From: a bacterium
Lineage (GTDB): Bacteria; Krumholzibacteriota; Krumholzibacteriia; LZORAL124-64-63
Reading direction: 5' to 3'
Length of the DNA: 64,000 nt
Assembly (NCBI GenBank): GCA_003353795.1
Contig: PIVY01000004.1
Coordinates: 1-64,000 of the forward strand
How positions within the stretch are numbered: position 1 is the stretch's first letter; the number at the start of each line of letters is the position of its first letter. Positions 1-64,000 of this stretch are shown piece by piece. The translations under genes and the position numbers were made by a program. The notes under the pieces were generated by a model. That model was not told the origin of the DNA. It did not search any database and saw only the letters and a program-made list of their open reading frames with translations.

Positions 1-1122
1 CTGATTCCGGATCTGCCTCGGCCCCTCGCCAGACAGGCTCACGGGCGCCCAGGAGATATTCATGCGGTCGCGCGAGATGGCGGTGTTCGACCACCACTGC
101 AAGCCGGCGGCCGGGATGGTGAGCCGAAAGACCTCTTCGCTCGACTCCGGCATCGTGCCGCGTCCAGCGAGCAGGCCAACCGCAACTGCGACGGCCGCAA
201 CGGCCACGCCGCCGAGCGCCAACGGCCAGCGACGGGAGCGGGTTGCGACCATCGGGCCGGCCACCGGCTCGTCGTCGACGGCCAGGAGTTCGAGCCTCAG
301 GTCGGCGACGTCGCGTAAACGCTGGCGTGGGTCGCGCTGGAGGCAGCGCCGCAGCGCTCGCCGCACCGATACGGGCGTGGCGTCCGGCAGGAGATCGAGA
401 TCGGGATCGCGGGTGAGCACGGCGGCGAGGGAATCACTCACGGTGTCGCCGGCGAAGAGACGCGAGGCGGTGAGCATCTCGAAGAGCACCACGCCCGTGG
501 CCCAGATGTCGGCGCGTTTGTCGGTGTGCTGGCCGCGCGCCTGCTCGGGGCTCATGTAGGCCGCGGTGCCGAGGATGGTGCCGGCCTGGGTCATGGCCGC
601 CGTCAGGGTGGGCGACATGGAAGGGTCCACGTCGTCGCTGGTGTCGCCGGCCCAGGCGCGCGCGAGGCCGAAGTCGAGGATCTTCACCGTGCCGTCGGCG
701 GTGAGCATGATGTTGGCTGGTTTGAGGTCGCGGTGGACGATGCCCTTCTCGTGGGCCGCCTCCAGGCCCTCGGTGACCTGGACGGCGATCCGCAGCGCCT
801 CCTCCAGGTCGACGGGACCGCGTTCGAGCCGCTTGGCGAGATCTTCGCCATCGACCAGCTCCATGACCAGGAACCGCACCTCGCCGGTCTCCTCCAGCCC
901 GTAGATGGACGCGATGTTGGCGTGCTGCACGGTGGCCAGGGTACGGGCCTCGCGCTGGAATCGCGCCACGCGCTCGGCATCGGCGCTCATGGCCGGCGTC
1001 AGCGTCTTGAGGGCGACGTCGCGCTCCAGCTTGGTGTCACGGGCGCGATAGACGTCGCCCATGCCGCCGGAGCCGAGGTGGGAGACGACTTCGTAGTGTC
1101 CGTAGGTCTGGCCGGGTTGCAT
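1..1122 (-). CDS. Ser/Thr protein kinase, C-terminus cut by window edge
   Basis: This is a membrane-anchored eukaryotic-type Ser/Thr kinase; 374 codons lie in the window and the frame runs off base 1. From about residue 10 there is a glycine loop (GSGGMGDVY), then the ATP lysine (VALK), the catalytic loop HRDLKPAN near residue 130, DFG, and the SPEQA activation segment. A single membrane helix follows near residues 300-320. The sequence after it (starting FRLTIP) looks like the beginning of an extracytoplasmic TolB/PD40-type propeller, which is the usual architecture in this kinase class. The start ATG at 1122 gives MQPGQTYGHYEV, a typical beginning; there is no strong ribosome site. The gene stands alone, and the gene upstream in the same direction is closed off by a terminator hairpin. 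The kinase domain is certain. The sensor domain is inferred from family architecture because it is mostly outside the window. Confidence 0.93.
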   Translation of the reverse strand, partial: MQPGQTYGHYEVVSHLGSGGMGDVYRARDTKLERDVALKTLTPAMSADAERVARFQREARTLATVQHANIASIYGLEETGEVRFLVMELVDGEDLAKRLERGPVDLEEALRIAVQVTEGLEAAHEKGIVHRDLKPANIMLTADGTVKILDFGLARAWAGDTSDDVDPSMSPTLTAAMTQAGTILGTAAYMSPEQARGQHTDKRADIWATGVVLFEMLTASRLFAGDTVSDSLAAVLTRDPDLDLLPDATPVSVRRALRRCLQRDPRQRLRDVADLRLELLAVDDEPVAGPMVATRSRRWPLALGGVAVAAVAVAVGLLAGRGTMPESSEEVFRLTIPAAGLQWWSNTAISRDRMNISWAPVSLSGEGPRQIRNQ

Positions 1123-1227
1123 GCGCGATCCTGGGTTGAATGGCGGGCGAGATCGTATAGAAACCCTCCATTCATACCCATGCGGACCTGATTCAGCCAG
1201 TCGGGCGAAGGGTCGATCGAACATGAC

Positions 1228-1259
1228 GAGGCCGACCTCTTCGCCGAGAGGTCGGCCTC
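1228..1259 (-). terminator. Hairpin terminator after the Asp-box protein gene
   Basis: A perfect 13-bp stem (1228-1240 with 1247-1259) closes a 6-base loop. It lies 24 bases past the stop of the minus-strand gene at 1283. There is no clear T-tract, so the call rests on position and stem strength. Confidence 0.7.
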
Positions 1260-1282
1260 CACGAATCACCGGTGGCGGTCCT

Positions 1283-4200
1283 CTAGAACCGCTTCCACCG
1301 CCGCGCCTCGTCCCCGCCGTCGTTCTCGGGCACGAGGTGCTCGCCGCCACCGCTGTACGGCGCGCCCATCGCTTCGAGCGCATCGACCAGGGCGGGAATG
1401 TCGGTCAGGGCGATCCGGTCGATGACCGGCTGCACCTGCGCGAACTCCTGCGCCGCGGCCGCGATGCTCGCCTGCTGGGTCCCGGTGGGCCCCATGGTGG
1501 TGGAGCTCAGCGACCAGCGCACCCGACCCACGCGGCTGCGCACGTCGGTGGGCGTGGCCTCGTTGCGGCTGGCGATGGTCCGGTCGCCGCCCAGGATGAT
1601 CCACGCATCGCGCAGCTCGTTCTCCAGCGCAGCGATCTGCTCGAGATGCTCGTTGCTGGCCACGGCCGCGGCCGCCACCCGCAGGTACTCCAGGCGCTCA
1701 CGCGACTGCCGCAGACGCCGCGTGGCGCCTTCCACCTCGCGAGTCAGCTTCTGCACGTCCATCTCGAAGGCCAGCTTGGCCTGCTGATCGCCGGCCATGG
1801 GGTTGAGGTCGAGGTCGGTGACCACGAACTCCACGGGACCAGTCAGTGGCGTCTCCACGCCCTGCACGCGGCTGTGCATCTCCACGGTGTAGTTGCCGGC
1901 CACGGCCATGGGGCCGTCGTCCAGCTTCTCCCAGGGCGAATCCTCGGTGGCGTCGGCGCCTTCCACGGGACTCAGGCCGGCGTAGCGCAGGTTCCAGTCG
2001 GCGCGGTGGAGACCGCTGCCGGTCGAGGCGTTGATCCGCCGCACCACGGCGCCGCTCGCGTCACGAATGGTGAGCAGCACCTGCGGTTTCTCCTCGCGCT
2101 CCTCGGCGCGCAGGTCGTCCCAGCTGGGGTAAGAGACCGGCTCCTCGTTCTTCGACAGTTCCTTCTCTGCCTTCTGCCGCTGCGACTCCAGCGACTTCAG
2201 CCCGTCCTTCAGATAGAAGGTGAAGACCGCGCCGAAGGGCGGGTTGTCGCCCGACCAATCCTGGCCGCCGTCGCTGCCCGGACGCAGGCGGCTGGGGATG
2301 TACCGCAGCGCCGGCTTCACGGGGAAGAGGATGGCGTCCTGCTCGAGCTGTTCCTCGGTGAGGCCGCGCAGGGCACTGTAGTCGTCGAGCACGTAGAAAC
2401 CGCGACCGAAGGTGGCGATGACGATGTCGTTCTCGCGCCGCTGGATCTCGAGGTCCGGCACCTTGATGGTGGGCAGGTCGCCGCCCAGCTCGATCCACTG
2501 CTTGCCGTCGCGGGTGAAGAATACGGAGAACTCGGTGCCCAGGAAGAGCAGGTCGGAGTCGACGTGGTCCTGCCGGATGGAGAACGCGGTGCCGCGCTCG
2601 GGCAGGTCGCCGGTGATGGATTTCCACGACTTGCCGTAGTCGCGACTCACGTAGACGTACGGCGCCAGGTCGTTCTGCTTGCGGTTGTCGAGGGTAGCGT
2701 AGACGACGCCTTGCTCGTGGAGAGATGCGGTGAGGTCGTGGACATAGCTGCCCTTGGGCGCCTTGCCCACCTGGTCGGTGCGGGTCCAGGTCTGGCCGCC
2801 GTCACGGGTGACCTGCACCAGGCCGTCGTCGGTGCCGACGTAGAGCACGCCTTCCTCAAGGGGCGACTCGTCCAGGGCCACGATGGAGCCGTAGAACGAC
2901 GTCGACCGGTTCTTGGCCACGGTGTCGATGCCCCAGACCTTGCCCATCACCGGCAGGGTGTTGCGGTCGACGCCGGTGGTGAGGTCGCCCGAAATCTTCG
3001 TCCAGCTGTCGCCGCGATCATCGCTGCGGAAGAGCTTGTTGGCGGCGAAGTAGAGGCGCTGGGGGTTGTGCGGGCTGATGATCAGCGCCGAGTCCCAGTT
3101 CCACTTGAGGATCTCGCCGGGCTCGGCCTGGGGCTTGATGTCGATCTTCTCGCCGGTGGTCTTGTCGAAGCGCACGAGGTTGCCGTGCTGCCACTGGCTG
3201 TAGACGATGTTCGGGTTGCCGGGCTCGATGGCGGGCTCGAAGCCGTCGCCGCCCAGGGTCACGAACCAGTCCTCGGTGCGCACGCCCTGGCGGCTGAGCG
3301 TCCGGGTGGGTCCGCCCTGGGTGTTGTTGTCCTGGGTGCCGCCGTAGACGTTGTAGAAGGGCTCGGCGTCGTCGATGGCCAGGCGGTAGTACTGGGTGAT
3401 GGGCAGGTTCTTGGAGAAGCGCCACTGCTCGCCGCGATCGAAGGTCTCGTAGAGGCCGCCGTCGCAACCCACGAGCATGTGATCGGGATCGTCGGGGTCG
3501 ATCCACATGGAGTGATCGTCCACGTGCTTGCCCTTGAGCGGCACGTTGGACCAGGTCTTGCCGCCGTCCTCGCTGCGCTTGAACCAGGTGTCGAGGCTGT
3601 AGACGCGATCGCTGTCGTGGGGATCGACCCGGATCTGCTGGTAGTACTGCGGGCTGGTGGACACGTAGTCGCTGCGCCGCGACCAGTTCTCGCCGCCGTC
3701 GACCGAGCGGTAGAAGCCGCCCTTGTCACCCACGGCCTCGACGATGGCGTAGATGGTGTCGGGGGCCTTCTGGGCCAGCGCCAGGCCGATGCGACCCTTG
3801 TCGCCGCCGGGCAGGCCCTTGTTGATCTCGCGCCAGGTGGCGCCGCCGTCGGTGGTCTTGTGCACGCCGCCCTCGGGGCCGCCGTTGATGAGCGTCCAGG
3901 TGTGGCGCCGGCGCTGATAGCTGGCCGCGTAGATCACGTCGGGATCGCGCGGATCCATCTCCAGGCAGACCACGCCGGTGTCCTCACTGACGTCGAGAAC
4001 CTTGTTCCAGGTCTCGCCGCCATCGGTGGTCTTGTAGAGACCGCGATCGCCGCCGGGACCCCACACCGAACCCATGGCCGCCACGTAGACGATGTCGCCG
4101 TTCTGCGGATGGACGATGATCTCGCCGATGTGCATGGACTCCTTCAAGCCCATGTTCTTCCAGCTGCGACCGCCGTCGAGCGACTTGTAGACACCGTCGC

Positions 4201-4576
4201 CGTAGCTCACCGAGCGCTGGCTGTTGTTCTCGCCAGTGCCCACCCAGACCACGTTGGGATCGGTGGGATCGATGGCCAGACAACCGATGGCGTAGCTGCC
4301 CTCGTCGTCGAAGATGGGCTCGAAGGTGATGCCCGCGTTGGTGGTCTTCCAGATGTTGCCGCTGCAGACCGCCACGTACCAGTGCGACTTGTTGCGCGGG
4401 TCGACCGCGATGTCGCCGATCCGGCCGGACATCATCGCCGGCCCCAGCGCGCGCCAGGAGAGGCCGCCGAAGGTTCCGGAGGACCACTTCGAGTCATCTT
4501 CTTCGTCGTCGTCGGCCATGGCCGGCAGACTGAGCATCAGGGCCAGAGCGGCCAGCAGGAGCAGCAAGCGTTTCAC
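1283..4576 (-). CDS. Secreted Asp-box (BNR/VPS10-like) beta-propeller protein
   Basis: This is a 1097-residue exported protein. The start is GTG at 4576, which follows an AAAGGAG ribosome site by 5 bases and opens a signal peptide (MKRLLLLLAALALMLSLPAMA). About eleven Asp-box motifs of the type S-x-D-G-G-x-T-W (for example KTTDGGETW, RSVDGGENW, RSEDGGKTW) recur through roughly residues 80-690, indicating one or more beta-propellers. The C-terminal third contains a helical, charged segment (near LTREVEGATRRLRQSRERL) and no known anchor motif. Databases often label such proteins sortilin-like or glycosyl hydrolase. Asp-boxes are structural rather than catalytic, so enzymatic activity cannot be claimed. 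An open frame upstream of the GTG continues to 5395 but crosses the neighbouring gene and is not part of this protein. Confidence 0.9.
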   Translation of the reverse strand: MKRLLLLLAALALMLSLPAMADDDEEDDSKWSSGTFGGLSWRALGPAMMSGRIGDIAVDPRNKSHWYVAVCSGNIWKTTNAGITFEPIFDDEGSYAIGCLAIDPTDPNVVWVGTGENNSQRSVSYGDGVYKSLDGGRSWKNMGLKESMHIGEIIVHPQNGDIVYVAAMGSVWGPGGDRGLYKTTDGGETWNKVLDVSEDTGVVCLEMDPRDPDVIYAASYQRRRHTWTLINGGPEGGVHKTTDGGATWREINKGLPGGDKGRIGLALAQKAPDTIYAIVEAVGDKGGFYRSVDGGENWSRRSDYVSTSPQYYQQIRVDPHDSDRVYSLDTWFKRSEDGGKTWSNVPLKGKHVDDHSMWIDPDDPDHMLVGCDGGLYETFDRGEQWRFSKNLPITQYYRLAIDDAEPFYNVYGGTQDNNTQGGPTRTLSRQGVRTEDWFVTLGGDGFEPAIEPGNPNIVYSQWQHGNLVRFDKTTGEKIDIKPQAEPGEILKWNWDSALIISPHNPQRLYFAANKLFRSDDRGDSWTKISGDLTTGVDRNTLPVMGKVWGIDTVAKNRSTSFYGSIVALDESPLEEGVLYVGTDDGLVQVTRDGGQTWTRTDQVGKAPKGSYVHDLTASLHEQGVVYATLDNRKQNDLAPYVYVSRDYGKSWKSITGDLPERGTAFSIRQDHVDSDLLFLGTEFSVFFTRDGKQWIELGGDLPTIKVPDLEIQRRENDIVIATFGRGFYVLDDYSALRGLTEEQLEQDAILFPVKPALRYIPSRLRPGSDGGQDWSGDNPPFGAVFTFYLKDGLKSLESQRQKAEKELSKNEEPVSYPSWDDLRAEEREEKPQVLLTIRDASGAVVRRINASTGSGLHRADWNLRYAGLSPVEGADATEDSPWEKLDDGPMAVAGNYTVEMHSRVQGVETPLTGPVEFVVTDLDLNPMAGDQQAKLAFEMDVQKLTREVEGATRRLRQSRERLEYLRVAAAAVASNEHLEQIAALENELRDAWIILGGDRTIASRNEATPTDVRSRVGRVRWSLSSTTMGPTGTQQASIAAAAQEFAQVQPVIDRIALTDIPALVDALEAMGAPYSGGGEHLVPENDGGDEARRWKRF

Positions 4577-4757
4577 GGGGTCTCCTTTGCGAAGCTGAAC
4601 GGGCGAAGGAATCCGGGTACTGTAGCCGGGACGGCTGCCGGGGGCAAGTCTGACGGTATATGCGGATAGCAAGGGTCCAGCGGCCATGTTCATCGAGACG
4701 GAGAAGATCGATATAGATCTTTTATTTGTTGCAACTTGAGAGAGGTGTACGCACCCG

Positions 4758-5477
4758 TCACCCCTCGCCGACACCCAACTCGGCAACTTGTTCGACCACG
4801 GCCTCCACATTCCCGAGATCGGGCACCCAAGCAGCCGGCGGCCCATCGCGAACGACCACATCCTCCCGCCGCAACCCCATGGCCCCCGTCCCCAGAAACG
4901 GCAGCCCAACGGCCGCGGCCCCCGCGTGATCGTGCACCGTATCGCCCAGCACCACGAACGGCCCGCCCGACGATCGCGCCACCGCCGTCCGCACGATCTG
5001 CTCGCGCTCGCGCCCGTGGTCGCCGAACGCCGACGGCCCCTCGAACAACCCCAGATCGATGCCCGCCTCGCGCAGCTTGTAGAGCGCGAAGAACGACACG
5101 TTTCCCGTGACCACCCCGAGCACGTGGCCGGCCGAGCGCAGCGCAACCAGCACCTCCGGCACCCCGGGCAGCCGCCGATACACCGCCTCGCCACCCGGCA
5201 CGCCCGGCGCGAACACCGCCTCCGCCCGCGCCACCACCGCCTGCCAGATCGGTCCGTCGAGGGCGAACTCCGGCCGCTGCAGCCGAACCGCCCGCTCGGC
5301 GATGGCCCAGTCGGTGAGGCCGTGTTCGAGGCCGAGCGAGAAATCCACCGCGGGCGCGTCGCACACCTCGGCCAGCGCCCGGTTGATCGCCGCACGCTTC
5401 GGCGCCACGAATCCGGGCGGATCGCGCCTCGCCTTCACCAGCAAAGTGCCGTCGAGATCGCAAAGAATCGTGGCCAT
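4758..5477 (-). CDS. HAD-superfamily hydrolase (phosphoglycolate-phosphatase-like)
   Basis: This 239-residue cytoplasmic phosphatase-type protein starts at ATG 5477 (MATILCDLDGTLL). HAD motif I is DLDGT at the N-terminus. Motif II is in VVTGN near the middle, and the motif IV acidic pair is in VLGDTVHDHAGA. The helical cap between motifs I and II resembles Gph/PGP-type enzymes, which dephosphorylate small phosphorylated metabolites. The true substrate cannot be read from sequence. The gene lies 10 bases downstream of another HAD-fold gene on the same strand (5488-6450), so the two are probably co-transcribed although they belong to different subfamilies. The 180 bases between this gene and the Asp-box gene hold only a weak 6-bp palindrome near 4703. 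Confidence 0.85.
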   Translation of the reverse strand: MATILCDLDGTLLVKARRDPPGFVAPKRAAINRALAEVCDAPAVDFSLGLEHGLTDWAIAERAVRLQRPEFALDGPIWQAVVARAEAVFAPGVPGGEAVYRRLPGVPEVLVALRSAGHVLGVVTGNVSFFALYKLREAGIDLGLFEGPSAFGDHGREREQIVRTAVARSSGGPFVVLGDTVHDHAGAAAVGLPFLGTGAMGLRREDVVVRDGPPAAWVPDLGNVEAVVEQVAELGVGEG

Positions 5478-5487
5478 GAACGAACCC

Positions 5488-6450
5488 TCAGTCGTCGTGC
5501 TTGAAGACCCTGGCCCAGTCCCGCGCCATGCTCACCTCGAACGTCCAAGGGTGCTCGGCCGCCAGGGCCGCGATGTGCTCGGTGCTGCGATCGTAGTCGT
5601 ACTCGCGCTCCGCGTCGTCGTGGTGGATCCACAGGGCCATGGCGCGGCGCGGACCGGTCACCGACCAGCGGCACATGGCCTGATCGTTGTTGCTGTTGCC
5701 GGCGGCGAAAATGGGTCGTCGACCGATGCGCAGCTCGATGTTGGCCGGCTTGTGCTGGTGGCCGTTGTAGACCTGCCGGTCGCCCCGCACCATGGTGACC
5801 TCGCCGCCTTCCTCGCCATAGACCGGCGGGGTCCACGAACCGATGACCCGCTCCGGCGGTATGCCCGCCGCGTCCTCCAGAAAGCTGCGCACGAACTGCT
5901 GCTCGGCGCCGGTCACCACCCAGACCTGGAAGTCGTGGGCCTCGAGCAAGCGCATGAGTTCGAGCATGGGCGGATAGTAGAGGTCGGTGGGGCGCACGCC
6001 GAAGCGGGGATCGCTGGCGCGGTCGAGGTAAGCGAGCGCCGAGTCCGTGAACGCAGTGACGGGCATGCCGGCATACGAGCGGATGAGCGCCTGGTAGGCC
6101 TCGCTGTAGCCGTACGCGCGCAGGGCGTCGCGATCGTCGGCCAGCCAGGCGCTGTAGGGCATGGTATCGGGACTCACCTTGCCGGCGTCCGCCATGCTGG
6201 CCATGAGTTGTACCTGGAACTGCGTCGACCAGTATCCCGGGCGCTCGCACCAGGACGTGCCGTCGTTGTCGATGACCGCCACCCGCTCGGCGACGGGTAC
6301 GAACTCGTCGCCGGCAGGATCGGTCACCGCGGCCAGGAAGTCCTCAATGGCGGTCTTGACCTCGCCGTCGCGCCAGTTCGGCAACGGATCGGCGGCCTGG
6401 GCGAGCGCGGCGGCGAACATGAAGACGACGAGGACGAGGTGGCGCAGCAT
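5488..6450 (-). CDS. Exported HAD-like phosphatase
   Basis: This 320-residue protein has a Sec signal peptide (MLRHLVLVVFMFAAALAQAA), so it is probably periplasmic. The start at 6450 follows a GGGAG ribosome site. The catalytic loop is the variant DNDGTSW (residues near 55), with the two aspartates of HAD motif I. VVTGAEQQFVRSF fits motif II, and AAGNSNNDQAM fits the C-terminal acidic motif. This is the pattern of the phosphoserine-phosphatase-like HAD branch (PF12710 type) found in secreted acid phosphatases. It probably releases phosphate from an extracytoplasmic substrate. It is the first gene of a two-gene unit with the HAD hydrolase at 4758-5477. Confidence 0.82.
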   Translation of the reverse strand: MLRHLVLVVFMFAAALAQAADPLPNWRDGEVKTAIEDFLAAVTDPAGDEFVPVAERVAVIDNDGTSWCERPGYWSTQFQVQLMASMADAGKVSPDTMPYSAWLADDRDALRAYGYSEAYQALIRSYAGMPVTAFTDSALAYLDRASDPRFGVRPTDLYYPPMLELMRLLEAHDFQVWVVTGAEQQFVRSFLEDAAGIPPERVIGSWTPPVYGEEGGEVTMVRGDRQVYNGHQHKPANIELRIGRRPIFAAGNSNNDQAMCRWSVTGPRRAMALWIHHDDAEREYDYDRSTEHIAALAAEHPWTFEVSMARDWARVFKHDD

Positions 6451-6552
6451 GGGCGAACTCCCGGATTCATTGCTTCCTTGATGGACGGGCGGGCAATGGG
6501 CCCGCCTGCATGATGCCCTCGCCGTCGTGCGCCCGCCACCCGAGAGTTGACC

Positions 6553-7272
6553 ATGAGCTTCTACGACCAGTTCGCCAGCCACTACGAGCGTGTCTTTCCC
6601 TTCCGGCCCGCGACCCTCGCGTTCCTAGCGGCGCGATTGCCCGCGAGCGGCCGCGTACTCGACCTCGGTTGCGGCACCGGCCACTACACCGGCGCGCTGG
6701 CCGGCAAGGGCCTCGAGGCGGTCGGCCTGGACCTCGACAGCGACATGATCGACGCCGCTCGCGAGCGCTACGGCGGCGCTCTCTTCGCCGTGGGCGACCT
6801 CACGGAGATTGCCACCATCGCCGACGGCGCCGACGGGGGGTTCTGCATCGGCAACGTGCTGCCCCACCTGCCCCACGACCATCTCGACCGCTTCCTCGCC
6901 GACCTGGCCGGCCTGCTGGCGCCCGGCGCTCCCTGGATGGTCCAGACCGTGAACTTCGACCGGCTGTTGCCCCTCGCCGGCACGTACGAGTTCCCGCCGC
7001 TGGATGCGGGAGACGGTCTGGTGTTCCAGCGTCGGTACGAGGCCCGGCCCGGCGGCGAGATCGGCTTCGCCACGGCGCTCGCCCGCGACGGCGCGACGCT
7101 CTTCGCAGGCGAGGCTTCGCTCTGGCCCCTGGCCAGCGACGACCTCGTCGCCAGACACGCGGCCGCGGGCTTCGATCTGAAAGAGGCAGCGGGAGGATTC
7201 AACGGCGAGGCGTTCGACCCGACGGCTTCGGGCGGCTGCGTGCAGGTCTATCGCCGCAGCACCGACGCCTGA
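6553..7272 (+). CDS. Class I SAM-dependent methyltransferase
   Basis: This 239-residue cytoplasmic enzyme has a clear SAM-binding core. Motif I is VLDLGCGTGHYTGAL near residue 37, followed by an acidic residue after strand 2 (VGLDLDSDM), and NVLPHLPHDHLDRFL matches the post-I region. A TTG six bases earlier could also start it, but ATG at 6553 is preferred. The fold is that of UbiE/COQ5-like and Methyltransf_11/25 families. The substrate is unknown, and no neighbour points to a pathway. It lies 102 bases beyond the divergently transcribed phosphatase gene and almost touches the convergent zinc-ribbon gene. Confidence 0.87.
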   Translation: MSFYDQFASHYERVFPFRPATLAFLAARLPASGRVLDLGCGTGHYTGALAGKGLEAVGLDLDSDMIDAARERYGGALFAVGDLTEIATIADGADGGFCIGNVLPHLPHDHLDRFLADLAGLLAPGAPWMVQTVNFDRLLPLAGTYEFPPLDAGDGLVFQRRYEARPGGEIGFATALARDGATLFAGEASLWPLASDDLVARHAAAGFDLKEAAGGFNGEAFDPTASGGCVQVYRRSTDA

Positions 7273-7273
7273 A

Positions 7274-7564
7274 CTACTGGCTGTCCATTTCCCCGTCGCA
7301 GCGGGGGCATGGCCGGGCGATGGGCCACGGCGTCAGGCCGGACTTTTCGCAGGTCGGGCACTGGGCCGCCACCGCGTGCCAGCGTTCGATGGGGATTCCG
7401 AACTCGGTCTCGCCGGGCACGAGCCGCGCCACCACCGCGTCCACCACGGCGTGGCACTGGCGGCAGACCATGGTCTTGAGCTTCACCTCGTGATCGCGAT
7501 CGGATCCACCCAGCACATTGGCGCGATATCCGCATTCAGCACAGTGGTATAGCTTGGTTTCCAT
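7274..7564 (-). CDS. Small zinc-ribbon protein
   Basis: This 96-residue protein has four CxxC knuckles (CAEC, CRQC, CPTC, CPRC), enough for two zinc ribbons. The first pair sits near the N-terminus (METKLYHCAECGYRA) and the last near the C-terminus. It has no signal peptide or membrane helix. ATG 7564 is preceded by GAGGCGATCCGATC, a weak but plausible ribosome site. Similar small double-ribbon proteins are common and unassigned; nucleic-acid or protein binding is the usual guess. It ends one base from the end of the convergent methyltransferase gene. Confidence 0.8.
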   Translation of the reverse strand: METKLYHCAECGYRANVLGGSDRDHEVKLKTMVCRQCHAVVDAVVARLVPGETEFGIPIERWHAVAAQCPTCEKSGLTPWPIARPCPRCDGEMDSQ

Positions 7565-7790
7565 GATCGGATCGCCTCTTTCTCGCGGCTGGATCCCGGC
7601 CTTGAATCGGCCGGATCGGACCGTTCGCTGAGCGGTGAGGTCTCCCAGCATACTAGCCCGCCGATCGAGTCCTGTCATCATCGGACCTGCATTGGGCCTG
7701 CATCGGGCCGCCCGGCTGGCGATCGGGTACTTTTTTGCTAATCTTTTGAACCTGCAACAACCCGGCGACAATCAGCGAGGGAGCCCGCCC

Positions 7791-8492
7791 ATGGTTGAGT
7801 TCACCGACGCCCAACACCGCACCTGGACCAAGCTTTACGGCATGTTGGAGCCCCGGATCGAGAAGATGGCCTGCAAGGAATACCTGGACGGATTCGCCGG
7901 CCTGGACATGGCCCGCGACCACGTCCCGACGGTCGACGAGTTGAACGCCAAGATCACCCCGGCCACCGGCTGGGCCGTGGTCCGCACCACCACCCGCTAC
8001 AGCGACGCGGTCGACTGGTACAGGATGTTCGACCAGAGGAAGTTCCTGATCACCGACTACATCCGTGAGGAAAATGAGCTGGAATTCACCCCTGAGCCCG
8101 ACATGTTCCACGACGTGTTCGGTCACCTCCCGTTCCTCATGGACAAGCAATACGTCGAGTTCGAGGAGCTCTTCGCTCCCACCTTCCTTCGGGTGGGCGA
8201 GGACGACCGCGAGAGGATCAAGCGACTGGCCTGGTACTCGGCCGAGTTCGGAATGATCCGCGAGAATGGCGACATGAAAGTGTTCGGTGCGGGACACCTG
8301 AGTTCGGCCGCCGAGATGGACCGCGTGGCCAGTGGCGAGGTCCCCATCAAGGAATTCGTCTGCGAGGACGTCATCGAGCACGCCAAGTCGGTGTGGGAGT
8401 TCAACAGCGTCCTGTTCGTGGCCGACAGCGTTCAGGCGTACCACGACGAGATCAAGCGGTTCTTCGACGCCATGCCGGACGGAGATAGCTAG
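7791..8492 (+). CDS. phhA: Biopterin-dependent aromatic amino acid (phenylalanine) hydroxylase
   Basis: This 233-residue protein consists of the catalytic domain only, as in bacterial phenylalanine 4-hydroxylases. The non-heme iron site is visible: two histidines in PDMFHDVFGHLP and the glutamate in WYSAEFGMI. It would convert L-Phe to L-Tyr using O2 and a tetrahydropterin in the cytoplasm. ATG 7791 follows a GAGGGAG ribosome site. A T-rich stretch at 7731-7750 marks the probable promoter. The gene is monocistronic, closed by a terminator at 8522. No pterin-recycling gene (PhhB/PCD) is adjacent, so cofactor recycling must be encoded elsewhere. The family is certain; Phe over Tyr or Trp as substrate follows from the bacterial subgroup. 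Confidence 0.93.
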   Translation: MVEFTDAQHRTWTKLYGMLEPRIEKMACKEYLDGFAGLDMARDHVPTVDELNAKITPATGWAVVRTTTRYSDAVDWYRMFDQRKFLITDYIREENELEFTPEPDMFHDVFGHLPFLMDKQYVEFEELFAPTFLRVGEDDRERIKRLAWYSAEFGMIRENGDMKVFGAGHLSSAAEMDRVASGEVPIKEFVCEDVIEHAKSVWEFNSVLFVADSVQAYHDEIKRFFDAMPDGDS

Positions 8493-8521
8493 CCGCCAAT
8501 CGTCATCGCCGACGACCACGG

Positions 8522-8554
8522 GGCCGGCTCCGCCATGGAGCCGGCCTTCTTGTT
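8522..8554 (+). terminator. Terminator after phhA
   Basis: A perfect 10-bp stem (8522-8531 with 8537-8546) has a 5-base loop and is followed by a T-rich tail (TTCTTGTTG), 30 bases past the phhA stop. Confidence 0.85.
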
Positions 8555-8641
8555 GCCGCCCGGGTCTACCCTTGAGATCGCTGTCGATCTGCGGAACTAT
8601 GGATGGGTTCCTCCGAACGCTGACCTCGGGAAGGCTGATCC

Positions 8642-10537
8642 ATGGCAGAAATCGATCCCACACCCGCCCACGATCAAGACGTCTATCTGATCCACGACGG
8701 TACCCTCGATCTCGATGCCGTCGCCGAGGCCGCGCCGGACCGCACGATCGTCGTCCTCGAATGGGATCAGCGTCTCGCCCCGCCCTCCGCGGCCCGCGTG
8801 CTCCTGTTCCTGAGTACCGACCAGATCCGTGAGCTGGCCCCCGTGAGCCTGGAGCGACAGTGGGAGATCGGGATCCTTCCCCACGACGACGCCGGGCGAG
8901 CTAGGCGCGCGCTCGGCGTCAAGGGGGACCTGGGCGACGCGCTGAAACACGCGCTCGAGGTCGAATCGGTCGCGGCCGATATCCTGACCTGCAACGACCG
9001 CATCGTTTTTACCTCGGTGATGGTCGGCGAGGCACTCAACCTCCGCCCCTACGACGCCAGGGAGATCCCGGACCGGCGGTCCTACGTCGCCGACGTGTTC
9101 CGGTCGATCAAGAACCTCCACCTCAAGGGCTACCGCATCACCGTCGGCGAGGATCAGAAGATCAACCTGGCCGCCTTCGGATTCGTGGTCCTCGACCATA
9201 CCCAGAGCAAGCTGGTGGGACGCAGCTTCTCCGGCACCCTCAACATCGCCGACGGCCGCCTGACCATGCTGGCCCTGGCGCCGCGGAGCATCATCAGCTT
9301 CCTCTGGTTCATGCTGCGCGTCCTGATGCCGCGCAAGATCAGCCTGGCGAGGCTGCCGGACGCCATGGGGCTGATCCGTTCTCGCCGCATCCTGATCGAG
9401 GCCGACGAGGAACTGGAATTCAGCCTGGACGGCGAGCTCGAGACCGCGCCCTCACTCGAGTTCCGGATCCTCGAAGAACGCCTGCGTGTCCTGCCGGGCG
9501 CCGCCATGTCCTCCGACGGGGAGTCGAGCCCGGACAAGGAGCAGATCAAGGTCAAGCACCTGCCCGTGGGCGAGACCGCCAAGCAGATGGCCGGTTCCTC
9601 GCTGCCGTTCTTCAGCCACGCCAGCGAGGAGGAATATCGCGACCTCTTCTCACTCCTGCGCGACAGCTCCAAGCTGACGTCCTCGTACCTGGTTCTGACG
9701 GTCCTGAGTGTGTTGCTGGCGCTGTCAGGGCTCTATGCCAACTCGGCGCCGGTGATCATCGGCGCCATGATCCTGGCGCCGCTGATGGCGCCGATCATTT
9801 CCCTCGCCATGGGAATCGCACGAACCCAGGCGACCCTGATTCGCCGCTCGCTGCGGACCTTGCTGGTCGGGATCTCGGCCGGACTCGGCTGCGCCATCGT
9901 CGCCGCCTGGATCATGCCGCTGGAGAACATCACGCCCGAGATGCAGGCACGCATGACGCCCACCTTGCTCGATCTCAGCGTGGCCGTGATCTCGGGCATC
10001 GCCGGCGCCTACGCCCACTCCAAGGAAGAGATCGCCAAGAGCCTGGCCGGCGTCGCCATCGCCGTGGCCCTCGTGCCGCCGCTGAGCGTGGCGGGCATCG
10101 GGCTCGGCTGGGGTCACTGGCCACTGGCCCAGGGTGCGCTCCTGCTCTTCATCACCAACCTCGTGGGCATCGCCCTGGCGGCCAGCGTGACCTTCCTGGT
10201 GCTGGGATTCGCACCGTTCAAGACGGCGCGGAAGGGGATGTCGGTGGCCCTGTTGATGCTGGCGCTGATCGCCGTGCCGCTGGGCTTCGCCTTCAGCGAC
10301 CTCGTGAAGCAGAACCGGGTCCTGAAGCTGGTGCCGCGCGGTCAGGTGGAACTGGCCGGCTCACCGGTGGAAGTCCGCAGCGTCAGCGTGCGCGTCGGCG
10401 ATGAGACCGTGGTACGCGTCACGCTGAGTTCCCCCAATCGGTTGGACGCCAAGCACATGGACGCGCTGAAGAAGATCATCGCCGACCGTGTCGGTCATCC
10501 GGTCGTGCTGGAAGCGCAGTTCAGTTTGAGACGCTGA
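8642..10537 (+). CDS. DUF389 membrane protein with lipid-kinase-like N-terminal region
   Basis: The protein has 631 residues. The C-terminal half is the DUF389 / TIGR00341 membrane domain, with several helices from about residue 340 and the family-typical runs YANSAPVIIGAMILAPLMAP and ALVPPLSVAGIGLG. The soluble first 300 residues resemble the C-terminal accessory part of diacylglycerol/YegS-type lipid kinases (SGTLNIADGRL; ELEFSLDGELE). I do not see the nucleotide-binding GGDGT motif, so kinase activity is doubtful. ATG 8642 follows GGAAGG. The function of DUF389 is unknown. It ends three bases before a bidirectional terminator. Certain for DUF389; tentative for the lipid-kinase resemblance. 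Confidence 0.88.
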   Translation: MAEIDPTPAHDQDVYLIHDGTLDLDAVAEAAPDRTIVVLEWDQRLAPPSAARVLLFLSTDQIRELAPVSLERQWEIGILPHDDAGRARRALGVKGDLGDALKHALEVESVAADILTCNDRIVFTSVMVGEALNLRPYDAREIPDRRSYVADVFRSIKNLHLKGYRITVGEDQKINLAAFGFVVLDHTQSKLVGRSFSGTLNIADGRLTMLALAPRSIISFLWFMLRVLMPRKISLARLPDAMGLIRSRRILIEADEELEFSLDGELETAPSLEFRILEERLRVLPGAAMSSDGESSPDKEQIKVKHLPVGETAKQMAGSSLPFFSHASEEEYRDLFSLLRDSSKLTSSYLVLTVLSVLLALSGLYANSAPVIIGAMILAPLMAPIISLAMGIARTQATLIRRSLRTLLVGISAGLGCAIVAAWIMPLENITPEMQARMTPTLLDLSVAVISGIAGAYAHSKEEIAKSLAGVAIAVALVPPLSVAGIGLGWGHWPLAQGALLLFITNLVGIALAASVTFLVLGFAPFKTARKGMSVALLMLALIAVPLGFAFSDLVKQNRVLKLVPRGQVELAGSPVEVRSVSVRVGDETVVRVTLSSPNRLDAKHMDALKKIIADRVGHPVVLEAQFSLRR

Positions 10538-10540
10538 CGG

Positions 10541-10570
10541 ACCGGCGCCGTGATGGATCACGGCGCCGGT
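10541..10570. terminator. Bidirectional terminator between convergent genes
   Basis: A nearly perfect 14-bp inverted repeat (10541-10554 with 10557-10570) separates the DUF389 gene from the convergent multiheme gene. The minus-strand stop codon (10558-10560) lies inside the stem. Confidence 0.75.
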
Positions 10571-13212
10571 TCCTCCATTCCCGGATGATGGATCGAGTCT
10601 TCCATCTCCATGGTGTGGCACACCTCGCAGCTGGCCGCCGCCCCGATGGCGCGCCGCATACCCTGGTACTGCAGCGGCTGGACGTTATCGCGGTCGGCCC
10701 CGAAGTTGGCGTTGTGGGCCGGGTACGTGGCGTGGGTGGCGCCGTGACAGGCCTGGCACTGCAGGCGTTCGCTCTCGTCGGTGCTGCGCCGGTAGAGGTC
10801 GTCTTCACCCTCGGTCCACTGGTTGAAGGCCGACACGTCCACGGGATCGGGCCGCTCGAAGTCGTCGGTGTGACAGGCGAGGCAGTCGGGCAGTTGGACC
10901 CACGGCTGGCGAGGTTCGAGGTCGTCGACAGATTCCACGAGCCGCGGCCGGATGGTGGCCATGAGCGCGGCCGCCCCCGGCTTGCCTGCCTCGTGCTCGG
11001 CCTTGAGCAGCCCGAGCGCATGGTCCTCGAGCGTGCCGTGGCAGTGGGTGCAGTCCAGGCTCGTGGCGTGACCGCCGCGCAGGGCGACGGTAGCCCCGGC
11101 CGGATCGACCGGATGGCAGAGCGCACAGGCGTCGGCATCGCGGCCGGCGAGGAACTGGGCGTGGAAGCCGTGCATGGCCGCCGAGAATCCGAGCAGTTCG
11201 GGCCGACCCTCGGCATCCTGGGACGGATCGGCATGGCAGCTCTGGCAGAGGCGCGGCTTGCCGGCCCGGGCGAGCGCCAGCAGCTGGGTGCCGCTGCGCT
11301 GGTCATGGGCCTCGAGGATGCGTCGGCTCGTATCGTCGGAGAAGCCGGCCAGACCGTCCACGCGCCAGCCGCCGCCGTGGCAGCCGGCACAAGCGATCTC
11401 GCTGCTCACCGGCACCACCGCGCGGGTCGAGGCCAGCACCTCGCCGGATTCGGAGTCGCGCGCCTCGATGGTGAAGATCGGGTACGGATTGAACTGGCCG
11501 TCCTGGTAGGGTACCACCGGAATCCTGGTGGCCGCGAACATCTCGCGATCCTCGTCGAGCGCCATGGTGCCGGACACCCGGTTGCCGGTGAGCCCGACCC
11601 CCGGTTCGAGATCCTCGGCGAGCCCGAGATTCTCGCGGGCATGCTTCCAGAAGCTCACCTCGTTCTCCGGATGCTCGAACCCCGGCTCGACCGCGTAGGT
11701 GATCGTGACACCCTCGGTGATCACGTCCGGCGTCTCGCCCCGCTCGATGAGCTGGGCGTGGAGGTCGGCGCCCGGCGGGAAGATGACGAACCACGGATCG
11801 CTGTCGGTGAGGCCGCGCAAGCCCTGGTCGCTCCAGGCCAGGAGCACGTAGGGGTCGTCCTGCGGATCGAAGGGCGGGATGTCGATGGGATCGTCCCGGG
11901 GCGTCACCTTCGTCGGCGGGGCCTGCTCCTGCCCCTGCACCGTCTGCAGCAGATACGACGCCACAGCCCGCCGCTCGGCCGCATTGCCGAAGAACGGCGG
12001 CATGTACGGCGACGCCGTGCCGTGGCCCGCGATCTCCGCCTCGAGCCCCACCTGGGTGAACCGGCTGCTCAGCGGCACGATGTCGTTGAGCGGCCCGCCG
12101 ATCGAATGGCAGGCGGCGCACTGCAGCCGGAAGATCTCCTCGCCTGCCGCGAGCAGGTTCGCGTCGGTGACCTCGCGGTGCTGCGCCCAGCGCGCCGTGG
12201 CCAGGAAACTGCGCCCCTGGAGCTCGTCCGCCTGCTGGGCGGTCACCGCATTGGAGTACATGAGCCCGTGGATCACCCACGGCCGCCGGCCCGCCTCGCG
12301 GATGAACTCGAAGCTGCCCATGTGCACGAAGCCGATGATGGCCAGCACCACGGCGGTGGCCTGCTGGGCGCGCTGCGGCATGCGCACGATGGCCACCAGC
12401 CCGCCCACCAGGATGAAGGGCGTCAGCCACAGGAACCGCGACAGCCAGGGCGCCACCTCGCGCGCCTGCTTCAGGATCATGGTCTCCTGGGGCTCGGGCA
12501 TGGCCTTGAGATACCAGAAGGCCGACAGTACCAGGATTGCGAACGGCGCGATCACCCAGCGCGCGCTGTACTTCACCACGCGCTCGCGCAGGCCGACATC
12601 GCGCTGCCAGGAGCCGGTCAAGAGACCGAACATGCCGGCGATGCCGAAGCACAGCGCCGAGCGGAAGAAGAGCGCCGGCCAGAAGCTTTCGTTGAAGAAG
12701 CCGTGCCAGAAATTGCCGGTCTCCAGCCAGCGACCCGGGGTGAGCATGAAGCCGATGATGCCGTTGATGAGGAAGAGCGACAGCCAGGCGAACACGAAGT
12801 AGAACCAGCCGATCACCACGTGATCGCGCGCCTTCATGGTGTCGAACTTGTAGTAGTAGATGAGCAGGGCCACGATCTCGCCCGAGAAGCAGACCCATTC
12901 GGCGGCCCAGCCGAAGACGAAGGTGTGGATGAGCGAACTGGTGGCTGCGGGGTTCAGCAGCGCGATGGTCCACCAGATGCCGACGCCCGAGAGGCCGCCG
13001 AACACCATGGTCAGGAGCAGGAAGAACTTGGCGTGCCCCTTCACGTAGCCCAGCAGCAAGAAGTCGTTCTCGCGGCGGGCCTTCATCTCGGTGAGCACGA
13101 GCCACAGTCCGCCGCCCACCGCGAAGTGGCTCACGAACACGTGGGTCACCGCCACCAGCGCGATCCAGAAGCCGCCGCCGAGGGCGCCGAGATCCCATAC
13201 GGGGTAGTTCAT
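10558..13212 (-). CDS. CydA-like quinol-oxidising membrane domain fused to octaheme cytochrome c
   Basis: The protein has 884 residues. Residues 1-320 are polytopic and resemble cytochrome bd subunit I. TM1 carries HVFVSH (H24 and H29), and GRRPW at 308-312 corresponds to the CydA GRQPW signature with Gln replaced by Arg. Eight CXXCH heme c sites follow: CAACH (365), CAGCH, CQSCH, CALCH, CTHCH, CLACH, CQACH and CEVCH. The likely role is quinol oxidation with electron delivery to, or through, periplasmic hemes rather than directly to O2. No signal peptide is needed because the first helix inserts the protein. The ribosome site AAGGAGG lies inside the end of the upstream gene, and the intergenic gap is one base, so the two are one operon. 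The terminal acceptor is not evident. Confidence 0.88.
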   Translation of the reverse strand: MNYPVWDLGALGGGFWIALVAVTHVFVSHFAVGGGLWLVLTEMKARRENDFLLLGYVKGHAKFFLLLTMVFGGLSGVGIWWTIALLNPAATSSLIHTFVFGWAAEWVCFSGEIVALLIYYYKFDTMKARDHVVIGWFYFVFAWLSLFLINGIIGFMLTPGRWLETGNFWHGFFNESFWPALFFRSALCFGIAGMFGLLTGSWQRDVGLRERVVKYSARWVIAPFAILVLSAFWYLKAMPEPQETMILKQAREVAPWLSRFLWLTPFILVGGLVAIVRMPQRAQQATAVVLAIIGFVHMGSFEFIREAGRRPWVIHGLMYSNAVTAQQADELQGRSFLATARWAQHREVTDANLLAAGEEIFRLQCAACHSIGGPLNDIVPLSSRFTQVGLEAEIAGHGTASPYMPPFFGNAAERRAVASYLLQTVQGQEQAPPTKVTPRDDPIDIPPFDPQDDPYVLLAWSDQGLRGLTDSDPWFVIFPPGADLHAQLIERGETPDVITEGVTITYAVEPGFEHPENEVSFWKHARENLGLAEDLEPGVGLTGNRVSGTMALDEDREMFAATRIPVVPYQDGQFNPYPIFTIEARDSESGEVLASTRAVVPVSSEIACAGCHGGGWRVDGLAGFSDDTSRRILEAHDQRSGTQLLALARAGKPRLCQSCHADPSQDAEGRPELLGFSAAMHGFHAQFLAGRDADACALCHPVDPAGATVALRGGHATSLDCTHCHGTLEDHALGLLKAEHEAGKPGAAALMATIRPRLVESVDDLEPRQPWVQLPDCLACHTDDFERPDPVDVSAFNQWTEGEDDLYRRSTDESERLQCQACHGATHATYPAHNANFGADRDNVQPLQYQGMRRAIGAAASCEVCHTMEMEDSIHHPGMEEPAP

Positions 13213-13213
13213 C

Positions 13214-14269
13214 TCACGCCTCCTTCCCGGCCCGGGCGGCCAGCTTGAGCATGTACACCACGCTGACGATGCCGACAGCGAGCACCGCCAGGAACAGGAC
13301 CAGCGGCGAGTACTGCGGGTTCACCGCCAGGTCGCGCGGATGGAAAACGCCGGCGAGGTAACCGCCACGTACGATCTCGCGCAGCACGGCCATCACCAGC
13401 ACCGTGGCGACCAGGAAGCCGGCCGCCAGTCGCACCTTCTTGAGGAAGGCCATCACCACCGCGTAGACCGACAACCCGACACCCACCACCAGCAGGATGG
13501 ACGCGAAGATGCTACCGCCCATGAACAGCTTCATGACCGCGTCGGGGAGCACCATCAGCCACCAGATGCCTACCAGCATGGATGCCATGCTGCCGTGGGT
13601 GAAGATGCGCAGCGCCCAGTCACGGGCGGCGGCCGCCTCGAAGTCGCCGCCGCGAGCCCACTGGTCCTGGACCAGAGCCAGGAAGAGCCCGCCCACGGCC
13701 ACCGCGCCGAGGATCATGTGCAGCCAGCGAGCCCAGACCGTGGGTTCGCTGACGTTGAGGAACGATCCGTCGGGGCGGTCGAAGTACACGTTCCAGCGGT
13801 CGGGAGTGAGCGACAGGGTGTTGTTGCTGGTCCACATGAAGGCAACGAAGAACAGCACGGCGAGGGTCACGATGGACAGGACCGGGCGCCACCGTCCTTC
13901 GTAACGGAGCGCCACGCCGTAAGCCGCGTAGTAGCCGATGATCAACAGCGGGATGATGGCGAACCACCAGCCGGCCATGACGATGCTGCTGGTGTAGAGC
14001 AGGTGGCCGTACAGCACCTGCACGAAGAGCAGCGGGGCCACGCCGGCGTTCACCGTGAGCGCCACCAGGGTGGGCACGCGGCCGGCGGCGTCGCGGGCGG
14101 CCACGGCGGCGGGACCGGAGCGTTTCAGCCCGCCGATCAGGGTGATCAGGGCGCTGCCCACGAGAGCGTTCATCAGGAGGATGTGGACCACCCAGGTCAC
14201 GGTGAGCAGCAACTGGAACCAGATCCAGCCCACCGGCAGGGTGTCGGGACGCGGAACGAGGTCGGGCAT
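13214..14269 (-). CDS. Polytopic membrane partner of the CydA-like cytochrome
   Basis: This 351-residue protein has about eight or nine membrane helices. ATG 14269 follows GAGG by 7 bases. The first helix (FQLLLTVTWVVHILLMNAL) keeps one histidine in the place where CydA-type subunits bind heme, and NVSEPTVWARWLHM supplies another histidine near a helix. It has no CXXCH sites. It precedes the CydA-like/octaheme gene by one base, so the two products probably form one complex, in the way CydA/CydB or split CydA-A' pairs do. I do not recognise a named family. Assignment as a heme b or structural subunit is inference from context and helix pattern. Confidence 0.8.
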   Translation of the reverse strand: MPDLVPRPDTLPVGWIWFQLLLTVTWVVHILLMNALVGSALITLIGGLKRSGPAAVAARDAAGRVPTLVALTVNAGVAPLLFVQVLYGHLLYTSSIVMAGWWFAIIPLLIIGYYAAYGVALRYEGRWRPVLSIVTLAVLFFVAFMWTSNNTLSLTPDRWNVYFDRPDGSFLNVSEPTVWARWLHMILGAVAVGGLFLALVQDQWARGGDFEAAAARDWALRIFTHGSMASMLVGIWWLMVLPDAVMKLFMGGSIFASILLVVGVGLSVYAVVMAFLKKVRLAAGFLVATVLVMAVLREIVRGGYLAGVFHPRDLAVNPQYSPLVLFLAVLAVGIVSVVYMLKLAARAGKEA

Positions 14270-14419
14270 GACGATACCTCGGCGACGGAGGTGATGGCGG
14301 ACCGAGACGGTATCCTGGCCATGGAAACCCACGAGAACGAACCGGTCAACTGCTATGCAGCCGACACCGCCTGGTCGCCGAATCGCATCGGTTCCAGCAC
14401 CGTCACCAGCGGTAGAGCA

Positions 14420-15970
14420 CTAGGTCTCGTCGTCGTCCACCAGGCTGCGCCCCACGGCGAAGTCGTACAGCGTCCGGCGCCGGAGATCGGCCACCGCCAG
14501 CCGGTAGGCGACGGTGGCGTCGAGCATGGAGCGCCGCGCCTGGATCAGTCGATCACGATCGCTGGCCAGCGCCTCGCTGGTGATGTCGCCCGCCTCGAAG
14601 CGTTGCTGACTGATGTCGAAGCTGCGTTCGGCCACGCTCAGGCTGCGTTCGAGCACCTCGTAGCGCCGGATCGAAGCATCCAGGTTGGCCAGGGCCGCCT
14701 TCACTTCCCGCACGATGTTGCGGCGAATATTGTCGAGGGTGATCTGCTGGCGCTGCAACGCGACCTGGGCCGCGGCCACCTCGTTGCCGTTCACGCCGGC
14801 GTCCCAGATGGGCACGCTGAGGCTAAAACGCACCCCGCGATTGCCGGGACGCCGCCGCAGGTCTTCCCAGGCGCTGTCGACCATCTCGCGCAGCGTGGGA
14901 TCCGTGAGGTAGGAATCGCTGATGCCGGTGAGGTTGTAGAAGGCCGACAGCTCGCCCTTGAGATCGTCTCGAGCGTCGGTCTCGGTGACGGTGATCTCGG
15001 CCCGCCGGATCGTGTCGTCCTGGTCGGCCAGCTCGGTGCGGTAGGTCAGGGCGTGGCGGATGGCGAGCTCGGTATCCACGGGGAAGAACACCGGATCGAC
15101 ATCCGACTCGGCCACCACGGGAATGCGCAGCGGCAGTCCCACGAGGAGGCGGAAGCGGTCGGCGCGGAGGATCAGCTCGGCCTCGGCGGCCAGGACCGCG
15201 TTGTGGCTCTCGGCGAGGTCGACTTCCATCTGCAGCGCTTCCACTTCGGGGATGAGGCCGGCGGCATACTTGCGCTCGGCCAGATCGTGGTTCTGCTGCT
15301 GCCGGGCGAGCATGTCGAGGGCGATGGTCAGCTCCTGCTGCGCGCGGTAGAGGTCGTAGAAGACGGCCGTGACGGCGTAGTTCAGGTCGAGGCGCCCCCG
15401 GGAGTAGGCGCGGCGCGCGAGGCGGTGGGAGATCTCGGCGCTCTCGAGCCCCAGCTTCAGGCTGTTGGGCTGGAACAGCGGCTGGTCCACCGCGATCTCG
15501 TAGCTGTTGAAGTACGTGCTCTGCTTGGATTCGGAGTCGGAATTGGGATCGTAGACCGAATCGTCGGCCTGGTAGGCGTGGATTCGGAAGCTCACATCGC
15601 CGTCGGTGGGCAGCGGCTGGGTGACCTGCATCTGGGCGCTGATCTCGCGATGGCCGTAGCTGTCGTAGCGGGGCAATTGGCCGGGAATGGTCTGGCCCTG
15701 CACCTGCTCGACGAGGTCGGGCAACACGAGTTCGAGGTCGGCCCGGGTGCGGAAGCGGCCGCGCGCCGCGTCCACCTGATAGCTGGCGGCCGACAGTTCC
15801 ATGGCGAGGGTGCGGGCCTGGAAACTCTCGTCCAGGGCCAGGGCCACCGCGTCGCCGACGTCGAAGGCGAGAGTATCGCCGGTGCTGAACGTGAAGTCGG
15901 TATCCTGGGCCCGGGCCGGAACCACCAGCAGACATGGGATCAGCATGGTCGCAGCGAGTCGGTTCATCAT
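14420..15970 (-). CDS. TolC-family outer-membrane efflux channel
   Basis: This 516-residue protein has a signal peptide (MMNRLAATMLIPCLLVVPARAQ) and two long alpha-helical repeats characteristic of TolC/OEP proteins. Examples are YDLYRAQQELTIALDMLARQQQ and, in the second half, RRYEVLERSLSVAERSFDISQQRF. It would form the trimeric outer-membrane exit duct for the upstream adaptors and permease. The start codon ATG 15970 overlaps the permease stop in an ATGA, showing translational coupling. It is the last gene of the operon. The fold is clear; the exported substrate is unknown. Confidence 0.92.
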   Translation of the reverse strand: MMNRLAATMLIPCLLVVPARAQDTDFTFSTGDTLAFDVGDAVALALDESFQARTLAMELSAASYQVDAARGRFRTRADLELVLPDLVEQVQGQTIPGQLPRYDSYGHREISAQMQVTQPLPTDGDVSFRIHAYQADDSVYDPNSDSESKQSTYFNSYEIAVDQPLFQPNSLKLGLESAEISHRLARRAYSRGRLDLNYAVTAVFYDLYRAQQELTIALDMLARQQQNHDLAERKYAAGLIPEVEALQMEVDLAESHNAVLAAEAELILRADRFRLLVGLPLRIPVVAESDVDPVFFPVDTELAIRHALTYRTELADQDDTIRRAEITVTETDARDDLKGELSAFYNLTGISDSYLTDPTLREMVDSAWEDLRRRPGNRGVRFSLSVPIWDAGVNGNEVAAAQVALQRQQITLDNIRRNIVREVKAALANLDASIRRYEVLERSLSVAERSFDISQQRFEAGDITSEALASDRDRLIQARRSMLDATVAYRLAVADLRRRTLYDFAVGRSLVDDDET

Positions 15971-17190
15971 TCGTACCGCAAGCAATCGATGGGGTTCAGC
16001 GCCGCAGCCCGGCGCGCCGGAACGAAACCGAAGGTGATGCCGACCGCGGCCGACACCCCGAAGGCCAGCAGGATGGACCAGACCGAGACCACCGTGGTCC
16101 AGCCGGCCGCCGCGGCGATGATCCAGGCCAGCACCACGCCCACGATCACGCCGGCCAGTCCGCCGCCGAAACTCACCGCGGCGGCCTCCACCAGGAACTG
16201 GGTGAGGATGTCGCGGCGAGTGGCGCCGCAGGCCAGGCGCACACCGATCTCGCGAGTGCGCTCCAGCACGCTGGCCAGCATGATGTTCATGATGCCGATG
16301 CCGCCCACCAGCAACGAGATGCCGGCGATGGCGCCCATCACGAGGGAGAAGATGCGCTGGGTGGCCTGGCGGCGACGGATCAGCTCCAGAGGCACGACCA
16401 CGCGGGTGTCCTGCTCGTCGTGGTGGCGGCGCTGCAGGACGCGGGTCACCAGGCCGGCCACGGCGTCCAGTTGCTCGAGGTCGGCGACCTGGACGATCAG
16501 TCGGTCGAGTTCGCGCTGCCAGACCAGGCGATCGCCGCGCAGGAGCGCGCAGTTGAGGGGAATGTAGATGTCGCGCTCGGTGGCGCGGAGCAGCCCCTCC
16601 TGGTCGTCCTCCACGTCGCCGCTGCCGCTCAGGACGCCGATGACCTCGTACCACTGATTCTCGATCTTGAGGAACGATCCCACCGGCTCGTCCACGCCGA
16701 TGAGTTCGCGCACGAGCCCCGCTCCCAGCACGCACACCCGGGCCAGGTTCTCGTCCTCCTCCTCGGAGAAGAACCGGCCCGCCAGCAGGCGATCGTGGCG
16801 GACCACGGGCAGCGCGGCGGTGGTGCCGACGACGGCGGTCTTGACCCGCTCGCGCCCGAAGACGTCGCGCTCGGACACCACCAGCGGCACCACCGCGGCG
16901 ATGGCCGGGGTGAGCGCGGCGAGGGCGGCCGCGTCGCCGCGGTCGAGGCCCAGCGAACGATGGCCGGTGTCGTCGCCGTCATGGGTCTCGGGCGGATCCT
17001 GGTGCAGGACGATGACGCTGTCGGCGCCCAGGGATTCGAACTGGGCCAGAGCCTCGCGCCGCGCGCCCTCGCTGATCGACAGCATGGCGATGACCGCCGC
17101 CACACCGAACACCACGCCCAGCGCGGTGAGCACCGTGCGCAACCGGTGATCGCGAAGGCCGGCGAGTCCTTGCTGCAGCGCGAGCTTCAT
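15967..17190 (-). CDS. MacB/FtsX-type ABC transporter permease
   Basis: This 407-residue protein has the MacB permease layout. An N-terminal membrane helix is preceded by RDHRLRTVLTALGVVFGVAAV, then comes a periplasmic MacB_PCD domain (residues about 45-270), then three helices ending GITFGFVPARRAAALNPIDCLRYE. The motif LLVGGIGIMNIMLASVLERTREIG is diagnostic. It lacks the ATP-binding domain that full MacB carries, and no ATPase gene lies in this operon. Either a LolD/MacB-type ATPase is encoded elsewhere or the system is incomplete. Its start overlaps the adaptor stop by 4 bases. It acts in mechanotransmission-type export of lipids, peptides or siderophores; the substrate is not known. Confidence 0.92.
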   Translation of the reverse strand: MKLALQQGLAGLRDHRLRTVLTALGVVFGVAAVIAMLSISEGARREALAQFESLGADSVIVLHQDPPETHDGDDTGHRSLGLDRGDAAALAALTPAIAAVVPLVVSERDVFGRERVKTAVVGTTAALPVVRHDRLLAGRFFSEEEDENLARVCVLGAGLVRELIGVDEPVGSFLKIENQWYEVIGVLSGSGDVEDDQEGLLRATERDIYIPLNCALLRGDRLVWQRELDRLIVQVADLEQLDAVAGLVTRVLQRRHHDEQDTRVVVPLELIRRRQATQRIFSLVMGAIAGISLLVGGIGIMNIMLASVLERTREIGVRLACGATRRDILTQFLVEAAAVSFGGGLAGVIVGVVLAWIIAAAAGWTTVVSVWSILLAFGVSAAVGITFGFVPARRAAALNPIDCLRYE

Positions 17191-18422
17191 GGTGTCTGCG
17201 CCGGTTCGGCGCCGGCCTCGCCCACCGCGTCGGGGGCCACGAGCAACAGCGTCTCGCCCGCTTCGATCCCCGACTCGACGATCACGTGGTCCTCGCCGGC
17301 GGCGCCCAGCTGCACCTCCCGCGCGCCGCCGCCGGCCGCGGGGTAGATCACGGTCTTGCCGCCCTGCCGGAACACGGCTTCCAGTGGCACGTGGACCACG
17401 TCGTCGAACTCCTCGTGGATGATGCGGCACTGGGCGGTCATGCCCGGCAAGAGCCCCGCGACCTCGCCCTTCAGCAGGATGTCCACGTCGAAGACCTTCA
17501 GCTTGCTGTCGCCCTCGGGACGGGCCAGGGGCGCGATGCGTGACACCTTTCCCTCGCGGACCTGGTCCTGCAGGGCGTCCACGGTCACCACGACACGCTG
17601 CCCGGTCTCGAGGCGATGGACGTCTACCTCCTGCACCCAGGTGTGCACCTGGAACGCGGTCAGATCGGGAAGCTCCAGGATGGGCTGCCCCTGCCACACC
17701 TGATCGCCGAGGCGAATCTTCCGGGTCTCGCCGCCCGCCCAGATCTTGCGGAAGACCACCATGCCGCTGTCCGGTGCGATGACCGTGAGGCTCTCCAGGC
17801 TGTCCTCGGCACGGGTGAGTTCGAGCTCTTCCTTGCGCGTCTCGGCCTCGGCCTTGGCCATCTCGGCGGCGTTGATCTCGCGCTGGGCGGTGAGATTCTG
17901 ATCAGCCTCTTGCCGGTCCAGTTCCACGCGACGCAGATCGAGTTCAGCCTCGCGTTGACGGCTGGCCGACTCGAACCGCAACGCCTCGCACCGCAGTCGG
18001 GCCTGCTCGAGGGACAGTTCCTGACGCCGCAGCGTGGCCTCCTTCTCGGCGAGGTTCTTGGCGCCGGTGGCGCGCTGGTTCGCGAGATCGGCGAGGGCGC
18101 CCTCGTGGGCCGTGCGCCGCTCTTCCACCCGCTGCATCTGCTCGGAGGTGTCGAACAGCGCCAGGGTGTCGCCCGGCGAGACGCGGTCGCCCTCGTCGAT
18201 CAGGTGGACCACCTTGTTGTTCCAGCCGCGTGGCGCCGGGATGGCGACGCTGTTGACCGCGGCCAGTTCACCCTGGGTCGCGGTCTCCACCGTGAATGCA
18301 CCTCGTTCGGCCTCGCCGGTGAGGGCGTCGGCCGCCTCGCCGCCGCCGCGCCAGATCACGAGTACCAGCACCAACAGCGCCAGCGCGACGAGCACGGGGA
18401 CCACACGTCTAGCGGCTCGCAT
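17187..18422 (-). CDS. HlyD/MacA-type periplasmic adaptor (second of pair)
   Basis: This 411-residue membrane-fusion protein has an N-terminal anchor helix (RRVVPVLVALALLVLVLVIW). A lipoyl-like half-domain follows (VVHLIDEGDRVSPGDTLALFD), then a long coiled-coil hairpin from about residue 100 to 200, then the barrel and membrane-proximal domains. ATG 18422 is chosen because GGAGG lies 6 bases upstream; the in-frame ATG at 18428 is too close to that site. It overlaps the preceding adaptor gene by 14 bases and the permease gene by 4. It is a paralog of that preceding adaptor, sharing the patterns AAVNS-[IV]-A-[IV] and PGDTLA. It connects the inner-membrane permease to the TolC channel. Confidence 0.9.
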   Translation of the reverse strand: MRAARRVVPVLVALALLVLVLVIWRGGGEAADALTGEAERGAFTVETATQGELAAVNSVAIPAPRGWNNKVVHLIDEGDRVSPGDTLALFDTSEQMQRVEERRTAHEGALADLANQRATGAKNLAEKEATLRRQELSLEQARLRCEALRFESASRQREAELDLRRVELDRQEADQNLTAQREINAAEMAKAEAETRKEELELTRAEDSLESLTVIAPDSGMVVFRKIWAGGETRKIRLGDQVWQGQPILELPDLTAFQVHTWVQEVDVHRLETGQRVVVTVDALQDQVREGKVSRIAPLARPEGDSKLKVFDVDILLKGEVAGLLPGMTAQCRIIHEEFDDVVHVPLEAVFRQGGKTVIYPAAGGGAREVQLGAAGEDHVIVESGIEAGETLLLVAPDAVGEAGAEPAQTP

Positions 18423-19398
18423 GGACATCCTCCAGGTCGATGGTCGCCCGTACGGACATGCCGGGCATGAGGTCGCCGTCGACGCTGTCCAGCAGCGCCA
18501 CCACGAGGAACGTCCGCGACACCGCGCCGGTCTCCGAGGCCAGCGGCAACGACTGCAGCGAGGTGATCCGGCCCGTGTACCGGCGGTCGGGATAGGCCTC
18601 GGGCACCGCCGACACGCCTTGACCGATCCGGACCCGGCTGCGGTCGCGCTCGTGGACCTCCATCTCGACCTCGAGGGCGGCGATGTCGGTGATGTCGAGC
18701 AGGTGTTGGTTCCAGCTGACAGTGTCGCCCATTCGCACCACCTCGATCCCCTCCTCGGTCCGCTCGCGATGGTAGATGACCATGCCCGCCGCCGGCGCGA
18801 CGAGGATGAGCTTGTCGAGATAGGCCTGGTAACGATTGCGGCGGGCACGCAGTCGATCGGCGCGAATCTGCGCCCGGGCCAGGGCGAGACTGTCGAGCCC
18901 GGCCTGCGCCACGCTGTCGTACAGGGCGCGGGTGAGGGAGATCTCGGCCTGGCGTCGGCCAAGTGCGGCACGCTCGCGTTCCAGGGCGGCGGCGAACTGC
19001 TGATTCTCCTCGGCGAGTTCGGCGGCTTCCATGTCCAGGCGCGCCTTGGTGATGGCGTTGTGCGAGGCCAGCACGTGGCTCGCGTGCTGGGCCTCCACGC
19101 TGACCAGCACCTGCTGCTGCACGGTGAGATCGGCTGCGACCCGACGGAGGTAGTCGACGAAGCGTTCGTTGCTCAGGACGGCCAAGGTGTCGCCGGGAGC
19201 CACCACCGAGCCCTCGGTCTGCAGGCGGACGACCCGGCTGTCGCCCCACACCGGCGGTGCGGCCACGGCGATGGAGTTCACCGCCGCCACGGTGCCCGAC
19301 TCGTGGAGGTAACGGATGGCGGGAGACGGCTGCGCGGCGGCGAGGCTCGCCGCCAGCAGGGTCGCGATGGTGCCGACGATCCAGAGGCGGCAGGTCAT
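18409..19398 (-). CDS. HlyD-type periplasmic adaptor (first of pair)
   Basis: This 329-residue adaptor has a cleavable signal peptide (MTCRLWIVGTIATLLAASLAAAQ) instead of the anchor helix seen in its paralog. A lipoyl-like segment (VVRLQTEGSVVAPGDTLAVLSN), a coiled-coil hairpin (about residues 85-190) and a barrel domain (LILVAPAAGMVIYHRE) follow. ATG 19398 is preceded by GAGGTGCACC. It is the first gene of the four-gene efflux operon that runs down to 14420. Two different adaptors with one permease is unusual; they may form mixed hexamers, or one may be a degenerating duplicate. Confidence 0.88.
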   Translation of the reverse strand: MTCRLWIVGTIATLLAASLAAAQPSPAIRYLHESGTVAAVNSIAVAAPPVWGDSRVVRLQTEGSVVAPGDTLAVLSNERFVDYLRRVAADLTVQQQVLVSVEAQHASHVLASHNAITKARLDMEAAELAEENQQFAAALERERAALGRRQAEISLTRALYDSVAQAGLDSLALARAQIRADRLRARRNRYQAYLDKLILVAPAAGMVIYHRERTEEGIEVVRMGDTVSWNQHLLDITDIAALEVEMEVHERDRSRVRIGQGVSAVPEAYPDRRYTGRITSLQSLPLASETGAVSRTFLVVALLDSVDGDLMPGMSVRATIDLEDVHASR

Positions 19399-19766
19399 GG
19401 TGCACCTCGAGGCAACGCGTAAACGGATCGGAATCAACCGGACCGGGGGAACAACAACCCATGGCGATGATTGGTCAGGCGTCTCCCCACAGAGCGAGAT
19501 ATATCGGGGGCACCGACGCGGCGTCAAGTGGCTTCGACCGCGGGCGCAGCCCTGTATACACTCGACATCGAGCGGAGTTTCGATCGAATCCCGAAGCGGC
19601 GGCCGGACGGGTCCCGAATGCTTGCGCTTGGATCGCAACGGCACGGCGCTTGCCGGCTGCGGCGAATATGACCCAGAATTTTCATGTAAGATTCCGGTCT
19701 CTACAAAACAGTCCCCTTTGTATCGTCGATGCGCCTGTCGGCGACCCCACACAAAGGAGCAAGAAG
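19399..19766. other. 368-bp divergent intergenic region
   Basis: This region holds the promoters of the efflux operon (leftward) and of the secreted-protein gene (rightward). A ribosome site ACAAAGGAG lies at 19751-19759 for the rightward gene. An AT-rich stretch near 19672-19720 probably contains its promoter. I see no gene, repeat or RNA structure I can support. Confidence 0.5.
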
Positions 19767-20342
19767 ATGCATCCCAAGCGATCGACCCGGAACTGGCTCG
19801 CCCTCGCCGCCCTCGCGGTGATCATCGCCGCCGTCCCCGCCCAGGCCGAAATCCTCAACGGCGACTTCGAGAATGGAGGCACCGACTGGGCCTACAACGG
19901 CCCGGCCACGTGGGGCAACGGCTTCCCGCCCGCCGGCGGCAACCCCGACGGCTATGCCGTCATCGCCTCGCCGCTGCTCGACTCCGGCGGCATCGGCTGC
20001 CTCACCCAGACTTTTCTGTGCGGCGAGCCCGGAGGCGCCACGGTCTGCTCGATCACCCTGGACTTCTGGCTGGCTCCCGACAATTCCGGCGACCCCACGT
20101 CGGGCGTCATCAAGGTGTTCATCGACGGGCAGGAACTGTTCAGCTTCGTCGGCGAGACCGACGGCTGGCAGACCGCCACCGTCACCGTCCCATGCGGTGT
20201 GCACGTCATCGACATCTGCCTCGAGGTTGCCGACGGGGACAACGGCTGGCGCGCCTGCTTCGACAACGTGGCATCCGTGTGCGAAGACACCGTGGCCGTG
20301 AACGAGAACACCTGGAGCAACCTCAAGGGTCTGTTCCGCTAG
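19767..20342 (+). CDS. Secreted protein with W-S-x-L-K-x-L-F-R C-terminal tail
   Basis: This 191-residue exported protein starts at ATG 19767, 7 bases after AAAGGAG. The signal peptide ends near VPAQA. The mature part begins ILNGDFENGGTDWAYNG, an N-G-x-F-E-x-G start typical of carbohydrate-binding-like jelly-roll domains (CBM4/9 or DUF642-like), and contains several cysteines. The very end is NENTWSNLKGLFR. The same tail pattern ends the proteins at 44797 and 48832, and a remnant lies at 44164. I know of no described domain for the tail; a sorting or anchoring role is inferred from its position after unrelated secreted domains. Ligand unknown. The gene is monocistronic with a strong terminator. 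Confidence 0.88.
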   Translation: MHPKRSTRNWLALAALAVIIAAVPAQAEILNGDFENGGTDWAYNGPATWGNGFPPAGGNPDGYAVIASPLLDSGGIGCLTQTFLCGEPGGATVCSITLDFWLAPDNSGDPTSGVIKVFIDGQELFSFVGETDGWQTATVTVPCGVHVIDICLEVADGDNGWRACFDNVASVCEDTVAVNENTWSNLKGLFR

Positions 20343-20370
20343 ATCGATCGCCCATTGATCGGTCCAGTGC

Positions 20371-20412
20371 GACCGGCGGTTCTCCCCCCCGGGGACCGCC
20401 GGTCGATTTTTT
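20371..20412 (+). terminator. Strong rho-independent terminator
   Basis: A perfect 10-bp GC-rich stem (20371-20380 with 20395-20404) is followed by GATTTTTT, 28 bases after the stop codon of the secreted-protein gene. Confidence 0.93.
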
Positions 20413-20482
20413 ACGCACGGCCCTGGCGATCACGTATCATCAATGGCGTCCGCACCCGATCGTCACTGCCCGGAGGCTCGCA

Positions 20483-20995
20483 ATGCGTCGCTCGCTGCCA
20501 TTTACCCTCGTGTTGATCGCCGCTGCCCTGCTCGTGTCGTGCGCAGACGACGACCATCCCGAAGCTCCCGGCATCCCGGTCTACACGGGGCTGGATATCT
20601 CGTCGCCCGGCACCGCGTTCGCCTCCGGATTCGGGCTGGCACCGCCCGACGTGGATCACTACTCGTTCAACCAGCTTCTCTGGGACGGCACGCTGCGCGT
20701 CGACCACCGCGGCGAGTGGCCCGAGCGCGTTCACGAGGTCCAGATCAGCGACGCCGAATTGACAGCGGTCATGGCCCTGGCTCACGGGGATCGGCTGGTG
20801 GCGATCATGCGCGGCGAGGTCGAACCCGCGTGTGAGGAACCGCCCACCGACGTGATGGCGCAGCTCCACCTGGGCATGGACGACGCTCACTACTCGATCA
20901 GCACCCTCGCTTGCGACGAGGACGTCTTCACCGACCTCACGCTCGCCCTGCGCGATCTCCAGCAGAAGTACTTGCCCTTCGAACCCGAGGATTGA
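20483..20995 (+). CDS. Predicted lipoprotein of unknown function
   Basis: The 170-residue protein starts at ATG 20483, with CGGAGG 7-8 bases upstream. The N-terminus MRRSLPFTLVLIAAALLVSC is a lipoprotein signal with the lipobox cysteine at position 20, followed by acidic residues (ADDDHPE). The remainder is a small soluble domain with two more cysteines (PACEEP and LACDED) that could pair. I recognise no family. It shares the general style of the lipoprotein at 30594-31211 (acidic residues after the cysteine, a small beta-rich domain) but I see no clear homology between them. It is separated from cytochrome b by 58 bases on the same strand, so co-transcription is possible. Confidence 0.78.
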   Translation: MRRSLPFTLVLIAAALLVSCADDDHPEAPGIPVYTGLDISSPGTAFASGFGLAPPDVDHYSFNQLLWDGTLRVDHRGEWPERVHEVQISDAELTAVMALAHGDRLVAIMRGEVEPACEEPPTDVMAQLHLGMDDAHYSISTLACDEDVFTDLTLALRDLQQKYLPFEPED

Positions 20996-21053
20996 ACCGG
21001 AATCACCGGAAACCCTTGGAGGTCACTGGTCGGGCCGTTACACTCGTGCGGTC

Positions 21054-22409
21054 ATGAGCACCAACGACAACCATGATCGATCCAATGACCGCCTCGGCTG
21101 GCGCACCGTCATCGCCGCGGCGCCCACCGAGCCGGCCAGCGAGCGCGACCGCTCCCGCCTCGCGCGCTTCAGCTTCCTCACCCATCTCAGACCGGTTCGC
21201 GTCTCCAGCGGTGCCATCGCCTGGTCGCACACCATGGGCCTCGGCGGAACGTCGCTGGTCCTGCTCGTGCTGCTGGTGCTCAGCGGCGTCCTCCAGATGC
21301 TGGTCTACGTTCCCGTACCGGCCGAAGCACACGGCTCGGTGGCGACGCTGGATCACGCGGTGACCTTCGGCGCCCTCGTGCGCGGCATGCACTACTGGAG
21401 CGCCAACCTGCTCATCGCCGTGATGCTGCTGCACGCAGCGCGCGTGTTCTTCACCGGCGGACTGGGCGGCACGAGACGGGTGAACTGGATCATCGGCGCC
21501 GGCCTCCTGCTGGGCGTCCTCGGCGCGGCCTTCACCGGCTACCTGCTGCCCTGGGACCAGCGAGCGTTCTGGGCCGTGACCATCACAACCAGCATGCTCG
21601 AATACGTGCCACTGGTGGGCGCTGCCATGCGTGAAACGGCCCTCGGCGGCTCCGAACTCGGCGGCGCCACCTTGGTCCTGTTCTACACGCTCCACACGTC
21701 GGTGCTGCCGATCGCGCTGGCGGCGGTGGCGGCCTGGCACTTCTGGCGCGTGCGGCGCGCCGGCGGCGTGATCGAGCCCGCGGCCGGCAACGAACCGGAG
21801 AAGGTTGCCTTCCTGCCGCATCTCTTCGTGCGGGAGCTGTCGCAGGCGCTCATCATGGTCGCCATCGTCGTGGTCCTGGCCGCTGCGTTCGGCGCGCCTC
21901 TCGGCGACGAGGCCAACCCCGGCATGAGCCCCAACCCGGCCAAGGCGCCGTGGTACTTCGTGGGCTTCCAGGAACTCCTGGTCCACCTGCATCCGACCGT
22001 CGCCGTTCTCGTGCTACCGCTGCTCGGGTTGGTCGCCTTCGTCCTCTTGCCCTTTCTCGCAGCGCCACGCGAGGGCGCCGGCCGCTGGTTCCTCTCGAAA
22101 ATCGGCAAGCGTGCGTGCGTCTTCGCCGCGGTCGCGGCCACGGTCGCGACGCCGTTGCTGGTGATCGTGTCCGACCGTTTCGGATCGGGCGCCACGGGGT
22201 GGCTCACCGGCGGTATGCTGCCCATCGCGATCGTGGCGGCCATGGCCGCGGCGACCGACGTTTTCCTGCACCGTGTCGTGCACGCCCCGAGAGACGAACG
22301 TCGCCAGGCGACCGTCACGCTGTTCGCCGTCGGCTTCGCCGCGCTCACCATCATCGCGCAGTTCTTCCGCGGCGCTGGCATGGCGCTCGGCTGGCCCTGG
22401 GGGGCGTGA
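21054..22409 (+). CDS. Cytochrome b of a bc-type menaquinol complex
   Basis: This 451-residue protein has cytochrome b6 and subunit-IV-like parts fused. Heme b ligands are H113 and H127 on one helix and H214 and H229 on another. The second pair has 14 residues between, the b6-type spacing. The Qo-site motif appears as APWYF near residue 298 (PEWY variant). It oxidises quinol in the inner membrane and passes one electron to the Rieske protein. ATG 21054 has no strong ribosome site. The next gene, the Rieske protein, begins one base after its stop, and the octaheme cytochrome follows, giving a complete electron-bifurcating module in which a multiheme cytochrome replaces cytochrome c1. Confidence 0.93.
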   Translation: MSTNDNHDRSNDRLGWRTVIAAAPTEPASERDRSRLARFSFLTHLRPVRVSSGAIAWSHTMGLGGTSLVLLVLLVLSGVLQMLVYVPVPAEAHGSVATLDHAVTFGALVRGMHYWSANLLIAVMLLHAARVFFTGGLGGTRRVNWIIGAGLLLGVLGAAFTGYLLPWDQRAFWAVTITTSMLEYVPLVGAAMRETALGGSELGGATLVLFYTLHTSVLPIALAAVAAWHFWRVRRAGGVIEPAAGNEPEKVAFLPHLFVRELSQALIMVAIVVVLAAAFGAPLGDEANPGMSPNPAKAPWYFVGFQELLVHLHPTVAVLVLPLLGLVAFVLLPFLAAPREGAGRWFLSKIGKRACVFAAVAATVATPLLVIVSDRFGSGATGWLTGGMLPIAIVAAMAAATDVFLHRVVHAPRDERRQATVTLFAVGFAALTIIAQFFRGAGMALGWPWGA

Positions 22410-22410
22410 G

Positions 22411-22905
22411 ATGAAGACCGCCGAAACTCCGCAGAGCAAGCCGAGGCGCCGTTTCCTGCGCTGGCTGTGGACCGGGCTGGGGCTCGTGGTGATTGCCGAA
22501 ACCGCGTGGGTGATCGCCGCGTTCCTGCGCCCGCGGAGCAAGGCGGCGAAGGCCGGTTCGTCACTCTTCACCGCCGGCACGATCGACGAGTTCGCGCCCG
22601 GTTCGGTCACCGCGTTTCCGGCCGGCAAGTTCTACCTCTCGCGTCTCGATGACGGCGGGTTGCTCGCCCTCCACCGCGAGTGCACGCACCTCGGATGCAC
22701 CGTGCCGTGGTCCGAGTCGGAGCAACGATTCGTGTGTCCATGTCACGCGTCGACGTTCGACTCGCGCGGCCGGGTGCTCGGCGCACCGGCGACTCGACCA
22801 CTCGACATGCTTGCAGTCCGCGTAGAGAATGGTATCGTCAAGGTAGACCTCAGTCACCGCACCCGACGCGTGGCGTACCATGCGTCACAGGTGACGAAGC
22901 CATGA
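22411..22905 (+). CDS. Rieske [2Fe-2S] protein
   Basis: This 164-residue protein has an N-terminal membrane anchor (residues about 16-38) preceded by arginines (PRRRFLRW) that could serve as a Tat signal core. The cluster ligands are C91 and H93 in CTHLGC and C109 and H112 in CPCH; C96 and C111 can form the structural disulfide. This is the high-potential Rieske arrangement of bc complexes. It starts one base after the cytochrome b stop, and its own stop overlaps the ATG of the octaheme cytochrome (ATGA). It transfers electrons from quinol at the Qo site to the heme c subunit. Confidence 0.94.
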   Translation: MKTAETPQSKPRRRFLRWLWTGLGLVVIAETAWVIAAFLRPRSKAAKAGSSLFTAGTIDEFAPGSVTAFPAGKFYLSRLDDGGLLALHRECTHLGCTVPWSESEQRFVCPCHASTFDSRGRVLGAPATRPLDMLAVRVENGIVKVDLSHRTRRVAYHASQVTKP

Positions 22906-25079
22906 GTGACCGCGCACTCCGCCACTGGCAGATCGCGGGCCTCGCGGCGCTCGTCGTCATCGTGGTCACAGTTCCCATGTCGCAGATGCGACGGGACGGC
23001 CGTGAGGCGGCCGTTGCATACGAAGGAGCACCCACCTTCGTGGGCACGGCCGCCTGCACGGAGTGCCACCAGGAGGTCGCCGCCGAGTGGCGCGGATCCG
23101 ACCACGACCTGGCCATGGACGTGGCCGACTCCTCCACCGTTCTCGGTGATTTCGACGACGCCGAATTCACCAGCCACGGCATCACCTCCCGCTTCTATCG
23201 CCGCGACGGTCGGTACCTCGTCCACACCGAGGGACCGGGCGGCGAGATGGGCGAATTCGAGATCACCCACGTCTTCGGTCACGATCCCCTGCAGCAGTAT
23301 CTCGTGCCCTTTCCCGGCGGTCGCCTGCAGTGCCTGACTCTGGCCTGGGACAGCATCCAGAACCGCTGGTTCGACCTCTACGAACGCCAGCGAATCGCGC
23401 CCGACGACTGGCTGCACTGGACCCGTAACGCCATGAACTGGAACGGGATGTGCGCCGAGTGCCACTCCACGGACCTGCGCAAGAACTACGATCCCGCCAC
23501 CGACACATACGAGACCACCTGGTCGGACATCGACGTGGGTTGCGAGGCCTGTCACGGCCCCGGTTCGGCGCACGCGGCATGGGCCGAGGTGCCGCCCATG
23601 GCCCGTCCCGCGCTTGTGGACGCCGGCCTCGTGGCACCCACCTCGGAGCTCACTTCCACTCAACTCGTGGAGCGCTGCGCACCATGCCACTCGCGCCGCG
23701 CGGAGCTGGGCGATTACGACCACACCAACCTGAACCTGCTCGACCACATGCTGCCGTCGCTGCTCGAGGAACGCCTCTACCACGCCGACGGTCAGATTCT
23801 GGACGAGGTCTACGTCTACGGTTCGTTCCAGCAGAGCAAGATGAACGCACGCGAGGTGCGCTGCAGCGACTGCCACGACAGCCATTCGTTGAAGCTGCAC
23901 TACGAGGGCAACCGCCTCTGCCTGCAGTGCCACCAGCCCGAGGTCTACGACACCGCCGATCACCACTTCCACAAGAAGGTGCACGAAGGCGAGCCGAGCG
24001 ATGGCGCGCTCTGCGTGAAGTGCCACATGGTCGAGCAGCCGTTCATGGTGATCGACTGGCGCGCCGACCACAGCTTCCGCGTGCCGCGGCCGGACTTGAC
24101 CGCGGAGATCGGCACGCCGAACGCGTGCAGCGGATGTCATGACGACAAACCGCTGCAGTGGTCCATCGATGCGTACCGGAAGTGGTACGGCGAGGCGCGC
24201 AAGCCGCACTTCGGAACGACCTTCGCGAAGGCACGCGAGGGGAACGCCGAAGCGGTGCCGGAACTCACGCGGCTAGTGGAGAGTCCGCTGCAGCCCGAGA
24301 TGGTGCGGGCCACGGCGCTGTCACTGCTGGCGCGCTATCCGGATCCCGAGGCCGCGGCCGTCATCGAGCGCGCTCTGATGGCCGAGGAGCCACTGCTGCG
24401 CCGCACGGCCGCAGCGCATCTGCTCGAGCCCGCCCCCACGCGCCGCGTGGAACTCATGGCGCCGCTCCTTTCCGACTCATCGCGGGCCGTGCGCCTGGTG
24501 GCGTCGTCGGAGCTGGCGGGCGCGCCGGTGGAGTTGCTGAAACCGTATCAGCAGGCAGCCCTCGACAGTGGGATTGCCGAGTATCGCGCCGTCATGGCCC
24601 ACTCCCTCGATTTCGCGGGATCCGGTCACAATCTGGGCAACCTGGAGGCCCGGCTGGGCGATCTCGACGCCGCGGCGCGCTACTACCGGCTCGCCTTGCG
24701 CATCGACGACCTCTTCCTCCCCGCACGCATGAATCTGGCCGTGCTGCTCAGCTCCCGCGGCCGGAACGTCGAGGCGGAGCAACTGCTACGCGAGGGAGCG
24801 GCCAAACACCCTGACAGTGGCGAGGTGGCCTACTCGCTGGGTCTTCTGCTGGTCGAGATGGAGCAGATGGAAGAGGCGCTGACCTGGCTGGACAGGGCGG
24901 TCATCCTGCAGCCCGATGACGCGCGGACGCGGTACAACTACGGCGTGCTGCTGGCACAAGCGGGGCGGATCGAGGATGCTCATCGACATCTGAGTGCGGC
25001 CGTGGAACTCGCGCCGGAGCGATTGGACTTCCAGCAGGCGCTGACCTGGCTGGAGGGGCTGCGACGGGAGAACGAGTAG
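22902..25079 (+). CDS. Octaheme cytochrome c with HEAT-like and TPR repeats
   Basis: This 725-residue membrane-anchored periplasmic protein starts with a signal-anchor (residues about 8-25). Eight CXXCH sites follow: CTECH, CAECH, CEACH, CAPCH, CSDCH, CLQCH, CVKCH and CSGCH, within residues about 50-415. Then comes a HEAT-like helical segment (PEMVRATALSLLARYPDPEAA), and the C-terminal 170 residues contain about four TPR units (for example RYNYGVLLAQAGRIEDAHRHL). The heme part resembles the cytochrome c554/pentaheme-like families. Position as third gene of the bc-like operon, with ATGA overlap, makes it the functional replacement of cytochrome c1. The TPR part probably docks a partner. The final acceptor is unknown. 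Confidence 0.92.
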   Translation: MSDRALRHWQIAGLAALVVIVVTVPMSQMRRDGREAAVAYEGAPTFVGTAACTECHQEVAAEWRGSDHDLAMDVADSSTVLGDFDDAEFTSHGITSRFYRRDGRYLVHTEGPGGEMGEFEITHVFGHDPLQQYLVPFPGGRLQCLTLAWDSIQNRWFDLYERQRIAPDDWLHWTRNAMNWNGMCAECHSTDLRKNYDPATDTYETTWSDIDVGCEACHGPGSAHAAWAEVPPMARPALVDAGLVAPTSELTSTQLVERCAPCHSRRAELGDYDHTNLNLLDHMLPSLLEERLYHADGQILDEVYVYGSFQQSKMNAREVRCSDCHDSHSLKLHYEGNRLCLQCHQPEVYDTADHHFHKKVHEGEPSDGALCVKCHMVEQPFMVIDWRADHSFRVPRPDLTAEIGTPNACSGCHDDKPLQWSIDAYRKWYGEARKPHFGTTFAKAREGNAEAVPELTRLVESPLQPEMVRATALSLLARYPDPEAAAVIERALMAEEPLLRRTAAAHLLEPAPTRRVELMAPLLSDSSRAVRLVASSELAGAPVELLKPYQQAALDSGIAEYRAVMAHSLDFAGSGHNLGNLEARLGDLDAAARYYRLALRIDDLFLPARMNLAVLLSSRGRNVEAEQLLREGAAKHPDSGEVAYSLGLLLVEMEQMEEALTWLDRAVILQPDDARTRYNYGVLLAQAGRIEDAHRHLSAAVELAPERLDFQQALTWLEGLRRENE

Positions 25080-25259
25080 GCCCGATCCTGGATGGTCGCC
25101 GGTGCCGTCATCTTCGAGGACCAACGATGATACCGGTCCTTTCTGACGGACTTCGCGCGTGCAGAACCGCCCTCGCTTGTTGGCTCCGTTGACTCATGGT
25201 AACGTGGCCTCGATCCGTGACCGGTCAGGATACCTTCGATATCTCAGGAGACGTGATCC

Positions 25260-26858
25260 ATGGGAATCCTCGTCATCGCCATACTGCTGGGATTACTCGT
25301 AGCCCAGCCCGCTGCCGCCGAGCCGCCGCCCACGGTCGAGCCGCCGGTCTTCGCCACCTTCTACTACACCTGGTACGGCAATCCTGAGCACGACGGCAAG
25401 TGGTCGCACTGGAACGAGTACGGCCGGCAACCGCCGCTGGACATCGCCAGCGACTTCTATCCCTACCTGGGTCTCTACAGCGTGCAAGACGAGGCGGTGG
25501 TCGACCAGCAGATGGCCTGGATCGCCGAGGCTGGTCTGGATCTGGTGATCCTCACCTGGAAGGGCCGAGCCCACTACACCGACCGGGTCACGCCACCGAT
25601 CATGGACGCCGCCGCCCGCCACGGCCTGACCGTGACCTTCCACATCGAAACCTACGAGGGGCGCTCTCCCGAGACCATTCCCGGCGACGTCGCGTACCTC
25701 TACGAGACCTACGGCGGTCACGAGGCGTTCTTCCGCACGCGGCGGGGTTCGCCACACAGTCCCGGCGACGAGCCGCGGGGGCTGTTCTTCTTCTGGGACC
25801 CGGACTTCAAGTACAACGAGGGTCCCAAGAACGACGGCACCTACTGGCGCAACGCGCTCGACCGGATCCACGCCCTACCCGAAGGCGCCATCGTGCTGGC
25901 CAGCGTCACCGATCCGGAATACATCGATCGTGGCCACTTCGACGGCGGTTTCAGCTACCTCAATCGCGGGACCATGAACGCCAAGGCGTCCGATCGGTTC
26001 TTCTTCTGGGTCCAGGACATGCCCCGCGACTCGTGGTACGTGCCCTCGGTCACGCCGGGCTACGCTTGTCGGCGCATCGGCTACAACCGCGACGCGAACA
26101 TGTCGCGCGACCAGGGCCGCACCTACGACGAGCAGTGGCGCGAGGTGCTGAACACCGGTGTGGTCCCGCCCATGATCACGGTGACCAGCTTCAACGAGTG
26201 GCACGAGGGAACCATGATCGAGCCGGCGATCTGCTGGCGCGACGACGGACTGGACCACGAGTACGACTGCTTCACCATGGGGCCGTTCCAGTACCTGCTC
26301 GCAACGGCGACCTGGACCGAGACCTTCCGGCGGCTACCCGATCCCGCCACCGTGCCCTCGGTCACCGTGGAACTCGGCGCGCCGAACGTCTCGCGCGGAC
26401 TCTACCAACGCGATCTGCCCGACGGGCCGACCGAGCCATGGTCGGAGGGACACCGGCGGGGGCGGCGCACGGTTCGCAACGACCTCACCGACCAGCGTTA
26501 CATGTACTTCTGGGTGAGCGACGACTTTCATCGCGGCAAGACCGCGGACCTGCGTCTGCGGGTGGAGTACCGGGACGACGGGCCGGGATTTCTGATCGTG
26601 GATTTCGACGCCACGGAGCCGGTTCTGGGCAGACCGCCGGCCTACCGGCCCGGTCCTGTGCTTGCCATGGAGGGCACGGGCGAGTGGCGCTCGGCACTGG
26701 TGGAGTTGCCGCGGGCCCTGCTGGACAACCGCCAGCACGAGGGCGCGGATCTGAGGATCGGCGGGCCGCTCGACTTCGTGATCGGACGGGTGACGCTGGT
26801 GCGCGGGGGCTCGGCCGCCGGCGCAGCGGCTCGAGTGGATGGATCGACAACCCGCTAG
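25260..26858 (+). CDS. Secreted GH99-like glycoside hydrolase
   Basis: The protein has 532 residues. ATG 25260 lies about 8 bases after AGGAG and opens a signal peptide (MGILVIAILLGLLVAQPAAA). The (beta/alpha)8 core shows motifs of the GH99 / GH71-like family: FATFYYTWYGNP near the start and TSFNEWHEGTMIEPA near residue 320, whose glutamates are the likely catalytic site. GH99 enzymes are endo-alpha-mannosidases or mannanases; specificity here is open. A beta-rich C-terminal domain (residues about 370-520) could bind carbohydrate. The gene seems monocistronic, with 180 bases of apparently empty DNA upstream. Confidence 0.85.
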   Translation: MGILVIAILLGLLVAQPAAAEPPPTVEPPVFATFYYTWYGNPEHDGKWSHWNEYGRQPPLDIASDFYPYLGLYSVQDEAVVDQQMAWIAEAGLDLVILTWKGRAHYTDRVTPPIMDAAARHGLTVTFHIETYEGRSPETIPGDVAYLYETYGGHEAFFRTRRGSPHSPGDEPRGLFFFWDPDFKYNEGPKNDGTYWRNALDRIHALPEGAIVLASVTDPEYIDRGHFDGGFSYLNRGTMNAKASDRFFFWVQDMPRDSWYVPSVTPGYACRRIGYNRDANMSRDQGRTYDEQWREVLNTGVVPPMITVTSFNEWHEGTMIEPAICWRDDGLDHEYDCFTMGPFQYLLATATWTETFRRLPDPATVPSVTVELGAPNVSRGLYQRDLPDGPTEPWSEGHRRGRRTVRNDLTDQRYMYFWVSDDFHRGKTADLRLRVEYRDDGPGFLIVDFDATEPVLGRPPAYRPGPVLAMEGTGEWRSALVELPRALLDNRQHEGADLRIGGPLDFVIGRVTLVRGGSAAGAAARVDGSTTR

Positions 26859-26919
26859 TGCCACGATCGTCAGATCCCACTAGACTTGCTGAGTGTCATC
26901 ATCTGGAGGTCTCTCGCCC

Positions 26920-29790
26920 ATGCCCCGCTGTCCGCGCTGCGATCACGAACAATCGACTCCGTGGGAATCCTGCCCGGTGTGCGACGCACCGTTCGAGGAT
27001 ACCGGCGAGCTCGACGCCACCCTGGATTCCGGCACCGCGGCGGCCACCGAGCCCGCCGGCGACGCCACCGAACCGGCCGGCACGGCCACGGCTCCCGCCG
27101 GCACCGAAACGGCGCCTGCCGACACGACGCCCGTCGACGACGGCGCCACCGTGGTCAGCAACGCGCAGACGCCGGTGCCGCCGCCACCCACCGCGCCCCG
27201 CCCCACCCGCTCGTCGAGCAGCCTCCTGCGCAGCGGCCTCTCCTCGTCCAGTGCCCGCGCCGACGAACGCTTCGCCCCCGGCACCCTGCTGCTCGACCGC
27301 TACCGCATCCTCGGCAAGATAGGCGCCGGCGCCATGGGCGAGGTCTACCGGGCCGACGACCTCACCCTCGACCAGGAAGTGGCCCTCAAGTTCCTGCCCG
27401 AGGACTTCAGCGCCGACCAGTCGAAGCGCCAGCGTTTCCTGCAGGAAGTGCGCCTCGCGCGCCAGGTGTCGCACCCCAACGTGTGCCGCGTGTACGACGT
27501 GGGCGAGGTGGACGGCCTCCTGTTCCTGTCCATGGAGTACGTGGCCGGCCGCGACCTCTCGTCGGTGCTGCGAAGCATCGGTCGCTTTCCCGAGGAGAAG
27601 GCCCTCGACATCGCCCGCCAGCTCTGTGCCGGCGTGGCCTCGCTGCACGACCGCGGCGTGCTGCACCGCGACCTCAAGCCGGCCAACGTCATGCTCGACG
27701 ATGACGGTCGGCTCAGGATCACCGACTTCGGTCTAGCCGGCGTGGCAGAACAGATCGCCGCCCACGACGTGCGTAGCGGCACGCCGCTCTACATGGCGCC
27801 CGAACAGCTCGAGGGCCGCGAAGTCACCGAGCGCAGCGACATCTACGCCCTGGGCCTCGTGCTCTACGAGATCTTCACCGGCAAGAAGGCCTACGACGCC
27901 GAGACCCTCGATCAGCTCAAGGATCTGCGCCAGTCGTCGGCCGCGCCGACGATCAGCTCGCACGTTTCCGAGGTCGATCCGGCCGTGGAGCGGGTGGTGT
28001 CCCGCTGCCTGGAGGTGGAACCCGAGCGCCGGCCGCCGTCGGCCATGGTGGTGGCCACGGCGCTGCCGGGCGGCGACCCATTGGCTGCGGCCCTGGCCAT
28101 GGGCGAGACGCCGTCGGCCGATCTGGTGGCCGCCGCCGGCGGCAAGGGGGGCATCCACCCCGTGCTGGGTCTGGCCTTCTTCCTCATCGCGCTGGCCGGC
28201 GTCCTGCTCGTCGCCGGCCTCGGCCCCCGCCGCGACGTGGCCCATTTCTCCGATCTCGACCGCTCGGCCGACGCCTTGCAGGAACGCGCTCGCCAGCTCG
28301 TGGTGGACCTCGGCTACGACGACAAGCCGGTCGACCGCTACCACGCCTTCGCTCGCTCCGGCGCCATGCTCGGCTGGTACGCCGAGCAGGACAGCTCTCA
28401 GAACCGCTGGGACCGCGTGGGCGAGATGCGCCCCACGCCGCTCATCTACTGGTACCGCCAGTCGCCCCGTTATCTCCTTCCCGCAAACAGCAGAGCCAAC
28501 GTCACCACCAACGATCCGGCGCCCCTGATCAGCGACATGGTGCAGGTGGTGCTCGATTCCGAGGGCCGGCTCCTCTACTTCGAGGCCATGCCTCCCGAAC
28601 GCCCGGCCCCCGCCGACTCCACCTCGGAAGCCATGTGGGACCGTCTCTTCGAGGCCGCCGCGCTCGACCGCGCGGCCTTCGCCGAGCAGGACGCCGAGTG
28701 GGTTCCCGACGTCTTCGCCGACGAGCGCCGTGCCTGGGCGAGCACCCTGGAAGTCGCCGGCCACACCATCGACTACACCGTCGATGCCGGTTCGGTGGCG
28801 GGCCGCCCCGTGTACTTCCGGCTCCACGGCCCCTGGTCCGACAACCATCGCACGGTAACAGCACGCCCCTCCGCCCGGGGCGCCGACGTGTTCATCCTGC
28901 TGCTGGTCTTCGCCATCATCTCCACGGGCGTCACGCTGGCCGTGCGCCACCACCGCCGCGGACGCACCGACATGCGCGGCGCCGGCCGCATCGCCGTGGT
29001 CCTCATGATCATGCCCATCGTCGGCTGGCTCTTCGGACGCCACCACGCACCGTTGCCCGACGCGCTGCTCGACCGCTTCTTCGTCTCGGTCTCCCAGGGC
29101 GCCCTCTACGCCGTGCTCTGCCTGCTGCTCTACCTGGCTCTCGAACCCTACGTGCGCCGCATCTGGCCCGAGGTGATGATCGGCTGGACCCGTCTGCTCT
29201 CCGGCGGCTGGCGCGACCCCATGGTGGGCCGTTCGGTGCTCATCGGGGGCGCCATGTGTGGCATGAGCGCCATCCTCGGCGTGGTCCAGCTCCAGCTCTT
29301 CCGCGCCTTCGACTACCCGCCGCCCATGCTGCAGGGCCTCGACTATTACGCCCTCGCAACGCCGCGGGTCATGATCGGCACCATGGCCAACCAGATTCCC
29401 AATGCGCTGTTCAATATCCTCTTCTTCCTCATGATGCTGGTGGTGCTGCGGCTGTTGACCCGCCGCCCGTGGCTCACCTACCTGACCTTCTTCCTCGTGA
29501 CCGCCACGGTGATCATGGTGCAGGCCGGCGACCTGGTGATCGGTGCCATCGCCGGCTCACTACTGGCAGCCCTCTGGCTGGTGACCCTGGTACGAGGCGG
29601 CATGCTGGCCTTCGCGGTGGGCTTTTTCCTCTGGCAAGTGGTGCAGACCGCGCCGCTGACCCTGGACTTCAGCCAGATGCACGCCGCGCCCTCGCTCATG
29701 CTGCTGGCGGCGGTCTTCGGCCTGCTCGGGGTGGCCTTCTCGGTGGCGCTGGGCGGGCGTTCGCTGCTGCAGGACATGCCGGGCAAGTAG
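26920..29790 (+). CDS. Ser/Thr kinase with N-terminal zinc ribbon and polytopic C-terminus
   Basis: The protein has 956 residues. ATG 26920 is chosen because TGGAGG lies 10 bases upstream; an in-frame GTG at 26893 has no ribosome site. Residues 1-25 form a zinc knuckle pair (CPRC and CPVC). A Thr/Ala/Pro-rich linker follows, then the kinase domain (about 130-390), with GAGAMGEVY, VALKFLP, HRDLKPAN and DFG all intact. A helix near 415 leads to an extracytoplasmic domain (about 430-640), and the last 300 residues contain about eight membrane helices. A polytopic membrane domain behind a kinase suggests membrane sensing. The signal and substrates are unknown. The gene is alone; the peroxiredoxin gene 91 bases downstream has its own ribosome site. 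Confidence 0.92.
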   Translation: MPRCPRCDHEQSTPWESCPVCDAPFEDTGELDATLDSGTAAATEPAGDATEPAGTATAPAGTETAPADTTPVDDGATVVSNAQTPVPPPPTAPRPTRSSSSLLRSGLSSSSARADERFAPGTLLLDRYRILGKIGAGAMGEVYRADDLTLDQEVALKFLPEDFSADQSKRQRFLQEVRLARQVSHPNVCRVYDVGEVDGLLFLSMEYVAGRDLSSVLRSIGRFPEEKALDIARQLCAGVASLHDRGVLHRDLKPANVMLDDDGRLRITDFGLAGVAEQIAAHDVRSGTPLYMAPEQLEGREVTERSDIYALGLVLYEIFTGKKAYDAETLDQLKDLRQSSAAPTISSHVSEVDPAVERVVSRCLEVEPERRPPSAMVVATALPGGDPLAAALAMGETPSADLVAAAGGKGGIHPVLGLAFFLIALAGVLLVAGLGPRRDVAHFSDLDRSADALQERARQLVVDLGYDDKPVDRYHAFARSGAMLGWYAEQDSSQNRWDRVGEMRPTPLIYWYRQSPRYLLPANSRANVTTNDPAPLISDMVQVVLDSEGRLLYFEAMPPERPAPADSTSEAMWDRLFEAAALDRAAFAEQDAEWVPDVFADERRAWASTLEVAGHTIDYTVDAGSVAGRPVYFRLHGPWSDNHRTVTARPSARGADVFILLLVFAIISTGVTLAVRHHRRGRTDMRGAGRIAVVLMIMPIVGWLFGRHHAPLPDALLDRFFVSVSQGALYAVLCLLLYLALEPYVRRIWPEVMIGWTRLLSGGWRDPMVGRSVLIGGAMCGMSAILGVVQLQLFRAFDYPPPMLQGLDYYALATPRVMIGTMANQIPNALFNILFFLMMLVVLRLLTRRPWLTYLTFFLVTATVIMVQAGDLVIGAIAGSLLAALWLVTLVRGGMLAFAVGFFLWQVVQTAPLTLDFSQMHAAPSLMLLAAVFGLLGVAFSVALGGRSLLQDMPGK

Positions 29791-29881
29791 CTGGCGTGCG
29801 ATCCGGGTGGATCGACGGTAGATTGAGCGCGATCCACCCGTCTTCCATCACGCCACCGCGCGATCCCGGAGGAGGAATCCC

Positions 29882-30490
29882 ATGTCCAGAAAGACCCTCA
29901 AGGTCGGCATGCAGGTCCCCGATTTCGAGCTCACCTGCTACGACCCCAAGGCCCACGACTTCACCAAGGTCCAGCTGAAGGATCTCAAGGAGAAGGGGAA
30001 GTGGACCATCCTCTTCTTCTACCCCGCCGACTTCACCTTCGTCTGAGCGACCGAATTCGCTGCTCTGGCAGAGCAGCAGGATCGCTTCGCGAAGATCGGC
30101 GCCGAGCTGATCACCGTCTCCACCGACACCGAGTTCGTGCACCTCGCGTGGAAACGCGACGAGAAGGAACTGGCCGACGTGACGTACCTCATGGGGTCCG
30201 ATCCCACCGGCAACCTATCGCGCAAGTTCGGGGTGTACGACAAGGGCAGCGGCCTGGCCCTGCGCGGCACGTTCATCATCGCGCCCGACGGCACGCTCTT
30301 CAATTCCGAGGTCAATTTCTACAACATGGGCCGCAACATCGACGAGCTCATGCGGAAGTTCAAGGCCAACATCTACCTCTCGCGCAAGACCGACGAGGGC
30401 TGCCCCTCCAAGTGGAAGGACGACGGCGACAAGACGCTGCGCCCGGGGCCCGAGATGGTGGGCAAGGTGCACGAGGCGCTCAACGACTGA
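29882..30490 (+). CDS. Selenocysteine-containing 2-Cys-type peroxiredoxin (AhpC/Prx1 family), in-frame TGA
   Basis: The product is a 202-residue thiol-peroxidase-type protein. ATG 29882 follows GGAGGAGG. The reading frame is interrupted by TGA at 30044-30046 (codon 55), exactly where the peroxidatic cysteine belongs: FYPADFTFV-(TGA)-ATEF matches the family pattern DFTFVCPTE. Translation continues in the same frame with uninterrupted peroxiredoxin sequence (ELITVSTDTEF; LRGTFIIAPDG) to the resolving cysteine near residue 174 (EGCPSKWK). A hairpin 12 bases after the TGA fits a bacterial SECIS element. The reading is therefore Sec55 paired with resolving Cys174, reducing peroxides with an external thiol donor. 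The alternatives are a single-base sequencing error or a nonsense mutation. No sel genes are in the window. Confidence 0.85.
30044..30080 (+). promoter_or_regulatory. UGA codon and candidate bacterial SECIS hairpin
   Basis: After the TGA at 30044-30046, an 8-bp perfect stem (30059-30066 with 30070-30077) closes a 3-base loop GGC. The loop starts 20 bases after the TGA. The published bacterial SECIS model asks for an apical loop roughly 16-37 bases downstream with a G among its first two bases, and this element satisfies both. It lies within coding sequence, as expected for bacteria. Confidence 0.72.
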
Positions 30491-30516
30491 GTCGCACCGC
30501 GTGCCCGTTGATAGAA

Positions 30517-30552
30517 GAAGCCCCGCTGAAAGGCGGGGCTTCGTTCGTCTTC
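30517..30552 (+). terminator. Terminator after the peroxiredoxin gene
   Basis: A perfect 10-bp stem (30517-30526 with 30533-30542), loop TGAAAG, is followed by a partly T-rich tail. It lies 26 bases past the stop codon and separates this gene from the convergent lipoprotein gene. Confidence 0.88.
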
Positions 30553-30593
30553 GTCGTGACGCACGGTCACGGGCCGCCGTACGGCCCGGCCTT

Positions 30594-31211
30594 TCAGGTT
30601 CCCGCTTCGAGGACGTCGGCGTCCAGGAGTTCCAGCCGCACCGACGCCAGTTCGCCGTGCGCGGACTCGAGAATCCGCTCCTCGTCGCCGATGTCGAGGC
30701 GGCAGACCAGCGCGACGTCAAGGCTCGTCAGCAGGAGATCGGCAGGATCGACGCTGCCGCCGGGCCAATCGGCCCAGATCAGGGCGCTGGCCACGAAGGC
30801 GTCATCCTCGGGGACGATCACGGCGCGATAGACCTTCTCGGGGTCGTCCGCCACGGTGAGGCGGAAATCCAACAGTCCGCTGACGGTCAACGTGTCGTAA
30901 AACACCGCACCTCCGACGTCGAACGCCGTCTCCACCACCGCCGACGACCACCCTCCGCCCACAACCACCAGCCGCAACTGCCGGAATCCCTCCACCTGTG
31001 CCGGGATGCCGAATGTGGATTCGCGGGACCGCGGCGGGTCGTCCTGTGGCTCGTCGGCATGCATGTAGGCGCCGGCGAGGTCAGCCAGGGGGATCGGGAA
31101 CTCCTCGTGGTAGACGAGTTCCGGCTCGGGTTCGTCATCCGACGAGCACCCCGGCGCCAGGATGAACAGGGGCAGGAGCAGGGCCAGCAAAGGGAGTCGA
31201 CGGATGGACAT
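30594..31211 (-). CDS. Predicted lipoprotein of unknown function
   Basis: The 205-residue protein starts at ATG 31211 after GAGG. The N-terminus MSIRRLPLLALLLPLFILAPGC is a lipoprotein signal with cysteine 22, followed by SSDDEPEPE, a charged linker. The rest is a beta-rich domain (LRLVVVGGGW; VFYDTLTVSGLLDFRLTV) without recognisable motifs. It is probably attached to the outer or inner membrane facing the periplasm. It is monocistronic, and its promoter lies in the 194-base divergent region shared with the penicillin acylase gene. No family recognised. Confidence 0.78.
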   Translation of the reverse strand: MSIRRLPLLALLLPLFILAPGCSSDDEPEPELVYHEEFPIPLADLAGAYMHADEPQDDPPRSRESTFGIPAQVEGFRQLRLVVVGGGWSSAVVETAFDVGGAVFYDTLTVSGLLDFRLTVADDPEKVYRAVIVPEDDAFVASALIWADWPGGSVDPADLLLTSLDVALVCRLDIGDEERILESAHGELASVRLELLDADVLEAGT

Positions 31212-31405
31212 GCGTGGTGCCTCACGTATGGATCGGGGTAGGACATTCCGGTCGAACCGCTAGCCGATGACAATACGGGGCGGCGACCGTCCCGCACCAC
31301 CAGGAATGCAGGCGCCGCCGGCTGGATTGACGGCGGTCGCCACCGAACCTAAGATCCGACGACGCCCCGACGCAACGCGGCTTTAGCCCCGAGGTCTCCA
31401 TCGCC

Positions 31406-33841
31406 ATGACCGTTCCATCCTCCCGCCGCCGCTGGCCGCGCCGAGTCCTCCGCATCGTGCTGATCGCGCTGGCGGCTCTGCTGGGGCTCGCCACCGTGGC
31501 TGCGCTCGGCGCCGTCGTGCTTCTGCGCGGCAGCCTGCCAATCCTCGACGGCGACCGCGGTCTGCCCGGCCTCACCGCCCCGGTCACCATCACCCGCGAC
31601 CAGCTCGGCGTCCCCGACATCCACGCCGCCAGCCGCGCCGACGCCGCCCGCGCCCTGGGCTACCTCCACGCCCAGGATCGCTTCTTCCAGATGGACCTCC
31701 AGCGCCGCGGCGCCGCCGGCGAACTGTCGGCCCTCATCGGACCCGGCCTGCTGAAGACCGACCGTAACCTGCGACGCCACCGCTTCCGCACCCGCGCCGA
31801 CGCGGCGCTCGCAGCCCTGCCCGCCGACGAACGCGAACTCCTCGACGCCTACACCGCCGGCGTCAACGCCGGCCTCGACCAGCTGGGCGCCCGCCCCTTC
31901 GAGTACCTCCTTCTTCGCCGCCAGCCCGAGCCCTGGCGCCCCGTCGACACCATCCTCACGCTGCACGCCATGTGCCTGGATCTCAGTCTCTCCGCCGCCG
32001 ACAACGAGGAAGCCTGGGCCGTGGTCCGCGACAATCTCCCGGTCGCGTGGTCCGAGTTCCTGCTCCCGCGCAGCAACCCCTGGAACGCGCCGCTGCAGAC
32101 CGGGCCGGTACCGGGCATCGCGATTCCCGATACCGCCGACTGCGACGTCCGCCGCTGGACCTTCGCCGGCAAATCGTACCGAGACTTCCGCGACGAGCAG
32201 CTGGGCATCGCCCGCCACGACTCCGCCGGCAGCAACAACTGGGCCGTGTCCGGCGCGCTCACCGGCCACGGCGGCGCCATCGTGGCCAACGACATGCACC
32301 TGGGCCACGGCTTGCCGAACATCTGGTACCGCGCCCGCATGAGCTGGCCCGAGGACGGCGGCCGCCGCACGGTGATCGGCGTCACGCTCCCCGGCACCCA
32401 TGCGCTCATCACCGGCAGCAACGGTCAGCTGGCCTGGGGCTTCACCAACACCTCGGGCGACTGGGCCGATCTGGTCATCCTCGAGACCGACCCCGCCGAC
32501 TCCACGCACTACCGCACCCCCGACGGCTGGCGTGCCTTCGAACGCGTGCCCGAGATCATCGAGGTCGCCGGCGCCGAGCCCGACACGCTGTGGATCGAGG
32601 AAACGATCTGGGGCCCCGTCTGGTCCACCGACTCCAGGGGCCGCCGCCTCGCGCTGCGATGGACCGCCCACGACGTCGAGGCCACCAACTTCGAACTGCG
32701 ACGCCTCGAGTCGGCGCCCGACGTCGACGCCGCCGTGGCCCTGGCCGGCCGCTGCGGCATGCCACCGCAGAACCTGGTCTGCGGTGACGCGGACGGCCGC
32801 ATCGCCTGGGCCATCGCCGGCCGCATCCCCCGCCGCGTGGGCTGGGACGGCCGACTGCCGGTGTCCTGGGCCGACGGCGTACACCGCTGGGACGGCTACC
32901 ACGATCCGGCCGACCAGCCACGCATGGTCGATCCCGCCGAGGGCCGCCTCTGGACCGCCAACAACCGCGTCACCGCCGGCGAGGACCTCGCCATGATCGG
33001 CGACGGCGGCTACTCCCTGGGCTTCCGCGCCGCCCAGATCCGCGACGGATTGCGCGCCCTGGAGAAGCCCGTGGAAGCGGACCTCCTGGCCGTCCAGCTC
33101 GATGACCGCGCTCTCATGCTCGAGAACTGGCGCGCCCTCGCCCTGGCCACCCTCGATCGGGCCGAGTCACCCCCCGACTCGCTGCGCCTCCAGTTTGCCC
33201 GCGTGGTTCGCGACGAATGGTCGGGCCGGGCCGAAGCGAACTCCGTGGCCTACCGCCTGCTGCGCTCCTTCGCGTTTCAGTGCATCGACGGCGTGTACGA
33301 GTTGCCGTTGCGTCCTTGCTACGCTGCCGTTCCCGAGTACCGCGACTCCTGGCTGCCGCATCGCCACGCCGTGGCCTGGGCGGTCATCGAACAGCGCCCC
33401 CCTCACCTGCTCGCCCCCTGGTATGCAGACTGGGACGACGTCGTCCTGAAAGCCGTCGACCGCACCATGGACCACGCCACGAGTGAAGGCCGCGCGCTCG
33501 ACCAGTACGACTGGCGTGCGTTCAATCAGGTCGAGATCGCGCACCCGTTCACGCAGATGGTGCCACAACTGGCGCGCTGGCTGGCCGCACCCACCCTCGG
33601 CCAGCCCGGCGACTCGTTCATGCCCCGCGTCCAGCACCGCAGTAGCGGCGCCAGCGAACGCATGGTGGTCTCGCCCGGACGCGAGGAGCAGGGGATCTTT
33701 CACATGCCCGGCGGACAGTCGGGGCATCCCTGGTCGCCGTTCTTCCTGGCGGGACACGATGCGTGGGTGAACGGAGACGCGACGGCGTTATTGCCGGGGG
33801 CGGAGCGGCACCGATTGATCCTGCGGCCGACCGATCACTAG
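31406..33841 (+). CDS. Penicillin acylase family N-terminal-nucleophile amidohydrolase
   Basis: The precursor has 811 residues. An N-terminal membrane/signal segment (residues about 12-41, after RRRWPRR) directs export. The alpha-chain part follows (GYLHAQDRFFQMDLQRRGAAGELS). The self-cleavage point precedes Ser276 in AGSNNWAVSG, the nucleophile that would become the N-terminus of the beta chain. VANDMHLGH and TGSNGQLAWGFTN are also family-typical. Such enzymes cleave amide bonds of penicillins, N-acyl-homoserine lactones or other acylated compounds; the substrate cannot be decided. It lies 23 bases upstream of the PepSY gene and is probably co-transcribed with it. Confidence 0.92.
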   Translation: MTVPSSRRRWPRRVLRIVLIALAALLGLATVAALGAVVLLRGSLPILDGDRGLPGLTAPVTITRDQLGVPDIHAASRADAARALGYLHAQDRFFQMDLQRRGAAGELSALIGPGLLKTDRNLRRHRFRTRADAALAALPADERELLDAYTAGVNAGLDQLGARPFEYLLLRRQPEPWRPVDTILTLHAMCLDLSLSAADNEEAWAVVRDNLPVAWSEFLLPRSNPWNAPLQTGPVPGIAIPDTADCDVRRWTFAGKSYRDFRDEQLGIARHDSAGSNNWAVSGALTGHGGAIVANDMHLGHGLPNIWYRARMSWPEDGGRRTVIGVTLPGTHALITGSNGQLAWGFTNTSGDWADLVILETDPADSTHYRTPDGWRAFERVPEIIEVAGAEPDTLWIEETIWGPVWSTDSRGRRLALRWTAHDVEATNFELRRLESAPDVDAAVALAGRCGMPPQNLVCGDADGRIAWAIAGRIPRRVGWDGRLPVSWADGVHRWDGYHDPADQPRMVDPAEGRLWTANNRVTAGEDLAMIGDGGYSLGFRAAQIRDGLRALEKPVEADLLAVQLDDRALMLENWRALALATLDRAESPPDSLRLQFARVVRDEWSGRAEANSVAYRLLRSFAFQCIDGVYELPLRPCYAAVPEYRDSWLPHRHAVAWAVIEQRPPHLLAPWYADWDDVVLKAVDRTMDHATSEGRALDQYDWRAFNQVEIAHPFTQMVPQLARWLAAPTLGQPGDSFMPRVQHRSSGASERMVVSPGREEQGIFHMPGGQSGHPWSPFFLAGHDAWVNGDATALLPGAERHRLILRPTDH

Positions 33842-33864
33842 CGGCCAGCAATCGAGGAGTTCCC

Positions 33865-34620
33865 ATGAAGAAGTTCCTGCGCACACTCCACCGCTGGCTC
33901 GGACTGCTCATGGCCCTGCAACTGTTGGCCTGGTTCGGCAGCGGACTCTACTTCGCGCTGTCGCCCATCGAGACGATCCGTGGGACCCATCTCGTCGAGG
34001 AGCCGGCCGTCCTGCACGCCGCCGGTCTCGAAGGCCTGATCTCACCGTCCGTTGCCTGGGTGCAGGTGGCTGCCGATACGGGCGCCGAATCCGAACTCAC
34101 GACCGTCTCCCTCACCGCTCACGACGGCCACACCTGGTACCGCGTTTCGGGCACCTCGGCGGACGCGGAGTTCGTTCGGCTCGTGGACGGACTGACCGGA
34201 GCGGTGGCGCCCCGCATCGACGAGCGGGAGGCGCGGCGGATCGCAGAAGGATCGCTGGCCGTACCCGGCACAGTGAGCACCGTCGAATTGGTCACCGAGT
34301 CGCCGGCCGGCAGCGAGTATCGCGATCACCGGCTGCCGCTCTGGCGCGTGGGGTTCGACGACCCGGAATCGCTGAACCTCTACATCGACCCGTGGACGCG
34401 GGAAATCGCCATCAAGCGCACCGCCCGCTGGCGCATCTTCGACTTCCTCTGGATGCTGCACATCATGGACTGGAGCACCCGCGACGACTTCAACACGCCG
34501 CTCCTGCAGATCGCTGCTGCCGTGGGATTGATCATCGTGCTGTCGGGATTGATCTACTGGTTCATGACCTCGAAGGCGGTGCGGCGGCTACGGCCAGGGG
34601 CTCGGCCCCGAGGGCGTTGA
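33865..34620 (+). CDS. PepSY-domain membrane protein
   Basis: The 251-residue protein starts at ATG 33865 after GAGGAG. It has one N-terminal helix (LGLLMALQLLAWFGSGLYFAL), a periplasmic PepSY-like region (EREARRIAEGSLAV; LPLWRVGFDDPESLNLYIDPWTRE pattern) and a C-terminal helix (LLQIAAAVGLIIVLSGLIYWF). HRWLG at the start and a second histidine in LWMLHIMDW recall the PepSY_TM family, some of whose members bind heme or act with iron uptake systems. Function here is unknown. It follows the acylase gene closely. Family assignment is moderately sure. Confidence 0.8.
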   Translation: MKKFLRTLHRWLGLLMALQLLAWFGSGLYFALSPIETIRGTHLVEEPAVLHAAGLEGLISPSVAWVQVAADTGAESELTTVSLTAHDGHTWYRVSGTSADAEFVRLVDGLTGAVAPRIDEREARRIAEGSLAVPGTVSTVELVTESPAGSEYRDHRLPLWRVGFDDPESLNLYIDPWTREIAIKRTARWRIFDFLWMLHIMDWSTRDDFNTPLLQIAAAVGLIIVLSGLIYWFMTSKAVRRLRPGARPRGR

Positions 34621-34655
34621 TCAGCGCTCGCTCCTCTCCTCGCCGCCAGACCGAC

Positions 34656-35174
34656 TCAGTCGAACAGCGCCTTCACCCCGCTCAGCGTCCTCGCCTCGGC
34701 CGCCACCGTACCCTGGGAGAAATCCGCCGACTGTTCGGTGACGAAGTACCAGATGCCGTCGAGGTAGGCATGGTTCGGATCGTCCGGATCCGCCGGCGAG
34801 TAGATATCGATGATGAACCAGGCGCCGTAGTAGCCGTTGGCGCCCCGAAAGAAAACCGTCGACCCCTCGACCGCTGAAATGGCCTCCGATTCGTACTGGA
34901 AGACCGACGCGTCCGACACCACGGTGGGATCGGCGAGCCCGGCGTACACGTAGACGTCGCAGTTGGAATGCGGGTAGTTCAATCCGTAGAACCAACCCTG
35001 GCTGTTCTCATTCCTCATGGACCAACGCTGCACCAGGTCGTGCTCGCCGTCGCCCCAGGTGAAGTTCACCATGCTCTCGGCGACATGGTCGATGGCGCCG
35101 GTGAGAACCTCGGCCTGGGCGGCGGTCGTCGAGGCCAGGAGCATCAGAACAACGATCGCGCGGTGGCCGACCAT
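34656..35174 (-). CDS. Secreted protein with divergent V-K-A-L-F tail
   Basis: The 172-residue exported protein starts at ATG 35174, with AAGGA 5 bases upstream. The signal peptide is MVGHRAIVVLMLLASTTAAQA. The mature part is aromatic-rich (NFTWGDGEHDLVQRW; NGYYGAWFIIDIYSPADPDD) and of no recognised family. It ends EARTLSGVKALFD. Compared with the tails at 20342, 45471 and 48832, the V-K-x-[LF]-F core is kept but the tryptophan is leucine and the final arginine is aspartate, so it is either a divergent member or a mutated copy. It is convergent with the PepSY gene and divergent from tetR. Confidence 0.82.
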   Translation of the reverse strand: MVGHRAIVVLMLLASTTAAQAEVLTGAIDHVAESMVNFTWGDGEHDLVQRWSMRNENSQGWFYGLNYPHSNCDVYVYAGLADPTVVSDASVFQYESEAISAVEGSTVFFRGANGYYGAWFIIDIYSPADPDDPNHAYLDGIWYFVTEQSADFSQGTVAAEARTLSGVKALFD

Positions 35175-35288
35175 GGCGTTCCTTCGGTTCGGGACGCATT
35201 CAGGGATCATCAGGCAACGGATTCGACCGTACCGCGGAAACCCCGCAATCCCAACCGTTCATTGCCATTACACCTCCGCCATGCTACA

Positions 35289-35319
35289 TTGACCACCCGG
35301 TCAATGACCACCCGGTCAA
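35289..35319. promoter_or_regulatory. Two tandem TetR-type operator palindromes
   Basis: TTGACC-ACCC-GGTCAA occurs at 35289-35304, and TGACC-ACCC-GGTCAA follows immediately at 35305-35319, giving a centre-to-centre spacing of about 15 bases. They lie 13 bases upstream of the tetR ATG. Palindromes with TGACC/GGTCA half-sites are common TetR-family operators, so autoregulation of this gene and the men operon is the natural reading. Confidence 0.82.
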
Positions 35320-35331
35320 CACGGAGCGACC

Positions 35332-36027
35332 ATGGCAGAACGCACCACAGAAACCGCCCCGACCATCCCCGCCGGCACCGCGGCCTGGGACCTGGTCCCC
35401 GGTGACAAGCAGCAGCAGATCCTCGACGCCGCCGTGGACGAGTTCGCCCAGCGCGGCTACAGCAGCGCGTCCATGAACCACCTCGTCAAATCGGCCGGCA
35501 TCAGCAAGGGCTCCCTCTTCCACTACTTCCGCACCAAGGGCGACCTCTTCGGCGGCATCGTCGACGCCGCCTTCGGTCAGGTGAAGGCCCAGGTCAAGGC
35601 CGTGCGCGACGACACCGCCGGCGAGCCGCTGCCCCTGCGCCTGGAACGCCTGCTCGAGGCCGGCTTCGATTTCGTCACCGAACACCCCCGTCTGGCCCGC
35701 ATCTACTTCCGCGTACTCCGCTCCGGCGACGCGCCCTTCGGCCGCGGCAAGCTCGAGGTCCTGGGTCGACACAGCCGCCGGTTCCTCGCCGAACTCATCG
35801 ACGATGCGCAGCAGCGCGGTGAGGTCGACGCGTCCGTAGACGCCGCCCGCACCGCCTGGCTGATCGACAGCATGATGGAACGCCTCCTCGCCGCCTGGCA
35901 CGAGGGACAACTCACCGAGGACATGACCGATGAACAGCGCTCCGCCGAACGTCGCGACTGGGTCGCCGCCTTCCGCAGATTCGTCGCCGAAGGACTGCCC
36001 GCCGCGAAAGAGATCGACCATGCCTGA
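35332..36027 (+). CDS. TetR-family transcriptional regulator
   Basis: This 231-residue DNA-binding repressor has an N-terminal helix-turn-helix at about residues 25-75 (QQILDAAVDEFAQRGYSSAS; GISKGSLFHYFRTKGDLF). The C-terminal ligand-binding domain (residues about 90-230) is of the TetR_C type, with QRSAERRDWVAAFRRFVAEGL near its end. Two operator palindromes sit just upstream. Its stop codon overlaps the start of the DAHP synthase gene by 8 bases, so it is the first gene of the menaquinone operon and probably represses its own transcript. The inducer is unknown; fatty acyl-CoA or quinone-related ligands are guesses only. Confidence 0.93.
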   Translation: MAERTTETAPTIPAGTAAWDLVPGDKQQQILDAAVDEFAQRGYSSASMNHLVKSAGISKGSLFHYFRTKGDLFGGIVDAAFGQVKAQVKAVRDDTAGEPLPLRLERLLEAGFDFVTEHPRLARIYFRVLRSGDAPFGRGKLEVLGRHSRRFLAELIDDAQQRGEVDASVDAARTAWLIDSMMERLLAAWHEGQLTEDMTDEQRSAERRDWVAAFRRFVAEGLPAAKEIDHA

Positions 36028-37072
36028 CCGCTGGCTCGTGCTCGACCTCGAACAGCTTCCCGTCGGCGACGACCCGCTGCTCGCCGAGGCCCGACAGCTG
36101 GCCAACGGCGAACAGCCGCATCTCATCGACGCCGGCTGGGCGTGCTTCCTCGCCGCGGCGGTGGGCGCCAGCGGCGGCCGTCGCGCCGGTGATCCCGGCC
36201 TCGACCTGGACCGCTGGCAACGGCATCCGTCGGTGCGGCGCGCCTGGGTCCAGGACTCGGACGTGGTGCTCGCGGGCAAGCTCTGGCCCGACGGTGGCCC
36301 GGGATTCGAGGCGGCCGGCTGGCGTCACCAGACCAACGAGCTGCTCCTGGTCACCGGACCCTGCGCCGTGGAATCGGCGGCGCAGATGGACGAGGTGGCC
36401 GCCGCGAGCAAGGAGGCCGGCGTGCGCTGGCTGCGCGGCGGCGCCTGGAAACCCCGCACCAATCCGTACGAGTTCCAGGGCCTGGGTACACAAGGACTGG
36501 AGATCCTGCGCGACGCCGCCGACCGCCACGGGCTCGCCGTGATCACCGAGGCCATCGGCGTGGACGAATTGCCGCTGGTGGCCGAGGCCAGTGACGTCTT
36601 GCAGGTCGGCGCACGCAACGCCCAGAACTTCCCCCTGCTGCGCAAGCTGGGCAGCGTGGACAAGCCGGTGCTCCTCAAGCGCGGCTTCGGTTGCACTCTG
36701 CGCGAACTGGTGTGCGCCGCGGAGTACGTCATGGCTCACGGCAATCCGCGGGTGCTGCTGTGCGAGCGGGGCATTCGCAGCTTCGAGTCGGCGACCCGGT
36801 TCACCTTCGACATCAATGCGGTCCCGCTCCTGAAGCAGTCCGTGCACCTGCCGGTGATCGCCGACCCGTCTCATGGAACCGGCCAGGCCGAACTGGTGGC
36901 CGGCGTGGCGCGCGCCGCCGTGGCTGCCGGCGCCGACGGTCTCATGTTCGAGGTCCATCCCGATCCGTCGCAATCGTTGAGCGACGGCAGGCAGGCGGTG
37001 CCCCTGGACCAGCTCGCCCCCATGGTGGAGAGCCTGCGGGCGGTGGCCGCAGCGGTGGGGCGCACGCTGTGA
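36020..37072 (+). CDS. aroF: 3-deoxy-7-phosphoheptulonate (DAHP) synthase, AroF/type I-beta-like
   Basis: The protein has 350 residues. It catalyses the first shikimate step, condensing PEP with erythrose 4-phosphate. Family motifs are [48 protein letters not shown] and IADPSHGTG. The first 105 residues differ from the usual ferredoxin-like regulatory domain of type I-beta enzymes, and I see no chorismate-mutase fusion, so feedback control may be altered. ATG 36020 overlaps the tetR stop. It precedes menF with a GTGA overlap. Inclusion in the men operon suggests dedicated chorismate supply for menaquinone. Confidence 0.9.
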
Positions 37073-38484
37073 ACGCGCCGGCAAAACGCTCGTTGGTTCG
37101 CCGGCTCGCCCCCGCGCTCGACGTGGCTGCGGCCATACGCATCCTCGCCGCCGGCCTGGCCGAGCTGCCCGTGCGCACCGATCAGTTGCGACGGATCGAG
37201 GTGCCGATCGAGGGCGACGTCGATCCGCTGGAGCTTCCCGCCGGTTTTCCGCGAAACGTCATCGAACCGCTGGCCCTGCTCGGCCCCACGTGGAGTGCAG
37301 CCGGCGCCGTGCTCGACCGCGAGGTCGACCTGCCCGCAGCTCTCGACGACCCCACCGAGCGCCTCGCCACCCTCGGCTGGCCCGCCGCCGGTCCCGAGCT
37401 GCGATTCGCGCTGAGCGCCCGCTTCGATCCCGACCGCGACACCGGTTCGGAGTGGTCGGGCTTCGGCAGCTGCCGCGTGTGGTTGCCGGCCCTGCAGCTT
37501 GATACGGAGGCTCGTTGCCTGGCGCTCAACTGGCTCGACCGTGACGTGGGCGGCGAGTCGCGCCGCCCCTTGCTGGCGGCCCTGGCGCGCTGGCGCCCCC
37601 TGCGCGAGGCGGCCCGGGATCCGCGACCCGTCACCTGGCGCCACGACCCCGATGCACGCCACCACTGGCACCAGCAGGTCGAGGCCGCCCTCGAGCGCAT
37701 CGCCGATACGGAGGTCGGACCGACCCTGGAGAAGATCGTCCTCGCCCGGCGCCTCGACGGCATCGCCCATCGCAATCTCCACCCGGTCGACCTGCTGCGC
37801 GCCCGACCTCTCGGCACCGTGGGCTGGCCCTGGTGGCTGGAACGCGACGGCGCCTCGTGGCTGGGCGAGAGCCCCGAACTGCTCGGCATCCGCCAAGGCA
37901 CGCGCCTGAGCACCCTGGCCCTGGCCGGCACCCGCGTACGCCACGACGATCCCGACCGCGACGAGGAACTGGGCCGCGAACTCCTGGCCAGCGACAAGGA
38001 TCGTCGTGAGCAAGCCGCCGTCACCGAGTGGCTGCACGGCCGGCTCGCCGAACTGAGCGACCAGGAACCACGCCGCGGCGATCTCGAACTGGCCCGCCTC
38101 CCCCAGCTCCAGCACCTCAGCCGCCACCTCGAGACCGACCTCACCGGAACCGTCGCCGACGGCCGCTGGCTCGACGCCCTGCATCCGTCGCCGGCGCTGT
38201 GCGGCGCGCCGCGGGTCGCCGTACGCCAGTGGCTGCGCGACACCGAGCGGTTCGATCGCGGCCTCTACGGCGGCGTGATCGGCTGGCTGCAACGATCGCG
38301 GGCCGACATGTACGTGGCCATTCGCGGGATTCTGCTGCGCGAGCGCCAGGTTTCGGTGTACGCCGGCGCCGGTCTGGTGCGCGGCAGCGACCCCGGTCAG
38401 GAATGGGCGGAGACGGGTGCCAAGCTGGCCGCGGTGTGCAATCGCCTCGGTCTGCAGGCCCCGCGAAACGGACACAGCCCATGA
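37069..38484 (+). CDS. menF: Isochorismate synthase
   Basis: This 471-residue chorismate-binding enzyme converts chorismate to isochorismate. The start is GTG 37069, which overlaps the aroF stop as GTGA. Conserved elements are EKIVLARRL (catalytic lysine), WLGESPELLG, LAGTRVRHDDPDRDEEL, LHPSPALCGAPR, GLYGGVIGW and VYAGAGLVRGSDPGQEW (metal-binding glutamates). The set and the order match MenF/EntC rather than anthranilate synthase, and the men context decides for menaquinone. Its stop overlaps menD in an ATGA. The frame is open much further upstream inside aroF, but that part is not translated as menF. Confidence 0.93.
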   Translation: MNAPAKRSLVRRLAPALDVAAAIRILAAGLAELPVRTDQLRRIEVPIEGDVDPLELPAGFPRNVIEPLALLGPTWSAAGAVLDREVDLPAALDDPTERLATLGWPAAGPELRFALSARFDPDRDTGSEWSGFGSCRVWLPALQLDTEARCLALNWLDRDVGGESRRPLLAALARWRPLREAARDPRPVTWRHDPDARHHWHQQVEAALERIADTEVGPTLEKIVLARRLDGIAHRNLHPVDLLRARPLGTVGWPWWLERDGASWLGESPELLGIRQGTRLSTLALAGTRVRHDDPDRDEELGRELLASDKDRREQAAVTEWLHGRLAELSDQEPRRGDLELARLPQLQHLSRHLETDLTGTVADGRWLDALHPSPALCGAPRVAVRQWLRDTERFDRGLYGGVIGWLQRSRADMYVAIRGILLRERQVSVYAGAGLVRGSDPGQEWAETGAKLAAVCNRLGLQAPRNGHSP

Positions 38485-40226
38485 CCTTCGACGCCGGCGC
38501 CACCGTCAACTCTGGTCGCTTCCTCGCGGCGCTCGCCGTGGAAGAACTGCACCGCCACGGCCTCGGCTTCGTGGTGATGTGCCCCGGTGCGCGCAACCAG
38601 CCGCTGCTCGGAGCCCTGTCCGCTCGCGACGACCTCGTGCGACAGATCGCGGTGGACGAGCGCGCCGCCGGTCATCTGGCCCTGGGCTGGCTCCGCGGTC
38701 GCATGGTCGCCGGTGCACCTGCGGCCCTGGCAGCCGTGGTCACCACCTCGGGCAGCGCGCCGCTCCTGGTGGCGCCGGCCCTGGCCGAGGCCCAGGCCAT
38801 GGCCCTGCCGCTGATCCTGCTGTCGGCCGACCGACCCGCCGAACTCCACGGCGTGGGCGCGAACCAGACCCTCGACCAGACCTCTCCGCTGCGCCCGCTC
38901 CTGACCGGTCAGTTCGACCTGGCGTGCCACGAGGGCGGCGCCGCGCCGCGCAACCTGCTGGGCACCGTGGCCGAGGCGGCGCGGCTGGCCCTGGGTCCGC
39001 CGTGCGGGCCGGTGCAGCTGAACCTGGCGTTCCGCGAACCGCTGGCGCCCGACCCGGCGCCGCTGCCCGACGACTGGACCGAATCGGTGGCTGACTGGAC
39101 CACCACCGATCGGCCGTGGAGCGCCATGACGGCGGCGCCTCCGCAGCCTTGCGACGTCGCCGGTCTCCGCCACGCTCTGGCTTCGGCGAAGCAACCCGTG
39201 GTGTGGGTCGCCGGTCTCGAACACTCCGCCGATCGCGAGGCCGCCCTCGCCATGGCCACGGGCTGCGGCGCTCCCTGGCTGGCCGACGTCGGCAGCGGTC
39301 TGCGCCTCCTGCCCGACCAGGATCGCCGCCTCGATCATGCCGAATTCTACTGGCGAGACCTCGGCGACGCCGACCTCGTCGTCCAGTTCGGACGCCGGCC
39401 CGTGTCGCTGCGCCTGGGCAAGGCGCTGTCCGGCGCCCGCCGCTGGCTGGTGGACGACCATCCCGAGCGGCAGGATCCCTGGCGCCAGGGCGGCGAACGT
39501 CTGCGGTTGTCGCCGGCGCAGTTGCTGGCCGCGCTCGGCGACGAACCGTTGACCGCGAATCCCGACGCCGCCTGGGCCGAACAGCTCGTCGCCACCGACG
39601 CCGCCTGGCGCACCCGTCTCACCGGGCGCATCGACGACTCGAGCGACCTCTCGGAGGCCTGGCTCGCCCGCACCCTCGCCAGCCGCCTCGACGACGACCA
39701 CGCCCTCTTTCTCGGCAACAGCCTCGCCGTCCGACACCTCGACACCCTGGTCGAGCCGCACGGCACGAGCCCGGCCACCGTCACCAGTCGCGGCACCAGC
39801 GGGATCGAGGGTCTCATCGCCCAGGCGCTGGGCGCGGCCCGTGCCCTGGACCGCCCCACCGTCGCCCTTCTCGGCGATCTCACCGTGATCCACGACCTCG
39901 GCAGCCTCACGCTCCTGGCCCGAACCGGAGCACCCCTGCTCGTTGCCGCGGTGCAGAACGGCGGCGGCGCCATCTTCCGGCAACTCCCCGGGGGCAAGCA
40001 CGCCGGGTTGCTCGAACCCTGGCTGCTGGCCGATCAGTCCACCGACCTGGCCGCCGTGGCCGCCGCCTGCGGTCTCGAATCGACCCGCCTCGACGATCGC
40101 GCCGGCGTGGCCCGCGCTCTCGACGCCTTCCTCACCGCCCCGAAGCCCACCCTGCTCGAGATCATGGTACCGCCGGCCGGGCATGCCGAGCTCCTGGCCG
40201 ACCTCACCGATGGGACCCGTTCATGA
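38481..40226 (+). CDS. menD: SEPHCHC synthase (2-succinyl-5-enolpyruvyl-6-hydroxy-3-cyclohexene-1-carboxylate synthase)
   Basis: This 581-residue ThDP enzyme joins isochorismate with 2-oxoglutarate. Family markers are [19 protein letters not shown] at the N-terminus, CPGARNQPL, the ThDP-activating glutamate in [42 protein letters not shown], and near the C-terminus [14 protein letters not shown] and [14 protein letters not shown]. It starts and ends in ATGA overlaps with menF and menH. Confidence 0.95.
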
Positions 40227-40999
40227 AAGCCCTCGCCCTGCACGGTTTCCTCGGCGATCGCTCCGACTGGACGGACTTCGTCGCAGCAGTCCGGTACGTG
40301 GTTCCCGAACTCGACTGCGACGCGCCCGACCTGCCCGGCCACGGCAACCTTCCCGAGTCCGTCCCCGACGACTTCGGCGGCTGGGTCGACTGGGTCCGCG
40401 AACGCCTCGTCGGCACGCCCGAGCCGGTGCATCTGGTGGGCTACTCCATGGGCGGCCGGCTGGCCCTGGCCGCGGCGCTGGCCGAGGCCGGCAGCGGTCG
40501 AGTGGCGTCGGTCACCCTGCTCGCCGCGTCGCCCGGCATCGCCGACGCGGACGAGCGCGCCGTGCGTGCGACGGCCGACGACGCGCGGGCCGGCCAGCTC
40601 GAGCACGACGGCCTCACCGCGTTCCTGCAGCAGTGGTACCAGATGCCCATCTTCGCCCCGGCCGTCGACCTCGTGGGGCTCGACCTCCTGGTCACCCGCC
40701 GTGCCCGCGGTCAGGCCCGCACCCTGGCCGAGGCCCTGCGCGCCGCCGGCCCCGGCCGCATGCCCGACCTGCGCCCGCACCTGGCCGGGCTCACCATCCC
40801 CGTGCTCACCATCGCCGGCGACGAGGATCCCAAGTACATGCAACTGGAGCAGGACATCGCCGCCCTGACGCCCCGCGGCCAGTTCGCCGTGGTACCCGGA
40901 TCCGGCCACTCCCTGCTCGTCGAGGCGCCCGAACAATGCGCCGCGTTCTGGCGTGGCTTCGTCGCCGCTACCGCCCATCCCGAAGGAGAATCGCCATGA
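40223..40999 (+). CDS. menH: SHCHC synthase, alpha/beta hydrolase
   Basis: The 258-residue enzyme removes pyruvate from SEPHCHC. The fold is alpha/beta hydrolase: [10 protein letters not shown] (oxyanion region), DLPGHG, nucleophile Ser in [10 protein letters not shown], Asp in AGDEDPKY and His in [12 protein letters not shown]. It is located between menD and menB with ATGA overlaps on both sides, which supports MenH over other hydrolases. Confidence 0.92.
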
Positions 41000-41835
41000 G
41001 CGACATCCGCTGGCTGGCCGCCGCCGAGTACACCGACATCCGCTACGAGAAGGGCGCGGCCGACAGCGACGCTCGCGGCGTCGCCAAGCTCACCATCGAT
41101 CGCCCCGAGGTGCGCAACGCCTTCCGGCCGCTCACGGTCATGGAACTGCGCAAGGCCCTCGACCTGGCCCGCGAGGACCCCGACGTCGGCGCCATCATCC
41201 TCACCGGCGAGGGCGACAAGGCCTTCTGCTCGGGCGGCGACCAGAAGATCCGCGGCGACGCCGGCTACGTCGACCAGCAGGGCGTGCACCGCCTCAACGT
41301 GCTCGACTTCCAGCGCGAGATCCGCACCTGCCCCAAGCCCATCGTGGCCATGGTCGCGGGCTACGCCATCGGCGGCGGTCATGTGCTGCACCTGATCTGC
41401 GATCTGACCATCGCCGCCGACAACGCCCGCTTCGGCCAGACCGGACCCAAGGTGGGCAGCTTCGACGGCGGCTTCGGCTCCAGCTACCTCGCGCGTTGTG
41501 TCGGCCAGAAGAAGGCGCGGGAGATCTGGTTCCTCTGCCGGCAGTACGACGCGCAGCAAGCGCTCGACATGGGACTCATCAACACCGTGGTGCCGCTGGC
41601 GCAGCTGGAAGCCGAGACCGTGCAGTGGTGCCGGGAGATGCTACAGCATTCGCCGCTGGCGCTGCGCTGCCTGAAGTCGGCGCTCAATGCCGACTGCGAT
41701 GGTCAGCAGGGATTGCAGGAGCTCGCGGGCAACGCCACGTTGCTCTACTACATGACCGAGGAGGGGCAGGAAGGGCGCAACGCATTCGTGGAGAAGCGGC
41801 AACCGGACTTCGAGAAGTTTCCGCGGCGGCCATGA
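40996..41835 (+). CDS. menB: 1,4-dihydroxy-2-naphthoyl-CoA synthase
   Basis: This 279-residue crotonase-fold enzyme closes the second ring of o-succinylbenzoyl-CoA. Motifs are [30 protein letters not shown] and [21 protein letters not shown]. The glycine in QTGPK marks the type that uses bicarbonate rather than an aspartate side chain. ATG 40996 follows GAAGGAGAATCGCC and overlaps the menH stop. The menC start overlaps its own stop. Confidence 0.96.
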
Positions 41836-42821
41836 AGCTGTTCTGGCGGCAGGTGGACTATCCGTTACTGCGACCGCTCACGGTCGGCGGCAAGGTGCTC
41901 CACGAGCGGTCGGTGATCGAGTTGCGGCTGGAGTCGTTCCGGGGAACGTCCTACGGAGAAGCCTCGCCTCTGCCGGGACTTCACTCCGAGACGCTGGAGG
42001 AATTGCCGGCGATGCTGCCACAGGCGCTCGATCGCCTGAACCGGCCCCGGAACGTATTCGATCTGCGTGTCGAGGCGGTCGCCGACCACGACCCCTGGCG
42101 AGAGCTCCCCCCGAGCTTGCGTTTCGCTCTCGAGATAGCCGTGGTGCGCCTGTTTCAGCGCGGCGAACGTCCAACTTATCTGGTCGGCCTGCCGTTCAGC
42201 GTCGCGCCTCCGTCCTGCGGTCTCGTCGATCGGGATCTCGCTGATCTCGACCCTGGGCTCGCTGCTCATCGTTGCCTCAAGGTCAAGGTCGGGCGCCGCG
42301 CTATGCACACCGAGGTCGCCATCGTCCACGCGCTTCGACGCGTCCTGGGCGACCATGCAGAACTGCGTCTCGACGCCAACCGGGCCTTCTCTCTCGAGGA
42401 CGCGCTGGACTTCGCCCACGAGGTGGCATCCGCCCGTCCGGTCTGGATCGAGGAGCCGCTGAGGGATCCGTCGCAGTTGCCGCAGTTCACTGCCCGCACG
42501 GGGCTGCGCGTGGCCCTCGACGAGTCGCTGCACGAACCCGAGCACGCCGCGCTCGCCGCCGCCGACGGCGTGGCGGCCTGGGTGCTCAAACCGGCGTTGC
42601 TGGGATTGCTGGGGACCGTCGAGCTGTTCGGGCGGGCGCTGGTGGCGCCGAACCGGCCACAGTGCGTGGTCAGCTCCAGTTTCGAGGGGCGGCTCGGCCT
42701 GGAGACGCTGCGGTTCCTGGCCAACTGCGCGCCGGGATTGCCGGCCCCGGGATTGGGGACCGGCGAATGGCTCGGACCCGCCGATTTCGAACCCTGGATC
42801 GAGGTCCATGCCGACAACTGA
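41832..42821 (+). CDS. menC: o-Succinylbenzoate synthase
   Basis: This 329-residue enolase-superfamily enzyme dehydrates SHCHC. Visible catalytic residues are the KxK pair in CLKVKVGRR, metal ligands in [15 protein letters not shown] and ALDESLH, and the second lysine in [25 protein letters not shown] near residue 45 is the N-terminal capping region. It overlaps menB by 4 bases and menE by 14. Confidence 0.94.
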
Positions 42822-44106
42822 TCGACACTGGCTGACGCTGCTGGAGGAGCGGCCGGAGGCGCCGTTCTGGGACGGCGTTTCGCGGGGCGAATTGAACACC
42901 GCGGTGGTGAGTCGCGCGGCGGAGCTGCGGCGCGAAGGTTGGTCATCCGGCGACCGCCTCGCGTTGGCTCCCGATGCCGACGTGGCGACGGTGATCGCAG
43001 TGCTTGCCGCACTGCACGCCGACCTCTCGGTACTGCTATTGCCCCGACGCGAACCGCCGTCCGTACAGGATTCTCTCGTGGCGTGCGCCGGCGCGCGCCG
43101 AGCCGATGCGACGAGCGCCAAGACAAGCGACTCCGGCAACCGCCTACCCGGCACCATCTGGATCCGCAGCTCCGGCTCACTCGGCAACCCACGCTGGATC
43201 ATCCACACCCCCGCCACAATGCTGGCCGGCGCGGCGGTCGCAGCCCGCCACCTCGACTTCGGCCCCGGCGCCCGCTGGCGGGTGTCGCTGCCGCTGGACC
43301 ACGTGGGCGGGCTGTCACTCATCTTCCGGGCCATGGCCGGCGGCGGCGCGCTCACCACCCAGGATGACGCAACCCACGTGTCGCTCGTCGCCACGCAGTT
43401 GCGGCGGTTGCTCGCCGGTGGCGCCGACCTCGGCCGGCATCGTTGCGTGCTCCTGGGTGGCGGCCCCGCGCCCACCGCATTGCGCCGCGAAGCATTGTCC
43501 GCCGGCGTCCCGCTGGTCGTGTCCTACGGACTCAGCGAGACCGGCGCCGTGACGGCGGCCAGCGCCCTGGACGACCCGCCGGACGCGCTCTGCCGCGATC
43601 ACTTCGCCGGACGACCGCTCGTACCCGGTAGCATCGACGTGAATAAGGGCGGCATCGTTCGCGTGGGAGGACCAGCTCTTTGCGTGGCTACCGCCGGCGA
43701 CGACGGCAAACCGTCGCCCATGCGCCTGGAAGACGGCCGGTTACCCACGGGCGATCTGGGCCACTTCGACGGCAATGACCTCTTCGTCACCGGCCGCCAC
43801 GACAACGTCATCGTCTCGGGAGGCGAGAAGCTTCCGGCCGAGGAACTCGAGGCGGCGCTGCTCGCCCTCGACGGCGTGCTCGAAGCAGTGGTGGTGCCGG
43901 TACCCGACGATGAGTTCGGGCAGCGACCGGCTGCGTTCGTGAGCTGGCAGGCGGGGCGCGAGCGATCGCTGGACGCCCTGCGAGAAGCGCTCGCTGGCAC
44001 CATCGCCGAGTGGAAACGGCCGGTGGCGATCTGGCCGATGCCGGAATCGGACGGCTTCAAGCCCGATCGCGCCATTCTCCGACATCTGGCTCTCGAGCGC
44101 CGTTGA
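42808..44106 (+). CDS. menE: o-Succinylbenzoate-CoA ligase
   Basis: This 432-residue acyl-adenylate-forming enzyme activates o-succinylbenzoate with ATP and CoA. The phosphate-binding loop is the variant IRSSGSLGNPR. SYGLSETGAVT, PTGDLGHFDG and VTGRHDNVIVSGGEKL are the later A-motifs, and GFKPDRAIL supplies the C-terminal lysine. It is shorter than typical (about 450-490), from a compact N-terminus. It is the last gene of the operon and overlaps menC by 14 bases. After its TGA the same frame stays open into a decayed remnant (44107-44229). Confidence 0.92.
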   Translation: MPTTDRHWLTLLEERPEAPFWDGVSRGELNTAVVSRAAELRREGWSSGDRLALAPDADVATVIAVLAALHADLSVLLLPRREPPSVQDSLVACAGARRADATSAKTSDSGNRLPGTIWIRSSGSLGNPRWIIHTPATMLAGAAVAARHLDFGPGARWRVSLPLDHVGGLSLIFRAMAGGGALTTQDDATHVSLVATQLRRLLAGGADLGRHRCVLLGGGPAPTALRREALSAGVPLVVSYGLSETGAVTAASALDDPPDALCRDHFAGRPLVPGSIDVNKGGIVRVGGPALCVATAGDDGKPSPMRLEDGRLPTGDLGHFDGNDLFVTGRHDNVIVSGGEKLPAEELEAALLALDGVLEAVVVPVPDDEFGQRPAAFVSWQAGRERSLDALREALAGTIAEWKRPVAIWPMPESDGFKPDRAILRHLALERR

Positions 44107-44229
44107 ACCAGTGATTCCGTTTCTGTAGAATCAACAGGCGACGACGCCAACTGCCAGGACTCCGTGGTGACCGAATCGCAATCGTGGTCGGCGGTGAAGT
44201 CGATCTTCCGCCAGAAGGCGGAGGCTTAG
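44107..44229 (+). pseudogene. 3' remnant of a secreted W-S-x-V-K-tail protein gene
   Basis: Directly after the menE stop, one frame is open to TAG 44227-44229 and ends CQDSVVTESQSWSAVKSIFRQKAEA. This resembles the ends of the secreted proteins at 20342 (CEDTVAVNENTWSNLKGLFR) and 45471 (SWSSVKSFYR), including the upstream C-x-D-[ST]-V. There is no room for a signal peptide or domain, so it looks like the surviving 3' end of a deleted gene. An AGGA with GTG at 44164 could still allow a 21-residue peptide. Five extra residues (QKAEA) follow the motif. The stop overlaps the end of the convergent thioesterase gene. Confidence 0.55.
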
Positions 44230-44630
44230 CGCAACGCCGCGAGCCCCTGCCGCATTCCCTCGGTCAAGGGCACCGACTGGCCGTTCACACGGTCAATGGC
44301 CGCGTGCGTCACCTGCGCCCGGGCCAGTTCCTCGCCTTCCGGATCCAGGAACACGTACCCCAGCGTGAACGAGCTCTCGCCCTCACGCACCACCGAGATC
44401 GCGATCTCCACCTCGGTGCCCAGGGTCATGGGCCGGCGATAATCGGCCTCGCAGCGCACGATGGGCGCGATGGGCTCGTCCGACTCGAGGGCGCCGGCCA
44501 GTGGCTCGCCCAGCTCGTCGAGCATGACCTCGTAGGCCTCGTGGGTCATCTCCAGCAGGCGGGGATAGAAGATCACGCCGGCGGCGTCGGTGTGGTGGAG
44601 GCGGACGGTCTGGCGGTGGGTCCAGGGCAC
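44226..44630 (-). CDS. Hotdog-fold acyl-CoA thioesterase, possible DHNA-CoA hydrolase
   Basis: This 134-residue 4HBT thioesterase starts at GTG 44630 with GAGG about 7 bases upstream. The active-site region is HHTDAAGVIFYPRLLEMTHEAYE, with the acidic residue (Asp in TDAAG, Glu in LLEMTHEAY) typical of 4-hydroxybenzoyl-CoA and DHNA-CoA thioesterases. It lies directly downstream of, and convergent to, the men operon. Menaquinone synthesis needs a DHNA-CoA hydrolase (MenI) and none is inside the operon, so this gene is the obvious candidate. Fold certain; substrate inferred. Confidence 0.85.
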   Translation of the reverse strand: MPWTHRQTVRLHHTDAAGVIFYPRLLEMTHEAYEVMLDELGEPLAGALESDEPIAPIVRCEADYRRPMTLGTEVEIAISVVREGESSFTLGYVFLDPEGEELARAQVTHAAIDRVNGQSVPLTEGMRQGLAALR

Positions 44631-44796
44631 GGGGCTACCTCGGGGGCTGAGATCTCGGCTGGTTCACGAGGGACAGAACATACAACGGTCTCCAGGGAGG
44701 GGCCAATTGGCAGTCCCCCTGGATCCGGCGTTTTTGATATCTTATCATCATCATGCCCCACCGACTCCGACAACTCGCTCCGTAGGGGGAGACATC

Positions 44797-45471
44797 ATGC
44801 ATCGCATTGCCATCGTATCACTGCTCGTTCTACTCATGGCCTCCAGCGCCCTGGCCGCTCCGACTTGGGGCGTATCTTTCAGCCGAATCTGCGAAGACGC
44901 CGTGACCCAGTTGCGGGTCATCGTCTGGAACGAAGATCCTGACCATCCGAATCTCCCGGAAGAATTCACGATCATCCGCACCACCACCGCCCCGGGCCTC
45001 GCCGATCCGCTGGTCCTGACCACGGACCCCATCCCCTTGCCCCCGTACGGCGAGCAGACTGTTGTCTTGCTGCCCGATCCGGGCGTCCCCGCCGAGGCCA
45101 TCGGCTACTACGAATGCTGGGCGACCTTCGGCGACGGCAGCGAAGTATTGACCGACGAAGGGGCCCTCAGTTGCGTCACCGATCCGTATCTCATGCGCGC
45201 CCTGCTGATCACCGATGACGTCGCCGAGCCGTGCGAGGGCATCGGCCTGCTCGAGTGCACCAGCGTGCTGCTCTCGGATCTGGACATGCTCGATTATGTG
45301 GGCACCGGTGAACTGGTCGACATCTACGGCTGGCCCGTGTGGCTGAACGACGTGAACTCGTGCGGAATCAACGTGACCCGCATCGAGCCTCTCGACGACG
45401 GCGCCACCTGCAAAGGCGTCGTGGCGTTGCAGCCGAAGTCGTGGTCGTCGGTGAAGTCTTTCTACCGGTAG
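44797..45471 (+). CDS. Secreted protein with W-S-S-V-K-S-F-Y-R tail
   Basis: The 224-residue exported protein starts at ATG 44797, 6 bases after GGGGGAG. The signal peptide is MHRIAIVSLLVLLMASSALA. The mature part is cysteine-containing (ICEDAVTQL; YYECWATF; LLECTSVLL) and beta-rich, with no recognised family. It ends QPKSWSSVKSFYR, the same tail type as the proteins at 19767 and 48832. AT-rich DNA at 44730-44752 probably contains the promoter. The terminus overlaps nothing; a terminator follows at 45543. Confidence 0.87.
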   Translation: MHRIAIVSLLVLLMASSALAAPTWGVSFSRICEDAVTQLRVIVWNEDPDHPNLPEEFTIIRTTTAPGLADPLVLTTDPIPLPPYGEQTVVLLPDPGVPAEAIGYYECWATFGDGSEVLTDEGALSCVTDPYLMRALLITDDVAEPCEGIGLLECTSVLLSDLDMLDYVGTGELVDIYGWPVWLNDVNSCGINVTRIEPLDDGATCKGVVALQPKSWSSVKSFYR

Positions 45472-45542
45472 TTCAACCGACAGCGCGGTCCAGCACCTGC
45501 TGCAGGTCCGCCACCGACACCGACCGCTGGCGATCGAACGTT

Positions 45543-45572
45543 GCCGGCTCGCCATCTGCGATGGCGGCCGGC
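45543..45572. terminator. Hairpin between convergent genes
   Basis: GCCGGC-TCGCCATC pairs with GATGGCGGCCGGC around a 3-base loop, with one bulged base. It lies between the ends of the secreted-protein gene (45471) and the minus-strand membrane protein gene (45583), so it can serve both. Confidence 0.6.
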
Positions 45573-45582
45573 ACGTTCTCTG

Positions 45583-46362
45583 TCAGCGCACCTCCAGCCG
45601 GTCGACGAACTTCTCCACGTTGATCACGATATCGTCCTCGCCGATCTGGTCGTAGGGATTCTCGAGGTGCTCCTGGATGTTGTCGAGGCTCACCAGGATC
45701 ACCGTGAACAGCACGGGCATGACGTAGACCAGGCCGGGCGCATAGTCGGTGGCGATGGCCGCGAAGTAGGGACCGTAGGCCACCGGCAGCACGGTGACGA
45801 AGAAGTCGCTGAAGGCGCTCAACGTGCGCGGCGTGCGGTACTGGTAGATGTGCTTGGCGTCCTCGAAGGCCACGATCATCTTGCTGAGGAACTGGTTGCA
45901 ACGCGAGGCCTCGCCCGAGGGCATGCCACGGGTGCGCAGGTCCTCCTTGATGAACAGCGACAGCTTCGAGAAGGAGCGATAGACGGCCGCCTCGTTCTCT
46001 TCCATCTCCTCCACAGGCTCGGCCAGCAGTTGTCGGACCGAGCCCAGCAGCTCGCCCAGCAATCCGCGGGTACGGCCGAGGAGATCCTCGTCGGTGTCGT
46101 CGATCCAGTCGCGCGCCGCGAAGTAGAGGGCCCGCCCGTGAGCCTTGATGGAGCTGTAGCGGGTGAGCGCCTGCTCGCGCCGCTTGTAGGCGCCGCCGAT
46201 GGAGAACACGATGGGGAAGACCACGGCGGTGGCGATGAGGGTCATGGGGAACTGAGCGATGACCCCGTACCGGCGACAGAGGTAGGTCGACAGCACCGCC
46301 AGCACCGTGACGATCAGGGTCTTGAGATTGATGATGACCAGGATCTGCTTCAAGGAATTCAT
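45583..46362 (-). CDS. Conserved four-helix membrane protein, function unknown
   Basis: The 259-residue protein starts at ATG 46362, 5 bases after GGAGG. Two N-terminal helices (about 18-60) and two C-terminal helices (about 185-230) enclose a charged cytoplasmic helical region. The segment HLENPYDQIGEDDI near the C-terminus recalls the end of bestrophin-like (UPF0187) channels, in which N-P-F-D/G and acidic residues occur, but similarity elsewhere is weak. The ISGGAYKRRE-type motif (here FSIGGAYKRREQAL) seems characteristic of its own family. It lies 11 bases downstream of the M24 peptidase gene and may be co-transcribed with the hydroxyproline pair. Confidence 0.8.
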   Translation of the reverse strand: MNSLKQILVIINLKTLIVTVLAVLSTYLCRRYGVIAQFPMTLIATAVVFPIVFSIGGAYKRREQALTRYSSIKAHGRALYFAARDWIDDTDEDLLGRTRGLLGELLGSVRQLLAEPVEEMEENEAAVYRSFSKLSLFIKEDLRTRGMPSGEASRCNQFLSKMIVAFEDAKHIYQYRTPRTLSAFSDFFVTVLPVAYGPYFAAIATDYAPGLVYVMPVLFTVILVSLDNIQEHLENPYDQIGEDDIVINVEKFVDRLEVR

Positions 46363-46373
46363 GCGAGCCTCCG

Positions 46374-47558
46374 TCAGGATCCGATGAGGATCAATTCCCG
46401 CTGCGGCGTCGAGATGTACTCCGCGCCGGACTCGGTGATCACGATCATGTCTTCCACCGTCACGATGCCCCGGCCGGGCACCGAGATGCGCGGCTCCACC
46501 GTGAAGACCATGCCCGGTTCCAGGGGCTGGTGCACCTTCTGGCCGTACTTCTCCCACTCCGGGCCCAGCAGCGCGGTGCCGTCGTGGGCGTAGCGTCCCA
46601 CCTGGTGGCCCACCGCGGCGGGGAATTCGTCGTAGCCGCCGGCCCGCAGAAAGTCGCGGCAGGCGGCGTCCACCGGCACGCCGGTCACGCCGGGCTTCGC
46701 GGTGGCCACGGCTCGCTCGATGGACTCGGTGAGTACGGCGAAGGCCCGCTTCACCTCGTCGGGCGCGTCGGTTTCGCCCTCGGCGAGGATGTAGAACGTT
46801 CGCTGGAGGTCCGAGCAGTAGAGGTCGCGCTTGGTGCCCATGTCCATGCTGACCACGTGGCCGGGCTCGATGACGCGATCGGTGGGCGGGTAGTGGGCCT
46901 CGGCGGTATTGGGGCCGGCAAACACGGCGGGGCAACAGTCGGCCTGCCAGGCGGTGTCCACGCCCAGCTTCGCGAACTCGGCGGCCACGAAGGCGGCCAC
47001 GTCCCGCTCGGTGACGCCGGCGCGCAGGAAGCCGGCCACCTTTCCGTAGACCGCTTCGGTGTCGGCGATCGCGCCCTTGATGGCGGCGAGCTCGGTGTCG
47101 GTCTTGCGCTGGCGCAGGGCGCCCACCAGCTGTTCGGCCGAGACGAGGCGATCGGCCATGCCGATGGAGCCGAGCACCTCGACGAGGGTGAGGTACATGC
47201 CGTGGGTGAGGCCGTCGGCGATCTCGCTGGTGACCGACCAGTTGACCGCGATCGTGCGCGGGTCGATCTCCTTCATGATCTCCAGGAGCGGCGGCTTGAA
47301 GTCCTTCACGTAACTCTCGACGCGTCCGTAGGCGCCGGTGTCCTCCACGGCCGCGCGGTCGTACTGGCCGACCACGGCAGCGGCGCCCAGCTTGCGCGAC
47401 AGGATGAACGAAGAGTGCCAGGTGACGTAGCTGCCCAGCAGGAACTCCACGGTGGGATCGCCGCAGATCTCGCTCTCGCGGGTGAACGTGAGCCAGCAGT
47501 CCACGTCGAACTCGTCGAGGAGAGCCAGGGCCTGGTCGACCTTTTCCTTCACCAGCAT
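46374..47558 (-). CDS. M24-family metallopeptidase (Xaa-Pro dipeptidase/aminopeptidase-like)
   Basis: The 394-residue protein has a creatinase-like N-terminal domain (residues 1-150) and a pita-bread catalytic domain. Metal ligands are visible in VVSMDMGTKRDLYCSDLQRTF (two Asp), GHQVGRYAHD (His), FTVEPRI (Glu) and TVEDMIVIT (Glu). These fit prolidase/aminopeptidase P. ATG 47558 has AGGAG 5 bases upstream. It sits 9 bases after the hydroxyproline dehydratase-like gene, on the same strand. Together the two suggest use of proline- or hydroxyproline-rich peptides, for example from collagen. Cytoplasmic. Confidence 0.9.
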   Translation of the reverse strand: MLVKEKVDQALALLDEFDVDCWLTFTRESEICGDPTVEFLLGSYVTWHSSFILSRKLGAAAVVGQYDRAAVEDTGAYGRVESYVKDFKPPLLEIMKEIDPRTIAVNWSVTSEIADGLTHGMYLTLVEVLGSIGMADRLVSAEQLVGALRQRKTDTELAAIKGAIADTEAVYGKVAGFLRAGVTERDVAAFVAAEFAKLGVDTAWQADCCPAVFAGPNTAEAHYPPTDRVIEPGHVVSMDMGTKRDLYCSDLQRTFYILAEGETDAPDEVKRAFAVLTESIERAVATAKPGVTGVPVDAACRDFLRAGGYDEFPAAVGHQVGRYAHDGTALLGPEWEKYGQKVHQPLEPGMVFTVEPRISVPGRGIVTVEDMIVITESGAEYISTPQRELILIGS

Positions 47559-47566
47559 GATCGCTC

Positions 47567-48637
47567 CTAACGCAGGACGAAGCCGTCGCGCAACGGATCG
47601 TCGGGATCGACGACCCAGGTGTTGAGCCCGGTGACGTGGGCGCGGCCGCCCACCTCGGGAATGACGGCGGTATGGCCGCCGAACGAGGTCTCTTCCAGAA
47701 CCTTGCCGGTGAAGCAGGTACCGAGGATGCTCTCGATGACGATCTCCTCGCCCACCTTCAGTTCGCCGCGCGCGTGGTGCAACGCCAGCCGCGCGCTCAC
47801 GCCGGTGCCGGTGGGACTGCGGTCCACCTCGCCCTCGGCGAAGACGCACACGTTGCGGCTGTGGTGCGCCGGGTCGTGGGCCGGGCCGGTGAAGATGGTG
47901 CCGTAGAGGAAGCCGAGGTCGGGATCCTCCGGGTGCGGGATCTCGCGCTGGGCCATGACGGCCTGCTTGATGGCCGACCCCTTCTCGATCAGTTCGCGGT
48001 TGGCCGCCGCGTCCAGTCCCACGTCCACGGACGCCGCGTCGACGTAAGCGTAGAAGGCGCCGCCAAAGGCCAGATCGTAGGTCACGGCGCCCAGGCCGGG
48101 CACGTCGACCCGCTGGTCGAGGTCGAGGACGAACGAGGGCACGTTGCGGAAACGAACCTCGCCGATGCCGGCGCCGGCGCCGTCGCCGTCGCCGTGGGCG
48201 AACGCCGTGACCCGGCCGGCCGGCGTATCGATGCGAACCTCGGTCACGGCGCCGGTGGCGGGCACCAGGCCGGTCTCCACGGCAACCTTGGCCACCGCGA
48301 TGATGCCGTGGCCGCACATGGTCGAGAAGCCCTCGTTGTGCAGGAAGAGCACGCCGAAGTGGGCGTCCGCAGTGGCGGGCGGCATCACCAGGCAGCCGTA
48401 CATGTCGGCGTGGCCGCGGGGCTCGAACATGAGGGACGTTCGGAGCTGGTCGTAGCGGTCGCGGGCCAGTCGGCGGCGCTCGAGGATGGGGCCCGTGCCC
48501 AGGTCGGGCCAGCCATCGAGGATGATGCGCAGGGGTTCGCCGGCGGTATGGGCGTCGATCACGTGATAGCGGGGCCAGCTGGCAGGCGGTCGCCAGTCGG
48601 CGAGATCGCGGACGCGGTCGGCGAAGGATTCGGTCAT
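47567..48637 (-). CDS. Proline racemase family, trans-3-hydroxy-L-proline dehydratase type
   Basis: This 356-residue protein has the PF05544 fold. The first catalytic cysteine is present, C108 in MCGHGIIA. The second, which in racemases and epimerases lies in D-R-S-P-C-G-T-G, is replaced by T276 in DRSPTGTG. A Cys/Thr pair is the hallmark of trans-3-hydroxy-L-proline dehydratases, which form Pro-derived pyrroline. ATG 48637 has GGGAG 7 bases upstream. The gene is 9 bases upstream of the M24 peptidase gene, giving a hydroxyproline-peptide utilisation pair. Family certain; dehydratase assignment rests on this one residue and the context. Confidence 0.88.
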   Translation of the reverse strand: MTESFADRVRDLADWRPPASWPRYHVIDAHTAGEPLRIILDGWPDLGTGPILERRRLARDRYDQLRTSLMFEPRGHADMYGCLVMPPATADAHFGVLFLHNEGFSTMCGHGIIAVAKVAVETGLVPATGAVTEVRIDTPAGRVTAFAHGDGDGAGAGIGEVRFRNVPSFVLDLDQRVDVPGLGAVTYDLAFGGAFYAYVDAASVDVGLDAAANRELIEKGSAIKQAVMAQREIPHPEDPDLGFLYGTIFTGPAHDPAHHSRNVCVFAEGEVDRSPTGTGVSARLALHHARGELKVGEEIVIESILGTCFTGKVLEETSFGGHTAVIPEVGGRAHVTGLNTWVVDPDDPLRDGFVLR

Positions 48638-48720
48638 CGCTGCGCTCCCGGCAGTCAAGTTGGTTGCGGCAAGATCGGCAGTATATCCGGACAGGACCGG
48701 TTGAGCCAGAGGCACGTGAA

Positions 48721-48746
48721 AGGGACCGGCCGCGGGGCCGGTCCCT
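48721..48746 (-). terminator. Second hairpin of a tandem terminator
   Basis: A perfect 11-bp stem (48721-48731 with 48736-48746) has loop GCGG. It lies beyond the first hairpin, downstream of the secreted-protein gene at 48832 and 84 bases before the dehydratase start. Confidence 0.6.
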
Positions 48747-48781
48747 CTCGTAATCCTCGCGATCGCACCGGGCAACAAAGA

Positions 48782-48808
48782 GCCCCGGTCTCGCGGAGAG
48801 ACCGGGGC
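48782..48808 (-). terminator. Terminator after the 48832-49425 gene
   Basis: A perfect 11-bp stem (48782-48792 with 48798-48808) is followed on the minus strand by TCTTTGTTG. It lies 24 bases after the stop codon. Confidence 0.85.
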
Positions 48809-48831
48809 GCGTGAGCAGGATATCGTTCGCT

Positions 48832-49425
48832 CTAGCGGTACAGGCCCTTCAGCTCGGTCCAGCTCTTGCTCTCGGTGCCGACGCCACCGCAGAACACCAC
48901 GTTGTCGCTGGTGTTGATGGTGAAGTCGCCCATGTCGCCGGCGGAGAAGGTGGTGAGCACGAGCCAGTAGTCCACGCCGGGGCTCAGCATCAGGCCGTCC
49001 GAGATGGTGAACGCGCTCATGAGGCCGTCGCCGTCATCGTCGTCCGAGAACTTGGCGTTGGCGGTGGCGTCACTGGGATCGAACGGATCGCAGTACAGCT
49101 CCATGTGCGTGTCGCCGATGGTGGTGGCGGCGGCATCCACGATGACCTCGATGGGCATGTCGTCGGTCGAGGTGATGCAGAACACGTCGTAGTACTGGCC
49201 CGCGCTGGAGAGGGTCAACGGGAAGTCGCAGGCGGCACTCGGGGGGTCGACGTTGTTGAACGCGCGGTTCCAGGTGGGCGAGTTCTGATCGAGGGTGCCG
49301 CTGATCACCATCAGCGATGGGTTATTGTAGGTGGCGTCCTTGGTATCGGGGCGCTTCATCTCGGCGGAAGCGGCGGTTGCCAACACGAGGGCGAGAACGA
49401 GGGTCAAAAACAGTAGCTTTTTCAT
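48832..49425 (-). CDS. Secreted protein with W-T-E-L-K-G-L-Y-R tail
   Basis: The 197-residue exported protein starts at ATG 49425, 7 bases after GGAGG. The signal peptide is MKKLLFLTLVLALVLATAASA. The mature part looks like a small beta-sandwich of the bacterial pre-peptidase C-terminal type (SAGQYYDVFCITS; GVDYWLVLTTFSAGDMGDFTI) and has an acidic loop (SDDDDGDG) that could bind calcium. It ends GTESKSWTELKGLYR, the same tail as two other secreted proteins in this window. It is monocistronic with two tandem terminators. Function unknown. Confidence 0.88.
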   Translation of the reverse strand: MKKLLFLTLVLALVLATAASAEMKRPDTKDATYNNPSLMVISGTLDQNSPTWNRAFNNVDPPSAACDFPLTLSSAGQYYDVFCITSTDDMPIEVIVDAAATTIGDTHMELYCDPFDPSDATANAKFSDDDDGDGLMSAFTISDGLMLSPGVDYWLVLTTFSAGDMGDFTINTSDNVVFCGGVGTESKSWTELKGLYR

Positions 49426-49633
49426 GCTGGTCCTCCCATTCATCACGGAAGTGATGAGGAAATGTTATGGGTCGACTCGGATCGTAGTGTACCTCATGGG
49501 TCTTAATTTCCACAAGGGGCGAAAATCGCGCGAATCGTGTGGCGCTCAAATCCTCAGAAACCGCGATATACTGCGCCGATGATTCCCGACTTCAGCCGGA
49601 GGTTCGCCCCATGACCCTCCGCCAGAGTATCCC

Positions 49634-49662
49634 GGCCCCGCCCGATGATCGGGCGGGGCCGT
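49634..49662 (-). terminator. Hairpin after the dockerin-like protein gene
   Basis: A GC-rich perfect stem of at least 12 bp (49634-49645 with 49651-49662) lies 21 bases past the stop of the minus-strand gene at 49684. No T-tract follows. Confidence 0.65.
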
Positions 49663-49683
49663 TCGCGTGGATGTGGATGGTCG

Positions 49684-50313
49684 TTAGTTACAATTGCCGC
49701 CGAGCCCCTGGGTCAACCGTACGATGTCCACCAGACTGATGGTGCCGTCGTTGTTGTAGTCGGCGCACGGGTGGTACAGGCCGATCGACTGGGTAAAGAT
49801 GACGATGTCCGAGAGGTTCACATCCAGGTCGGCGTTGAAGTCGAAGCTGCGAAAGATCAGTTCGATGGGGGAACTATCCAGCGGGGACCCGGCAACGAAG
49901 ACCACCGTGGTCTCCCCCACGGAGCAGCCGCCGGCATGCAGCGGCTCAACCCAGCGGGTCTGACCGTTCTCGTCGGTATCCGAGTCGGGACTCGACCCGC
50001 CGAAACAGGACACGAGACCGCCCAGCGTGGTCTCGAGCCAGATGTCGGCTGCGGGATAGTTCTCGATGGGAAGTTCATCGTTGTCGAGAAGCGTCAAGGT
50101 GATGGTCGCGTCGACGAGTGCGCCGGTCGGACTGTACGCCTCGGTGAACGGCGCCCAGGATCCGTCGGGCGCGACAGTCAGCCCTGCGCCGACGGCAGCG
50201 GAATCGATCACGGCGAAGCTATAGCCGAAATCGGGCGTGGATGCGGTGGAGACGGTGGTCGGAGCGATCAGGGCGATCAGGGGCAGGGCGAGGAGGGCGA
50301 GTTTGGGGGACAT
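49684..50313 (-). CDS. Secreted protein with C-terminal dockerin-like repeat pair
   Basis: The 209-residue exported protein starts at ATG 50313, 9 bases after GGAGG. The signal peptide is MSPKLALLALPLIALIAPTTVSTA. The final 55 residues contain two calcium-binding EF-like repeats (FNADLDVNLSDIVIFTQSIG and YNNDGTISLVDIVRLTQGLG), the paired layout of type I dockerins. Dockerins normally bind cohesins; no cohesin is in the window, and outside Clostridia such repeats often serve as general C-terminal modules. Two cysteines lie in the central domain (LVSCFGGS; AGGCSVG). The first 140 residues match no family I recognise. Confidence 0.85.
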   Translation of the reverse strand: MSPKLALLALPLIALIAPTTVSTASTPDFGYSFAVIDSAAVGAGLTVAPDGSWAPFTEAYSPTGALVDATITLTLLDNDELPIENYPAADIWLETTLGGLVSCFGGSSPDSDTDENGQTRWVEPLHAGGCSVGETTVVFVAGSPLDSSPIELIFRSFDFNADLDVNLSDIVIFTQSIGLYHPCADYNNDGTISLVDIVRLTQGLGGNCN

Positions 50314-50453
50314 GAATTGACCTCCAGTGAATTGCGGTCGGGATCGGCTCGGGATGGAATCATCGGATAGAACCTCGCTAGCAGATCGTTCATGAGTTGC
50401 GATCGCACATACTGGAACATTTTCATCCTATTTGTCAACCGGGATGCCGCGGA

Positions 50454-52634
50454 CTATCGCGCCAGCGCCAGGCGGGCGGTCCTCGCGAATCCGTCGCCGA
50501 CCAGCCTGGCCAGATAGACGCCCGAAGGCGCCGCACGGCCGTCCTGACCACGGCCATTCCAGGTGACCTGGTGCCGTGCGGCCCCGAGTTCGCCGCGAAA
50601 TACCTCCGCCACCCGACGGCCGGCCACATCGTAGATCGTGATCGTGACCGGACCGCCTCGCGCGAGCTCGAACGACAGCGTGACCGCTGGATTGAACGGA
50701 TTGGGTCGAGCCACGAGGGCCGGCGGGGCGGGATCGGCGGCGGGGTCGTCCGGAACCGCCAGCACCGTGTCGCAGTGCCGCGGCAGGAGCGCGAGCCCCA
50801 CATCGGTGGCCGCGGCATGCACCGCATGGTCGCTCAGGGCGAGCACGAAGGCCGAGTCGGGCAGGTAGGTGCCGCCGATCATCGTGGGCGCGGTCGGGTC
50901 GGTAACGTCGACAACGTGGACGAAACCCACGAAGGTGGTGACATAGGCCACCGAGCCGTCGACCACCACCTCGTGCGGTTCGCCGGGGATGGGCAACGAT
51001 CCGATCTGCTGCATGGCAGCCGGGTCCGACGCATCGAAGACCAGTAGCTCTCCCGCCGACCCCTGATCCAGTGCCACGATCACCTTGTCGCTGCCGACCG
51101 CCAGCCCGTTGACCGCCTCCCCCGGCAACATGATCTCGTCCGCGAGCACGGGCAGCAGCGGGTCGGAGAGGTCGAAGACCTGCACGACCGCGTCGCCGAA
51201 CGCCCCGGTGCCCACCAGCAGGTGATCGCCCACCTGCGCGAGTTGCAGGGCGAAAGGACGCGACGGGACCGTGGCCTCGAGGTCGGGGCGAGTGGGGTCG
51301 CCGATGTCCACGACGAATAGGCCGCCTTGGAAGAAGTCGGCCAGGTAGCAGAGCGAACCGCGCACGGTCATCTGGCTCACGAAACCGTCGAGTTCCAGGA
51401 TCGCGGCCTCCACCGGAGCCGCGGGATCGCGGATGTCGACGATCACCAGGCGGCCGCCGCCGGCGCCGGCGGGAGTGATCAGCACCAGGTCGTCGGCGAT
51501 GACCAGACGGCTGGTGGAACCACCGAAATCGAAGGTGCCGAGGAGGACCGGCGCCGCGGGATCGGAGTGGTCGAAGAGGCTGAGATTCTCGGCGCCGATC
51601 GCCGTGAGCGAACCGTGGGCATCCACCCCGAACGCTACGCCCGGCACGCTCGTGACGCTGAGTACGGGCGGTGAGCCCGGCGGGTCGGCGTCGATGACGT
51701 CCAGTCCGCCGTCGGCCGTGGGCACCAGGGCCAGGTCGCCGGCCACGGTCACCGAGATGGGGCCGTCGCTGGTGCCGAGGTTGCCCACCACGCGCGGCTG
51801 ATACGGCAGCGAAACATCCACCACGCAGAGACCGTCGCAGGCGATGAACGCCAGGTCGTCCACGCGCTGGATGTGGCGCGCCGGCCCCGGCAAGGGCAGG
51901 AGCGTGACCGCCGTCGGCGCCGCCGGATCGGTCACGTCGAAGACCTCGAGACCGGCGTCCCAGGAGGTCACCAGGGCGGTGGAGCCGTCGAGATCCACCC
52001 CGTACGCCTGGCCGATCACGTCGGTGCCGCCCAGAACCAGCGGCTGCTGCGGGTTGGCGATGTCGATCATGACCAGACCGGTCTCGTCGGCAACGGCCGC
52101 CAGGTCACCGACCGCATCGACGCCTCGCGCCACCCCCGGCGTATCGGCGACTCCGATGACGAACGGGTGCTCCGGATCGCCGACGTCCAGGATCAGCAAC
52201 CCGGCGTGGCCCGTGGCCATGAGCAGGTGAGGCGGCCTGAGCAGGAGCGCGTGTCCGTTGCCCGGCAGCGCCAGCTCGGCCACGTGGCGGGGTCGATCGG
52301 GAAACGCCACGTCGACCACGTGCAACTCGCCGGTGTTGTTGACGATGAAGGCATGATCGTCGTGGAGCACCAGCCAGAGGGCGATGCCGACGGTGTCGAG
52401 GCTGGCCACGGGTACAGGATCGCGGGGATTGGAAAGGTCGAGGATGGTGAAGCCGGCGTCGCCGTCGGCAAGGTAGGCGAGGTCACCTCTTAGCACGACG
52501 GCGCGGGCGCTTCCCTCGGTGGGGGCGTTGCCGATGAGGCGAAGGAAGTCGCCATAGTCGACGCAGATCTCGGCCGCCGGCCCGGCGCCCGCAATGGACA
52601 CCAGCGCGAGACATAGGGCGAGGGTACGAGGCAT
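50454..52634 (-). CDS. Secreted LVIVD-repeat protein with FlgD-like C-terminal domain
   Basis: This 726-residue exported protein starts at ATG 52634, 6-7 bases after GGGAGG. The signal peptide is MPRTLALCLALVSIAGAGPAA. About a dozen repeats of the type V-x-D-[IV]-x-[DN]-P-x-x-P (for example LHVVDVAFPDRP, VHVVDVTDPTAP) predict a beta-propeller of the LVIVD family. The last 85 residues are a FlgD/Por-type immunoglobulin-like tail: VARPNPFNPAVTLSFELARG, YDVAGRRVA, SGVYLARL. In FCB bacteria this tail type accompanies secretion or surface attachment. Function of the propeller unknown. Genes on both sides are transcribed away or apart. Confidence 0.9.
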   Translation of the reverse strand: MPRTLALCLALVSIAGAGPAAEICVDYGDFLRLIGNAPTEGSARAVVLRGDLAYLADGDAGFTILDLSNPRDPVPVASLDTVGIALWLVLHDDHAFIVNNTGELHVVDVAFPDRPRHVAELALPGNGHALLLRPPHLLMATGHAGLLILDVGDPEHPFVIGVADTPGVARGVDAVGDLAAVADETGLVMIDIANPQQPLVLGGTDVIGQAYGVDLDGSTALVTSWDAGLEVFDVTDPAAPTAVTLLPLPGPARHIQRVDDLAFIACDGLCVVDVSLPYQPRVVGNLGTSDGPISVTVAGDLALVPTADGGLDVIDADPPGSPPVLSVTSVPGVAFGVDAHGSLTAIGAENLSLFDHSDPAAPVLLGTFDFGGSTSRLVIADDLVLITPAGAGGGRLVIVDIRDPAAPVEAAILELDGFVSQMTVRGSLCYLADFFQGGLFVVDIGDPTRPDLEATVPSRPFALQLAQVGDHLLVGTGAFGDAVVQVFDLSDPLLPVLADEIMLPGEAVNGLAVGSDKVIVALDQGSAGELLVFDASDPAAMQQIGSLPIPGEPHEVVVDGSVAYVTTFVGFVHVVDVTDPTAPTMIGGTYLPDSAFVLALSDHAVHAAATDVGLALLPRHCDTVLAVPDDPAADPAPPALVARPNPFNPAVTLSFELARGGPVTITIYDVAGRRVAEVFRGELGAARHQVTWNGRGQDGRAAPSGVYLARLVGDGFARTARLALAR

Positions 52635-52804
52635 GTGGGGCCTCCCCGGTGGCGGCGATGAGTGTCCAGTCAAGGAAGGCATGAACACGTCTTGTCGCGA
52701 CCGGAGAGGCGGCCGCGCCGGAACCGCCTACCGATCCATGGGACGGCACCCTATCTTGGCTGAACTGTCCGGACCGCACCCATTGCCGCCCCGAGGAAGA
52801 CACC

Positions 52805-54760
52805 GTGACCCGAGTGCTGATGATCATCCCGGTCCTGGCATGCGCCCTCGCCGTTCCGGCCGCCGCCGAGGAATCCGCCCCCGCCGACACCCTCGCCGTC
52901 GACTTGCCCACCATCACCGTCAGCGGCGAGGCCGCCGTCGCCGTGAGCGCCGGTCGCACCATCCTCGATGCCCCCGCCATCGCCAATCTCGACGCCGGCT
53001 CGGTGGCCGACCTCTCGGTGGCCCTGCCGTCGACCCGCGCCGCCGTCAATTCCCGCGGCGACGCGCATCCCATGGTGCGCGGCGCCCCCGAGCGCCACGT
53101 GCAGACCTACCTCGACGGCATCCCGCTCAACATCCCCTGGGACGAACGCGTGGACCTGGAAACCGTACCTGCGGTGGCCGTGGGCGCCGTGGAGGGCAAG
53201 CGCGGACCCATCTCGCTTCTCGATGGCCCGGGCGCCCTGGCCGGCAGCCTCCGCCTGCTGCCGCCCACGGCCGGCGGACAGCCGATCACCAAATTTCGCG
53301 CCGCCGCGGGTACCGATGCCCTCGGCCACGTCGAGCTGTCCCATCAGCGACAGGCCGGTCAGTGGAACCTCATGGGCGCCGGCGCCTGGCGCACCCGCGA
53401 CGCGTTTCCTCTGCCCGACGACGGCGGCCGCCGCCAAAACAGCGACCTTCGCCAGGGCACCCTCCTGCTGCGCGCCGCCCGCCCGGTGTCCGGCACGGGA
53501 CGACTCAGCCTGCTCGGCACGGCCTGGACCGGCGAGAAAGGCGTGCCCCCCGAACTCCACCTCGGCGAGGATGCCCGCTTCTGGCGCTACCCCGTCCGCG
53601 AACGCGTGCTCCTGGGCGCGGTCCTCGTGCTCCCCCTGGGCGACAGCGATCACTGGGATCTGGGCGCCACCGCCTCGGCCGACTACCACCACCAGGAGAT
53701 CGACCCCCGCGGCCCCGACGGCTGGGGCGAACCCCTGGAAACCGGTCAGGCCTACGAGACAAGCTGGGACCGCACCGGCTTCGGCCGCCTGAGACTGACG
53801 CGCTGGTTCGGCGACGACGCCACCGTGGCCCTGCAGGCCTCGACCCGCTACACGAATCATCAGGAGATCGTCGAGGTCGGGGGGCCCGAGCTGACCTATG
53901 CCCAGTGGCTCACTTCGGTGGCGCTGGAGGGCGACGTCCGGCTGGGTCACCGCTGGGACCTGCGCGGCGGCCTGGGATGGGACCACGTCGATACGCCCGA
54001 GTCGGGCGACAAGCCGAGCAGCCCGGCCGATGACGCGGGCGCCGCCAATCTGCGTCTCAGCTATGATCTCGATCAGGGCAACGGCCTCTTCCTCGCCGCC
54101 GGCCGTCGCAGCCGTTTCCCGTCATTGCGCGAGGCTTACTCGGGCGCGCTGGGTCGCTTCATACCCAACCCCGACCTCGGTCCGGAACGTCAGGACCAGG
54201 TGGAACTCGGCGGACACTGGGAAGAGCGCACCTTCAACGTGGAAGCATCGGTGTTCTACGGACGCTTGACCGACGGCATCGAGCGCGTAGCCGTGTCGCC
54301 GACCCAGTATCAGCGCGTGAACCGGAGCGAGATCGACGTACCGGGGTTCGAGGTCATCGCGGCCTGGGAACCGGTGCGCGATGGAAGGCTCACCGTGCAA
54401 CACACCATGCTCGATGCCACGGTGAAAGACGACGGCGAGGAGCGGCCCGCCGAGGATCGGCCGGAGTACCTCTCCCGCATCGCCGCCGGCTGGCAGCCGT
54501 GGACCGGTCCCGAGGCATTCTTCGAGGCGCGCGTCACCGGCCCGCGCTGGAGCGCCGACGGCACTTCGCCCTCGGGAATGACCCAGCTTCCGGCCGGTGT
54601 CACCTGGCACCTGCGCGTGGGATGGCGCTGGGACACGGCGCGCGGCGAGGTCTCCGCATTCCTGCGCGTGGACAACCTGTTCGATCAGCGCGTGGATTGG
54701 CAGACGGGTTTGCCGGAGCCGGGCCGCGTCACGAGCGGCGGCATGGGCTGGTCGTTCTGA
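52805..54760 (+). CDS. TonB-dependent outer-membrane receptor
   Basis: This 651-residue protein starts at GTG 52805 after GAGGAAG and has a signal peptide (MTRVLMIIPVLACALAVPAAA). The plug domain lies at about residues 35-160 (VDLPTITVSGEAAVAV, then LDGIPLN and VEGKRGPISLLDGPGALAG). The beta-barrel has alternating hydrophobic strands and family-typical NLRLSYDLDQGNGLFLAAGRRSRFPSLREAY, NPDLGPERQDQVELG and DNLFDQRVDW, and the chain ends in phenylalanine (GWSF) as outer-membrane proteins do. The substrate is unknown; DUF1761 downstream is convergent and not informative. Smaller than siderophore receptors, nearer vitamin B12 or metal types. Confidence 0.92.
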   Translation: MTRVLMIIPVLACALAVPAAAEESAPADTLAVDLPTITVSGEAAVAVSAGRTILDAPAIANLDAGSVADLSVALPSTRAAVNSRGDAHPMVRGAPERHVQTYLDGIPLNIPWDERVDLETVPAVAVGAVEGKRGPISLLDGPGALAGSLRLLPPTAGGQPITKFRAAAGTDALGHVELSHQRQAGQWNLMGAGAWRTRDAFPLPDDGGRRQNSDLRQGTLLLRAARPVSGTGRLSLLGTAWTGEKGVPPELHLGEDARFWRYPVRERVLLGAVLVLPLGDSDHWDLGATASADYHHQEIDPRGPDGWGEPLETGQAYETSWDRTGFGRLRLTRWFGDDATVALQASTRYTNHQEIVEVGGPELTYAQWLTSVALEGDVRLGHRWDLRGGLGWDHVDTPESGDKPSSPADDAGAANLRLSYDLDQGNGLFLAAGRRSRFPSLREAYSGALGRFIPNPDLGPERQDQVELGGHWEERTFNVEASVFYGRLTDGIERVAVSPTQYQRVNRSEIDVPGFEVIAAWEPVRDGRLTVQHTMLDATVKDDGEERPAEDRPEYLSRIAAGWQPWTGPEAFFEARVTGPRWSADGTSPSGMTQLPAGVTWHLRVGWRWDTARGEVSAFLRVDNLFDQRVDWQTGLPEPGRVTSGGMGWSF

Positions 54761-54767
54761 CCCACGG

Positions 54768-55181
54768 CTACATCCACGCCCCCAGCATGGCCCCGATGGC
54801 CGCGAACTCCACCAGATGGTGGGTCGCATAGATCATGGTGAGCTTGGTCGGCCGGCCCTCGAAGCTGTGGTTCACGGCGATGGACGAGACGGCGAACACC
54901 ACGCAGGTGAGCACGCCCAGCAGCAGCCCGTCGAGGGGCGTGGCCTTGCCGGTCCACACGATCACGCGCGCCAGGCCGTAGCTCAGGACGAATCCCCACA
55001 CCAGAGCCCAGACGATCTTGAGCGGGGAGAAATCCTTCTCTGCCTGCTCCTTGGTCTTGCCCACCAGAGCGAGCCAGGCATTGCCGAAGAGCGGCGGCGA
55101 AAACCAGAGCGCGCCCACGGCCACCGAGATGATGGCGCCGACGAGCACGGCGAGATAATTCATTTCCACGACGGGGGGCAT
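54768..55181 (-). CDS. DUF1761-family small membrane protein
   Basis: The 137-residue protein has four predicted helices. The family pattern is seen in NYLAVLVGAIISVAVGALWFSP near the start, and in NHSFEGRPTKLTMIYATHHLVEFAAIGAMLG. ATG 55181 has GGAGG 6 bases upstream. No function is established for DUF1761. It is convergent with the TonB-receptor gene, 7 bases away, and downstream of the oxidoreductase gene at 55340 with a terminator between. Confidence 0.88.
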   Translation of the reverse strand: MPPVVEMNYLAVLVGAIISVAVGALWFSPPLFGNAWLALVGKTKEQAEKDFSPLKIVWALVWGFVLSYGLARVIVWTGKATPLDGLLLGVLTCVVFAVSSIAVNHSFEGRPTKLTMIYATHHLVEFAAIGAMLGAWM

Positions 55182-55282
55182 GGAGATCCTCCAGGTTCAA
55201 CTCGGGTGATTCGCGTCGGCTGACACGATAGCGCCATCCGTGGCGCGATGGCCACACGCCATGGCACGCCCACCAATGAGAA

Positions 55283-55314
55283 GAGCCCCACCGGCATTCC
55301 TGCCGGCGGGGCTC
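55283..55314 (-). terminator. Terminator after the dihydroorotate-dehydrogenase-like gene
   Basis: A 14-bp stem with one mismatch (55283-55296 with 55301-55314) has loop TTCC and is followed on the minus strand by TTCTCATTGG, 25 bases past the stop. Confidence 0.82.
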
Positions 55315-55339
55315 GCGAGACCGTCTGTGCGAACCGACT

Positions 55340-56344
55340 CTAGTACTGGTCGGCATTCACCGTCCGCTTCATGAACTGCACCCGGTCGTAGGCCGAACCG
55401 TCGGGCCAGGCGTCCTTGTTCATCTTGCCGCGGAAGTCGTCGAGCTTGGTGTAGTTCTTGGCGACCATCCAGGCGCGGACCTCGTCGAGCATGGTGGTGA
55501 TGTGAGGAATCCGGTTGCGGTAGAGCGACGACGCCACCTGGACCACGGTGGCGCCCACGAGCAGTTGCTTGACCACCGCGGCGCCGTCGTGGATGCCCGT
55601 GGTCGCGGCGAGGTCGCACTTCAGCTTGCCCGAGAGCTGGGCCACGGCGCGCAGGGTCAGCGCCATCTCCTCGGGAACGCTCAGGGCCGGTCCGGCCACC
55701 ACCTGGAAGCGGTCGATGTCGATGTCGGGTGCGTAGAAGCGGTTGAAGAGCACCAGGCCGTCGGCGCCGCCGGCATCGAGCTTGCGCATCATCTGGGCGA
55801 TGCTGGAGAAGAAGTAGCCCATCTTCAACGCCACGGGGATCGACACCTGCTTGTTCACCTCGGCGAGCACGCGCAGGTAGGTGGCCTCGTTGTCGGCGCT
55901 GGTGGAGTCGGGATCGCTGGTGGGCACGAATATGTTCAGCTCGAGCGCATCGGCGCCGGCAGCCTCCACCTGGCGGGCGAACTTGCCCCAGCCCCGGGGC
56001 GTGACGCAGTTGACTGACGGGATCACCGGGACCGAGACGGCCGCCTTGGCTTTCTCGATCAGCTTGAGGTACTCGCCCACGGCGTTCTCGGTGCCGTAGG
56101 CCGAGATGTACTCCGCCGCCTCGGGGTGCCAGTTGGGATCCTCGGACGCGGCCATCATCTGGCCCACCTCCGCCTCGATCTGTTCCTCGAACATGGACTT
56201 CAGAACCACGGCGCCGGCGCCGGCCTCGGCACAGGCGCGCACCCCTTCCGCGGAATCGGTCAGGCCGCAGGATCCCACCACGATGGGGCTGGGCAGCTTG
56301 AGTCCGAGGTAGCGGGTGGCGAGAGAAACGCTGGGTTCGCTCAT
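55340..56344 (-). CDS. Dihydroorotate dehydrogenase-like FMN oxidoreductase
   Basis: This 334-residue TIM-barrel flavoprotein starts at ATG 56344. It begins LATRYLGLKLPSPIVVGSCGLT, as class 1 DHODs and DHOD-like proteins do. IPSVNCVTPRGWGKFARQVEAAGADALELNIF and ALKMGYFFS follow, with the FMN-phosphate loop near GLVLFNRFY and AATTGIHDGAAVVKQLLVGATVVQVASSLY. Real PyrD-type enzymes keep catalytic Cys or Ser at defined spots; I cannot confirm them here. This subgroup (often annotated dihydroorotate dehydrogenase-like) commonly sits in unrelated loci and may act in pyrimidine or other reductions. Monocistronic. Confidence 0.88.
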   Translation of the reverse strand: MSEPSVSLATRYLGLKLPSPIVVGSCGLTDSAEGVRACAEAGAGAVVLKSMFEEQIEAEVGQMMAASEDPNWHPEAAEYISAYGTENAVGEYLKLIEKAKAAVSVPVIPSVNCVTPRGWGKFARQVEAAGADALELNIFVPTSDPDSTSADNEATYLRVLAEVNKQVSIPVALKMGYFFSSIAQMMRKLDAGGADGLVLFNRFYAPDIDIDRFQVVAGPALSVPEEMALTLRAVAQLSGKLKCDLAATTGIHDGAAVVKQLLVGATVVQVASSLYRNRIPHITTMLDEVRAWMVAKNYTKLDDFRGKMNKDAWPDGSAYDRVQFMKRTVNADQY

Positions 56345-56760
56345 GGTTCCGAGGCTCCTGGGTTGAGACGGATGAGAGGTCGCTGCAGTCTCGACTCTAC
56401 TCTAAAACCTGATGCTTCGGCAACGTCAGGGCAAGCGTAATGGACGGTCTTGGTCAGATTCTCGAGAGTGATCGGAGAGGCCCTCGGCACGAGAATCGGC
56501 GACGGCGACCGCCCCCTCGTGGCGGGTATCCAGACGATCTGCGTAGCGCCCATCGTGACATTCATGCCGGCATACCCCCCTACGCGCATCCCCTTCCCCA
56601 TCGCTCGAAGCATCTCGACAACAGGGCGGTCGCCGGCATGGTGGATCAGAACACATCGGTATCCGAAAGTGCGGGTACTAGGGGATGTCTGCAGGATGAT
56701 TCGCGACGGCCATTCGCGCGACCTGGTGAGCCGCCGTTCCTGATTCTATTATCCATAATC
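56345..56760. other. 416-bp region between divergent genes, with a doubtful small ORF
   Basis: An open frame on the minus strand (56341-56613, up to 90 codons) ends in an ATGA overlap with the DHOD-like start, as many real genes in this window do. Its third-position GC appears lower than in its neighbours, and it matches nothing I know. CAGGAG at 56354-56360 can serve as ribosome site for the DHOD-like gene. AT-rich DNA at 56740-56760 suggests the promoter of the rightward gene. Confidence 0.35.
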
Positions 56761-57219
56761 ATGACTTATTCACTCTCCATCGAGATCCGGAACGACCTCA
56801 ATCTGGCCATCTGGCGCGTCACCGGCAACGTCCCCATGTCGGTGATGATGGCGCGCACCAGGGTCTACGTGCGCGAGGGTTCGTACCGTCCCGGAATGAA
56901 CCTGCTCTCCATCAACAAGAACATCACGTCGTCCTACACCGGTCAGGATCTGGACGACCTGATGAGCGTCATCTCCGCCACGTACGGACCGCTGGGCCAT
57001 GACATCCTCTGCGCGTCGGTCCTCACGGACGACCTGCAGTTCGGCCTCGGCCGCATGTTCCAGGTGACCGCGGCGCGGAGCGCGCTGACGTTCAAGCCGT
57101 TCCGGACCGTGGCCCAGGCCCGCGAGTGGCTGGAGATCGCTGACGAGATCGTGATCGGCGAGGACCGGCCGGACCATGGTGATATCTGCGCGGAGGAAGC
57201 GTTTCACGGCACGGGCTGA
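56761..57219 (+). CDS. Small SpoIIAA/STAS-like protein
   Basis: The 152-residue soluble protein starts at ATG 56761 without a visible ribosome site, in a locally AT-rich leader. The pattern of strand (SIEIRNDLNLAIWRVTG), helix and the ending (ASVLTDDLQFGLGRMFQV, AQAREWLEI) matches the small STAS/SpoIIAA-like proteins of unknown role that are frequent in environmental bacteria. It has no membrane part. The 105 bases after it hold nothing recognisable. Function unknown. Confidence 0.7.
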   Translation: MTYSLSIEIRNDLNLAIWRVTGNVPMSVMMARTRVYVREGSYRPGMNLLSINKNITSSYTGQDLDDLMSVISATYGPLGHDILCASVLTDDLQFGLGRMFQVTAARSALTFKPFRTVAQAREWLEIADEIVIGEDRPDHGDICAEEAFHGTG

Positions 57220-57324
57220 GCTAGAATCCCGGTCGAGCCGATACGCGTCGAGAAACTCCTGCGCCGCGGGGACGAATCGAGCCAGGGCGAGCCGCTCGCC
57301 GAGGGCGACGGAATCCCACGGCCG

Positions 57325-59631
57325 TCACCGGACGAGCGTCAGGCTGACGCTCGCCGATCCCTGCCCCGTCACCAGCCGCGCCAGGTAGACACCCGACCCC
57401 ACCGACCGCCCCTGGTCGTCTCGCCCTTCCCAGCGGCGCTCGTGCCGCCCCGGATCCAGGACGCCGTCGACCAGCGTCGCCACGCGCCTTCCGCGCACGT
57501 CGAACACGGCGAGATTCACCGGACCGGCCCCGGGCACCGAAAACGCCACCGTGGTCGCCGGGTTGAATGGATTGGGATACGCGTGATGGACCGTCGCCAC
57601 CGCCGGCGGCAGAACCGGCGCGCCGATGGTGCTGTCGTTGGGCGCGCCCGGCGTGGGCGTGGTGAAGAGGATCCATGATTCGGGATCGTCGGGATCGCGG
57701 CCCTCGCTCACATCGGCGATCTGGGGACCGAACACGTGGGCGTCGAGGAACACGTTGCCCGAGGCCAGCGGTGCGTAGAGGCCGATCTCCTCGCCGGCCG
57801 CACTCAGCTTGAAGGTGGTGTGCAGCGGACCCTCGGCAGGATCGCCGTCACACCACACCACCACGTGCTCGTCCGGGCGCAGCATCACGGCTGGGAACTC
57901 CCACTTGGTGGGGTCGGATAGATCGTCGGTGAGGAAGAGACCGGTGAGATCGCGCGGCTCGGCGCCGACGTTGGCGATCTCCACCCAGTCGGCGAAATCG
58001 CCGGCCTCGTCCGCGTTGACGGTCTGGTTGCTGGCGAGGAACTCGTTGATCACCAGACCGTCGTGGGCGCCGGGCCAGGAAGGCGCGGGCCATTCGCTGA
58101 AGAATGTGTCGGCCTGGGCCAGGAAGATCGGGCGGCGGTCAGTGAGCCATTGCGCGGTGCGGTCGAGGTTGTAGGCGTACCAGTCGGTCTGGAAACCCTC
58201 CCAGCGATCGGCCTGACCGGGGACCTCGGGCCACTGGCCGGCGGCGAGTTGGTCGAGGCGGGCGGTGAGGCTCGCAGTGGTCATGACGCCGCCCAGGAGG
58301 TGCTCGAGGCGGGAGCGGAAGAGGCGGCGGAAGTCGGCGTTGCCCAGCAGGGTGCGGAACATGGTGAGCCATTCCTGCTGGGTGGGATCCCACGATCGGT
58401 GGTCGCCGGGTGCGCGGTACAGGTTCCATTCGCTGGCGTTCCGGGCGGTGAAGAAGCGGAACATGTTGGTGGCCTCGTCGCCGCCGTCGAACGCCAGCTC
58501 CTCGTCCCACATGATGAAGCGCCAGGGGTGATCGCCGGGCTGGAACATGGCCAGGTTCCAGGCGAAGCCGTTGTCGCCCGACACGGCGAACAGGTTGAGG
58601 ATCTGCCAGTCGATGTAGCTGGCCAGGTCCATGGTGGCGCGGACCTGGTCGAACCAGGCGTCGCTACTCGGGTCGGGCACGGATTCGAACGAGCCGAGGA
58701 ACGTCCACCAGGCCGCGGCATCGCCCGCCACGGTCTCACCGTCCTTGAGGAGGTTGTAGCCGGCAGCCTCCAGATCCCAGGTGGTCTCGATGAATTCCGT
58801 GTCGAGGCGCTCGCGCAGGCTGTAGGCGCCCCAGTATTCCCGATTCAGGTAGAGAGCCGCGAACTGGTAGCGGCTGGCCAGGTGGCCGAGGTCGGCGAAG
58901 AGGGTCTCGAGTAGGTTGGTGTTGATCGCGGCCGAGTCGTAGCGGTTGCCGCGCACGATGAGTCGGCGGAACGACTCGGGGCCGTCGGGGAAGAACGGAT
59001 GCTCCACGGTATCGACGGCGCCGTGGTCGTCGAAGTAGAAGCGCAGACCTTTCTGATGGTACCAGCGACCGTAACCGCCGTTGATCCGCAGGCCGATCTC
59101 CTCGTCCAGCACCTTGCCAAGGCCCGGCTCGTAGTACTCGAAGCGGGCGAGACGTTCCCAGGCAGCGCCGGTCTGCAGACAGTTGTCGTGGTCGCCCAGC
59201 ACGTAGATGCCGGTCGCGGGGTGCCAGAGATCGGTGGAGTCGACCACCACGTGGATCACCGGAAGCGCGTGGCCGAGGGGATCGAAGGGGCGCGGCGATC
59301 CGGGGGCGACGGTGACCTCGGTGAGGCCGCCGAGGTCGTCTCGCAGGGTGACGGTGCGCGGGCCGTTCCAGTTCCAGGGGAAGCGCGTGACGAAGGAGCG
59401 GTCGTCGAGGCGCTCGAAGTCGGGATCGGGAACCGCGAGGTCCACCGGGCGATCGGCGGCCACCACCACGGGCATGGCGGCCTCGAGGGCCGGATCGATG
59501 GGATAGATCGGATCGGGGATCAGGCGCCATCCGGGCAGCAACTCCACCGTGACCTGGGCCAGTGCCGGCCCGGCGATGGCAAGCAGGGCAGTCAGCGCGA
59601 GGACGGACTGCAGGATGAGGCGAGCGGTCAT
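57325..59631 (-). CDS. Secreted CotH-family protein with lamin-tail and FlgD-like domains
   Basis: The 768-residue exported protein starts at ATG 59631 with signal peptide MTARLILQSVLALTALLAIAGPALA. A CotH kinase-like domain spans about residues 120-490: GLRINGGYGRWYHQKGLRFYF, RLIVRGNRYDSAAINTNLLETLF, YWGAYSLRERLD, and the metal-binding FIMWDEEL. A lamin-tail (LTD) beta domain follows (LVINEFLASNQTVNADEAGDFADWVEIAN; residues about 525-630). The C-terminal FlgD-like tail has YPNPFNPATTVAFSVPG and GVYLARL. CotH enzymes phosphorylate secreted proteins in spores. Here the activity is unproven. A shorter paralog is divergently transcribed at 59902. Confidence 0.9.
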   Translation of the reverse strand: MTARLILQSVLALTALLAIAGPALAQVTVELLPGWRLIPDPIYPIDPALEAAMPVVVAADRPVDLAVPDPDFERLDDRSFVTRFPWNWNGPRTVTLRDDLGGLTEVTVAPGSPRPFDPLGHALPVIHVVVDSTDLWHPATGIYVLGDHDNCLQTGAAWERLARFEYYEPGLGKVLDEEIGLRINGGYGRWYHQKGLRFYFDDHGAVDTVEHPFFPDGPESFRRLIVRGNRYDSAAINTNLLETLFADLGHLASRYQFAALYLNREYWGAYSLRERLDTEFIETTWDLEAAGYNLLKDGETVAGDAAAWWTFLGSFESVPDPSSDAWFDQVRATMDLASYIDWQILNLFAVSGDNGFAWNLAMFQPGDHPWRFIMWDEELAFDGGDEATNMFRFFTARNASEWNLYRAPGDHRSWDPTQQEWLTMFRTLLGNADFRRLFRSRLEHLLGGVMTTASLTARLDQLAAGQWPEVPGQADRWEGFQTDWYAYNLDRTAQWLTDRRPIFLAQADTFFSEWPAPSWPGAHDGLVINEFLASNQTVNADEAGDFADWVEIANVGAEPRDLTGLFLTDDLSDPTKWEFPAVMLRPDEHVVVWCDGDPAEGPLHTTFKLSAAGEEIGLYAPLASGNVFLDAHVFGPQIADVSEGRDPDDPESWILFTTPTPGAPNDSTIGAPVLPPAVATVHHAYPNPFNPATTVAFSVPGAGPVNLAVFDVRGRRVATLVDGVLDPGRHERRWEGRDDQGRSVGSGVYLARLVTGQGSASVSLTLVR

Positions 59632-59714
59632 GGCGGCCTGTCTGATAGATCTGGGCTAGACGCGTTTTCCACCCCCATGATCGCAGGTTTCGGGGTTGCC
59701 GCACAACCCCAGTG

Positions 59715-59850
59715 ACGTGCCTCAGAAAATGTTGATGGTCGCAGAACCCGGCCTTCCATCAGGGCTTTATTGATGTTTGGCGCTCTCGAAGACAGGATTC
59801 GTGAGCTACTCTCAGGCCAGGATCGACCATCAACATTCTCTAAGGCACGT
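59715..59850. repeat. 136-bp element with 27-bp imperfect inverted termini
   Basis: The 27 bases at 59715-59741 recur, reversed and complemented, at 59824-59850 with two mismatches (25/27). The 82 bases between do not code for a recognisable product. The position is between two divergent CotH-family genes. It could be a miniature inverted-repeat element (MITE) or a remnant of a larger one; I cannot see whether it is present elsewhere in the genome. Confidence 0.7.
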
Positions 59851-59901
59851 CCCAACCCCAGCGTGCAAAGCGGTACCGGCAACCGGCCTGCACCTGTTAC
59901 C

Positions 59902-61134
59902 ATGACCGGCATGAAGGCTGTCTATTTATCCCTGACGTTTGCCCTCGTGGCTGCCGGTTGCGTGACCGTGCAGGCGGTGGCGTTGCCGGAGATCGGCCTG
60001 GTCACCGCGGACGCCGGTCTCTGGGATCCGGACACCGGAATCTACGCCAACCCCCGCGAGCGAGGCGGCGAATGGGAGCGCGAGGCATTCTTCGAGTACC
60101 GGGCCTCCGGCGTCGAGGTCCGCACCCGCGCCGGTCTGAGGATCCACGGTGGCCGCAGTCGCGACCTCGATCAGAAGAGCCTGCGCCTCTACTTCGACCA
60201 CGGCGACGGTCCGGTGACCCTCGACCTCTTCGGCGATGCGCCGGCCCGCCTGGCCCGCCTCATCCTGCGCAGCGACCAGACTCCCGATCGCATCCTCCAC
60301 ACCAACCTGGCCGAGTCGCTGTTCGGTGACCTGGGTCATCTGGGCAGCCGCCAGGCGCCGGTCACCGTCACCCTCAACGGCGACGACTGGGGCCTCTACA
60401 GCGCGCGCGAACGTCTGGACCCCGAGTGGGTCAACACCACCCTCGGCCACACCGGCGAGTTCACGCTCATCCGCGACGGCAAGACCCGCCACGGCGACGG
60501 TCAGGCATGGTGGGATTTCCTGGCTTCTTTCGCCGCTCCGGCCGACCGCACCTCGCCGGCCTGGCTCGCCGGGGTGCGACGGAACCTCGACCTCGCCTCC
60601 TACATCGACTGGCTCCTGATCCTCGCGTTCGGCGCCGCCGCCGACAACGGCGACGCCCACAACCTCGTGCTGCTCCGGCTCGACGACCGCCCCTGGCGCG
60701 TGATCCTCTGGGACGCCGACGATCTCTTCCGACCGGACAACCTCCACAACGACCACTTCCGCTGGTTCGCGGCCGTCGATGCCGACGAGTACCGTCGCTT
60801 CCGGCCGCCCCTGCTGATCACCGGCGACTGGAAGAGCCGGGCACCCTGGTCCGCCCTCTTCCGCGGACTGCTGGAGAATCCCGAATTCCGGGAACGGTTC
60901 TTCGTCCGGGCGGAGGAATTGCTGGCCGGAGAACTGTCGGTGGCGCGTCTGAACGACCGCATCGGCGAGGTGGTGGATGCCCACGAACCAGGCGTGGCGC
61001 GTCATGCCGCGCGCTGGGGCTGGTCGAGCCCCGGCGATCTTCAGGTGCAGGCAGCGAAACTGTCGGCCTGGATCGAGGAACGGCACGCCATCGTGCGCGA
61101 AGACCTGGCGGCCTTCCGGACCCGTCACCCCTGA
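59902..61134 (+). CDS. Second CotH-family exported protein, single-domain
   Basis: This 410-residue protein is counted from ATG 59902; ATG 59911 (MKAVYLSLTFALVAAGC) is equally possible. No ribosome site is visible for either. The N-terminus is a signal sequence and the cysteine in LVAAGC might be a lipobox, weakly. The CotH core is clear: GLRIHGGRSRDLDQKSLRLYF, RLILRSDQTPDRILHTNLAESLF, WGLYSARERLDPEWV, and WRVILWDADDLF. It lacks the lamin-tail and FlgD-like domains of its divergent neighbour at 57325. They are paralogs; DNLASYIDW-type segments are nearly identical (LASYIDWQILNLF and LASYIDWLLILAF). Its end overlaps the end of the convergent kinase gene by 10 bases. Confidence 0.86.
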   Translation: MTGMKAVYLSLTFALVAAGCVTVQAVALPEIGLVTADAGLWDPDTGIYANPRERGGEWEREAFFEYRASGVEVRTRAGLRIHGGRSRDLDQKSLRLYFDHGDGPVTLDLFGDAPARLARLILRSDQTPDRILHTNLAESLFGDLGHLGSRQAPVTVTLNGDDWGLYSARERLDPEWVNTTLGHTGEFTLIRDGKTRHGDGQAWWDFLASFAAPADRTSPAWLAGVRRNLDLASYIDWLLILAFGAAADNGDAHNLVLLRLDDRPWRVILWDADDLFRPDNLHNDHFRWFAAVDADEYRRFRPPLLITGDWKSRAPWSALFRGLLENPEFRERFFVRAEELLAGELSVARLNDRIGEVVDAHEPGVARHAARWGWSSPGDLQVQAAKLSAWIEERHAIVREDLAAFRTRHP

Positions 61135-63812
61135 TCCAGAACCTCGCGGACCTTGAGCAGCAGGTCGTGGTGACGGTACGGCTTCTGGAGGAGATCCAGC
61201 CCCTCGTCCAGCACGAAATCGGTGTGGATGCCGTCCATGGCGTAGCCGCTGGAGAACAGGACCCGCACGTCGGGATTCACCTCGCGCATGCGCTCGAACA
61301 CGGCGTCGCCGCCGAGCCCGGGCATCACCACGTCGAGGACCGCCAGGTCGACCTGCGCCGCGTGCTTGGCGAACACCGCCAGCGCCTCCACCCCGTCGGC
61401 TGCCACGAGGACGGTGTAGCCCACGCCTTCCAGCATGGTCTTGCTGAGCCGGCGGACCATGTCGTCGTCCTCGGCCAGCAAGATGACCTCCGTCCCACCC
61501 GGCACTGATTCCGTGGCATCATCGACCACGCCGACCGAGTCGCGCTCGATCCGGGGCAGATAGATCTCGAAAGTGGATCCCTCGCCCACCTCGCTGGCAA
61601 CGCGGATCAGACCACCGTGCTGGCGTACCAGACCGTAGACCGTGGCCAGCCCCAGACCGGTACCCTTGCCGACGTCCTTGGTGGTGAAGAAGGGCTCGAA
61701 GATCCGGCTGATCGTCACGTCGTCCATGCCGCTGCCGTCGTCGGCCACGCTCAGGCGCACGTATGGTCCGGGCCGGGCCTCGGCGTGGTTCGCGCAGAAT
61801 TCCTCGTCGAGCTGCACGTTCGCCGTCTCGATGGTAATGGCGCCGCCGTCGGTGATGGCGTCGCGAGCGTTGATGCAGAGGTTGGTGAGGATCTGACCGA
61901 TCTGACCCCGATCCGCCCGCACGGTCCCGAGGTCGCGGCCGGGAACAACCTCGAGTTCGATGTGGGCGCCGATCACGCGGCGGAGCATCATCATCATCTC
62001 GGACACGGATTCGTTGAGGTCGACGTTGTTCATCTCGAGAACCTGCTGACGGCTGAAAGCCAGCAGCTGGCTGACCAGGACCTTGGCCCGCTCGCTCGCC
62101 TTCAAGACCTCGCCGATGCAATCGGACACGCGGCTTCCGGGCTCGGTTTCGGCCTCGGCCAGCTCGCCGTAGCCGAGGATCGCCTGGAGCAGGTTGTTGA
62201 AGTCGTGGGCCACGCCCCCTGCGAGCTGTCCCACGGCCTCGATACGCTGGGAATGGCGGAGCTGATCTTCGAGTATCTCGCGGGCCTCTTCGGCGCGCCG
62301 ACGATCGGTGATGTCGATGATCACACCGAGGGCCGCGTAGAGCCGGCCGTGCTCGTCGTAGAGGGGATGGGTGGCGATCCAGGCCGGAAAATGGGAACCG
62401 TCCTGGCGCACCATGGTCAGCTCACCGGCGAGGCCCTTGCGGCCATGCTGCATCCGGCGCAGCACGTCGGCGAGCCGGACCGCGTCCTCCGCCAGATGCA
62501 GGCGGGCCACGGCGTCGCCGAGAATCTCGTCTCGCGAGTAGCCGAAGATCTTCTCCGCGCCGGGACTGAACTCCTGGATCGTGTATACCGGCCCGACCAC
62601 GTCGGCGATGATGAACGCGACCTTGGATGCGCCCTCGAACACCGCCCGCAACCGCCGCTCGCTGCGACGCACCTCCAGTTCCACTCGGCGGCGCCGCGAA
62701 ATGCTGACGAACAGCGCCACGATCAGACCCACCAGGATCATGAAGACCGCGAGCGTGGACCAGATGAGGGCGCGGTAGGTCCGATAGAACGAGAACGAGC
62801 GGTGCTCGAGAACGCTGTCGGGCGGCAAGGCGGCCTCGGCGAGGCCGAATCGATCCAGTTGCCGCCAGTCGAACATGTAGCGGAGGGGACTCTTGCCCAG
62901 GGGAATGTCGGCGGCATTCTCGCCGGCCAGGATGCGCCGGGCGAGGCGGGCGGCCATGGCTCCCTCCAGCACGCCGTCGGCCAGCTTGCCGCCCACGATG
63001 CCGTGGCCCAGGTAGAAGTCCCACACGGAATAGACCGGCACCGAGCAGTAGGGCGCGAGACGTTCGAGGTTCTGCTCGTGGGAGAAGACCCGCCCCTGGC
63101 TGTCGCGGCCGAAGATCAACAGGAAGACGAGGGTCCGTTCGGAGAACTCGGCGACGATATCCTGGAGTTCCGCCACGGTCTTGTCGTCGACGTATCGGAC
63201 GGACACGCGGTCGGTCAGGGATGCGAACTCGACCTCGGCGCGTTCGCGCAAGGCCTGCCCGGTACGCGATTCGTCGGTGATGACGACCACCTCGCGCGTG
63301 TCGGGATGCAGACGCAGGGCCAGCTCCAGCGTCTCGCCCATGGCGATGGATTCGCGGAGCCCGGTGAGCCGGCGACCGTCGCGCATGTCGGGCCGGAAGC
63401 CGCTGACGCTGCAGAACACGATGGGCACGCCGGGCGCCAGGGACTCGCCGCGATCGAGCATGAACTGCAGGGCATGGTCGTCGGCGCAGATCACCACGTC
63501 GAGGCACTGGGCCGCGTACTTGATCTGGAGCATGTCCGCGAAGGCATCGAGGTACGCATCGTTCGTCACGTGCCTCGTGTCCATGAACTCGAAGCGCAAT
63601 TCGGCGAACTGGGGCTCGTCGGCGAAGACTTCGCTGATTCCGCGAGAAATGCTGTCGGACCAGGAGAATCCGTGGTGGTAGGAGTGCAGGACCAGGACGC
63701 ACTTCCGGGGATCCGACGGCTCGTCGGCGGTTGCGGCCATGGCCGGGACCGCAAACAGGAACAGCGCCCAGAGGAGGACGGCGCGTTGGATGCGTGGGTG
63801 GATGGTCGCCAT
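61125..63812 (-). CDS. Hybrid sensor histidine kinase with ABC-substrate-binding-like sensor
   Basis: The 895-residue membrane protein has an N-terminal signal ([26 protein letters not shown]) and a periplasmic sensor of the ABC sugar-binding/substrate-binding-like type (residues about 30-335: [44 protein letters not shown]). A helix near 350-370 leads to a PAS domain (about 390-515), a HisKA segment ([19 protein letters not shown], the phospho-His), and HATPase_c ([28 protein letters not shown]). A C-terminal receiver domain follows, with D in VLDVVMP and K in LQKPY. The internal receiver makes it a hybrid kinase, so an output partner must be encoded elsewhere. ATG 63812 has no strong ribosome site. 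Confidence 0.93.
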
Positions 63813-63869
63813 GGGTCGTGTATATCAGGGAGCCACTGGGTCGTCAATCGCCGCAAGTGTCAGATGCAA

Positions 63870-63900
63870 GAAGGCCGGGCGTCAGTGCCGCCCGGCCTTC
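63870..63900 (-). terminator. Terminator after the gene entering from the right edge
   Basis: A perfect 12-bp stem (63870-63881 with 63889-63900) is followed on the minus strand by TTGCATCTG. It lies 24 bases past the stop at 63924. Confidence 0.82.
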
Positions 63901-63923
63901 GACAGGATTCAGAATCCGTGATC

Positions 63924-64000
63924 CTAATCCTCCACGTATCGCCGCTCCGGCTCGGTCACTTTCCGCGCCTCTTCCAGGTGCCCGGGATGCTCATGCATAT
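63924..64000 (-). CDS. C-terminal fragment of a gene cut by the window edge
   Basis: A minus-strand frame enters from beyond base 64000 and ends at TAG (63924-63926). The visible 24 residues end EEARKVTEPERRYVED and are hydrophilic and charged; no family can be read from so little. The terminator just downstream supports that this is the true end of a gene. Confidence 0.5.
   Translation of the reverse strand, partial: MHEHPGHLEEARKVTEPERRYVED

Follow-up and report, generated by a model that had tools for sequence, protein, structure and literature searches.

Introduction

The closest described systems to the DNA considered here are of two kinds, the C-terminal sorting domains of exported proteins (T9SS type A, TIGR04183; PEP-CTERM; GlyGly-CTERM; LPXTG) and the pseudogene remnants of bacteria, among them the 3'-end relics that follow deletion or truncation by IS elements. 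As a functional analogy only, a short C-terminal tail in Krumholzibacteriota may be likened to the former, in that many exported proteins within one lineage share it without being related. Unlike those domains, it is only about 16–20 residues long, with no transmembrane stretch and no basic end, and it also differs from the T9SS domain, which is a 70-residue Ig-like unit found on other proteins of the window (the whole stretch of 64,000 nucleotides that was analysed). Searched against the four tail proteins of the window, TIGR04183 gave no match at E ≤ 1. Pfam held no model matching the tail end of three tail proteins and NCBIfam none matching that of four, a literature search for sorting tails in Krumholzibacteriota found none, and the tail family is apparently undescribed so far.

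T9SS type A-like C-terminal domains, scoring just above the TIGR04183 cut-off, were seen on two reverse-strand genes of the window (57325–59655 and 50454–52727), and two types of C-terminal end therefore coexist in this genome.

One copy of the tail lies outside any gene, between menE and a thioesterase gene. We report that this segment, at 44137–44211, is probably a relic of a gene whose exported product bore the tail; only the 3' end is present, and it would have reached the menE/thioesterase junction in this lineage only.

Results

Tails in the genome were counted by searches and in fetched stretches of DNA. A profile was built from 18 aligned, intact C-terminal tails of the same genome, leaving out the segment itself; at E ≤ 10 it gave 87 matches in the genome, and some 80 of these terminate ORFs of 140–700 codons. 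The consensus, VAxExxSWSxVKxLYR, becomes V(A/G)(T/V)E-x-x-(S/T)-(W/L)-(S/T)-x-V-K-(A/S/G)-L-(F/Y)-(R/D/E) across 83 tails, and the family can be written as VAxExx[ST][WL][ST]x[VL]K[AGS]L[FY][RDE] followed by a stop. Leucine replaces the tryptophan in 24 of the 83 tails, valine occupies position −7 in 63, and 73 stop exactly at the last residue of the core, the remaining ones extending it by 1–6 residues. A signal-like N-terminus was recognised by a simple rule in 71 of 76 complete tail ORFs, and most of the other five have one by eye. Across the phylum, 30 of 38 Krumholzibacteriota genomes sampled contain the tail (E ≤ 1e-4). We infer that it acts as a sorting or docking signal of exported proteins.

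Tandem arrays of paralogous tail proteins were also observed (the DGSDVYEYDY family), with three copies at G000:C180:20000-28000 and several at G000:C505:77448-91114.

The window holds four clear tails, three of them at gene ends (20342, 45471 and 48832). Profile searches placed the first at 20268–20342 on the forward strand, where an exported protein ends in VCEDTVAVNENTWSNLKGLFR and a stop, and the last at 48832–48906 on the reverse strand (VGTESKSWTELKGLYR, stop). A fifth, with L for W, was found in the same way at 34662–34715 on the reverse strand (VAAEARTLSGVKALFD, stop), terminating the reverse-strand ORF 34656–35258 with TLSGVKALFD and a stop.

The gene upstream of the gene-less tail, menE (o-succinylbenzoate-CoA ligase; 42808–44106, forward strand), matches NCBIfam PRK09029.1 (5e-57) and TIGR01923 menE (5.6e-56), both below the curated cut-offs, as well as Pfam AMP-binding, and ends in a TGA at 44104–44106. 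Directly past this stop and in frame with menE, the 40-codon frame 44107–44229 translates to TSDSVSVESTGDDANCQDSVVTESQSWSAVKSIFRQKAEA and a stop, with no gene body and no signal peptide. A sequence-only reading had proposed that this frame ends in the tail motif, and the profile of 18 other tails bears this out, with E = 2.5e-6 (30.9 bits) in a six-frame search of the genome and E = 6.8e-9 when the search is confined to the window. The best match of a reversed decoy profile in the window reached only E = 0.35, and in foreign DNA (484 kb, other phyla) the tail profile found nothing at E ≤ 1. Likewise, a degenerate DNA pattern occurs at 20 places in the genome, 18 ending in a stop and two without one (the segment and C328:13811), and the same pattern reversed gave none with a stop and one without. 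The spacing C-x-D-[ST]-V was also correctly noted as equal to that of the protein ending at 20342, but since only 6 of the 83 tails have Cys at that position, it is not a defining feature of the tail. The fifth tail of the window went unmentioned in that reading of the segment.

Third-position GC delimits the piece closely. It is found in 2 of 10 codons in 44107–44136 versus 24 of 26 in 44137–44214, the mean for intact tails being 0.885 ± 0.065, and given this jump at 44137 only about 75 nt (about 44137–44211, forward strand, GDDANCQDSVVTESQSWSAVKSIFR) are tail-derived. The left border of this DNA is sharp, and the best local DNA alignment with the neighbouring tail gene spans 44138 to 44210, within which the segment is matched to the tail at 45394–45468. 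The 30 nt before it (44107–44136, forward strand) form a linker lacking tail homology, and none of the tail proteins matched its ten residues significantly. Of the 44107–44229 described as a decayed gene end, only about 44137–44211 thus derives from a tail, and the ten codons that precede it are not coding-like. When 44107–44184, the part before the W core, was compared with tail genes, the neighbour gave p = 0.014 uncorrected, and other tails scored at least as well; homology of this part was not upheld. Resemblance by chance would draw on nothing beyond the shortness of the motif; it is refuted by the genome-wide E value, the empty decoys and coding-like third positions confined to the tail, and its probability is practically nil.

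Past the tail, a run-off at 44212–44225 (forward strand) was recognised by comparison with the stop codons of other tails. Its first codon, CAG, occupies the position of the stop TAG in the tail of the gene at 44797, and the frame carries five extra residues, QKAEA, beyond the tail core; having no stop of its own, it terminates at a TAG (44227–44229) overlapping the thioesterase stop. All tail residues in 44137–44211 are intact, and decay is thus not visible within the segment, which may be recent or constrained; this counts against the relic reading. A search for a transposon footprint at the segment yielded solely a 5-bp direct repeat, AGGCG, at chance level, RNA folding there was not notable (z −1.66), and a search of plasmid DNA gave no match.

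The placement of the tail allows two readings in which it would be translated. In the first, the TGA of menE is read through and a minority of MenE molecules acquire the tail, which does share its frame with menE, and no stop intervenes. Such agreement of frame has one chance in three, however, and MenE is cytosolic, whereas 71/76 tail proteins have signal-like N-termini; moreover, the first ten codons of the extension are not coding-like (GC3 2/10), and the MenE of a congener has no tail past its stop. We consider read-through extremely unlikely. In the second, a short leaderless peptide begins at the GTG at 44164 or 44167 (21 or 20 residues) and is active, for instance by competing for the receptor of the tail. 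The conserved tail residues, all intact, and an AGGA lying 4 nt upstream of GTG 44164 are consistent with this. Against it, the peptide would lack a signal peptide, though carriers of the tail are exported, it would end in the additional QKAEA, relatives have no counterpart at the junction, and other gene-less tails differ in setting and length, all of which makes such a peptide very unlikely. With no signal peptide, proper start or stop of its own, the relic would not be expected to give a functional protein.

The other flank of the junction is a convergent gene for a hot-dog (4HBT_2) thioesterase at 44226–44630 on the reverse strand (Pfam PF13279, 8e-14). A convergent menE and hot-dog thioesterase are tightly packed in many phyla, which suggests that the latter is the DHNA-CoA thioesterase of the menaquinone pathway; a MenI-like role for 44226–44630 is thus suggested by its neighbourhood. 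We compared the gap between the two genes in 18 loci of relatives having the convergent pair, G001 and G021 each being counted once. Sixteen of these have a gap of −27 to +86 bp; in the other two, both from other phyla, 1.3–1.5 kb separates the genes. The closest named relative, the congener Candidatus Krumholzibacteriota RA.bin123 (G001), has a gap of 54 bp and no tail after the MenE stop. In the window the gap is 119 bp, or 44 bp when the tail piece is subtracted. Of two further congeners, G003 has another gene after menE and G002 gave no close menE match.

The short gaps in 16 of 18 loci, together with the similarity of 44 bp to the 54 bp of G001, indicate that the tail was gained in this lineage. 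The check that an intact gene might be found in the menE–thioesterase interval of relatives accordingly came out negative, and the idea of an ancestral gene lost from between the two is not supported, the gap being too short for a gene in those 16 loci. It counts against the relic reading that the nearest menE is only 61% identical (G001; that of G003, 50%) and the intergenic DNA unalignable, so that the same junction free of the piece is not visible in a close genome.

A likely source stands 1.2 kb away. The gene at 44797–45471 (forward strand) encodes an exported protein that is specific to this lineage and whose tail, at 45394–45468, is intact; the gene has one paralogue in the genome (C108) and no homologue in the congeners G001–G003. 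Among 82 other tails, its DNA is the nearest to the segment, with 51 of 72 nt identical, against 43.8 expected when the relic peptide is recoded with the codons of the genome (P = 0.007), and the next-best partners are clearly lower. The likeness to this gene that had been remarked upon is therefore real. It is nevertheless one marginal test, the pair ranking 37 of 3321 for excess identity. Local duplication from the neighbour would accordingly be credited with moderate support, short of proof.

Over all 3321 pairs the excess identity is near the null (mean z 0.23, sd 1.08), so that, as a rule, the tails have not been copied from one another recently at the DNA level, and general copying of this kind was rejected. 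A link between the segment (C331) and the gene-less tail on C328 was also considered; a 23-bp near-identity (96%) joins them, yet over the tail only 37 of 63 nt agree, which is not exceptional.

Gene-less or broken tails are not confined to this locus. In the same genome, a tail at C328:13778 has no gene body upstream, a tandem copy at C140:4358 is a gene broken by a frameshift, and single copies decay inside tandem groups of paralogous tail genes on C140, C180 and C505. At G000:C548:13344-13385 a stop stands directly before an otherwise intact tail (DYVIYTYDGG, stop, IAVENHSWTDVKNLFD, stop), which may be a pseudogene, a sequencing error or a read-through site.

At least four other genomes have gene-less tails as well. 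Tails without a gene lie at G001:C1:1120093 and G036:C26:72614, another at G007:C61:35925 lies within an 81-residue remnant, and that at G035:C136:549 follows the stop of an alpha/beta-hydrolase (named from its translation). At G001:C2:157 (within G001:C2:1-700) a tail gene is apparently cut close to the start of an IS3-type transposase (also named from its translation), which shows plainly how tails come to stand without genes. Several further short tail frames are mere contig ends. Gene-less cases make up a few per cent of tails, a rate that ordinary pseudogene formation would give.

Discussion

The most likely route to the relic would be a duplication in which the neighbouring tail gene (44797–45471), or a close paralogue, contributed its 3' end to the junction. 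The copy could have been short from the outset, or longer at first and then reduced by deletion to the tail. Of the two events envisaged by the sequence-only reading, a tail gene lost here or a segment duplicated and moved, the gene-less segment and its nearest DNA in the neighbour speak for the second, and the loss of an old gene is the part that is not supported.

A relic could also have formed by another route, in which a complete tail gene was inserted in this lineage and then deleted save for its last 25 codons, the likeness to the neighbour reflecting paralogy only. Tail genes do stand in tandem groups with some copies broken, and longer remnants are known (the 81 residues in G007:C61 and the IS-adjacent truncated gene in G001:C2). 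On the other side, the upstream DNA holds nothing coding-like, and the deletion would need neat trimming on both sides, because the leftover gap of 44 bp is close to the 54 bp of the tail-less congener. We regard this route as possible but doubtful.

It is conceivable, though unlikely, that tail DNA spreads as a small module, its segments being copied into intergenic sites and later joining new reading frames. If so, such spread would explain the presence of the same tail on many unrelated exported proteins, and the relic would be a module that has landed and is still unjoined. Should tail segments move on their own, gene-less tails would be the places to see the movement.

The relic itself is ordinary and the tail family more interesting. 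The relic helps to mark out the tail as a separate unit whose border in the DNA is sharp. It also draws attention to an apparently undescribed C-terminal tail that some 80 exported proteins carry in this genome and that recurs across Krumholzibacteriota.

The relic resembles the pseudogene remnants of bacteria in keeping the 3' end of its family in an intergenic position with the gene body missing, and in having sister cases in related genomes, one of them IS-adjacent and one a larger remnant. It is unlike them in being only about 75 nt long, in showing no decay within the tail, and in lying at a junction where relatives otherwise leave little room between the genes.
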